Position numbers and translations under genes: made by a program. This document shows, in pieces, positions 1-64,000 of a DNA stretch of 64,000 nucleotides. The notes under the pieces are model-generated. The model did no database searches, was not told the origin of the DNA, and saw only the letters and a list, made by a program, of their open reading frames with translations. Every line of letters starts with the position of its first letter. Position 1 is the first letter of the stretch. Source of the stretch: Branchiostoma floridae (lineage: Eukaryota > Chordata > Leptocardii > Amphioxiformes > Branchiostomatidae). The stretch covers positions 15,698,427 to 15,762,426 of the forward strand of contig NC_049996.1 in NCBI RefSeq assembly GCF_000003815.2. Direction: 5' to 3'.

Positions 1-119
1 TAGCTTTTTGGATTTGATACGTGAACTGGTGCCCTCGTGTATTTGTTGCTAAGCTGGGTGTAAACATGGCTCTCCCACATAGGTTGCAGTAGTTATTCAC
101 TCTAACTGTTATGTTTTAG

Positions 120-3100
120 GGAGTGTTTAGGTGAGGTCCATGAGCCCAGCAGCTGTGACCAGTGGAAACAGTGGCAGCAGAAAATCACGGAGATCGACCC
201 AAGTACGTTTTCACATGGTTGTGAGTTGGTAGTATGACTTTTCTCATTTTTTTTGCATGGCATGTTTGTTATATTGTTAGTTGATGTCTAAGTGTAGTTT
301 TAAGTTGTACTCCAAAATACTCATATAACTGGATTTAAGTAATTATCAATTGATAATGACTGTGATGTGTGTGCTTAATCGGAAACGTTTGATAAAAGTT
401 AGACTTTGAACTGAACAGGGGAAGTTGCGTGTGTGTTGTGCGTGTGTGTGTGTTCGTGTGTGTGTGTGTATACGTGTGTGTGTGTGTGTTAAAAATATCT
501 GTGATATGATATACAGTTACTAAATTAAATGTAACATAACATGTAGTGGGACATTTTGTCCCCAATACCTCCTGCGCATAGCCCATATTATGAACAATTT
601 TAGCAATGACTTTGACCTGTTTGGTACTATTTCCTCCAGCACATGTCCCAGAGAAGAAGACGGAGGTTGACACGGAGGCAGAGACCACAGCCAACTGCCT
701 GTGGTTGGTAACCAACACCAAACCCTGCCCCAAGTGTAAGGTCTACATACAGAAAAACGAGGGATGCAACCACATGAAGTGCACCAAGGTGACAGGGTCT
801 TTTTTTGCTCTTTGTAGATGTTTTCATGTTACTGGTTCACTTAATATGGTATATTAGGTCATGTTGCTTTGATTTTATTTGGATGACATCCTCTGAAACC
901 CCAAAACAGAGGTGAGCTTGCAGATGAAAAAAAGTTTGGCAAAAAATGCCTAAGTTGTCAAGAAATGACTGCACACACAGTGTATGGTATTCACTTTTGT
1001 TCTTTGACATATCATTCTTTCACATATTATTCTTGGCATTCTATGAAATTAGCATCTGCTTTCCGGTGTATTTTTTTGCAATCTACTGTATATCTTTTGT
1101 TTAGTTTACAGCTGCTTTGTATGATTTAAAATATGGTTGGAAGTGTGACATACAGGGTAAGCAATGGGTCAAAGCTGTTGCAGCCCCCATCCTAATCTCA
1201 TGAAGGTTGATAGATAGCTCCCTTTACCCCCCTCATGAAATTGTTGCTCGCACCCCACTTACGAAAAGAAAAGTGACAATTCCTTTTTCATAATGTCATA
1301 TACAAACGCAGATGAACCTTTGTGCTAAGTCTTATGTCTTGTGTCCCCAGTGTAAGAATAACTTCTGCTGTGTGTGTCTTGGGTGTGTCTTGATTCCTTA
1401 GAATGTGTTTCTGTATCCCCAGTGTAAGTATGACTTCTGCTGGGTGTGTCTGGAAGACTGGGAGAAGCACAGTTCCTCGACAGGTGGTTACTTCAGGTGT
1501 AACAGGTACGAGGTGGTGCAGAAGGTAGAGGAGGAGACCAAGCTACTCACAGAGGAGGTGAGAGACAACACACACTCACTCAAACTCACTATACTCACAG
1601 AACACCAGGGCTCTAGCCAGCGTCCGTTTTTCTGTCAATTGACGGAAATTTGCTGCGTGTGACGGAAAATTTTTTAAACCAATCCGTCAACCTTGACGGA
1701 CAAAAATCCTTGGTGGAAGCTACAGGCGGCTTGGGGACGCTGTCCACGGCCGGAAAAGCCACACACTGTTTGTTTTGCTATTGTTATTATTGTTGACGAT
1801 GTGTGTCAGTGCCCTTTCGCATACAATAATCTCATTAAAAACCAGTGTTTTCGCGGTTTTCGCGACAATGGGAATTGAGCTGGCTAGAGCCCTGCAGAAC
1901 ACAGAAGCATACACAGAATTACATGCATGTTAGGCTGAAGTTGATTCGTGGAAGTTAGACTTTGAGGTCTATTCTTTGGGTTTATGGAAAGTACTGACTG
2001 TAAATGCATTTAAGTTCGCGGGGATTTAATTTCGTAGTAGCGGTAAAATGGACTTTTCGCGGTGGATTTAAGTTCGCAGTAACACCATGCACTGTTATAG
2101 TAGTCTCTTACTGCCATGGAAAAATGTTCATGGTGGTTTTAGATTCAGGGTGAAGCGCCGCCACGAAAAACCGTGAACATAAATCCACCGCGAAAGTTTC
2201 TGCATTTACAGTAATGGCTGAAGAAAATGTAGACGTTAGATGTTTAGTTACACTGTACATGTATATGGTTTTCATGTATTGAAAGTATGTTGTATAATTT
2301 GTGTGTTGTGTGCTTTTTAAATAACCCCCCAAAATGATGTATCTAAGTTATGTTACAACAGCAAGTTATGTACATCATATCTTAACACCATTTACTTTCA
2401 TTTTGAACAGAATGTGCTACTAATGTGATGTCAACATTTGAGTAACAGACACAATATCTTACCTGAATTTTGATTCAAGGTCGGCATTCTTTAATCAGAT
2501 TTAACTCACAACACTTTCTTTGTTCCCCCTTTTTCTAAGGCCCGAGAAAAGAATGAGAAGGCACAAGAGCTCAGCCGCCTGATGCACTACTACACCAGGT
2601 TCAAAAACCACGACAACAGCTTTAGAGTGAGTAGTTATCAGCTAAGGAAGCTCTCGCTGGGAATGGTTGACCCAAAAGATTCTTTTAAACTTTTATGCTT
2701 TACTCTTTTATTTTGATGTTGTTTTTATTAGAAAGAAAAGGAACAAGTTATCCCGCTGCACAACATTCTCATAAAAGAATTGGGGCTATGAATGGGGGTT
2801 TCTGAGTAGCCTGATGTGATAGCCAGTCCAGGTAGACAGCCCAGGTAGCACGGCCTGGTGCACAGACCAGCATTTTCCTTAAACCCTTTTTGCTAGGAGG
2901 AAGTAGGAAATAGAACACACCAGCAAAAACAATATGTTTTCTCCTTGGGAAGACAGTAGAGTTTTAGCATTTTTTGTGTAATAACGCGTGAATTTCTGCT
3001 TGATGCCCACAGATAGAGGAGGCCTACCTGCGGACTGCCATGAGAAAGATGAACGACCTTGCCCTGGCAGCCGCAAGTACAGGTAAATGTAAGGACATCT

Positions 3101-6100
3101 CTCTCCTCTCTGCCTTCCTGTCTTTCTCTTGCTGTATTCCAGTGTTCCAGCCAGCCTGAATGTTTTTTAGTTCCCAGGACTTTGAAGAGACATCCTGTAA
3201 AAGGCACACCGATCCTAGGGAGGTCCAGAGGCATGCTCCCTGGAAAAATTTAAAATTTAGACCCTCTGAAATGCTATTTCCTTTATTTAAGGGGCAAATT
3301 TTGCTGGTAGACGATTGTTGTCCATCATAGAGGATGGAATGGGCCAATTTTTTGTCCGTCCCCAGCAGCAAAATTCAGCCAAAGGACAGATACTGGCTAG
3401 AACCCTGCTCTATTCTTTACAAAGTGCCACAGCTATAGTTTCTTTCCTTGGACTGCCAAACTATTGAACTCTGTTTCCCTCTTGTACAAAAAATGTATAT
3501 ATTCTTTAAACCTTCAAAAGCAGTGTTCACCGCTATCTCCTATACATATAGAAAATGATTTCCTTGGGCTTTGCATTCTTATTAAGACATTTCGTCTACT
3601 TTACCTTTACATCTTCTTGAAATTTATTGTAATACATTAACGCTTAAGTGTGATGTATAACATGTACATTTTGTATCTTTCCATGTCTTTATTTTTGCTT
3701 TTGACTCTGATGATTTTAATCATGTTTGAATGTACAATCATATAGTTTTCATATTGTTTTAACACTTGGTTAGGACTTGGTATATTCTTTGTATCTTTTG
3801 TAACATAGTGTATGCATATTAATGAAAAAGTGCTTGGTAGATTTCAAACTGAGAGGTTGTTGTGCTGGTTTGCAGTTGGAAGCCAGAGAGTGAGCACTAA
3901 GTTTGTGGAGGAAGCCATCCGTGAACTGCTGTCTGCCCGTCGTGTGCTGAAGTTCTCCTACTGCTACGGTTACTACGTAGGAGACGCCAGGAAAAGGAGA
4001 ATCTTCGAAGACATCCAGGTGGGAAGACTTTGTCAGAACATGAGTAATACTATTGATAATGTAGAATTTAAATTTTTATACAATGTGTGGTCTAACTAGA
4101 GTAAGCTCGCTGGACAGAGCTGCATGGAAGTGCAGTGTGAAGATCAGCTGTCTGCTGCCTACCCCTGTGTTAGGGATCCCAGCAGCAGTATAATCAATTA
4201 CTCAGTATACTACTTTATACTATGAATCATTTTACAATTCAACAGAAAGAAATTAGTTTGGGTGGTCACGAAAGAGTTTAATGGAAAGCATTTTGTATCT
4301 GTAGCTGTATCTCTATAGCCTATTACTGTGTAACTGCCAACTCTTGGCAGGCATGTGGTGTGGCTGCAGCTGGTTACACTGAACGACCTGTCACACCTAA
4401 CCTTTGCACATCTACAGCCTTTCTCCATGGCACAACCGAAAACAAAACCTTCTTGGCAAAGGAAAAAAATGGAAAAATAAAAGAAGTTATTTGACTCCCC
4501 ATATTTCTGTGTGAAATACAGACGGAACTCGAGGAGGCCACAGAGACCCTGTCCCAGATGATCGCCAGACCGTACCTCCGCACGCCGAGGTCAAAGATCA
4601 TCCAGGGCGCCCAGCTGACCCAGAGGAAACGACACGACTTCTTGGCTGCTGTAGAGAAGGGCCTCCTGCCCCCGGAAACTCCACCTTCTGAGAGGAGGAG
4701 AATGTGAGTTTTGGTAGTCGCTTTTTTTGGTGTTTATTATATTTTCACTGATGCTGTAAATGCATTGAAGTTCGCAGGGATTAGATTTCGCGGTAGCCGG
4801 GAAACAGACTTTTCACGGTGGTTTTAAGTTCGCGGTAACACCATGCACTGTAGCCTCTTACTGCCATGAAAAAGTGTTCGCGGTGGTTTTAAATTCGCGG
4901 TGAAGTGGCCAACGTGAAAACCGCGAACATAAAACCACCGCGAACATTTCTGTATTTACAGTAGTTATAACAGTTACAACAGGAAAAAGAAGAGCCTCCT
5001 TTAAAAATCAACCTAGTATTCATGTCTACCAGCCACATTGTATACTTGACAGATCATATCATATGATTTATTATTATGTCATTATTTATGTTATTCATTT
5101 TAGCTATCAATCATTACATCATATCAGTTTATCATCTTACAGTCAATTTTTTACATGTATCAATTGCAAGGATATCTTTTTGTTCATCTTTATTCTTTTT
5201 CAAGTCAGAAAACAAGAATCTTTGAATTCAAGAATCAAGGTGTAGCCACAATCTTGGTCACCAATCAGCTGATCTGAACCATCTTAACATATGCCAAATA
5301 GTAGTTACTCAAGCAACTGGATATGATGTTGGAAACTTTCAAATGTTTCAGGTAGAATCCACTACCTTTCGTCCATGACACTAAGTAAAGAGACCTTGTT
5401 GGAGAGCAGGTTAATATATCCTATGAATTGATATGCAATAGTAATATAGTTGCAGGGCTCGAAATTCATTTTAGGGATTAGGTGTACTGGTGCACCCAGC
5501 TTAAAAAATCGGGTGCACCAAAAGAATTTTGGGTGCACCACTTAAATTTAAGTAATAACCTAATAATAAAACTTAGTTACAAGCTATCAACTTCTTAAAC
5601 AACAGACATTTTTATTATCTTTCTAACACTTAGATGTCAAGAATATGATGTACATGTATACTAAGTATACTTTGATATTCTCTTGGGCTCGAAATTCATT
5701 TTTGGGATTAGGTGTACTGGTGCACCCAGCTTGAAAAATTGGGTGCACCAAAAGAATTTTGGGTACACCACTTAAATTTAAGTAATAACCTAATAATAAA
5801 ACTTAGTTACAAGCTATCAACTTCTTAAACAACAGACATTTTTATTATCTTTCTAACACTTAGATGTCAAGAATATGATGTACATGTATACTAAGTATAC
5901 TTTGATATCTTTACATACATAAACCTAAGAAAATATTTGGGTGCACCCTGTGCAACCAGAGAAAATAATTGGGTGCACAGCTCCAATTTTGGGTGCACCT
6001 GGGTGCACATGCACTCAGTATTTCGAGCCCTGAGTTGCATAACACAGTTTTTATCCTAACTACATTAAACAAAATCTTCATTCTTCCCTTTTCCAGCTTG

Positions 6101-9100
6101 ATGGACTTGTTCAGGCCAAGGTTCTTCGAGGAAGAAGATGAGGAATCCCTGCAAGATGAGGATGCTGCTCTAGCCCAAGCCATCCTGGCGTCCCTGCGGG
6201 ATGTGTTCCCCCCGGAGCCCCCCACCCCGCCCCCGGGGGACAGCAGTACCCAGAGCTCCGACGAGCCCAGCCCCAACCCTGCCACCAGGCTGGCCAGTAC
6301 AGGGGCAAGCCCTTCCCGAGGTACAACCTCTTCTGTATCATCTGGATATGTACACAAGCTTCTGTATCTGTATAGCTGGCACAACACTTTTATTGAATAA
6401 ATGATTTCCTCACTTAGATCATGTGAAAATGAGTTTTTAGCTTCAGTTAGAGATGTCTCTGTCCGAATATACAGCTTTTTAGTTGGACCTTATGTGTTAC
6501 GCCATGAGGTAGTTACCAATGGGGCATGCAGTAGATACAAATACTGGTACTAACTTTCAATTTGATTGGTTGCTAAGAGAGAGAGAGAGAGAGAACTGGT
6601 TTATTCAGGTAACGTAACAACAACACACACAAAGTACAAGATGGTAGTCTGAACACTAAATTGCCTCATACAATGTACAATAGAGGAAGGCGCCCCCAAA
6701 GTCTACTTGTATTGTAATGTCTATTGAAGTGGAATTTGAAGTATTTTATATAAAATGGAAATGTTTGTGTCCCTGACTGTAGTTCCTCCCGTGGACCCTA
6801 CGCTGTGCCTGCGAATCGGCTGTGGCCGGCCCCGCGCGGTGCATCGCCAGTCTGGCAGGCCTCACGACTTCTGCAGCCTGAGGTGCCTGCAGATGGCCAG
6901 GAGAAGGGGCAGGAGGGGGAGGAACAGTACGTATCTGGGGGGGAGTAATTAATCAGGGATGGTACAGTAATGATTAGGTAGGGAGGGGGAGGAACAGCGC
7001 GGTGCACCGCCAGTCCGGCAGGCCTCACGACTTCTGCAGCCTGAGGTGCCTGCAGATGGCCAGGAGGAGGGGCAGGAGGGGGAGGAACAGTACGTATCTG
7101 GGGGGGATGTATCAATGAGGGAGGGTACAGTAATGGTTAGGGAAGGAGGATAGGCAGAAAGGGGAGGAAAAGTACAGTAGTCTGGCAGGCCTCACGACCT
7201 TTGCAGCCTGAGGTGCCTGCAGATGGCCAGGAGAAGGGGAAGGAGGGGGAGGAACAGTACGTATCTGGGGGGATGTATCAATCAGGGATGGTACAGTAAT
7301 GATTAGGTAGGGAGGGAGGCCTCACGACTTCTGCAGCTTATGATGCCTGCAGATGGCCAGAAGAAGGGGCAGGAGGGGGAGGAACAGTACGTATCTGGGG
7401 GAGTAGTCAATCAGGGATGGTACAGTAATTGTTAGGCAAGGAGGAGAGGCAGAAGGGAGGAAAAGTACAGTAATGGTTAGGTAAGGAGAAGGGGGAGGAA
7501 CAGTACGTATCTGGGGGATTTGTCAGTCAGGGATGGTACATTAATGCTTAGGCAGGAAGGAGAGGCAGAAAGGGCAGGAAAAGTATGTAACTCAGTCACA
7601 CACTATCTGGTTTATCATCTACTGTTCCCTGTAGACTATTGCACTCTTATACTTTTTTGCATGTAGATGTGGAGGCTTAATGGCAGCCCGCCAGCAGCTT
7701 CTATCTTTTGGGTTGGCACTGTGTAGGTTGAGGAGCTGAAGATCTTCCCTTATATGTTGTCAGTCCATCTCTTACAGGGTTTTCCATGTGGGCTCTTAGA
7801 AATAGATAACACATCCACCGTATGCCAGATTTTATGATAAATCCTGGTGTTTTTTACCACTACCAGGTCTGGACCTCCCCTGGCATCTGCTTGAGCTGGA
7901 GCCGCCCCCCACCCCACCCCGACGGACGGACTCCCTGCCCCCTCTGCCCCCCACCCCCCCTCAGCTTCGACAGCTGTGCCAAAGGACAGAGGAGTCTGAG
8001 GACAGGTCAGAATCTCAAGTTTGCATGTCATACATGTAGCTAGAGTTTGAAGCAGGCACTGTCAGTAAAATGTTTTTCCAATTTTGTCATTATTAATAGT
8101 TTTCACTCCACAAAGACCAGAAATCAATCCATTTCCAGCCTGTATCTTAAATGGTAAAAGCTGCATGCATGTGTGTTTGTGTGTGTTCGCACTTTTGTAC
8201 CTGTGTGTGTGCGTGTTTGTGCGTGTGTGCATGTATATCTATATATGTGTGTGTTAGTGTGTGTGTGAGTGTGTGTGTGTGTGTGTGCGTACGTGTTTGC
8301 GTGCCTTAGATCCTCATTGCTGTTTAATTTCTGTTATACTGGAAGCAACACAAAGCAGTATGGGTAAGGGGATGAATCCCGCCATCTCTTATTGCCTTAT
8401 TTGCTTTCACAGTGACTACGAACACCTGACAGTGGGGAGGGGTGACGCAGCAAACCAAGCCAACCCATTGACAAGTACGCCCCAAAGGGATGTCCCCCCG
8501 GGTGAACAGGCACTGTTTCAGATCCCTACAGAGGACGGCACGCTGGGGCCTGAGCCGGCAGATCAGGCACTGTTTCAGATCCCTACAGAGGACAGCGCAC
8601 AGGGAGCGGAGCCTGCAGTCACGGACCCTGATCTCCACAGGGTGTTGGAGCTGTCCAGACTGTCTGCGCAGTTAGCTCCCACTGAGTCTGCTGGTAATGC
8701 CACTTTAGTCTCTTTATATGTATCAATCTATCAATTCATGCATGAAATAGTATGTGGTACATAAGTACATGAACAAATTGTAAAGGTTCGGATACATGGG
8801 CTTAGGTCCTTCGGTACAGGTCCAAACCTAAACAATTATGGTCAATTGTTTGAAAGTTATACATGTAGCCAACTGTCTTTTTAGTTCTAGATTGTTGTTA
8901 TTGTATGATAATTTACATATTTGAATCTCAAAACAGTTTTCTCAATCTTCTAAAGCTTATCTGTCTTTTAATTGGAAATCTTTTTTTCCTTCAGCAGGAG
9001 ACCAGGGAGAGGACGAACTGATCCGTGCCATAGAGCTCTCGCTCCAGCTTTCCACAGCAAACTCTTCCACAGCTCGGCCCTTACAACCGCAGGCTCCCTT

Positions 9101-10997
9101 ACCGGTCCAGTCCGAACCCATCCCTGCCACAAATACAAACATGTCCAACCACAGCAACAACAACAACGTCTCTCCCTCTGTGGGCTCCGTCCTCGCTGCT
9201 CCCCCTCTTCAGAAAACTGTGCCGTCTGCAGAGAAACATGCGCCCAACATTCCAGAAGAAGAAGAAGTAGTAGTAAAGGAAGTGCAGAGTGAGCCTTCAC
9301 GAGTGGAGGACATACCAGCAGCAGGCTGGGTGAGTGTCCCGCTGTCAGGGGACACCCTCGGAGCTACGGCCTCACCAGGAGCGGAGAAAAAGTCTCGCAA
9401 AGGCTCTGATTCTCCCAGGAGAAAAGGTAGGAGAGGGGAGCCTAAGGTAGAGCCTGTCAACCCTGCAGAAGCCGTGCCGCAAAAGCAGCCGTCTGCGTCT
9501 CCAAGTGGGGCGAAAGTGAATGAGGAGGCAGAATGGCTGGAGGTTGGAGAGAGGACTGAGTTTCTTGAGGCCACTTTGCGCGCGTGGCTCACGGACGAGG
9601 GCTGGATAGGTAGAAACACTCCCAGCAATGCTCCTGCAGGTCAGAACGCAACAACGCCTAAGGAGGTCTCAGCAAAGGTAGACGGCATGTCACCAAAAGT
9701 AGACGCAAGTGTCGGAAACGCAGAGGAAGGGCTCAAATTTCTGTGCTCTGTGCCTGACAGCGGAAATGCAAACACGGCCACCGGTGCGGGGGAGGAGCTA
9801 AGCGACTTCCCCACCCCCCCTTCAGAAGTGAAGTCCCTTATTTGGGAGCCTCCGAGTGACGAGCCGGAAACAGAGCCTGGTAGTCTCCTGTCCATGGACT
9901 CGCACACTTTGTACAACCTTTCCGACATCGATTCCATTGTCATTAACACTGTGCAAAGGGCTCAGGCAGTTTCAGGGGACCCCACAGTTTCAGGGGACCC
10001 CGCAGTTTCAGGGGACCCCGCAGGAGGAGAAACGACAGAGCTCATTGGTGCAGTAGGGTTAGGAGAAAGTAGCTCTACATCCGTACAAAACAGCAACACC
10101 TCTGGCACAAAGGAAGCCGCAAAGGAACTCCAGCTCAAGTTTGAAGACGACCCAAGTACGCCGAAAGACTATCTCGAAACCAACCTCGACTCACCATTTG
10201 AGTTGACTGACGACCTCCAGGCATTGTGCGCGAAACTGCCTTTAAGTAGGGAATTTCCGAGGATACCCACAGCGGACGAGATTTGGATTCCTCAAGAGCG
10301 CGTCCCCGAACATTTCGCGTTCGACGCGCCATTACCCCCGCAAACAGTGCCATCACCAAATGCTAAGAGTACTGGGGGGATCAATGTTAACGTAGACTCT
10401 GAGGGGAGCCAAGGACTACTAGTAGTAGGTGACAATAAGGATACAGTTGTGCCCAATATGTTTGCACACGTGCCAGTGCAGGGCCCCACTACTTCCCTTT
10501 CCGCAGCTATCACAGATGCACACCAGGCGCTGTTCGGCAACACCATGGCTTTTCCTGGGGGTCAGGAAAGCGCCCCAAACCATCCAATCCTTCCAGCCTT
10601 GCGTCTTTCTGTTGGGCCACCCTCCCAACATCCACACATTACAAACACAAGGCACCCTGCGACCGGCCGCCACCAGTTGGAGGGCAAGTCCGCAACGTTT
10701 GGTCAGAAGGTGCCCGAGCCGCCGCCCCGCCTTACCAGGGAAAGAAGGCTGGCGCTAGAGGCTGCCAGCAAGGCGCAGAGTATTTGGGAGAGAAGAGAAA
10801 AGGACGCGTCGGCATTGTCCGACACAGGCGACCAAAGGAGAGGCCATAGACGAAAATCGAAGAATAGAAAGAGAAGCAAAGAGGAGGGGAGAGGGAATGA
10901 AGGAAGGAGAAGGGCATCAGTGGAGGGGGCAAGGGGGGTTGGGGAGGGGTGGTACGATCCCTTAGATGACGACGATATACCTGCCACTTTGGTGTAG
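120..10997 (+). CDS. ANKIB1: ANKIB1-like RBR E3 ubiquitin ligase, 3' part (12 exons)
   Basis: RBR (RING-between-RING) ubiquitin ligase; the 5' part with ankyrin repeats and RING1 lies outside the window. Exons seen: 120-202, 640-788, 1423-1557, 2540-2626, 3013-3082, 3876-4018, 4522-4703, 6097-6320, 6783-6926, 7867-8005, 8413-8693, 8998-10997; all have GT/AG borders and phases that join, giving 1,211 codons to a TAG. The first exon ends the IBR; exons 2-3 form RING2, with [19 protein letters not shown] then CKYDFCWVC. The Cys of GCNHM is the position of the catalytic thioester Cys in RBR ligases. A conserved helical region follows (exons 4-7), then a UIM-like [14 protein letters not shown] (exon 8), a Cys-rich patch (exon 9), Pro-rich segments and a second UIM-like [15 protein letters not shown] at the start of the 2-kb last exon, which is otherwise low complexity. 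The protein ends in ATLV, a class I PDZ-ligand-like tail. The family assignment rests on RING2 and the helical region; the long C-terminus is family-variable. Confidence 0.9.
1341..1381 (+). repeat. Truncated upstream copy of the ANKIB1 RING2 exon start
   Basis: The stretch starts with a CCCCAG acceptor followed by TGTAAGAATAACTTCTGCTGTGTGTGTCTT. It mirrors the genuine exon start at 1423 ([10 protein letters not shown]), here reading [10 protein letters not shown]. Only about 30 nt of exon are copied and no donor follows directly, so it is a decoy acceptor or a relic, not a functional alternative exon as far as can be seen. Confidence 0.75.
1606..1894 (+). mobile_element. hAT-like MITE, CAGGGCTCTAGCCAGC family, copy 1
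   Basis: Terminal inverted repeats CAGGGCTCTAGCCAGC and GCTGGCTAGAGCCCTG, flanked by perfect 8-bp direct repeats CAGAACAC (1598-1605, 1895-1902). Non-coding; the open frame through it is incidental. Same family as 23314-23643, in opposite orientation. Confidence 0.92.
1997..2212. mobile_element. ACTGTAAATGCA-ended MITE, copy 1
   Basis: Ends ACTGTAAATGCA and TGCATTTACAGT with repeated TTCGCGGTGG/CCACCGCGAA internal complementarity. Same family as 4753-4962. Confidence 0.8.
3400..3760 (+). pseudogene. LINE 3'-end remnant in ANKIB1 intron
   Basis: Decayed translation resembles the same RT C-terminus (PNY-TLFPSC..., [12 protein letters not shown]) with several stops, then a T-rich 3' UTR with TTTGTAT repeats. 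It is homologous in layout to 40480-40800 but older. Confidence 0.55.
4753..4962. mobile_element. ACTGTAAATGCA-ended MITE, copy 2
   Basis: Internal words AGTTCGCGGTAACACCATGC, TTACTGCCATG and ACCGCGAACATAAA are shared with 1997-2212 in the same order. Same direction relative to ANKIB1. Confidence 0.8.
5453..6032. mobile_element. MITE with CAGGGCTCGAAAT ends and internal 230-bp tandem duplication
   Basis: Ends CAGGGCTCGAAAT and ATTTCGAGCCCTG; directly adjacent 5-bp repeats AGTTG on both sides. Inside, a ~230-bp block starting GGCTCGAAATTCATTTT is duplicated almost perfectly (about 5455 and 5685). It is rich in GGGTGCACC words. No protein. Confidence 0.85.
6848..7545 (+). repeat. Tandem partial copies of ANKIB1 exon 9 with splice donors
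   Basis: After the real exon (6783-6926) the intron repeats the 3' half of the exon plus its AACA|GTACGT donor and about 60 nt of intron. Copies end near 7092, 7260, 7390 and 7510, with spacing of about 120-170 bp and increasing decay. The copies lack the exon's 5' part and acceptor, so they offer extra donors but no complete exon. Confidence 0.85.
8165..8295 (+). repeat. (TG)n-rich microsatellite in ANKIB1 intron
   Basis: Long imperfect GTGTGT run interrupted by TGCGTGTT and TATATATGTG; another TG run is at 425-490. No other function seen. Confidence 0.85.
9973..10024 (+). repeat. 18-bp in-frame tandem repeat in ANKIB1 last exon
   Basis: Three consecutive copies of an 18-nt unit encode VSGDPx repeats ([18 protein letters not shown]). 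It lies in a disordered, acidic/Pro-rich part of the C-terminal region and is probably length-polymorphic. Confidence 0.85.
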
Positions 10998-11468
10998 GTT
11001 GTAGGGTTTCCTGTGGTTTCAGACTTTGTGTACCTCGTGTGTCAAAGACATTAGAACATACTAACATCACACGTAATAATACACGTGTTGTTGCCATAAT
11101 AGTTAAAATAATACATTGTATACCCAGTAGTACTCCAGATAAAGATTGAATCATCCCAAACTGCTGTTGATAGCTGTGTTAGAAATACTATAAAGTCACT
11201 CCAAACCACTACCTTTGACAAATACCTGCACTAAAATGTCTGAGACATGTACTAATGCCAAACTTGTTACCAGGTGTAGCAGGTCATAGTATACTCCCGG
11301 CAAGAATGTACCCGGGTACATTTTGACCAGGTGCATATTCTTGACTGCTACGCTGGGATGTAAAATGTAGGATACAGAACATCATTCTTGTACACTTTTG
11401 ACCGACTGACGTGGCATTCTCTCTCCATAAAAAAGGTACTTCTCTGGTGCCTTGTGGTCAGTCTTACA

Positions 11469-11953
11469 ACAGGGCTCTCACCAGCTCAGTTGATCAAAGT
11501 GGGGCCCTATGTTATCATTTGGGCCCTACACTGTATTTCAACTAGCATAGGGGGCTTTTCTGTTTTGTGATAAAGATTTTAATCTCCAAGCAGATCCCAA
11601 GGTAGCATAAGATAGTATCAAAAGCTGGCAGAGGAGTGAGACCGTCCTAGGAGTGTGTATGCGAGTTTGTATGCCTGTTTGACTCCCTTTGGCCGGCTAT
11701 ACTCCTCGGCCAGCTTTGATACTATCTTATGGCACCATAGGATCTTCTTGGAGATTAAAAGATTTAAGAATATTCGCTTTATTTTATGAAATTTGGCCCT
11801 CAAAATATAAGAATTTTTTCTGACTGTTAAAGATTAATTTTCATAAAAAGCCCCCAGGCCCTCTACAGTACTAAAACCTGCGCCACATCCCACATGGTTT
11901 TGCGGCACTTACCCACCCCCCTATGCTGTGAAATACTTCTGGTGAGAACCCTG
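11469..11953. mobile_element. CAGGGCTCTCACCAG-ended MITE carrying a nested element
   Basis: Ends CAGGGCTCTCACCAG and CTGGTGAGAACCCTG. A separate foldback element (11583-11754) sits inside it and interrupts complementary words GGGCCCTA, so the nested one is younger. Confidence 0.75.
11583..11754. mobile_element. TCTCCAAGCAGATCC foldback (TTAA-flanked)
   Basis: Arms TCTCCAAGCAGATCCCAAGG..AAGATAGTATCAAAAGCTGG and GCCAGCTTTGATACTATCTT..GATCTTCTTGGAGA. TTAA lies directly on both sides (11579-11582, 11755-11758), the signature of piggyBac-type insertion. Relatives: about 32377-32536 and 50060-50183. Confidence 0.85.
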
Positions 11954-12933
11954 TAGTGTGTTACCTTGGCTCCGCTAGCCGCTAGCCATTTGGAGGCTGG
12001 AACCTTCAACAATGTTGACTGTAAATATCACTTTTTCAAATACTCAGTCATCTTTAAACTAGAAATACGAACAGCTACTTTGTTGGTCTTGCTTCGGGCA
12101 TTCTTTTCATGGTCACATTTCATCCAATCAGGAGTGGTGAGACATTAAGACTCGAAGATTTTGCAAGAAGTATTGCAATTGGTCCATTCTGGTTTGTTGG
12201 TTTCAAACCATTAAGATTACCCAGGGTTCAGTAAGTAGTGTTTGGTTTTTATTTAGTGATGAGAATTTTCAGTTAAAAAGGTTCGTTTTGAATGATTTTC
12301 ATTGGTTGCGATGTTTTTCTGTGTTAACTTGTCATAGGATAAGGATGATTGATAAACATGAACAGTTAAATACAGAAAATGCTGATGGGTTACTAAAAAC
12401 TAATCAGTAAAAACAAGAAGGTTATCTGTATATCCTCATTGATTTAAGAATTGAATACAAATTGAAAATCAAAGTTGCCATTTTAGTAACATCAGCAACA
12501 GAATGCCAAGCGAACATTGTTGATGGTGAACAGTGTGAATGCACTGTTTTTTTAATAACAGGATGCTAGAAGATCAAGAACTTCACAGAAAGTTCATCTG
12601 TGTTGGAAAAATATTTTTGGTTGGTAAACTTGTCAAAACCAACACTGAAATAGTTGGCACTTGCCCAGATTCTCCGTTCACAGAATGAATCAATAAATGA
12701 CTTGATTGCTCAACAATCGCTCAAGGTACAATGTGTGGCAACCAATAAAACTACTAGCTATATAGACAATGGTACTACAAAGCTACCTACAGAACAACAA
12801 AATATTTTGGACCTATCTACTGAAGCTTCCAGCACAGGATGTTGAAGACACCTACCTTCAGCAATGGTCCAGGAAGCTTTGGTATCCATTCAGTGATCCT
12901 TCATCCAAAAATTTGGTGTCACTCAGGCCAAAT

Positions 12934-13243
12934 CTAGAAACAGTTTTTACCGATATCTGTGGAGATGTCGGGAGGGATCTGGAACGTTGGCTGTGGGACA
13001 CCTGTGGTGCTTGCAGTCATAAACAGATATATAGCCTAATGAGCCCGTGTTCGGGACGCATCTACACGCGCGCGGAAGTTGTCGGGGACCCCTGCTAAGC
13101 TATCGGGCGAATGCTCCTGACCTTTCGGGAGAAATTTTGCCGATATCTTAATGGCGATATTGCAGTTCCATCTAGACGCTGTAAAAAAGCTGTCGGCGAG
13201 AGGTTGTCGGCTCACAGATATCGGGAAAAACTGTGTCTAGATC
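12934..13243. mobile_element. Foldback element downstream of ANKIB1
   Basis: Arms CTAGAAACAGTTTTTACCGATATCTGT and ACAGATATCGGGAAAAACTGTGTCTAG enclose GC-rich sequence. Family unknown. Confidence 0.75.
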
Positions 13244-15274
13244 GTGCCTCACTCACTATCCAGTATTTGATTATACTGCTGCTGGGATCAGGGGTAGGCA
13301 GCAGGGGTAGGCAGCAGTCGGCTAGTCTTCACACCGCACTTCCATGCGGCTCTGTCCAGTGGGTCGACCCGTTAGACCGCACACCTTGTACAACTGTGCT
13401 CCAACTATTTCTGTGTTGGTTATATAAGGTTTAGTTTTTAAGGGTTTAGGTGTTGTACACAATACTGTCACACCGAACTGTTAGCAAGCGTGTGTGAAGT
13501 ATCTTCATATGACACCAGGCAGACAAAAGCTGTCTTAAAAGAAAAAGCAATAAGAGACATCTTCAAGTGGTTTCTGTAATTTATTCTTGTTGGCAATCAC
13601 CGATTCCAGCCAAGTTGTGCGAGCTGCTACTGTATAAAATCCTTTATTACTACTATTATTTCCAAACTAACTCTTACATTTATTAGTAAAATAATGCTAT
13701 ATATATATCGTTCTTCACTGTGAAGCAAAAACATTCCAATGCCAGATTGTAAGGTCTTAAAATAGAACTTAAACTCAATAATAGGTTTATTCTACTAGTA
13801 TACTCTTTCTATATTGGCTTTGCAATTTTTCCATTTGTTTCTGGCTGTTGGTAGCAAAGTAGTAAACTAAATCTAGTATTCTTTTGACCACATCAAACAC
13901 ATAGACTTTGTACATTTAAATGGTTGGCAAATGTAAATGAGACTTTTCTAAAACAATAAACAATAGATGTAAGTGCCATAGTGATGTACATTTACACCGA
14001 TGTAAGTGTCAGTAAAAATGATAGTGGCCATTGTCCATGTTAGTACTTCAAGTAGGGTGCAGGTATGGGTATTACTTAAAGTGACATGTCATATGCAATG
14101 GCTTCTATGATTTAATGCCATGTTTTGTCAATTTAAAAGTCTGCGCTGAAGTGAATGTCATTGAGCTTGTGGAAGTTTTTTTAAAGGCTCTGTCCTAAGG
14201 CATTGCCAGAAATATAGTGAAGTCTATGCACTGAATTTACACCTGTTCTGGCTATGTACGTGGACTTTGCTTTTTTTTTTTATTATGATATACCATTTGC
14301 ATGTTTTGTGAGCTGTCATTGGCTTGCTGTTGATACCTGATTTTCTCACAGCCAATCAGCTGTCAAGACACATTTTTTTCATATGCTCCAATGGAAGGCT
14401 GTGATTGGTCAAAGTCCATACCATATTAGGACATTTGTCCAGATTTGATCTATGTATATCTTGCATTTGAAACATTTCTCAGATATGAATATTTACAGAT
14501 ATCCACAGCATGATGTTCAAATTAACATTACGCATCTGATTCAACAGTTGTCATTTCAAGAGGTAATTTTCTAGAAATCTATGCAAATTTGGAAAATGTC
14601 ATAAAATAACTAACGTTAATTGTTCTTACATTACACGTTTGTATGTACAATCATAATGGCCATGCATGGTAGCAATAAATGTTTGGTGTGTACATTGAAT
14701 TCTGGTTCGTGTTTTTGTGAAATTTGCCCTGAAGTTTGCAGCAATGTTGCAATTTAAAAAATGTATGATTTTGTTTTTTAAGCCACTTTCATAGAAGGCG
14801 GGTGTAAACCTTTTCGCAGGTTCCATTGCATGCTGGGAGATGTGGGGCACTATGGGTACTGCGTTAAGCACAGAAAACCGTCACCATGACAACAAAGACA
14901 GGACCAGACACACAGTACACATTGCATACATGTATGCCTTGTTGTTTGTGCCTCAAGCTACCCATATACATGTACAATGTACTGTACCTTCTATCCCGCC
15001 CGCAACATGCTATGAGATCTGCATAAAGGTCTATACAGGCTTTTCGTTGACGTCATAATGATTATAATTTGAATCCCACAGCGACCATGTTGGTGGGTAA
15101 TTGAATTAAGCAGTTACTATAGCATCTTCGTGTATCTAACATTATGCATGCTGTAAGCCAACATGGCGCAGATTACGTCAAATTAAAAGCCTGTACAGGG
15201 AACATGCTGTAGTCTTCACTCATACAGCAGTATTTACTGTTCTGACACCAGGAATGACCTGCGGTTTTCTCGCC

Positions 15275-18200
15275 TCAACGGAGGAAAGAGAAGAAGATCT
15301 TCTTCCTCAGAGTAGCTACGGGTGCCGGGCTCTGTTTAAACTGCCCTCCCCCCTTCTTTGCAATGGCCTTGCCCACCTCTTCATTGACCTTGATGAGAAT
15401 GCTCAGAAGGTCATATCGGTCCCCCATGTTGTCTAAGATTTCTACGAGTTTGGTGACAAACCAAGAGCCATACGTCTTACTGCGATACGAAACATAACCA
15501 GGGATTGTGGAATAGCTTAGAAGGAAGTCAGCCTCGTTGGGGATGGTCTCCTGGAATGCCGCCAGACCATCAGACCCGTAGCCAGCATCGACACTGACGT
15601 CGCTAACGCCCCTCTGCTCGCTCCGCCCCTGACAGGCCTGGATAAAGAACAGCTTGGGTTTCCCACCAAGAGAGGGACACTTTGTAGACTTAACCTCTTC
15701 TGCCAGGTCCCGGATGCTGACGGGAACACTGTCGGCCCCATACACCTGCCCCTGACTGCCATGGGACAGGATACATGCAGCGAAGCAGTCGTGGTTTTGG
15801 TGGTCTGCATAACGGACTTGGGTGAAGATGTTGATGAGCTGATCATGTGTGAGATTTTCATAGGTTTGGACCTCGAACCCAAGCTTGGTGAAGATGTAGA
15901 TTAAGTTATCTGGAAAAGAACATAACATACAGCACATTCAACAGTGCAGGGATAAACAAGTCCACTAGCCCTATTGTCCAGGGCAAGTGAAAGTGCTGTT
16001 CGGGCAAGTGCATGTCCATCCCACTTGTCCGATGTTATGTCTTTGATATACTTGTTACTTTTTACAGTCATGACATCAAGAAATTGTCTACAGAGAATTC
16101 CATTGCTGGAAGTGAAAATGCATATACTAGTAACAGTGACATTTGAATTTTGGGCAAGTGAAAAATTGGTTCGGGCAAGTATATTTTTTATGTGCTTGCC
16201 CGATAGGACAAGTGAATTTTAGAAAACTTGTTCAACCCTGCAGTGTACAAACTCTGGTGGTTCCTAAGATAATTTTTTCCATTTACACAATCATTAAACT
16301 ATCTCAGTCCCTTTAGAGGTCTCCTTCCAACTGGGCAGTTTTTAGTGTACATGTATCATGATCAAGAAGAGAGCCGAGTTAAGATCTCATTTGACTTCAA
16401 TTTTTTACTATCTATAGTCACAGATCTATCAACTTAATTGGATATCATGCAGAAAAAAATATAAATGGTTCTCAAAGCATCATTAGACATAATGAATTGT
16501 TGCTCCAAGGTTCTGAAGTATCGGTAGCATTTTGTACCTCTGTCCACATTTGTTCCCTCCCGATTTTCAAGCCCTCGTCGACTGTCTGCCCGTCTGGGAT
16601 CTTGGAAGAATTGTTTATTGTTGATGATAACAGCCAGGCCGCGAGGATCGCGGTCCATCCTGTAGCAGGGCATGTCCTCCCGCTGCCGAGCCCTCTCCTG
16701 CGCCAGTAACACTTCCAGCTCCCGCTGGATGGTAGCCTGGAGATCAGCCGGCGCGGGGCCCAGGCCTGCAGGTACTTCCTGTGGTGGTTATATGGTTTTT
16801 TTGACATGTAAATGAGGGGTGGCAAACTAAACCCTACCTTGTTGTGCTGGCCCCATCATATTCTGGGCATGGTTGTGGTTAGGGGTGGATTACTGATATG
16901 GTGTTATTGGACCGGTCCAGAAAAACCAGACCTGAAAAAATTTGGTGGACCAAATGTTGGACCTATTGGAAAATGAACAGCTTATATTCACACGTTTTGG
17001 GGCTGACCAATCGAGGAAAATTATAAGAGTGAGGTAGAGATTTCAGCCTATAGTCATTTATACCAGGTTTTACAGTCAATAGTAGTTAGCCTTGTAGGAT
17101 TTTAAAATGCCAGTGGGAGTCGAATACTCCACAAAACAGATTTCATTGTAGTGAAATGGACCATTGTTTTGATTTATAAGTTCTCACATACTGGTTCGGA
17201 CCTGGACCTGATCCTCTGGACCTGAACCAGACCTGGACCTGAATTTTCTGTACCAGTACCCACCCCAAGTTGCGGTTGTTGCTGTGGGGCGTACGGTTGT
17301 TGTTGTTGCTCTGCTACTCTGGCTGTCTGCCTGGCTTGGGTGTCAGGTGCTCTGCCAGCCTGCTGCATCAGCTCTGTCTGCAGCATCTGTTGGTAACCTG
17401 CGGATAAATCAAAACTTATTTATTTTTACCTTCACAAAGGAGACATACTGTTTTTGCTCCATTTCTTTTTCCTCCTCTTCTCCAAACATTACCTCCACAA
17501 CTAGAGCTTGGAATAAATCCAAGCAAACATCCAGTGATCATTTTGTCAAATAGAGGATACTAAAAAGATAATTCATGGGACAAATATGGGTGGAAACATG
17601 ACATCTGAAGCACAAAATTGAACCTAAGAACCCCTTTGAAGTTAGAACCATGTTCAATAATCGTGCTGTCGAAGGTCAATAACCATAGCTTTGAAATGCA
17701 TTTATGTGTTAACCTGCAGACAAGCAAATCAAAACTTCTACAGATATTCTTAGAAATTCAATACAGAGGTTACCAATGTCTTACAGTTACACAATCATGT
17801 ACATACCAGTAGCTTCAACTATGTTCTTTGAGGCAAATTGATACACAGAATATTTCTTGGTTTATCCAAGCTTTTGACACAGTAGACCACAACACACAAC
17901 AAAGTTACAGAAAACAATCATCTCTAATGAGTCATTCTGCCCCAAAGGTCATAATGAGGTGTACAACAAGGATCTATTCTTGGTCCCCCCCTGTTTTTGC
18001 TATGTTAATGAGGGGTGGCAAACTAAACCCTACCCTGTTGTGCTGGCCCCATCATATTCTGGGTCATGGCCACCAGGTTAGCTTCCTGGTTGGCTGGATT
18101 CTGCCGTTGCTGCTGAAATGGCTCTGGTTGTCTGTGTTGTGGATTTGGGTCGCCCTTCATTGGTGATGGAGAAAAACCGTCGTCAGGGGAGCCCTTCCCT

Positions 18201-20367
18201 TTGAAACTCCCTGATGACATGCTGGCTGTTGTAGGTATAGATATCAAAATGTTAGGCAAGAAAATGTCAAGAAATACACTTACAATTACAGCAATCATTA
18301 CTGAGCATTAGAATGTAAGGGCTATTTGTGAGACTGCAGTGCGGCCTCGTGTTTTCAACCAAGCATATTTGGATATTACACCCTTTTGTTATTGTTCGTA
18401 CAGAGATTTGACACGTGAGGCTCACGCCAAACACGGGAGAATAACAAATAAAGATTAAATTGAAACAAAGGTCATTTATAAAGCAAAGACTATAATGCTT
18501 ACCCTCATAGTTCTGTATGATGTTTTTGAGGTCAGGTCGCTCTTGTGTCTGCAGTAGCTCATGCAGTACCTGCACATTGTCAGTGGTCAGGTGCATCCCC
18601 TGTTCCAGGGCAATGGCCAAGGAGAGGAAATTGTCCACCTGAAGCAAAAATAAAGTAGTTTGTAAGATTCAAGAGACACAAAGCTCTCATCATGTACATG
18701 TAACTTTAAAAGGTGGACTACACACTTTTTTTGTTAAGTTGTGAAAACTACAGTATGATATTTGCATAACACAATCAACAATCACAGAAGCAAGGGTGTG
18801 CTTAGTATGATGTCCTTTGTTACTGGCCCTGTATGTACTACTTCTGTTATTGGAGTGGAAAAGCCCCTTTTGAAGTGAATCATGAAGATTTTCCATTTGG
18901 CTCAAATTGCAATGTGCTAACATAAATATATGTAAAAAAAATAAATATACAGAGATGGCTTTTCTTCAAGCACACTGTTCCTTATCTGCGTATATACTCT
19001 TATCAATTTATGTTGACTTTTTTTTACATTTAGATACCCCCGGTAGTTAAATGCCTGAAGGCTAAAGCTATCCATACATGTACATGGGGGACAATGGCTT
19101 AATGTTTAACCTGTGTTTACACAATCTCTTGCTGGGTTAATGTACTCTCCAAACAGAGGTTAGCCTCCAGCTGTTTTTCAAACTTTTTTCTTAGTCGTTT
19201 TTATCAGGCTTTCTATTTTGTATTGTATCTTGCTGTGTCAAAAACTAGCACAGCAAGGTACTCAATACAAAATAGAAAGCCCGATAAAAACGACTAAAAA
19301 AACAGAGAGTAGGGTTAATGATACTAGGTTAATGACCCCCTCCTAGGTGGTGGCAAGTGTAAGGCTGGCCGCTAGGAGCGCAATTTTAGTCAGGCTAGCT
19401 TAATGTCATCTCCAAAGGACCACCAGTATCATTTATCATAAAAATGAAATCTTTACCGTTTCCAGCTTGTTTCGTGAGATATAGGCTGCAGCCATGAATT
19501 TCATGTCGTCAAAGTCCCGACTGGTCAGCTCTTCAGACACTTGTAACAGCATCACTCTGTAACCAGATTATAAACATGTTGTGAGCTATACTTCTTATTG
19601 TACATTGTATGATGTATGTCAAAAGAATACTGGCTTCTTATAGCCTGTGTCATTCATGTTGGAGCTTGTTTGAAAGAATATGATTCTTCTTTTTGATGGA
19701 AAGATTACAACAGTAACGTTACCTGTCTAATGCAGCTTAAAAGACACCAAACTTTACATTCAACTGTAAGATCTACATAATACAAATGTATATGGTATGC
19801 CCCCCAGTTTGGGACTGCAGGGGTGTGTGTGTTGGAAACTTAGAGATGATAATTCAGGAAAGAGCCAATAGGTTTTTTTCTTCTCCAGCTTTCTTTTCTC
19901 ATATCTCCTAGAAGCTTGTTTTTGGTGCAAAGGTGTGCTTGCGCTGGTTGGACACATAAAGAGGAATGCGACTAATATTAATAGTTCTTCGTGATTTTTT
20001 TCTGCTGCCATACTTACCTGAAAGGATTCAGCAGTGCCCTGCCGCGGCCTATCTCTCCTGATACCTGTTCCTGGCGCCAGGCTAGTTTCCTCAGCAGGTC
20101 AGCCCTCTGGATCCTGTACAGCAGCTCCGTCAGGAACATCAGGTTGTTCTGACCCAGCAGCCCCTTGTTCTCCAGCTGTCTGAACACATCCAGCGAGCCT
20201 TTGGTATTTTCCAGCTTAGCGGCTGGAATTAAGTCTCTGCACAGGAACTTTAGGGCGGCAATGTCGCCCGACGTAAGATCATCATCAATGTCTTTCAGAG
20301 CCTTCCTGAAGTTGAAGTTAGTGTCCACAGCGTCGGTTGCCAAGCCGGTGCTTGGTAGTCCGGCCAT
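15275..20367 (-). CDS. CASP8: Caspase-8-like initiator caspase with two DEDs (7 exons)
   Basis: Initiator cysteine protease of the death-receptor/FADD pathway. Exons in order: 20367-20018, 19556-19457, 18638-18503, 18225-18034, 17397-17264, 16778-16538, 15909-15275; phases join to give 595 aa. DED1 is about residues 15-100 (RADLLRKL) and DED2 about 118-195 (RPDLKNII), each with an RxDL charge motif. A Gln/Pro-rich linker of about 150 residues follows, longer than in human CASP8. The protease domain starts about residue 335: PRGLAVIINN (P1-Asp pocket Arg), catalytic His about 434 in ILSHG, catalytic Cys about 477 in IQACQG. IPNEADFLLSYST, VSYRS and GSWF match the small subunit of caspase-8/10. 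Candidate inter-subunit cleavage Asp lies in VSVDAG. The ATG at 20367 (AAGATGG) begins the first coding exon, which has an acceptor 35 nt upstream, so a 5' non-coding exon exists. It could equally be called the CASP8/10/CFLAR-ancestor type, but the catalytic residues exclude a pseudo-enzyme. Confidence 0.93.
15947..16240 (-). mobile_element. CAGGGTTGGACAA-type MITE, copy 1 (caspase intron)
   Basis: Shares GGACAAGT, CTAGCCC, TTGTCCAGGGCAAGTG and TGGGCAAGTGAAAA words with 42740-43057 in inverse orientation. Ends CAGGGATAAACAAGTCC and CTTGTTCAACCCTG. CAGTG is repeated directly at both edges (5 bp). Confidence 0.8.
16804..16866 (-). repeat. Duplicated 3' end of caspase exon 4 with its splice donor
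   Basis: About 60 bp matches 18001-18063 nearly perfectly, spanning the last ~30 nt of exon 4 (NMMGPAQQ), its GTAGGG donor and following intron. The copy lies between exons 5 and 6. It has no acceptor, so it is a stray donor. Confidence 0.85.
17840..18010 (+). pseudogene. Decayed LINE reverse-transcriptase fragment
   Basis: The plus strand encodes AFDTVDHN followed, in another frame, by GVQQGSILGPPLFLL. These match the two best-conserved non-LTR retrotransposon RT blocks (AFDxVDH and GxxQGSxLGPxLF). The spacing is far too short and the frame is shifted, so it is a deleted relic inside caspase intron 4 sequence. Confidence 0.8.
19145..19310. mobile_element. CTCCAAGCAGAGGTTAG foldback, copy 1
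   Basis: Long complementary arms around AGTCGTTTTTATCRGGCTTTCTATTTTG; the right end is degenerate. In caspase intron 2. Confidence 0.7.
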
Positions 20368-21105
20368 CTTAGACTCTTTTTTGTTATTTTGGAAGATCGA
20401 GTCTGAAAATAGGAAAGAGCAGCTTGTTATCTCAAGACTGTCCAGTTAATGAATATCATATCAGTGAATGCTTTTCAAAGTACTGACTTAATTAATTTAA
20501 TTTAAAGGCAACTTTATTTTAATCTATTCTAATGATTTGCTGTAGAAGGAAACTAATTTGTTCAGTCAAGTCCTAACACGAGATTTTAAAAGTCGTGCCC
20601 AATCACTTTAAAAACTCCTGAAACGTTGGATCTTTTTTTACTCAATCATCTCTCACCTGCTCCTGAATCGTTGTGTTATACAAACATGTTATAACATGAC
20701 GACCCCATCACAAAACAAACATCAACTTATGACCATCGCATAAATCTTTCAAAATAGTTCTTCAATCAATTGAGGTAACCACCTCTTACATTTGGAAGAT
20801 TTTGCTATCTACTTTTGTTGTAAAATAGTCTAGGATAGTTGGTGGCTTATGATTTGAGATAACTTACCTTTCATGTTCCCAAGGAAATGCTCTTTGTTTC
20901 CTGACAGCAACAAACAAATCACTCGTACTCGTAGTCTCCCATAAGATGGGCTAAACTAAGGTGAGATTCATTCCTTTACCTGTCCATCCGAATGTGAAAC
21001 AAGGAACTAAATGAAGGGGAATGTACTTACCACGTCATCATTGACGTAAGTTTGTGTAGGCTCTGGAAAAGTCCCGAAATGCGCAATCCACAGCGACCGA
21101 AACCC

Positions 21106-21117
21106 GGGGGATTCCCC
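21106..21117. promoter_or_regulatory. Palindromic kappaB-like site
   Basis: GGGGGATTCCCC contains GGGGATTCCC, which fits the GGGRNWYYCC NF-kappaB consensus on both strands. It lies close to the probable caspase start. A near-consensus second site, GGGACTTTTCC on the minus strand, is 31 bp away at 21065-21075. Binding is inferred. Confidence 0.55.
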
Positions 21118-21312
21118 TTTCTCTGTCTGACTCACTTCCGGGTTTAGGTCATTCGGGTCGAAGGTCACAAAGCGTCCTAATTTTTTCAAACTTCTGTCCA
21201 TAAAATAAAGATTTGCAGGTTGAATATCTAAAGAAGTGTGAAGAATAAACACTTGGTATGAACTTTTTATTTTTTTAACGTTTTTTTTGTGTGAAAATGG
21301 AAAATTGTGTCA

Positions 21313-21338
21313 CCTCGTTCCCAGGTTTGGGAACGAGG
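21313..21338. repeat. 11-bp-arm hairpin upstream of NDUFB3
   Basis: CCTCGTTCCCA and TGGGAACGAGG form a perfect inverted repeat around a 4-base GGTT loop. It lies about 105 nt before the NDUFB3 ATG and just before the YY1-like element, so it is either a promoter palindrome or a 5'-leader stem. Confidence 0.8.
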
Positions 21339-21351
21339 TTTGCGTCAGGTT

Positions 21352-21363
21352 CCGCCATCTTGG
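21352..21363 (+). promoter_or_regulatory. YY1-like element near NDUFB3 start
   Basis: CCGCCATCTTGG matches the YY1 GCCATCTTGG core, common just downstream of start sites of housekeeping and mitochondrial genes. Placed 80 nt before the ATG, it suggests transcription starts around 21300-21360. Confidence 0.6.
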
Positions 21364-21442
21364 TTTGGAAGGTCGTGCGAAGCACCTTGGAAGAAAAAAA
21401 CATCACATTTTCACTGTTTTAGCTTCTGCCAGACCTGCCAAC

Positions 21443-22650
21443 ATGGGAGGAGACGGTCCTCCTAAGGAGCTCAAGATTCCAGACTGGCGGATCTATAAGA
21501 TCCAAGGAACGCCGCTAGAAGACGTGCAGAGAAAGTTACACGCGAAAGGACTACACGACCCTTGGCTCAGGTTTGCATGCGATTTTCGTTTGTACATGTA
21601 GTATGATTTTTCAGCTTATGTGTGTGTTGCCCTGTTTCTCTTGATTTTACGTGTAGTTTGCATCTATTCCTACCTTTTAGTGTACTCTGCAATCTGCAAC
21701 TTGCAACCACTACAAAGCTGCTAGCAGCTCAGTCTATTCTATATAGGGAACATGGAAATATTATTGAATAGCACAAAGTGTTACGTGAATTTGCATCACG
21801 TACTTTTAAATCTAGCTATTTATACTTTGAGAATTACGGATTATAATTCAATCTTCTTAAATTTAGCTTATTTTGTGTTATCAAAGTAGTTCTGAATGTT
21901 TTAATATAGGACTTATTTTTATGATAATGAATATCTAAGACTTAATAATTTTGAACTCTCATTGAGTTTCATAGTTAAACATTCTCAGACTCTAGTCAGA
22001 GCAGGCTTTTAGCTAGGCATGCGTCAACGCGTCATTTAGACGCACTGTCCTAACAAACATAAGAAATCGGACGCAATACTTAGTTTTAAGCAAGACGCAC
22101 TACGGACGCCCAAATTTTTCCTCCCAGCCTCAGTCAGGGCAAACATATTGTAACAGACACAAAAAAATCTTGGCTGAATTCTACAAAATATGCACCTCAA
22201 AATGCAGGAAATAGTATTTCAGAGGGTTATGATGTCAAAAGTTTCCGGGGGGAAACCCACGGACCCCCTACAATGCTCGCGCCGCAGATCACTCCGATTA
22301 CTTTGGACGCCCTAAATTAATTCCTAGCTAAAAGCCTGAGTCAGAGTATATAGTGTGAAAAAATTAGACTGATTTGAAGTAACTCAACAACACTAGACAA
22401 TCTGTTAATCATTTTAAATTCATAATGCTAATCATAATTTTAGATTCCAAAGACAACATACCTTGATCCAACATATAACACATTGATCATTTTTGTGTGT
22501 AGGAACGAAGCGTGGAGGTTCCAACACTTACCAAGAATCACCTTCCCCATGATGGCGTTTCGTGGCTTCAAGTACGGGTTCGCCGCATTTTTGGTGGCAC
22601 TGGCCGTGGAGAAGGCTTTCTTCAGCAGTGATGACCACGGACACCATTAA
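21443..22650 (+). CDS. NDUFB3: NDUFB3 (complex I B12 subunit), 2 exons
   Basis: Accessory subunit of mitochondrial NADH:ubiquinone oxidoreductase, located in the inner-membrane arm. Exons 21443-21570 and 22503-22650 join within an Arg codon (AG|G) to give 91 aa; the human protein is 98. Family features are the [16 protein letters not shown] start, [17 protein letters not shown], then one membrane helix (about residues 62-82, [19 protein letters not shown]) and a short DDHGHH tail with no cleavable presequence. The ATG context (AACATGG) is good. It is divergent from the caspase gene. Confidence 0.95.
22002..22338. mobile_element. hAT-like MITE, CAGGCTTTTAGCTAGG family
   Basis: Ends CAGGCTTTTAGCTAGG and CCTAGCTAAAAGCCTG with perfect 8-bp target repeats AGTCAGAG (21994-22001, 22339-22346). 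In NDUFB3 intron 1. Truncated relatives lie near 50681-50790 and 58840-58867. Confidence 0.92.
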
Positions 22651-22902
22651 CGAACTCCATCCTACCCAGCTTCATAATCATCAACAACACCCCTGTTCTG
22701 GCCGTGGACTGGTCTGGAGTTTCCCAGATGTCGAGAAAATTAGGACTGTTCCACTCTAATCCAGGGCACCATTGACAAACTCCTTGATCCAACCCAGCAT
22801 CATATCATAATGATCAACAACACCCCTTTTCTGGCTGTGGACTGGTCTGGAGTTTCCAAGATGTCAAGAGAAAAACAGGACTGTTCCACTCCAATCCAGG
22901 GA
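22642..22902 (+). repeat. Tandem duplication of NDUFB3 last codons and 3' UTR
   Basis: Unit 1 (22642-22766) and unit 2 (22767-22902) are clearly related (ACACCCC...CTGG, CGTGGACTGGTCTGGAGTTTCC). The unit begins inside the final His codons and includes the stop region, so the copy lies entirely in the 3' UTR. Confidence 0.85.
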
Positions 22903-23313
22903 TGTTCTTGGACAGATTGTGCAGCTGGGAACTTGTGTCTTCGTAGTTACATCTTGTGATTTAAATCAACTGATGACAACGTTCAACTTTATTTTCTGTA
23001 TTATGATAATACATTAAAAATTGGTCGGCATTCTAGTATGCTACCTATAGTAGCTGAAACATACACATTATTTTGACTTTTTGACTGAAAAAAATGTGAT
23101 ATAACCAAATGTTAGCATACATTGTATTTGTGTGGATGTTGACAAGAAATCTTGAAGTGTAAACAAGATCTGCTGCAAACTGCAGTAATTAAACTTTGCT
23201 GGAAGACCTAGTGTCATTTTGCTCATTCGTGTCATGTTTAGCTGCATTGCAAACAGACTGCTACTGCTAGTACTCGATTCTTGAAAGTGAAACGACTAAT
23301 ACTGGTATCTAAC

Positions 23314-23643
23314 CAGGGCTTTAGCCAGCTCATTTTTTTTTCCGTCAGCCAATTACAATCGTCGCGAAAACCGCGAAAATTAATTAGAACGGCTTAACCC
23401 GAGACCTTGAAAAACGGGTTTTAATGAGATTATCGTATGCGAAAGGGCACCGACACACATTGTCAACAATCATAACAATAGCAAAACAAACAGTGTGTGG
23501 CTTTTCCGACCGTGGACAGCGTCCCCAAGCCGCCTGTAGCTTCCACCAAGGATTTTCGTCCGTCAAGGTTGACGGATTGGTTTTAAAATTTTTCTGTCGG
23601 ACGCAGCAAATTGACGGAAAAACGGACGCTTGCGGGAGCCCTG
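23314..23643 (-). mobile_element. hAT-like MITE, CAGGGCTCTAGCCAGC family, copy 2
   Basis: Inverted relative of 1606-1894 (shared GGTTGACGG, ACAGGCGGCTTGGGGACGC, CGCATA and GTTTTCGCG words) with perfect 8-bp target repeats TATCTAAC at 23306-23313 and 23644-23651. Termini are CAGGGCTTTAGCCAGC and GCGGGAGCCCTG. Confidence 0.92.
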
Positions 23644-25540
23644 TATCTAACCGATAAGTAATTGGTTTCGCATGGGACTCAATGTGCCCGGCGCAGGTAG
23701 GTATAAACATGGCCTTTTGAAAACAATAGCCCATCCAATGGCTGGCGATGTTGTGAAATGGACTCTGCCCAGACAAATTAGCCTCCACAGGTCGCTGGAA
23801 AAAAAGTGAAAAATGGCCAAATAAAACAGAAAACATGCCAGAGGAGTTGGATGGCTGAGGAGTACAGTTTGCAACCATGCTGGCCAACACTCCTAGGCTA
23901 GACTTTTATTCCTAACTTGCAATGGCCAAAGTCCCCTAATTCGGCCGGGCGGGAGTTTGGTACAGACTACAGATAAACTGTGACTTGTTGTTAATGGTAC
24001 CAAGCATTTTTATAATGTAGGGGGTATGGAAGACGTAGTAACATTTCGCCCCTTAGTAAGATAATGTCGGCTCACATACTTAAGAAAAAAAAAATCATGA
24101 GTATTAAGCCCTGCAAGGACTAGTTTCATAGATAGAGTTATGATATTTTCTGCTTCTAATAAGTCTTGTTGTATGTATGTCACTACACTAGCCACTTAGT
24201 ACTTGACGTTACCTGGGCATCCTGCCAGCATGCATTGTCTAAGTCAGCCGCTAGGGGGCATGGCTGTACCAGGTTTTGTGTCAGTACAAATATAGAGAAC
24301 AAACTCATTGTGCTATGCCCACCCCTCCAATAGGCACAATTTAACCTAGCAGATGTAGGATCCAACTTTGGTATATAATCTATACATGTATTTTGCTGTG
24401 ACTTTTTAGAGGTGAACGTTTTTTTCTCAACGTGGCTGCAATTGAGCGTTTCTTCACTGGCTCTGTGGTACTGGTAAATTTTAAAATTTTTGCTTGCGCT
24501 TTTAGTTTTTGCAGTGACGGCTTAATACTGTGGACATATGCTCTATAATATTGTGTTTCTACGATTGTTTCAGCTGTGAACTCAAAGATACAGGAAACTC
24601 TTGACTTCGAAATGATTGAGAACTTTACTACTAGCATAAACTTAAATGTACGTGCAGTAACCTTTTCAAGGGACGTATGTGTATGGGTGATATTAAAAGT
24701 TCCTTTCTAATTAGCATATGATGAAAACTTACATACATTTACATGAAACATATTTGTTATTTATTACACAGCATTCCACAACATCTCCATCTATTATTAT
24801 CAAAATACCCTGTTCCTTACATCACCAGGAATATCAATATATAAAATCTATAGGATACTTTAGCTATGGAAACATGCATATTTAGCTTTGGATACAACAT
24901 ATATATGTATGACATAACATATAAACTTCAAATATCCTATACAATTTGATATACAATACTATCTGTTTATAACATCAATATACAAGTCTTGTTCATCGAA
25001 TGGTTTCCAGATTGATAAAGAATAAATGCATATAATAAGTGCATATAAGCATATAAAGTAGGATTATAATAAGTTCAGATTACATTCAAGAATTTGATGA
25101 TGTACAGTAAGGATTTCTATACACCGTCAAGACTCAAGATGGTGGAAAGTTCACGTTTTTACGTTACTGATGTCTGTTTTTCATCAATCGTCCCCATCAT
25201 TTGACAGGATGACACCAGAGGGCGATGAATCAATATATGTGTCCAATTATCTATAATTAAGTGATTGTGTCTGTCCCGATGACCCATAATGGCAGTGCTT
25301 TACCTTTTATCTCAAACAAGGTTTTCCTTTAGCCATTATTAATTCATGGTCCTGGCTTCTTAGAATGGACAAAATGGCATGATGTGGAACAGTTGAATTC
25401 CACAGGGACAGGTTATACCGAGTTAAGGTGACAATGTTTGTTGCGGGACCACCTTTGGTTGCCCACTTGTCATTTTGTTGTGTTTTGCTTCAATAGTATA
25501 CAAAATATACAAACTTTTGTAAGAAAGTGATGAACATAGA

Positions 25541-25725
25541 TCTCCAAGCAGAGCTTAGGCTCCGGCTGTTTTTAACGTTTTTTAGTCGTTTTTATCGGGC
25601 TTTCTATTTTGTCATGTTCTTGAAGTCCGCCAGCCAGTTAAGTTTTGACAATACAATATACAATACAAAATAGAAAGCCCGATAAAAACTAAAAAAACAG
25701 CCGCAGCATAACCTCTGCTTGGAGA
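25541..25725. mobile_element. CTCCAAGCAGAGG foldback, copy 2
   Basis: Arms TCTCCAAGCAGAGCTTAGGC and GCATAACCTCTGCTTGGAGA around the shared AGTCGTTTTTATCGGGCTTTC/GAAAGCCCGATAAAAACT core. Confidence 0.82.
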
Positions 25726-26588
25726 GTATATGAACGTACTGTGATATACAACTTTACAGAAACACACTATTCACTCTTAAATTTAACTAATGTAACATTT
25801 TTTACTCTACATAGTACTTACAATTACATCTTTTTCACAAACATTTTGTAATCGTTAAAGACCATATTCACATCTTAATATCATCTAAATATCATACTTT
25901 CTTTTACATGAACAATGACTAATTCAAGTCATTATTAGCCCTTCTGTATATTACATGTATTTAATAGACTATTTTCATATCTTTTGTTAATTTCGATATA
26001 CGCAATGTTCATTTACTTTACAGTTTCGGATACACGTCATTTAAAAGGTACTAATTACAGCTCAGCAGTTTAGTTAAGAACACTATCACTAACATATGAA
26101 GCTATGTCTTGCTATCTATTCTACAATTACTTCTTTCACGCAGAAAATAGCCATTTATAATCGACAAGTCTGTCGAAACAAGAAGTTTTTGAAAGACAAG
26201 CAGTAGGACCACAGAGCCCCAAATGCGCATGCCGTTTACAGAACACGTCTGAAAACATGTCATAGTACATACATTTATGGAAACACCCAGCAAATTTCCA
26301 TACACGCAATCCATCGAAGCATCTGGAATTCCCCAGCACAGAAAATATTGTCCATTGAAAATATCGTCATTTTCACTTCTCCGGATCAACAGTCGTCCAT
26401 TTGTGTGAGTCTTTTTTATGAGTTCGTCACATGGTTGTCGTTTCTTTAATACAGACTTGAAACAATACACATGTGCAACATGCAAAACGAATGTGTCAAA
26501 ACGTATGTATGTTTGAATGTGTCAAAACGTATGTTTCTGAACCTGACATTTCGTCTGGATCAGTTTTCAGATACCCTCAAATACTCCA

Positions 26589-26759
26589 CTCCGATACTCT
26601 GGATCAGTTTTTGACATGTTTTGGCCGTTTTTGTCGGACTGTCTATTTTATACCGTTTGCGTCTGACCAGCGGCCACACGAAGAAAGCAGTACAAAATAG
26701 AAAGACCGACAGTAACACTTTTAACGCGTCAAAAACAGCCGGAGCCCTGCTTGGAGAGT
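26589..26759. mobile_element. CTCCAAGCAG foldback, copy 3 (degenerate)
   Basis: Core GTTTTTGTCGGACTGTCTATTTT / AAAATAGAAAGACCGACAGT and right end GCCCTGCTTGGAGA. The left end is eroded. Confidence 0.65.
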
Positions 26760-27046
26760 CTTAAAATTAAGATACAGTACAGTTGTCGGAAAGGTCGTTA
26801 AAAATAACAGATTGTGTTGAAACTATGACGTTGGCCGTGAAGTTCACATCTGTGCACGTTCTGGAAAAGTTAAACTGTAGTATCCAACAAGAAAATTGGA
26901 TGTACCAAAATTTTCGACTGAATATATATAGCCCAGTCTTTCGAAAATCCCATAAGTCCAATTTGGGTTAGAGATTGCAGTTTAACTTTTCCAGAATGTC
27001 TTCTACCAACACAGATGAACTTTCATGTTATTTGTGCAGGTGGTTG

Positions 27047-27172
27047 TCAGTCCAGTGTGTATATCCGCAGGATGTCCTCCAGGTACCTGTTGCGCCGTCC
27101 GGTCGGTCTGTCTATTGGAAAGAGTTCACTCGTCTCGGCTGTCGTTTCGTCTTGGTCGTAGATTTGTCCTGA
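27047..27172 (-). CDS. Possible alternative terminal exon
   Basis: A TTTCGTTTCAG acceptor precedes 41 codons (GQIYDQDETTAETSELFPID... to IYTLD, stop at 27047). It lies 600 bp downstream of the coiled-coil gene on the same strand with codon-like composition. The phase needed (one base carried over) does not fit the best upstream donor at 27792, so the link is unproven. Confidence 0.3.
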   Translation of the reverse strand, partial: SGQIYDQDETTAETSELFPIDRPTGRRNRYLEDILRIYTLD

Positions 27173-27645
27173 AACGAAAGACAATGTGCAACATGCAAAA
27201 TGAATGTGCAAAAAGTACTTTAAATTTGCGAAAAGAAAGTTCAAGAGCTTTGACACCGGTGATCTTAAGAAACGTCTTTTAGTGATATAGAATTGTGCGT
27301 TTGGGGGCTTGTGTTATTCCCTCATACTGTACACCTTTTTGTTGACGAATACAGTTTATCAATCACTGCTGTTTTAGCACCATATACATTCTCCTTTAAA
27401 TGATTTTTGGCGACGCCTTATGGGCGGAAGCTGACATTTACAAGTCATTGGGTCACCTCGCGTAGACTATAGGATAAGTTTGTAGTAGCCTAATACAAAT
27501 TTATATCTAAATTTAGTGTATCCAAAACTAAATTGTTTTAGAAATTATGGAACAGATTATTGTTAAAACCACCGAGACAAAGAATCGTTACACCTGCCAT
27601 TGCTCAATTATAGGGCCAACGTAAAAATGCGGTGCACTGTTCATT

Positions 27646-29619
27646 CTATTGCAACATCTTGTTTCCGCACTTATTATCAAGTTCGGGAAGACTTTCGAAT
27701 CGAGCTGTTTGGGGTTTGATATATCTCCGTATGACTTCGTGCGTGTGAACACCGAACTCTGGCACCCAAATCCAACGCCCAGGCAAAGTTACCTGTGACG
27801 TACTCGATGTCATGTCGTCATCAAAAGATGCGTAGTTGTCGTCTGGCGTCATCGTTGCCTGCGCAGTCTTGTCGAGGTCCGGTTCGCTCTGCGTCTTTGT
27901 CGCCTCAATCTTGAGCGGGATCTTGGACTTGACCGACGTTTTGGGTTCCTTCTCTCTCTGTAAGTTGCCGCGACCGTTGATATTGTTGGTGTTCCGGAAA
28001 CAGAAGACGCACGCGCGATAGGTGGTTTGCGTTCCCCTGTTCTTTGAACTCGGCCTCTCGTCCGCCATGTCACACATGACTCCTACCGACTGCTGTTGGT
28101 GCTGCATGGTCGACATCTGGATGTCCATCATAGCGATTTCCAGTCTCTCCATGGCCCAGGCCTTCTCTCGTCTCGTCTTCTCCAGAAGCTTGGACAGATG
28201 CGCGGTCCGGGTCCTCTCGATATCTCGTTCCTCCAGTGCCTGTTCGTTCTGCAACATGAGATACTCGTGTTCCCGTTCCAGCTCCACGTGGCTGCTGAAG
28301 CTCTCGTCTATTTTTCTCTCGGCTCGCTCCGCCCGTAGCTTCAGTCCCTTGTTTTCTTCCACCAGCCGTTCTTTCTCGATCTCAAGACTGTCCTTTCCTC
28401 TTTGCGCCTCGCGAACAATCGCGCTCATATCGTCTTCCAGCTCAATTTTCTCTTTCATTAACTCCTTCTGCTTCTTTTCGAGGATCTCTGCTTTGGATTT
28501 GTAAGTGTCTCTTTCTTGTTCGATGATGTCTTTCTCTTGGAGAGCGCGGTTCTTGGCAGATTTGAGGTCGTCGTTTTCTTTCTTAAGTTCCGAGACGTTT
28601 TTCTCCAGAGTTACGTACAGAGACGCGGCGGAGTCCCGCTCACGAAGGGTATTCTCCTTCTGTCTCTCTAGAAGGTCTTTCTCCCTTTGGAGTTTTTGTA
28701 GAGTTACTGAAAGCGAGAATGCAAAACAGTTATTGAAAACAGACGGTCACCGAAACTTAAAGCTGTGGTTGTGCAAAACGAGTGTCTTCACTCAACGAAA
28801 CGGTATACGTTATAAGTTTAACTAACGGGTTTTTCCTCTCAAAAATCATCTAAAATTCGGTTTCATTTGCCCAGTGCTATGCATTGACATCGATACCAGG
28901 ATTCCGAAGCCCCAAACCCTTGCGTTGAATCGCTTTCAAGGACAAAACTTCAATAAACATGTAACCAAGCCTTTTCTAATTCAACCCTCATACAAAGCAA
29001 CATAACCCTTATTTAGATAGATTAATGCATTACAGTTAGACGTTAATTGAACTGCAAAATAGTCACCCTAAAAAGTCTGATAGAGGCAAGAATTAGCCTG
29101 AGTACCATCCTCCGTAGTGACAGCTGGTTCATTCTTTGGCTTGCTAACTGCGGTTTATAGCAAATGAAAATACTGAGCCATCGGTCACTACGGAGGATAG
29201 TACTCAAGCTAGGTAAGAATGACCAAACCAGATAAAGAATAAACAAACAAACAAACAAACAAACCTTTCAGTCCCTTGGCCTCATCCTTCGCCTCGTCAG
29301 CCTGTCTCACCGCCGTGCTCTCCTGTTTCTTAGAATCTTCAAGTCTCCTTGTCATCACCGCAAGACGATGACTGACATCATCGAACGCCCGACTGTTCTT
29401 TCTTGTAGACATGGCTATCTTCTTCTTCTGCTCCGCGATGTCTTCCACCTTCAGCTTCCACTGCTTGTTCTTTTTCTCAAGTTGTTTGATCTTCTCCGTC
29501 AGATCGGCGATGTTCTTTTCGTACTGGGCTGCCTTCTTCTGTAACCGCTGCTGCTCCGCGCCCGAATAAAACTCCTCGTGTAATTGGACTATTTTCGGCG
29601 TCTCCACAGCGGTCGTCAT
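27646..29619 (-). CDS. Unrecognised coiled-coil protein (2 exons)
   Basis: Exons 29619-29265 and 28706-27646 join in phase to give 471 aa. The ATG at 29619 (ATCACCATGA) is chosen because no ATG precedes it in frame. Residues about 10-335 are heptad-rich, strongly charged coiled coil (runs of K/E/R/Q/L, e.g. KIKQLEKKNKQWKLK and LEEERD-like blocks). The last ~130 residues are disordered, ending in a distinctive GRWIWVPEFGVHTHEVIRRYI patch that may be a short conserved module. No catalytic motif, signal peptide or membrane segment is seen. A GTAACT donor at 27792 (TSQ|V) could link to an alternative last exon. Cilium/centrosome proteins often look like this, but no family is recognised. Confidence 0.75.
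28000..28020. other. Possible minor variant region, no separate feature
   Basis: Within exon 2 of the coiled-coil gene; nothing beyond the coding sequence is visible. Confidence 0.1.
29094..29210. mobile_element. Foldback element in coiled-coil gene intron
   Basis: Arms AGCCTGAGTACCATCCTCCG..AGTGAC and GTCACTACGGAGGATAGTAC..AAGCT. Non-coding, between the two exons. Confidence 0.8.
29241..29264 (-). repeat. (GTTT)n directly at the splice donor of the coiled-coil gene
   Basis: The intron begins AAG|GTTTGTTTGTTTGTTTGTTT: six GTTT units starting at the donor itself. The donor therefore departs from the usual GTRAGT. Confidence 0.8.
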
Positions 29620-30408
29620 GGTGATAACAAACCAGGGCGAGCGTGAGGTTTGCCAATTTTCGGTCAATTATCCAATATCCAGCGATGTCCAACCTTTGAG
29701 GAATCACAGCCCTCTTGTTGTCCCTTGTGGCCGACAGACAAAAGAAAAGGTCCCCTGAGGAGGAAAAGAACTTGAATTATTGAAAACACATAAAGTAACT
29801 TGTCAGATTGATGTTTTTGATGAATGTTCTTAATGAAACCCCAGGAGAAGTGACGAAGCAAAAATGTTGTATGCCCTAGCAACAACACGTACCGGACACC
29901 ACTAAACAGATGCAACGGAATGACGACACCGTGTCATCAATTGTATGTGTGTTACATAACACGATTAAATCTCAGAATTACTTTTTTAAAAACCTAGGCT
30001 TCTGAGCCCCTGTATATTCTTTTTCCCTGCTGTTACTAAATGATTTCTTTCTTTTTTTGCACAAATAAGCCATAAACACGCAATAAGCAGTTACGACGCC
30101 AATAAAAAACGCCAATGGTGTCCAAAATGAAGAAATCGAAACAAATTTCGCATATTTTCTTTTCAGAGGAACGTATACGCAAAGGATGGCTAACTTGATC
30201 GTATCTTGAGCGGCTTGATTCAGAACTTTGGTTTTTACCAAGAAGTCTAAGGGCAGGGTACATCAAGAACTTTTTACAAGTACATGTAATAGTAACAGAT
30301 ACAGACAAAACCTATCACTACTGACGAAGATTTGAAGACTGATAACGTGGCTTATCTACAAAACGCGACTCTCGGAACAGCCACATTTTCACTATTACAA
30401 TAAATTAC

Positions 30409-30470
30409 ATATTGAAGATTTTCCACTGTCTTACATTTAGTGTTGTAAGACATTGGAAAATCTTCAATAT
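30409..30470. repeat. Perfect-stem hairpin, 62 bp
   Basis: ATATTGAAGATTTTCCA and TGGAAAATCTTCAATAT pair, with GTCTTACA/TGTAAGAC extending the stem; the loop is short. The following CAACACAGATGAGCTTTCATG repeats at about 27008. Confidence 0.85.
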
Positions 30471-30999
30471 TTACTACATCAACACAGATGAGCTTTCATG
30501 CTAATACAATAAATTACCATCGAACAAACGTTGCAATTGTTCAAGTTCAGCCCACTTTTTAAGTGAGGACCCAGGCAGAGTAGTCCGTGTGTGGTTATTT
30601 ACACTATTGAAGGGCCCATGGCCAGCTTAAAAACACACTTCTCGGCAATTGCGCAAGTAACGACAACAGCTGGTTGTCATGGAAAGGCAAAACAGCTGGT
30701 TGCCATAGAGATACTATCCCATGACTCCATGCGACGGAAACGTCATGTCCGTGACTTTGCCATTGGCAATGGCACATGTTGTCAATCAATGTGATGTGTT
30801 TCAGCCTCAGTTTGCTCCTGTATGTTAAGATCTTACCCCTTACCCCTAGTAGTGCCAATTTTTTTTCTATTATAAAGACAAACTTAAATATTGTGAAGCC
30901 ACATGTACCGTAGCTGACACATGTAGTGTAGCATGAAGTAGTGCTAAAGCAATGAATGGTTATATAATTAGGGCTGCAATCAAATTCAAGATATCGGAG

Positions 31000-31260
31000 T
31001 CATGTGGTCGTCTGCAAAACTTTGCATGATATTCGGCCCACAACCTATAGGTCCTGGGCTCGAATCCTGTCATGCAACCGATCTTGTGCCCTTGGAAAAG
31101 GTACATTTCACGACATTAGTTGCAGATGTATGGCAGTGGAAGGAATGGGTTGGGTTCCGCCAACACCGTGCCCATTATCACACAACTCACTGTCCCTACG
31201 GCCTAAAAGACTGTTGGGCTACCTTACCTGTTTTTCTTTGTATAAAGCACTGAAAAAAAA
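31000..31260 (+). mobile_element. tRNA-SINE-like element
   Basis: A B-box-like GGGCTCGAATCC (31056-31067), followed by CATGCAACCGATCTTGTGCCCTTGGAAAAGG and a TTGTATAAAGCACTGAAAAAAAATAA tail, as in widespread invertebrate tRNA-derived SINEs. A clear A box is not seen. Confidence 0.55.
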
Positions 31261-32307
31261 TAAGTTTGTCCAAAAGTAAAGAAAGAGGATTTTAGAAATA
31301 GGCTAAGATTATCTTACCGTGGTCAGCTTATATCAACACTCCCTTGCTGGAAACATCAGTCTTTCTTAAGAGACACTCTTCAGTAGAACAGTTATCAAAT
31401 CGTTTGGCCACAGTCTATGTCTAGTCAGGGAGGTTTAAACGGTTCTAGTTCACGTCGTGTGGTCGTGTCGTATATGTACAGTAGAACATATCCATGTTTG
31501 TGTGTACAGTGCAGGTGCAAATTGCTTGGCGATCGCTTGTGTAGAAACCCTGCCCATGTTTACACTAATAACAGAGCAGGTGGGAATGTTGGGACCAGTA
31601 CTTAGTACTTACTTGTACATGTTGATGTCTCATTTGATTATTTGAGTGGCCTGCAACAATGCTTCTTTGTCTACTGAATACTCAACTTCTCGCGTCATTT
31701 TCGGCATGACACTGGTCATTTCTTGGATTGTTGTGTTTTTGTTTTGTCTGAACCAGTGAACTTGGCTTTTAAACTGAGATCCTCATACGAATGTTTACGT
31801 TGTTAGTCATCGTCCGGCTTCTAAATTCTTGCTGAAGGTCTGTCACTCCTGTAACTTTTGCTCAACTCTCTTCATTCTTTAATTTCGGTACATAGTGATG
31901 TAAATAAAAGGAAGCGCACATACACATGCATTCATACACATTTCATGATGAACTGTACACATTGCTGAAATTGCCACCTCTACAGTACAGTCATAAACTA
32001 GGCCTAATCTCATTGTTACACATATACATGGACGTAACTGCCAATGAAACTAATGTAGTAGTAATTTCTGATACGGACAATACATTGTACATGTACCTTT
32101 AACCTCATAAACTACCAATGAAAGGATTATTGTAGTTGTAATTTCTGATACAGACAATAAAGTGAATTTGATGATGTACAGATTTTACCTTTACGCCCAA
32201 CACTAAATCACGCATCAATGATTTTACCGCCACGTGTCATTGCGTAACATTTAAACCAACCACGGCACGTGCCGGACGGGACGATTCACACGTCAGTCAA
32301 AATATGG

Positions 32308-32322
32308 CGTTGCTAGGCAACG
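32308..32322. promoter_or_regulatory. Perfect RFX X-box palindrome
   Basis: CGTTGCTAGGCAACG contains GTTGCTAGGCAAC, an ideal RFX X-box of the type found in promoters of ciliary genes. A palindromic E-box GGCACGTGCC lies about 35-45 bp upstream (32266-32275) and CACGTCA at 32288. It lies 2.7 kb upstream of the coiled-coil gene ATG, so it may mark that gene's distal promoter. Confidence 0.55.
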
Positions 32323-32376
32323 TAGTGTTGACAGACCAAGGTTTCGTGATGGTAGCAGAGGTAGCCTCCATAGCAG

Positions 32377-32536
32377 GCTTCGGTAGTATCTAAGCAGATT
32401 CTCGGTGGCATATCAGATAGTATCGAAGTCGGTCAAGGAGTATAGTGGTCGGCCAGAGGAGGTCCGCTGGTCGCATACACACCTCTGCCAGCTTTGATAC
32501 TATCTTATGCTACCGTAGGATCTGTTTGGAGATTAG
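32377..32536. mobile_element. TCTCCAAGCAGATCC foldback, copy 2
   Basis: Right arm GATACTATCTTATGCTACCG..GTTTGGAGATTAGG is strong; left arm eroded. Related to 11583-11754. Confidence 0.65.
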
Positions 32537-32713
32537 GCTTCTGGGCTAGATTCTGTTTTCTTTTCTTTTCTTTTTTTGCTGATCGTGTGCTGTTTTCTGA
32601 GTGTTACTGGACATGCATCTAGCTAAAAGGAAAGACATTTTGATTCACTCTTGCGTTTAGAGGATGCGTCATGAAGAAATGGCCGGAGCGGTCCTGCTAT
32701 GGCAACCGGACGT

Positions 32714-32793
32714 AGTCTCCAAGCAGAGGTTAGGCCCGATGAAAACGACTAAAAAACGTTAAAAAAAGTCAGAGCCTAACCTCTGCTTGGAGA
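32714..32793. mobile_element. CTCCAAGCAGAGG foldback, short copy
   Basis: Ends TCTCCAAGCAGAGGTTAGGC and GCCTAACCTCTGCTTGGAGA in only 80 bp. Confidence 0.8.
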
Positions 32794-33271
32794 GTAAACC
32801 TCATGAGCCTCACAGGCGTGTTCGCCCTTCAATGACTCATAGAAGACACAGGTCTTCAAGTCAACGAGCTCCGCTCTGTAATATGATACTGAACAGGACT
32901 TCTCTACAGAGGATGAACTGAACTGAACTGAACTGAACTTGCATCTAAAAGACTGATTCAATGCAGGCTGTAGGACGCAACAATAAAACCCATACACAAT
33001 CAGAGAACAGCATACAACAATCACAAAAAGAGTCCATTCTAGAAAAATGCTTTAAGACCCCATGACAGCTTGGATAAATTCCGTTTGTGTACTTGGGGCA
33101 ATCTAAATATTATGATAGTTCTATGGCAGAAAGAAGACACATGTAGACCTTCAGCATTGATCTGTTTATATAAAAGAAACGTACGAAGTTCCTTGTCATT
33201 AAAAGAAGTTTTGTATCAATACCCGTATTGACTTTGTACTAGATGAATCACACGGCCGGCGGAGGTATCTA

Positions 33272-33522
33272 AAGGTGGTATCTCACTGCACTTCGGGCAC
33301 CGGTGCGGCACTGTGGCGTTCATTCATTGCGACACCGTTGTGTTATTTTCGCAGATTTTTTTTGGTAATCTAGATATTGCGTAGTACGTAAAATTGTGAC
33401 TTAGAAGACAACAAAATGCACAAAACGTAAGAAATTAGTTCTTCATCTCTGGAATTCGTTGGATAATCTTTCGAACCCCGCAGTGCCACACCGGTGCCCC
33501 AAGTGCAGTGAGATACCACCTT
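33272..33522. mobile_element. AAGGTGGTATCTCACTGCACTT-ended element
   Basis: Ends AAGGTGGTATCTCACTGCAC and GTGCAGTGAGATACCACCTT with inner GGGCACCGGTGCGGCACTG complementarity. No protein. Confidence 0.85.
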
Positions 33523-33995
33523 GACAGAGTCATACGGTCTTTGTTTAAAATGCCCGACTCTGTGAGTGATTTATTTTGTATAATGTTAATATCAAGGCCA
33601 TTGAATTGTTAATCCTTGGTAATATATGTACGTACATGGGTGTCTAACCTCCATCGACATACGCACAGGCTGAACTTTGTTCAACATTTTGGCTTTAAAT
33701 TTCCAACCAATTGCACGTTAACAATGACTGACGGCGAAATTGATATTCCCCATTTATTTCCATTGCCAATAGATATTGATTCGAGATAATCATACATATT
33801 ACACACATAGATTTGAACAGTCTCTTTCAGGTTCCACATGTCGATGGAAATACATTTGGTATATTAGAAATTGGCCAAATAGGCAGATACAGTAACACAC
33901 TAGAGGGGTTGGCCGGCCCAAAACTAATTAGTTTGAAACATACTACCGGAGAACTGTACTTTGGGCCAGTTGATCCCTCTGGTGTGTTATCTTAC

Positions 33996-34194
33996 TCTCC
34001 AGGCAGAGGTTAGGCTTCGGCTGTTTTTCTAACGTTTTTTAAGTCGTTTTTATCGGGCTTTCTATTTTTTATTTTATCTCTCTGTGTCAAAACATTTTGC
34101 TGGCGTACTTAAAGAAAAATGACAAAATAAAAAGCCCGATAAAGACGACTAAAAAAACGTTAAAAACAGCCGGGGCCTAACCTCTGCTTGGAGA
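33996..34194. mobile_element. CTCCAAGCAGAGG foldback, full-length copy
   Basis: Ends TCTCCAGGCAGAGGTTAGGC and GGCCTAACCTCTGCTTGGAGA with long arms around AGTCGTTTTTATCGGGCTTT and AAAGCCCGATAAAGACGACT. Best-preserved member. Confidence 0.85.
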
Positions 34195-34364
34195 GTAACT
34201 TATCTGTCTATATAAACGAATTTCTACTATTTCTAGCGACATGTTGAGCCTGGTAGTGACCAATCTTTGTATACGTTCATAGATTTTGTGGTAAGGGTGG
34301 TTGACACAGAACCTGGAGGTAAGTATACTGAGTTCGAATGCCTAGAAATCCCAATGTTCTAGCC

Positions 34365-34690
34365 CTAGCTAGAGGCGGTTATTGGCCATACGAACGGCGC
34401 TACATCCTCACTCAACTTTGAGATGTAAATGAGTTGCTAGCTTCAATAAGGGCCGTCCCTCGGATAGGACGATAACGTTAAACAGAGCTCTCATCTTTTA
34501 GATGAGCGACACCTCGAGCATGTAAAAGAACCCACCACACTTTAATATCGAAAAGAGTAGGGGTCCTTTCCTGGTGACAGCGGATCAATTAAATCTGCCC
34601 TATATATATATATATATGCAGCTTGTAGTGTTCAGTACAAACCTGGGTGTGTCTTCTAAATCTAAGAATAAAAAAGGGCTGTAACATGAT
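34365..34690 (+). mobile_element. SINE-like dispersed repeat
   Basis: Contains GGGCCGTCCCTCGGATAGGAC, GCATGTAAAAGAACCCACCACACTT and TCGAAAAGAGTAGGGGTCCTT in order, words I know from common dispersed repeats of marine deuterostomes. A TATATATATA run lies near the 3' end. Confidence 0.5.
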
Positions 34691-37600
34691 ATCATTTCGT
34701 AGACCCTTGGAATGAACGTTGAATTGGTTCTTCAGAAAAGGCCCGTCTTAGAAAATTTCTCTCAAACTGGATATCAAATGAATAAAGCACACATATATGG
34801 ATATATACGACATGGATTGTTTTAAGTGTGTATGTTTGTATTGATGATTGTATCATAGACACAGACAAATGTGCTCGTAAATTTTCGCATTGACGGTTTT
34901 ATGTCTTTTTCAATTGTTTAAGGGTTCATAATAAGGTCACGATCGTATATCATTGTATTCGTGATTAAATGAGACCCTCTCAAATCACATTTTCTTTTGT
35001 AGAAAGAAAAAAACAATAATATCTCTCGTTCTATGGTACCAAGAAAATCTACGATCGTACTAAATTATTACATAACATGCTAGAAAGATGGGCTATTCGC
35101 ACGCTTTGCGCTGTGTCTACAGCCATGCTAAAATTGCCATATTGTGTGCGGGTAATTTAATCATGCTACAAATGCTCACATCTATATGACCCACATTGTA
35201 CCGATGTTGAGTAGACATTAAATAGTGTGCAGCCTGGCAAAGAATGACCGATGCTTGCCACTGATGGTAAATTTACGGCGTTTCATATGAAAAAGACCCT
35301 GACGTTGATGACCCGATCATTGCAAATTGGCACAGTTTGCACTACGTTTCCACTAAAAAGATCTTGTACAACGTAAACATACATTGCTTTCCTCAAATGG
35401 TCAATGATTTAGCTAAACTAAATAGTAAAAAAGAACATCTGTACAAGATTATACCTCAAATCTCCCTTGCCATTTCACCTCGAACTCTAGAAGAATGTTG
35501 AAATACTACTATACGATATCTTCCATAATTTTCTTTTATTACGCTTATGTCTCATTACGAGAAACTCAAAAATAAAAAAAGAAGACTTACCTGGATCCGA
35601 TTTCGTTGCACAAGCTTCGTCTCTGTCGGCAAAAGTCAGAACGCTTCTTCAAAAAACATTTCGCCCCACAGGCCGACACTCTTCATGTCACGCGATTTTC
35701 ATACAGAAACTTCAAAGTAAGGTTATAGTAGACAAAGAACACGTCTGTCCCGTCTGTTTGTAATGCCAAAATAGCTATCAATCTTGTTATATATACAACC
35801 CGGTAGCTGCAAGTTTATATACTCCAGTAATACAAACTCTACACATACACATGCGCTCTCTCACACACCACGTATGTGCATGTAATGATATGTGATTAAG
35901 TCCACTTCATCTGTAGTAACCAAATGATGGGTATTGGTATTTATTGCGGTCTAAGTTCTTCGGTTTTGGCAACGGTATATGTGGTAACGCACAACAAAGG
36001 ATATCAAAAATCATGAAAGAAAGCCTTTAGTAGCGCCGCTATGACGGAACGACTTTGAAAACGATTTCGATATTCATGAATCGTATCCATGCATGCAAAC
36101 AGCGAACTTGGTAACGCCGGGGCGGAAAATCTATTGTTCAAACGTTTTGTGTCCCGACCTCAACATGCGTGTTTCTCGCTGTAAGAAGTTGTATTTTTGC
36201 ATAATTGATGAGCGCCTCTGGCATGCGGTGGTGTTAGAAGTACGCTGAAGTCACGCGAGGCGGTTAATTCCCCATTGATTATGTGCATTTGGAACAGAAC
36301 AGCATCGTAAAAAGCATTTCGTACCGAGTGACTCATGATCACAAAGACACTCTGCACCGCACAACTCTTTCATTCCCGAGATGGTAAAAACGGCTTTTTA
36401 GAGACACAATGACAAGAATTGCCGCGGCGAAAGTCCATTTAGCCGGACAAAACTGCCCTCCTTTGAGACCCAAACGCGTTTCAAACAGGTGTAATTGAAG
36501 AAGCACACGCTACCCCACCTGTCCCAAGTCACTTGTATAACCTGCGATTTAAGGAACATTACATGGACGCACCACGAATGGGGAGAGACAAAAGCCTATA
36601 TAGATACCACATAAGTCAGAAACTTTATAACACAATATATATGTAATTTACATCAATATGATCATGATAGTTAAGCGAAAAAAACAAGATAGGTGAAAAA
36701 AAGATTGCTAACTTCTCAACAAAATTCCCTTGCTGTGGCCAAGTAAAAGTTGCATCTTTCGAGTAGCCCTACCACGAAGTGCTCTTAGAAGTTTTATCTC
36801 AAGTAAAACAGTGTACTACCTAAAAGATGTACGAAATGTCACAAAACAGGCTTAAAAGACTGAGCCTGGTCCTTGTACATTTTAACCACAACGAAAGAAC
36901 CATATTGTTTAAAGAAATCACAATTATATTCCCCATCTTTCCCACATTTATGGACGAACAGAAAGCCACTTTCCTCTTGAAATCACAAAACCCACAAATG
37001 GTAAAAAAAGTGGGACTCTTTGTGTTCCTCTGCTTCCAAAAAAGAAGTCAAACCCAGCCTATCTAGATATAGTAATCGAGTAGTCTCTTTGTATGGTATT
37101 TAACACTGTTCATTCTGACATGCATATTCCGTATCTTGTTTCCACCATGTACTTGCTCATGTCTCATCTTAGGCAAGCCTTTTACATATTTTAATTTTGT
37201 TCGAGAAATGAGTAAGGTAATCTTAACAATTAGCCTACGGGCATGAACTTGCAAAAACATTCTTTATAATACGTCTGCTTGGAGAGTACACACAACCACC
37301 CTTGTACATTCAGGGTACGTTTGATAGGGTCTCTCTTGTGCAAACGTTGAAGACTCTATCTTTTGTTAACACTTCTATAGGTGTCAAAGAGTTAAGCGGG
37401 CATCTCTGAATCTTTAATGGACGGTATTGCAGTTTTGACATTAGTGTAATAGATTTTGTATCTTACGTTTCGTATCATTTATCTTGTGTCACTATGAAAT
37501 CTAAACAATAGGATGAAAAACATCAGGGGTTTCTTACTCACTAGTCACCACGTAACGAGACACAAAGGCAACGTTACTAAGGTCACGGATTAGGCCATGT

Positions 37601-38141
37601 TTATTTGATTATATGGATGATATCTACGCATGCATCAATTTTCGGCCATTTCCAAAAATAAAATAAAAAGTTGTCAAAGCAGATTCAAAATAACAAAATA
37701 TATGCTACGGATTGCAAAACAAATATTGGAAAACGTCATAGAATATTCCAAGATCAAAGAAGATGTGGAAGAACAAAAATGAAGAATCTATCGTTTGGCA
37801 TACTACCAAGTATATTCATACTATATTGAGAGTTTCCGCAAGCTACGAACTGTAGTTGGGTGCATAATTTGGTCGAAATACATGTGTAAGTAAAACAAAT
37901 AAAATAAGACATTGTGTCCAGTCTATCAACAACTTTACATCCTTCATATCGTTTTGCTATCTACATATGCCAGTTTACAAAGTTAAGACAGACGAATGGC
38001 AACACTTTTCATGTTTAATGTCTTGTCATGGAGGCTGATAACATACAGAAAGTAGGTAAGAAAAGTTGAACAGTTCTCGAAAGAATATTTTACTCCAGGA
38101 CTGGGTATCTGTGGTCCTTTAGCAGCACATGGTCGGAAATC

Positions 38142-38230
38142 TATTCTCCAAGCAGAGGTTGGGTCACGGAGATAGTAGTGGTTAGGATTTTTACCGGTTA
38201 GTTTTCTCACTAGCGTCTGCTTGGAGAATA
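38142..38230. mobile_element. ATTCTCCAAGCAGAGG short foldback
   Basis: Ends ATTCTCCAAGCAGAGG and CGTCTGCTTGGAGAAT in 90 bp, related to the CTCCAAGCAGA family ends. Confidence 0.7.
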
Positions 38231-40479
38231 CTGAAACCCACTTCTTGTCATGTATCCTGTAAATTCATTGGCAACATTCTGTGTGCAAATGCCAAATGTC
38301 TCAGAGTGTAACAAAACAATAGAGAGCAGCATTCAAACATGTTGCTTTCCATACACACCATCAAATAACTTGTATGTGTATACAATACATGAACTTTAAA
38401 GTTTACAAAATAACAAATACATAAACCTTTCGGTTTTCAAAATCATTCACATTATATGCAACAGCAGCTACATGCCTGCACTCTCTCTTCTACATGTATT
38501 TATAAAGGGCTAATGCTAAATCACCTTTATCCAGGGGGTTACATATATCCATTGTTTCTTTAACATGGTATCTAGGGATATCAAGTTGACGTACCGGTGG
38601 TTTCGAATTACAATATATTTTGAAAATATTTCAAATTTGAAACCATTTCCTGTAGTCTTGATATCCCTAAATTCACTGTTTTTAACAACGATTATAGGTC
38701 ACCCCACGGATAAAGGTGAACTAGCGTTAACTACAAAAGCACAAAGTTGTATTAACAACATACCCTTTCAATGATGCTATGTCCAAGAGTTGATGGCTAA
38801 CACATTATTCAAGAATGCATAAATTTTTCCATAATAAATGCTCTATGTATGTACAGCTAATATGTAGAACGTTTCATGTTAACCCAAGACCACTTAGTGG
38901 CCAATCTGAGTTACATACAGCCTATTTTCTGGTAACTATTTTTAATAGCATAATTTGCATTGGATTTGATAGACAAAATTCCATCTCATTGATCACCAGT
39001 TACTGATATAGGGTTGTTTCACAAATACTCCAGAAGTAAAAGAGGAGCATATACATGTATAGTGTAAAGTCTTTAATCTGTTGTCATTTGGAATCCTTAG
39101 CTTAGAGTGAATTTTCCATGTCTTACAGAAACGTTTTGGGCCAAAACATTACAAACCCTAGACAGTGGTCTACAAGAAGTCATGGAACAGTACATCAAAC
39201 CTGTGTCTATAAAAGACTAAAAGTGCATGCTTACAAGAACTTGGATATACAATGTACCAAGAAGGAGGTTCTACTATGTTTGGGGGTATTCTGGGGGTAT
39301 ATTTCTAGTTTTTGAGGGTAACAGTTTCAGGATATACCAATTATATCATTTAAACTTTTGTTTTGCTGTGGTTTGGGACTCCAGAGGTAGAGAACAATAC
39401 TTTTGACTTCACATCTTCAGAGTTGGAGACTAACCATCTGTTATAGCTGACGGGTGAGTATTACTGGAATTTTAGTGATTTGAAGAGTGGCAAACAGGAA
39501 AACATTATTCTTCTAGGCCATTCCAATTTAATTTGTTGGTTCTCGGATATCTAAAAAAAATGTTCAACTGGAAAAAACATTATGAAACAAAGCCAGAGGG
39601 CCAGGTTTATGTGTCAACTTGGTGCACTCTGTTTTATGGAGTGAATACAGTCACATTTAAGTTTTCCTCCCTGCCCGCTGCTTTTGTGATGTCCGCTTGC
39701 TAAATTTTTAGTTTTAAAAATCCAAGAACCAAGGAAATCAATTGGTGTGGCCATGGGTAGACTTTCCTTATAAGGTTTGTTGGGAAATGTTTCCTTTGCG
39801 ATAAACCGAATGCTTAATGGACAATCCCTTAACACAAACAACAGGGACAATCCGTTTATCTCAGTGGTGGCCTCTGTCTGGTCCGAAGCGGTGCTGCCAC
39901 ACCAGTGGGTTTGGACGGTTGCAGCGTGCTGCGGAATTGTGCGTCGAGTTTGGAGTAGATACCACCAGCATACTCCTTCCTGTGGTGTCAAATTACAAAA
40001 GCTCTTCAATGAGGTTTTATGGGAAAAGGTAATCATCAGACAAAGCAATTCTAGCAAAGACACAGACCACATATTGAAGTCCTGGTAAATTCATAAAGAT
40101 ACAGTCAGTTCTAACAATTGAAAATAACAGACCATGGGATCTCCCAAGTGCTACTAAGAGTTGAAAAAGGTGTGTTGGTTAAGTTTTTGCCAAATTCTAG
40201 TACAGTAATTATCCATTGCTGTTGGAGAGTATAAAAAAAACACAGCTGCTGCTTTATTTTTGACAATATCTATCAAACTGCTGCATCCTGTTAAGTGACA
40301 ATTTTGATCCATTTCTAAAAAAAAAAAAATCTGAAGAAAAATAGTTCCTGCAATTTTAGGGCTGATAAATCCAGGGACTATGAGGGTATCTACATAGTGA
40401 TACTTTTTATAACATATAATTTATGAAAATTTGCCCCCTGATCATATAAAAATGTAATCTACTACACTGCTAGTGGAGG

Positions 40480-40800
40480 AACTGTATCATTTTGAGTGCA
40501 TACATCGCTACACTGTTCCATTGCCGGTTTCCAAGTCCTTCTACAGTAACATTTTTTCCCCGGACAGTCAAATTATGGAACTCTCTCGATTACAACTGTT
40601 TTCCTCCTGTCTACAACTTATCAGCCTTCAAAGCAAATGTCCACCGCTATCTCCATGCACAGCTATGCTAGACCCTATATGTTGATTTATTCATACCTAT
40701 AGATATCCATATATGTGTGTTTAGTTGTACTGTAAGTAGTTGTTATACATGTACACCTTACGAAAGTCCCTGTACTTTTGTTGTTGTCGTGTCAATAAAG
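40480..40800 (+). pseudogene. LINE 3'-end remnant
   Basis: It encodes TFFPRTVKLWNSL then FKANVHRYL, the usual C-terminus of CR1/L2-type non-LTR retrotransposon RT proteins, followed by a stop and a short 3' UTR ending near GTCAATAAAGATTATCTTTGG. Upstream RT domains are absent (5' truncation). Confidence 0.75.
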
Positions 40801-40898
40801 ATTATCTTTGGCTATTTCCAATTTCTTAGTTCATTGCCTTGAAGTGGTCTAATGACCTTGCTCTGAACAGTCTCGTTAAGAAAAAATACTGTCAGTAC

Positions 40899-50419
<9,521 letters not shown>

Positions 50420-50479
50420 GGTGGTCACACAGCACCTCGTATACTACTTCTTTCCTACAAAACAAACACCAACATGTCA

Positions 50480-50570
50480 ATAGGACGTCCAGCACAAGAG
50501 ACCCCTCTGTACCCACCTCAGGCATGGTGGTCACAGAGCACCTTGTATACTACTTCTTTTCTACAAGACA
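50480..50570 (-). repeat. Duplicate of the SANBR first coding exon start
   Basis: Nearly identical to 50378-50460, covering 5' leader, acceptor (TTTTGTAG/TCTTGTAG), ATG and the first ~14 codons (MPEVGTEGSLVLDVL). The copy lies directly upstream and also has an ATG (about 50523). Confidence 0.85.
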
Positions 50571-50785
50571 AAACACAAAGAACATGTAAAAATTGACATC
50601 AAAGATCATCTGTGGTAGTAGATGTAGTTGTTCTGAATAAAGCAAAACAGAAGTTTCAACACAAAAACATAACTTGACATCAGGCTTTTAGCTAGGATTC
50701 TTATTTTCATCTAGTGGTCCAATTTCTTACTACATGTATTTTTGGAACAGTGCGTCCAAATGACAGGTGAACACATGCCTAGCTA

Positions 50786-51100
50786 AAGGTTGGGTCACCC
50801 ATGCGTATATATTCAAGTCCGCTTGAGGTGCGTATGACGCTCTTAGTCTCTACCAGGCTCCACAGGTTGCGGGAAAAATAGTACAAATTGGACAAATATA
50901 GATACATAACATGCCAGATGAGTTAGCTGACCGAGAAGTATGGTTAGCGACCCAGCTTACTCGTCTGGCATGTTACCTGCTTACGTTTGTCCAATTTCTA
51001 TTAATTACTTTTCCAGCAACCTGTGGGGCCTGGTGGAGGTAAATACTCCCATGCGCGCCTCATACGGACTTAAATATATACGCAAGTGTGAACCCACCTT
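50786..51100. mobile_element. Foldback/MITE element
   Basis: Terminal inverted repeats AAGGTTGGGTCACCCATGCG..AAGTCCG and CGGACTT..GTGAACCCACCTT, with internal palindromes (CAGATGAGTTAGCTGACC/..CAGCTTACTCGTCTGGCATG). There is no protein. Confidence 0.75.
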
Positions 51101-52593
51101 AAAAGCCTATGTGACGTCACGTCCAGTCCATTCCTTGACTTGTACTGGAGCTGATCAGTCAAAAATCTGGGGTGAATCCGATTTTTGTGTTGGACATTGT
51201 AGTTTAGTATCTAGTTTCATGTTGCGAACTTTATTCAGAGCAACATGTAAATAATTGTCTTAGAGTTCATAGGTTGGGTAAGGTTGTCAGCCCAGTTGGA
51301 ACTGGTCTTATTGGGGACAACCGAGTTTGATTGGCTTTGACTCTGTGGGGTTCGAATCTTATGCGTGTACATGTAATGTTGTTGACATGATGTTATTTAC
51401 TGTATTTGACAATAAAATTGACCTATGCTTCTGAATTTAGGTTTGCAAAACAAACATTGGAAAAAAAATCATGAATAACATTGATATTATGTACATGTAG
51501 TATGTACTGTTTTTGATAACGTACATCAGCAGGTTCTTTTGAATTTGGGTACTACTATTTAGCACTACTTATTGATAATAATTTTTCTTCTGTTTTGATC
51601 AAGGTATCAATGTTTTGATGTAACCATAAATATTTAGTAAAAACAAAGCTTTTGTCCTTGTCTTTTTCTTTCCTTCACCAAGGTCAGAGGGATCTGATAG
51701 GGATAGTAACATTGCACCTTGTCTCAATGTGCACAAAACATCACCAAATATTTGGCAGGAAAAAACGCCATTCCTCACTAAGCTGGAATGCATTTATAAA
51801 GGAATGGCTATCCACATCAGCTGAAATCACACCACCCACCCAAACTGACCCTGAAATAATAAAATAACAAAAACCTGAGCCTTCTTTGCAAAACGCCCTA
51901 TTCCTGGTATTTTCTTGAATGTTAAGGAATAAGAAGATGTACCCCGATCGCTAGACTATAGCAGAAATCGCGACACAAACCTTCATAAAATCGCGTCTCC
52001 ATCGAGCGTCCTGCTGTCTTGGCGACCTGGGATGTTGACCTGCGATGACCCCAATTATATCAGGGACAAATCAATAATCTGACGTCAGCATATTTGTGGG
52101 TCTAAAACTCACCACTACGTTATCTAAGGTGCACCTCTTCTCAGTTTGTTTTAAGAAGTATTCTTAATATCCCTAAAACTATCTTTAAGTTGTTTGATGA
52201 TGTAAAGATAAACATTCTTGATGATTTCCACCTTTTAAAAGATTATAAAATGAACTTTCCCTCACTGAGGCATCATGGGATGAAAATTCAAAATGGCCGC
52301 CGTTGGTGAGAAAAGTTTTGTTTTTCTCCGCTTTTTTGTTGTTTTAGTCTCACGTTTCATGTTGTGAGCATGTTTACGTCTGGAAAGTTCGTCTCGAATG
52401 TGTTTAGAAGTTTGGGAAACATGTAGAATCTCTATGGTGGTAAGTACAAGGCTGTAACGACCAGATAAACACTTTGAAGAGTGTTGGACCGCCAAAAAGT
52501 GTGTTATTTCTCACATGTTGATTCGTTGTTTTGATACAGGTTAGAGTGCCTGGTTGTCTTGAGTAGTACTTCGTTATTCCAGATGAGGAAAAA

Positions 52594-55500
52594 ATGCCGG
52601 TCACTCGCAAGATTATAGGCAGGGGAACAGGCAGGGTATGTACCATTGAATATCTCTAATACCTAAATTATTATTGTCAAGAATTCTGTGTGTTATTAGT
52701 ACATATTTCCTTACTACACATAGTTACTAACTATGTGTAGTAAGGAAGTATACTAAGTTACCATAAAATAATGCAGATATATGTCAATACTGTAAGCAAT
52801 AGTAAAATTAATTTTACATGTACAAAAAAAAAGTACATTTGTATAGATATAGTTTGTTTTTTTTTTTGTTTTTTTTTTAAGGTGAAGTCAGTTCCTGCAG
52901 CTGGTAGAGGGAGGGGTGCAGTTGGAAGGGGAAGCAGGAGGTAAATTTCATGGTCGTTGTTTTTGGTATTATTTATTATGTGACAAATGTGATTGCTAAA
53001 TAAAGCCTTGCATTGTTATAATGTCATCAGGAAAGATTTAAAAAAAATGCAAAGCTCAGAGCAAAGGATGCCAGGATTTTATTGTCCAGGCATAATTCGA
53101 AATAAGCAACATTGATAAATCATAAGTCATATCAGGTCTTTTTTCAGTCACTTAAAAAACAGATTTGTGAAGTGCTTCATATTGTTGGTTGCATTCTGAA
53201 ATCTGTCATCAAACCAACGGTAATTGCATGTACTTCCATTGATTTAATGCTGACATATGAACTTACAATTTGTGTGATTTTTAGTTTATAAATCTTGATT
53301 GTCCATAGAGAGTGCTAGTACTAGTAGTAGAATCCTGACAAATCTGATGATTGTCAACACATTTATTTCCAGAACTGTGAGAGGAAAACGTGCGCCTTCT
53401 CCTGTCTACTCAGAGGCTGGCTTCTCTCTGTACTCCACTGACTCAGAGGACCAGGTAGTGCATGTGTTTTTATTTTCTACCTACTCATTTGTCTACTACA
53501 TAGCTGTAGATTTTAAACAACATTTGCAGTCAAATGTGCAAAGGTTATGTGTGACAGGTTGTTCAGCGTAATGTAACCAGCCGTCGCCGTGCCTCAGGCC
53601 TGTGAAGCTGGTGTGTTATGTTGAAAGGTGTTTACACTGGTTGTACAGATTCAGATACAGGAACAGGAGTTGTGAAGTTTTCTTAAACATCATAACTTCA
53701 AGTTTCATGTAGTTGATTTTGTTGATAGTTTGGTCAGATGATATATACGATATTAAGCAATACCCTGGAAATATTAATCAAAGTTGCAAAGTTCTGAAAG
53801 GTACAGTCTTCTTTGCCTCTTGATTTTTTTGTTGTGAATTTTTTAGCAAGGTTTCTACAGAACCAAGTGTCAATAATTAAGAATCTCCAACAGTTTTGTC
53901 TATCACAAAACATCTGAACTAGGATGACACCCAGGCTTCTAGCTTAGTGGCTTTGAAACTTGAACGGTGACTTTCCAACCTTAAAATGACTGATGATTAG
54001 TTATATGTCTACATCTAGAGTTGAAAGTTGAATGCCTTTCAGCTTCCATTTATGTTTCCTTGACTTCTCAGGTCACATCAACCAACAAAGGTCTGGACCG
54101 CTGCGCTGCTCTCCTGGGGGACATCCTCAGTAGAGAACCTGCTGATGCGTCTGGTGCACAAGGTGGGTTACTTTTGTTACAACATTTGTAGGAACATCAT
54201 CATCATTTGTCATGGAACAAGTGAAGTAGGAACAGTGCATGTATTTACAAAGTTGAGCTTTGTTTCAACACAAATAAAGGAATTGTTGCTGCTCATTTTA
54301 TTTGTTCAAGTTTGGATGTGCCACATGACTAGAATATGACAATCAAAAACTAATCACTAGTATCTGAATTGTGAGCTAATTCTTTTCTACATGTAATATT
54401 ATTACATATATGTCTATTATTTACCACAGGTTCTAAACAGAAACCAACCAAGCAGCCAAAAGTTAAGACAAAAGCCAACCCTGCCAAGACTAAAGCACCC
54501 CAGGGTAAGACAAAGATAACCAAGTCTGCTGCAAAGAAAACTACTCTTCAACACCAAACCTCGACCAGAGGTTCCCCTGAAAAAGCCAAGCAGGGAAACT
54601 TGTCACCGTATGCCTTCAGGGTGCCTACAGCTCCAGTACAAGGTACAATAGATCATTTTGAGTTTGCAGGGACCTCAGTATATGGTAGAGGGAAGGGAGA
54701 AATTTGTAGCATCTTAACTTTGCATTGGAAACAGTTGGAACGGTAATACAAGGTAGGGCACATGCTTGCAATGTTGATGAGTTTGAAAACTGAAACAATA
54801 ACCTTACCTTAGACCTTAGAAGTTAGATCCTCCCGCAACACTGTTGCATTGGTCGACTCATCGAGCATACTTTCTCCAAAGGGTGCGGAAACAATAAAGC
54901 CACAGCAAATTTTTCACAATTTACAGTACATCCAGTTGATTCCATATCAATTGCTTGTAGTTGTACATTTTTGCCATTGGGCTTGCAATACCACTCCATG
55001 TTGCTAGGTAGTGCATCTAAGCATGATAATTTTCTCTTCCCTCATCAGGTCCAGTGTTACAGCAGCAGGTGGCATCAGCTGCTCAGAGAACCCTTTTCAA
55101 TGAACGCATCCCAAGTTCCACCCCTAACCTCTCCCCTGACCCCAAGAGGCCCCCCACCCCAAACACACTACTCCAAATGCTGCGTGCTCAAAATCATGGT
55201 CCTGTGCAAAACGTCCCTGTGCCTCACTCCCCACCTCAAAAGGAAGGGGGCCAATATCAACAGGGGAAAGATTTTGATGCTACACCTTCTTACCCAGAAT
55301 CCACCCATCCTGCTGTGCAACCCCCACAGTATGATCAGCTACAATCTCTGCAACACGCGCATTTGGGCAACCCTCAAAACTATGTCCCCAACCAGCCTCA
55401 GCAGCCATATATCAACCAGCAGACTTATCAACAGCCTCTGAGTTATCATCACCCAGGCGCTAACAATGGTCGATATCACCCACCGTCTATAGGTGACGTT

Positions 55501-58500
55501 ATTGGTTATCCTGTACCTACTCCTACTCACCATGAATATATCACAACCAATGGCCATCCTGCACCTACTCGACATGACTATGCCACAACCAGCGGCCAAG
55601 CAGATGGGAGAGAACAGTTAGATAGCATTCCCGTCCGAGATCGTGAAAACGTTAGCCCAACACGACGGTCTCTCTTTCAATCCGGAGGACCTGTTGCTAA
55701 CCATACGCCAGGGAATCGATCATTTGGGAGTGAAACCAATCAAGAGCAGGACGAAACTCTGACCTCAAGTCCAAAACGATCAACCTCACGTCTTTCGGAA
55801 AAGAAAACGCCGCAAACGAGCCCCGGAAAATCTCTGCAGACGTTGAGGTATCTCCTGAGGGAGTTGCAGGCTGCAGGGGATGACCCGGAAGTGAAACGTT
55901 TGTCACAGGAAGTGGAGAGGATTGTGGGACAGCTACCAGAGACCAGGAGGGCTGCTGACATGCAGACTGACATCAACCTGGCACTTCAGCCTCTCAGGTA
56001 TACAGTTTGGTCATTGTGCTTTAAACTATTGTAGCAATTGCATCTAACTCAGTTTTTGTTTTGCTTACTCCAATCCTGTGTCTGACTACATGCCTCTTGT
56101 TTTTATCCTCTATAGCAGCAAAGCCACAACATAAACGTAAGATCTCCTCTAACTCGGATTAAGAATTTGATAGCATTTCAATAATAGTCTCCAGTGTTAG
56201 TACATGTATTTGCTTTTTGATTTTGATTTTGAATTGTTGTAACTTGTATATTAAAGTTGCTTGTTGTCCTGTACCTGTAGAAGTTAGAACAGTCAGCTGA
56301 GGAGGACATGGCTTGTATCCTGAACCAATCATAAATTACAACTCTAACTCAAATTAGGAATTTGACAGTATTTCATTGGTCTCCAGTGATAGTATATTTG
56401 CATTTGGATTTGAAATTTCGAATTGTATAACAAAGTTGTGTTCTCCTGTAGAAGTGAGAACAGTCAGCTGAAGAGGAGGGCTTGTATCCTGAACCAAACA
56501 TGAATTACAAACTCCTCTAATTCAGATTAGGAATTTGACAATATTTCAATGGTCTCCAGTGATAGTAATTACTAGTATTTTGAATTGTAAAACAAAGTTG
56601 TGTTCTCCTGTAGAAGTGAGAACAGTCAGCTGAGGAGGACATGGCTTGTATCCTGAACCAATCATAAATTACAACTCCTCTAACTCAAATTAGGGATTTG
56701 ACAGTATTTCATTGGTTTCCAATGATAGTATATTATCATTTGCTTTTGAATCTGAATTTTGAATTGTATAACAAAGTTGTGTTCTCCTGTAGAAGTGAGA
56801 AGTCAGTTGAGGAGGAGGGCTTGTATCCTGAACCAAACATAAATTACAAACTTCTCTAACTCAAATTAGGAATTTGATAGCATTTCAATGGTCTCCAGTG
56901 ATAGTATAGTACTATTTTGAATTGTATAACAAAGTTGTGTTCTCCTGTAGAAGTGAGAACTGTCAGCTGAGGAGGACATGGCTTGTATCCTGAACCAATC
57001 ATAAATTACAACTCTAACTCAAATTAGGAATTTGATAGCATTTCAATGGTCTCCAGTGATAGTATACTAGTATTTTGAATTGTATAACAAAGTTGTGTTC
57101 TCCTGTAGAAGTGAGAACAGTCAGCTGAAGAGGAGGGCTTGTATCCTGAACCAATCATAAATTACAAACTCCTCAAACTCAGATTAGGAATTTGACACTG
57201 ATGACAGCATTTCAAAGTTCTCCAGTGATAGTATATTAGTATTTGAATCTGAATTTTGAATTGTATAACAAAGTTGTGTTCTCCTGTAGAAGTGAGAACA
57301 GCCAGCTGAGGAGGAGGGCTTGTATCCTGAACCAATCATAAATTACAAACTTCTCTAACTTAAATTAGGAATTTGACAATATTTCAATGGTCTCCAGTGA
57401 TAGTAATTACTAGTATTTTGAATTGTATAACAAAGTTGTGTTCTCTGGTAGAAGTGAGAACAGTCAGCTGAGGAGGAGGGCTTGTATCCTGAACCAAACA
57501 TAAATTACAAACTTCTCTAACTCAAATTAGGAATTTGATAGCATTTCAATGGTCTCCAGTGATAGTATACTAGTATTTTGAATTGTATAACAAAGTTGTG
57601 TTCTCCTGTAGAAGTGAGAACAGTCAGCTGAAGAGGAGGGCTTGTATCCTGAACCAATCATACATTACAAACTCCTCTAAGTCCAATTAGGAATTTGACA
57701 GTATTTCAATGGTCTCCAGTGATAGTATACTAGTATTTTGAATTGTATAACAAAGTTGTGTTCTCCTGTAGAAGTGAGAACAGTCAGCTGAGGAGGAGGG
57801 CTTGTATCCTGAACCAATCATAAATTACAAACTTCTCTAACTCAAATTAGGAATTTGACAGCATTTCAATGGTCTCCAGTGATAGTATATTAGTATTTGC
57901 ATTTGGATTTGAATTTTGAATTGTATAACAAAGTTGTGTTCTCCTGTAGAAGTGAGAACAGTCAGCTGAGGAGGAGGGCTTGTATCCTGAACCAATCATA
58001 AATTACAAACTCCTCTAACTCAGATTAGGAATTTGACAGCATTTCAATGGTCTCCAGTGATAGTATATTAGTAATTACGTTTGAATCTGAATTTTTAATT
58101 GTATGCAAATTCCCATTACTCATTTGATTTCATTTATGATTTCGAGTTATATTATTAGGATTAACGTTGTACAATTGATTTGCCTTATTTTGTCGTAGTT
58201 GAATTGCGTTATTATTTGCCAATTCTTGCTGTGTCACCATTTATTTGATTTTATATTGTTGTCATTATTGTTATGTATGTACGGGGTTTCCCCCAGGGAC
58301 CTTTGAAAAATGCTGACAAGGCGGCATGTATCCCTGGATAAATAGAAACAAACAAACAAACAAATAACAAAGTTGTGTTCTCCTGTAGAAGTGAGAACAG
58401 CCAGCTGAGGAGGAGAGCTTGTATCCCGAACCAAACACATGAATTACAAACTTCTCTAACTCAAATTAGGAATTTGACAGTATTTCAATGGTCTCCAGTG

Positions 58501-61500
58501 ATAGTATAGTATTTTGAATATTTAGAATTGTATAACAAAGTTGTGTTCTCCTGTAGAAGTGAGAACAGCCAGCTGAGGAGGAGAGTCCGTATTCTGAACC
58601 AGCAGCTCAGGGAGAAGGAGAGGGCTGAGAGGGAGAACAGGGCGCCTGACTTCAGCTTTGAGGGTGAGGCTTTTAAAGTCCTTCTGGCTTAGACATCATC
58701 TTGAGAGATGTCACAGTAGAATGACCTAGTGACTTCCCTGTCAATCAGAATTCCATGCTTGTCAGAGGACCTGCTCCCCAGTGTAAGGATGTGTAGTGCT
58801 TTAAATTTCTTGTTATTTTAAGAAAAGCGTGTCCAAATGAGGCCATGACGCATGCCTGACTAAAAGCCTGATGATGACCTTGTCCCCAGTGGAGTCTCTT
58901 CACTCCCTTCAGACATGCTATGATCGTGATGTTTTAGTGGTAGAATAGCTCTTGCGGTGGAGAGTAAGTGATATAGGTTTGGGCCCTCTTGTGACTTGTT
59001 TTGGAACTTCAGGAACCTGTTTAGGGTCAGACTTTTTTTGAAGAGATTCATTAGTCAAGTATGTACACAGTTAATAGGATTTTCATCAAGCAGTGACTAC
59101 TTTTTAAAGGTAAACACACGTACCTCCAAATTTTTTATGGCTATCAGACCATTTTGATCACGGAGTGACCAATGGACTCTCGTGGGAACTGGGTCACTAC
59201 GTGATCAAGATGGACTGAGTGATAGCTATCGAAAATTTGGAGGTACCTTTAAAAAGTAGTCACTGCTCAATGAAAATCCGATTAACCAGACATTTTTGAG
59301 TTGCTGTTGACCTTGTCCCCAGTCGAGTCTCTGCGCTCCATGAACATGTCCCTGCAGAAGCAGCTTTCCTGTAACAGTACTGCAGCAGAACTTCCAGTTG
59401 TGATATTTCGTGTGGTAGATTTTTGAGTTTTGAAATGTTGCTGTTGATCCTGTCCCCAGTCGAGTCCCTGCGATCCCTGAACATGTCCCTGGAGAAGCAG
59501 CTGCAGGACCAGGCCGGCCAGCAGGAGGCGCTGCAGTGCAGGGTGGAGGACCTGAGGCGGGAGTGCGACCAGCTCAGACTGGACAACAAGAACCTGATGG
59601 ACATGGTGGGGATGGATGGATAGATGGATGAATGAATGAAGGAATGAATGAATACAGGAATGAAGGAATGAGTGCGGGAATGAAGGAATGAGTGAGTGCA
59701 GGAATGAAGGAATGAATGAAGGGATGAGTGCATGAATGAAGGAAGGAATGAGTGCATGAATGAAGGAATGAATTAAGGAATGAGTGCAGGAATGAAGAAA
59801 TGAGTGCAGGAATGAAGGAATGAGTGAGTGAGTGCAGGAATGAAGGAATGAGTGCATGAATGAAGGAATGAGTGCATGAATGAAGGAATGAGTGCATGAA
59901 TGAAGGAATAAGTGCATGAATAAAGGAATGAGTGCATGAAGGAACGAATGAAGGAATGAGTGCAGGAATGAAGGAATGAGTGCATTAATGAAGGAATGAG
60001 TGAATGAAGGAAGGAAGGAATGAATGAAAGAAGGAATGAATGAATGAAGGAATTCTGTAGCTGAACAATTTCTGGTACAATGTATGTCAACTAATAATGA
60101 CAACTACATTGTACTAGCTATAAATGGTACCACGAGGCTACATACAAAACAGTTAAGTATTATTAGTAACATACTCTCTCCCAAGGAGGAATAGAGGAAG
60201 GAAAGCAATGAACGAAAGAAGGAATGAATGAATGAATAAAATAAGGAATTCACAATGTACAATGTATGACAACCAATAACAGCTACTAGTTATATCGACA
60301 ATGGTACTACAAGGCTACATACAGAACAACAAAATAATATTAATAACAGCACAGTCATGCATGAGTGATCTGGTCTTTCATTTGAAATGATTGACCTAGG
60401 TAGGCAGATATACGAGTTAAACATCATAGCAGTATATGGAAAATATCGTTCTGTGTTCCAGTAAGAGAGATGTGTGTTTTGGTTCTAATATTCTTAATTT
60501 AAACAATGCTTCTCTCTCTTTACTGTAGGTGGGGCAGAAGGACACCCAGAGCCTCAACACCAAGGCGGAGTGGGACGCCCAGATGGCCAGAGTTAAACAA
60601 GGTAACTGGTGGACATACTGACTGATAATTTCTAATTGATCCAAAGTCTGGTACATTGATTTTTTTTCAGGTCTGCTTTTTCCCGACCAGTCAAAGAAGA
60701 TAACCAGTTTTGTACCGGTACACCAGTCCCTTGGGCTGACTAGTCGTAATGGGGACATGAAGCCAGCAGCCCATTGTACGAGGGATCTTAAGGCATTGAA
60801 AAAGTCTACTTAATTATAACATTTCATAGCCTGCAGCAGTTCTAAGGTTTGAAGCGGAAGTTTGTTTATTTATTTGTTTATCTGTAGACGTGGGTGCTAC
60901 CTTACAGCAGGTCCAGGGTCTGAAGCTGAAATTGTATATTTATTTGTTTGTTTGTTTGTTTATCCCTGTAGATGTGAGTGCTACCTTACAGCAGGTCCAG
61001 GGCCTGAAGCTAAAGTTAGAGGCAGTAGAGATGGAGAACGGAACCCTCCTGGTGATGTTTGTTTGTTTATCCCTGTAGATGTGAGCGCTTCCTTACATCA
61101 GTGGAGATGGAGAATGGAACCCTCCGGATGATATTTGTTTGTTTGTTTATCCCTGTAGATGTGAGCACTACCTTACAGCAGGTCCAGGGTCTGAAGCTGA
61201 AGTTAGAGGCAGTGGAGATGGAGAATGGAGCCCTCCTGGTGATGTTTGTTTGTTTGTTTGTTTGTTTGTTTGTTTATCCCTGTAGATGTGAGCGCTACCT
61301 TACAGCAGGTGCAGGGTCTGAAGCTGAAGTTAGAGGCAGAAGCTGAAGTTTGTTTTTTATTTGGTTATGTTTGTTTATCTTTTTATTTGTTTGTTTATCC
61401 CTGTAGATGTGAGTGCTACCCTTCAACAAGTCCAAGGTTTGAAGCTGAAGCTAGAAGCAGTAGAGATGGAGAATGGAACCCTCCTGGTGACTATCAGACA

Positions 61501-64000
61501 GAAGGATGCAGAGATTAGGAGACTGGAAATTCTCACAAGGTCAGCTTCGGTTTTGTTACCTCCGTGAAATGGAGGTTTTGTACTGACTGCTGTGTCTTTG
61601 TCCCGGAGATGTCTGTTTGCAAGATAACAAAGAGGACGAAGCATGGAACTTTGTTCGAAGCTAGAAGTGCAATGCGGCTCTGCTGTGTTTCACAAATATG
61701 AAGGACAACTGCTTTGCCTTCTTAACTTAGATCAATAATGATATGATCTGGTGGCAGTGTTGTCTCCATCCCGAAATAAAAATTCAATTCTCGTGACGGA
61801 TAAAAATTTCGTCCCATCCATCCAAAACATCTAATCTTCCTGACATGAAATTGCTGAAAATATTGTTAAAGGTAAAAATGACTGATTTGACAACATAAAC
61901 ATGGACTCCCAAACAAAAGTTGAGAAGGGAAAAAAATAAAGCTTCAGCTAGACATCCATGCCTTGTGGTGAGTTTTTAAAGTACATTCTTGACTGATAGT
62001 TGTGATATAGTCTTAATATATGACCAGGTGGTCACTTTTTCCATGTCTCCCTGACTGCATACTCCTACGCAGGGACATCCAACACCCAAACTGCCTGTCT
62101 GGATGTACCCTGCTCTTCAGCCGTCACCCTTAGTTCCTGACCGCCCTGCTTATAAATATTAATGAGGTTACCTTACCCTTATACATGCAAGACAGCTTTT
62201 GAAAACAGAAAGCATATTCTCTGATTGGCTGACAGCTGGTTTGGGGGGGGACGTCCACAGGAACTAAGAGTGACGGTTGAAACAGCAGGGTACATCCAGA
62301 CAGGCAGTTTGGCTGTTGGATGTCCCTGCATAGGAGGATGCCCTGATTGATAATTGTGATGTTCCCATACTCTAGGGACCTCCACTCCAGCATGTCCTAC
62401 CTGCTGCGGGACCTGCAGAACTCAGGACCGGGCACCAGGAATGTGGATGGGCTCACTTTGGAGAGGGTGGAGCACTTCCTCAGGACACACAGTGTGGACA
62501 GGTAGCACCAGAAACCCTTCAAATAGCCTCACATCCACGCATAGTAAAGTTCTTTGTTGTACAACCAAAGGATTTACCTGCCAAAGGTTTTTGAAGTTCT
62601 GATGATTATTACCAGCTGTAAAATGCTAAATTTGCACTTTCTTTGAAACAATCGTTTTTCCGACCGCTCAATCATTGTGTCAATTGAGTAGAGATAGGCC
62701 TGGCCCATTTGTTAAGACAATTAAGCATGGAAAGTGTTTTTGCATGGAGATAAAACATCAACTAGTCTAAGGTTTTATAGTAGTCTTTCTACCTTCCTCA
62801 ATGCAATAATGACTGAACCTACTACCTGCAGCAAGGTACCATTGCAGTGGAAGAATTAGGTCCTAAAAGATGCTGCACTTTTATCCTGCCTCATCACTTT
62901 TAGAACTGCAGTCTTCTCACTGTAGCTGTTGAAAAGTTGAAGATGAGTCCACAAAAGTTTTTATGAACAGCCTGCATCTTACAACAGTAATAACCTGCAA
63001 TGAGCTGAAGTCATCTTGTGTTTTTATGTCTCCCAACAGCGTCCTCCAGCTTGCAAGTCCTGAGGGGGGTCAGCCCAACTTCTACGGCAGCCCAACACGC
63101 CGGACAGCGGAAAGCGACTTGCCTGGTCAACCGCAACCCCTCCCGACCAATCACCATGGCAGCGGGATGCCACGGCAACAAGAACCACGCCCTTCGGGTG
63201 GCCAGTTGCCACGGCAACCCTACAGCTCTCAGTCACATGCTACCAGCTATGGTCATCCATCACGCCTCCCCAGTTACCATGGCAACAAATCTCCACGGCA
63301 GCAGTCTGAACCACGCCTCCCAAGTTACCGTGGCAATTCGTCACCAAGGCAACAGTCTGAACCACCTCCCACAGCTGGTCCACAGGCAGAGCTACCCAAG
63401 ACTCCAGCGTCTGTAAAGAGGGCCTTACAGTTCGAGGATGTGAACGGAAGGAAGAGCGAAGACGTCACGGGAAGTTCTCTGACAGAACAGCACCTGGCTG
63501 ACCATCAGAGGAGTATTGAGGAGAAAAGTGTCCCAAAGTTTGGTGTCGGTAACAACGACGTTCCTGCAAGCTATGATCACTCTCAACAAGGTTTAACTAG
63601 AGAGGCTATATCCGCACACGACAGATCAGGACAGCAGTATACTGTCCCAGCGCCCCCCTCCCCCAAAAAGCAAGGTGTAGGAACTCAGGGTGTTCTGGCT
63701 CACTCGTTCAACGGTTATCCACCGTCCGACTTTGACCATGACTCCACCATGTACGCTTCCCTACCCTCCAATGTGGGGAGACCGCAGTGGAAGCCAACAC
63801 CAACAAAAGTGTTCATGGACAGAAAGCCAGCAGCACAAAAACATCAAGAAAACGGTGGAACAAAACTGCAGTGGTACCAGTCACAGTTCTCCCAACCTTA
63901 CAAAGAAAACATTCCAGATCGATCTACAAATGCTCGCTCTTTCAGACCAGATGGTGCTGACGTCAGCAGACCGAACTCGAAACAGGACCATCTCTTCAGA
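52594..64000 (+). CDS. CCDC14: CCDC14-like centriolar-satellite coiled-coil protein (12 exons, 3' end outside)
   Basis: Exons: 52594-52635, 52882-52940, 53373-53454, 54072-54162, 54430-54642, 55049-55997, 58557-58663, 59460-59605, 60529-60601, 61407-61539, 62376-62501, 63040-64000 (continuing). Phases join to 994 codons at the window end. Order of parts: an RG/GR-rich start; GFSLYSTDSEDQ with GLDRCAALLGDIL, which is the most family-specific stretch; a Lys-rich then Pro/Gln/His-rich exon; LQTLRYLLRELQAAGDDPEV; a coiled coil from exon 7 (SENSQLRRRVRILNQQLREK) to exon 10 (QQVQGLKLKLEAVEMENG, RQKDAEIRRLE); a helical MSYLLRDLQ block; and a long disordered exon with LPSYxGNxSPRQQSEP repeats. CCDC14 in vertebrates works at centriolar satellites with PCM1/KIAA0753. 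The identification is from the GFSLYSTDSEDQ block plus overall layout. The ATG at 52594 is used because it is first in frame. Confidence 0.65.
56120..58556 (+). repeat. ~160-180-bp tandem array of acceptor-bearing copies of CCDC14 exon 7
   Basis: At least 12 copies precede the real exon 7 start (58557). Each has TTGTGTTCTCCTGTAG|AAGTGAGAACAG plus about 45 nt matching the exon, then TTAGGAATTTGACAG, CAATGGTCTCCAGTGATAG. Starts of the exon-like part: about 56281 (weak), 56453, 56615, 56793, 56951, 57110, 57291, 57453 (CTGGTAG), 57612, 57772, 57952 and 58389. Most copies would read R-SENSQLRRRACILNQ then stop (TAA/TGA). Confidence 0.92.
58880..59358 (+). repeat. Two partial upstream copies of CCDC14 exon 8
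   Basis: CTTGTCCCCAG|TGGAGTCTCTTCACTCC (about 58883-58912) and CTTGTCCCCAG|TCGAGTCTCTGCGCTCC (about 59310-59363) match the exon 8 acceptor and start (59449-59500). Both copies reach a stop soon after the copied segment. Confidence 0.85.
59071..59285. mobile_element. Near-perfect foldback element in CCDC14 intron
   Basis: Arms TTAATAGGATTTTCATCAAG..CAGTGACTAC..AAAGGT and ACCTTT..GTAGTCACTG..GAAAATCCGATTAA enclose a second palindrome (TGATCACGGAGTGACC/GGTCACTACGTGATCA). The outer tips end in TTAA. No protein is encoded. Confidence 0.85.
59606..60053 (+). repeat. GAATGAAG-type minisatellite starting at the CCDC14 exon 8 donor
   Basis: The intron begins ATG|GTGGGGATGGATGGATAG and at once enters an array of GAATGAAGGAATGAGTGCAG-like units running about 440 bp. 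Large minus-strand open frames with HSFLHSFI-type repeats (59260-60103) are artefacts of the array. Confidence 0.92.
60870..61330 (+). repeat. Tandem partial copies of CCDC14 exon 10 with acceptors
   Basis: Five copies of (GTTT)nATCCCTGTAG|ATGTGAGTGCTACCTTACAG plus CAGGTCCAGGGTCTGAAGCTG (exon-like starts about 60888, 60972, 61077, 61160 and 61287) precede the real exon 10 at 61407. Some extend to GAGATGGAGAATGGAACCCTCCTG. Part of a mostly 80-130-bp tandem series. Confidence 0.9.
62070..62328. mobile_element. CAGGGACATCC-ended inverted-repeat element
   Basis: Ends CAGGGACATCCAACACCCAA and TTGGCTGTTGGATGTCCCTG with long internal complementarity (CTGCCTGTCTGGATGTACCCTG versus CAGGGTACATCCAGACAGGC). 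No protein or clear target duplication is seen. A partial relative is at 47800-47977. Confidence 0.8.

Follow-up and report, generated by a model that had tools for sequence, protein, structure and literature searches.

Minisatellites that straddle the boundary between an exon and an intron have been described in lancelet genes under the name "mirages" (PMC3087553, PMC3902484). In the globin gene BflGb6 the units of such an array measure 150-160 bp and two haplotypes carry six and three of them, and in the globin gene BflGb9 a 157-bp unit lies on the donor side; a mirage is further reported, in the passages cited here, to have diverged units at its edges and homogenised ones inside (PMC3087553). 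PGBD5 has its own reported mirage, and those of Adh and troponin C are cited in the same paper (PMC3902484). The globin, Adh and troponin C mirages are stated, in the portions of the papers drawn on here, to leave splicing undisturbed (PMC3087553, PMC3902484). Two other systems lie close by. The introns of lancelet VCBP3 hold complete or partial exons beside the true ones, some with canonical splice sites (PMC2632668), and a model has been discussed in which introns are gained by tandem duplication of AG/GT sites (PMC3087553). Mirages are reported gene by gene in the papers cited (PMC3087553, PMC3902484), and a search of the literature, in which few subscription papers were covered, returned no genome-wide survey of them.

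The array analysed here lies in the window, by which we mean the whole 64-kb stretch of lancelet DNA under study, within a gene that the initial annotation had called CCDC14-like. This identity is upheld by the match of the joined exon model to Pfam family PF15254 (profile search, E 2.3e-45). The model (55030-55997, 58557-58663, 61407-61539, 62376-62501 and 63040 onward) is open and stop-free to the end of the window. Its upstream coding exon (55049-55997, plus strand) is recognised by an open frame, a compatible phase and the PF15254 match of the joined model; the 5' limit of this exon is placed from the AG at 55047-55048, so that the model, which starts at 55030, includes a few intronic bases, and its donor, CAG/GTATAC at 55997/55998, scores 6/9. 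The exon that follows the array (58557-58663, plus strand, 107 nt) has the acceptor CTCCTGTAG/AAGTG and, 107 nt beyond it, the 7/9 donor AGG/GTGAGG. Its frame is open into the next exons, the first of which (61407-61539, plus strand) continues the frame of the joined model.

Between the donor at 55997 and the exon at 58557 there are 13 copies of the acceptor, the real one at 58557 and 12 decoys, which bears out the tandem array of about 12 copies originally proposed. The whole acceptor-type array (56128-58601, plus strand; TRF scores 2360 and 2434) is made up of a degenerate partial unit, in which the unit homology begins at about 56128, the 12 decoy units, an inserted dispersed repeat and the real boundary. 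Alignment also confirmed the composition first ascribed to the unit: each contains about 115-135 nt from the 3' end of the intron, the acceptor and ~45 nt from the start of the exon (45 nt in eight decoys, 47 in three and 43 in one, ending at GAACCA), and the remainder of the 107-nt exon is absent from the decoy units. Unit length is 158-181 bp in 11 of the 12; the unit that the insertion disrupts measures 190 bp up to a cut chosen at 58104. The dispersed repeat (58105-58345, plus strand, limits approximate) has an AAAC-rich tail and was recognised by a genome search that gave 40 scored matches including itself, the other 39 being 87-93% identical. It interrupts the array upstream of the last decoy, so that the twelve tandem units stand, but not as the uninterrupted series first read. 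With 56120-56400 as the query, a search of the genome (513 Mb in 431 contigs) gave 13 matches, all of them here, and no second locus was found by this query.

All 12 decoys lie on the plus strand; their coordinates run from about position -20 to the last base of the exon copy, with the first exon base in brackets. The series opens with d01 at 56261-56327 (56281), a degenerate edge copy with an early stop, and d02 at 56432-56496 (56452), followed by three whose exon copies are frameshifted, d03 at 56594-56660 (56614), d04 at 56773-56835 (56793) and d05 at 56931-56997 (56951). Then come d06 at 57089-57153 (57109), d07 at 57270-57334 (57290), d08 at 57432-57496 (57452), which has the acceptor CTCTGGTAG, d09 at 57592-57656 (57612), d10 at 57752-57816 (57772), d11 at 57930-57994 (57950) and, last, the diverged edge copy d12 at 58369-58433 (58389). 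The exact acceptor CTCCTGTAG is present in 10 of the 12, and these ten match the real site at every position from -20 to +3; over the same span d08 has two mismatches and d01 has 11. Local strength therefore cannot explain the choice among them. The inner units, d02 to d11, are 90-97% identical in pairwise comparison and the edge units less so (d01, 84-91%; d12, 83-89%). For d12 the inserted repeat next to it accounts for part of the divergence. A tree of the units is mostly unresolved, with no starred branch.

As in the mirages of other lancelet genes, tandem units span an intron-exon boundary and copy only part of the exon, and inner units are homogenised while edge units have diverged. Unit length, 158-181 bp against the 150-160 bp of BflGb6, matches or slightly exceeds the upper end of the reported range. 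Units of the Adh3 mirage of Canestro et al. 2002 reportedly measure 10-72 bp. The 12 decoys set the array apart from BflGb6, with its six and three units in two haplotypes, and it is also unlike published mirages in holding a dispersed repeat and in sharing its gene with another mirage, at the acceptor that follows. VCBP3 is similar in its partial exon copies with splice sites, which sit in the intron beside the true exon, but a regular tandem array is absent from its description in the part cited here (PMC2632668). The duplication envisaged in the intron-gain model is of the same type; here, however, there is no new intron, and the copies remain intronic and all lead to stops. The array fits the mirage class in its lancelet host, in its boundary unit with a partial exon, in unit length and in its homogenised inner and diverged edge units. 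It has more copies than the mirages in the cited passages, yet it is of a known kind, and no evidence of a function emerged from the analysis.

The array is thus very probably a lancelet mirage minisatellite, a by-product of duplication that is tolerated and passed over in splicing. Its shape suggests a tandem duplication of ~115-135 nt from the 3' end of the intron together with ~45 nt from the start of the exon, followed by growth of the array through unequal exchange or slippage and by partial homogenisation of the inner units; a dispersed repeat would have inserted into one unit. The real acceptor is the last copy and the one that is joined to the remainder of the exon, with a good donor 107 nt further on. 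Exon definition would most likely skip the decoys, which share the same local acceptor and have no good donor within exon distance. Any use of a decoy would give a longer exon, a premature stop and, probably, nonsense-mediated decay. The decoys are most likely tolerated for two reasons, the lack of a good donor at exon distance and the early stops that misuse would produce, and the array, judged from its sequence, is probably harmless. The initial annotation had left three options, and of these structural noise fits best; a selected decoy system has no positive support, nor does a hidden truncated isoform, whose prospects are weak on the polyadenylation hexamers.

Two candidate signs of selection were considered and rejected. 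The exon copies are frame-shifted in 4 of the 12 decoys (d01, d03, d04 and d05), and d01 also stops at once, so that no coding constraint is seen on the copies. Within the core units the acceptor and exon part is less variable than the rest (9/81 versus 18/70 columns, p = 0.03), which hints weakly at constraint or conversion. When all 12 units are included this difference vanishes (p = 0.59), and the intron end alone becomes the more variable part (p = 0.03); the result depends on the units included and was not accepted as a sign of selected decoys. No donor scoring at least 7/9 was found from the first decoy up to the real exon, where 7.3 are expected from the mean of a Markov model and 4.6 from the rate in the window. 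The units are copies of one another and a single unit expects ~0.57, and the absence of donors is therefore statistically unremarkable, which removes donor depletion as the second candidate.

When the upstream exon is translated on into the decoys, all 12 predicted products end early, as expected from the truncation originally ascribed to decoy use. The common tail that most copies were thought to add fares less well, the exact tail RSENSQLRRRACILNQ resulting from only 4 of the 12 decoys (7 if R>K is allowed) and other tails from the remaining five. Transcripts that combine a premature stop with downstream splice junctions are substrates of nonsense-mediated decay, and decoy-spliced transcripts would probably be removed by this route. 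Such removal could be put to use: if decoys were used at a low rate and the products decayed, the array would act as a copy-number-dependent brake whose length tunes CCDC14 output. The early stops from all 12 decoys, the ten that are locally identical to the real acceptor and the ordinary-sized exon of 275 nt that d12 would form with the real donor are all compatible with this proposal, but we consider it improbable. Published lancelet mirages are reported, in the passages cited, not to disturb splicing (PMC3087553, PMC3902484), and the same layout is seen again in unrelated genes, and on the donor side as well, so that a gene-specific role is unneeded. The donor-context argument for skipping is not itself absolute, since further 6/9 donor-like sites follow the first decoy at 56565, 56802, 57403 and 58275 and the real upstream donor also scores 6/9. 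Another 6/9 donor-like site, GTGAGA, lies 2 nt past the acceptor in 11 of the 12 decoys and in the real copy, too close to the AG to define an exon.

The collapse or expansion of a short repeat during assembly is a very unlikely source of the array. Tandem arrays are hard to assemble, one globin mirage was misassembled in an older draft (PMC3087553), and the copy number given by the present assembly may be wrong; the units are nonetheless distinct (83-97% identity), a dispersed repeat sits among them and the same architecture is found at many loci. We give hardly any weight to a hidden truncated isoform, in which a decoy acceptor would open a last exon that is polyadenylated at a site inside the array. 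A stop does follow each decoy, and CATAAA, the sole recurring variant among the hexamers sought, occurs ten times in 56120-58556, but this interval contains no AATAAA, its single ATTAAA (56250) is upstream of every decoy, and the sequence and frame of the tail vary between units. Recursive (ratchet) splicing or mutually exclusive tandem exons, which might be suggested by repeated acceptors in one intron and by the GTGAGA 2 nt past 11 of 12 decoy acceptors, are scarcely credible, as the copies read GTAG/AAGT and lack the AG/GT juxtaposition, a 2-nt exon is implausible, no 7/9 donor follows the copies before the real exon and all 12 copies lead to stops.

Twelve near-identical acceptors in one intron had been described as exceptional. 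For this genome the claim is not supported, given five boundary arrays in the window, boundary copies in 10 of 123 exons sampled outside it and a myosin gene with 21 decoys. The arrays in the window were recognised by reading. Besides the one before 58557, the CCDC14-like gene has the second acceptor-type mirage (60860-61490, plus strand), with five decoys at 60888, 60972, 61079, 61159 and 61286 before the real acceptor at 61407. Three more were recognised by eye rather than from annotated genes: a donor array at 6927 with four downstream copies (plus strand), a donor array near 48489 with three copies (minus strand) and an acceptor array at 50454 with one copy (minus strand). The 123 exons elsewhere were located by protein searches and form a small, non-random sample from one genome. 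By family, boundary copies were found at 2 of 9 globin exons, 4 of 66 GFP exons (68 match rows minus two that are the copied pieces themselves), 3 of 18 myosin exons examined out of 142 matches and 1 of 30 kinase exons examined out of 129 matches; kinases are a poor family for such a survey because many of their matches sit in single large open frames. Two of the arrays match the published globin mirages in their dimensions. One, with 158-bp units and three decoys before a globin exon (L017), fits BflGb6 by unit length and number, and the other, with a donor-side copy at offset 157 and N beyond (L013), fits BflGb9 by unit length and side. In the myosin gene (L076) it is the P-loop exon that has the 21 decoys, with a period of 49-50 bp, and another exon has copies at both of its ends. 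A 7/9 donor-like site lies 15 nt into 11 of these 21 decoys, so the absence of donors is no general rule of mirages, and other rules apply there. This small sample hints that mirages are widespread in the genome, at several per cent of its exons.

As a presumably tolerated mirage, the CCDC14-like array offers a natural experiment on the choice that spliceosomes make between identical acceptors. Exon definition predicts that leakage will be greatest at d12, with its 275-nt exon ending at the real donor, whereas first-come kinetics predicts leakage at the 5' copies. If several per cent of exons do carry mirages, this would matter for gene annotation and for the idea, already proposed, that they seed new introns. 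A bolder proposal is that mirages form a genome-wide class, at several per cent of lancelet exons, that acts as a population-variable brake through fast changes in length. We regard it as quite improbable; if true, the leaky decoy nearest the donor would feed decay according to the layout of the array, and heritable, perhaps somatic, variation in expression would follow.

The GFP family was sampled by another route. A profile search of the genome with PF01353 gave no match and a protein query was used instead; the exons found with this lancelet-derived GFP query are up to 88% identical to it, which identifies the genome as that of a lancelet, Branchiostoma. The arrays that match the B. floridae globin mirages point further to B. 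floridae or a near relation. Two of the four GFP cases, one of them with a degenerate copy, fall on what seems to be one and the same exon in paralogues and may have a common origin.

Mirages, the lancelet minisatellites whose tandem units span an intron-exon boundary and so carry copied splice sites, or decoys, were found at acceptors and at donors. The acceptor mirage at L076, a myosin locus elsewhere in the genome, holds 21 decoys (L076 2132-3233) upstream of the exon encoding the myosin P-loop (GESGAGKTE). These decoys recur with a period of 49-50 bp; in 11 of the 21, a donor-like site scoring 7/9 lies 15 nt in. The CCDC14-like gene itself bears a second acceptor mirage on the plus strand (window 60860-61490), with five decoys at the acceptor that follows the one associated with the main array. 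The GTTT-rich stretch ahead of these acceptors is weakly similar to the tail of the 58105-58345 dispersed repeat when that tail is reversed. On the minus strand, a two-copy acceptor mirage (106 bp; window 50376-50572) takes in the apparent start codon of a gene on that strand.

Two mirages in the window are of donor type. The first, on the plus strand (6784-7514), appears to have its real donor at the GT at 6927; four copies with GTACGTATCTGG follow downstream, at 7090, 7257, 7387 and 7503. The second, on the minus strand (48061-48490), comprises three repeats of exon end plus donor, downstream of an apparent real donor near 48489. Both types flank a single exon at the kinase locus L053, also elsewhere in the genome, where mirages at 1182-1550 and 1819-2398 supply two decoys at the acceptor and two at the donor.

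A further two-copy repeat in the window (22639-22901, offset 125) lies just past an apparent coding exon and, judged by eye, looks like a 3' untranslated region repeat.
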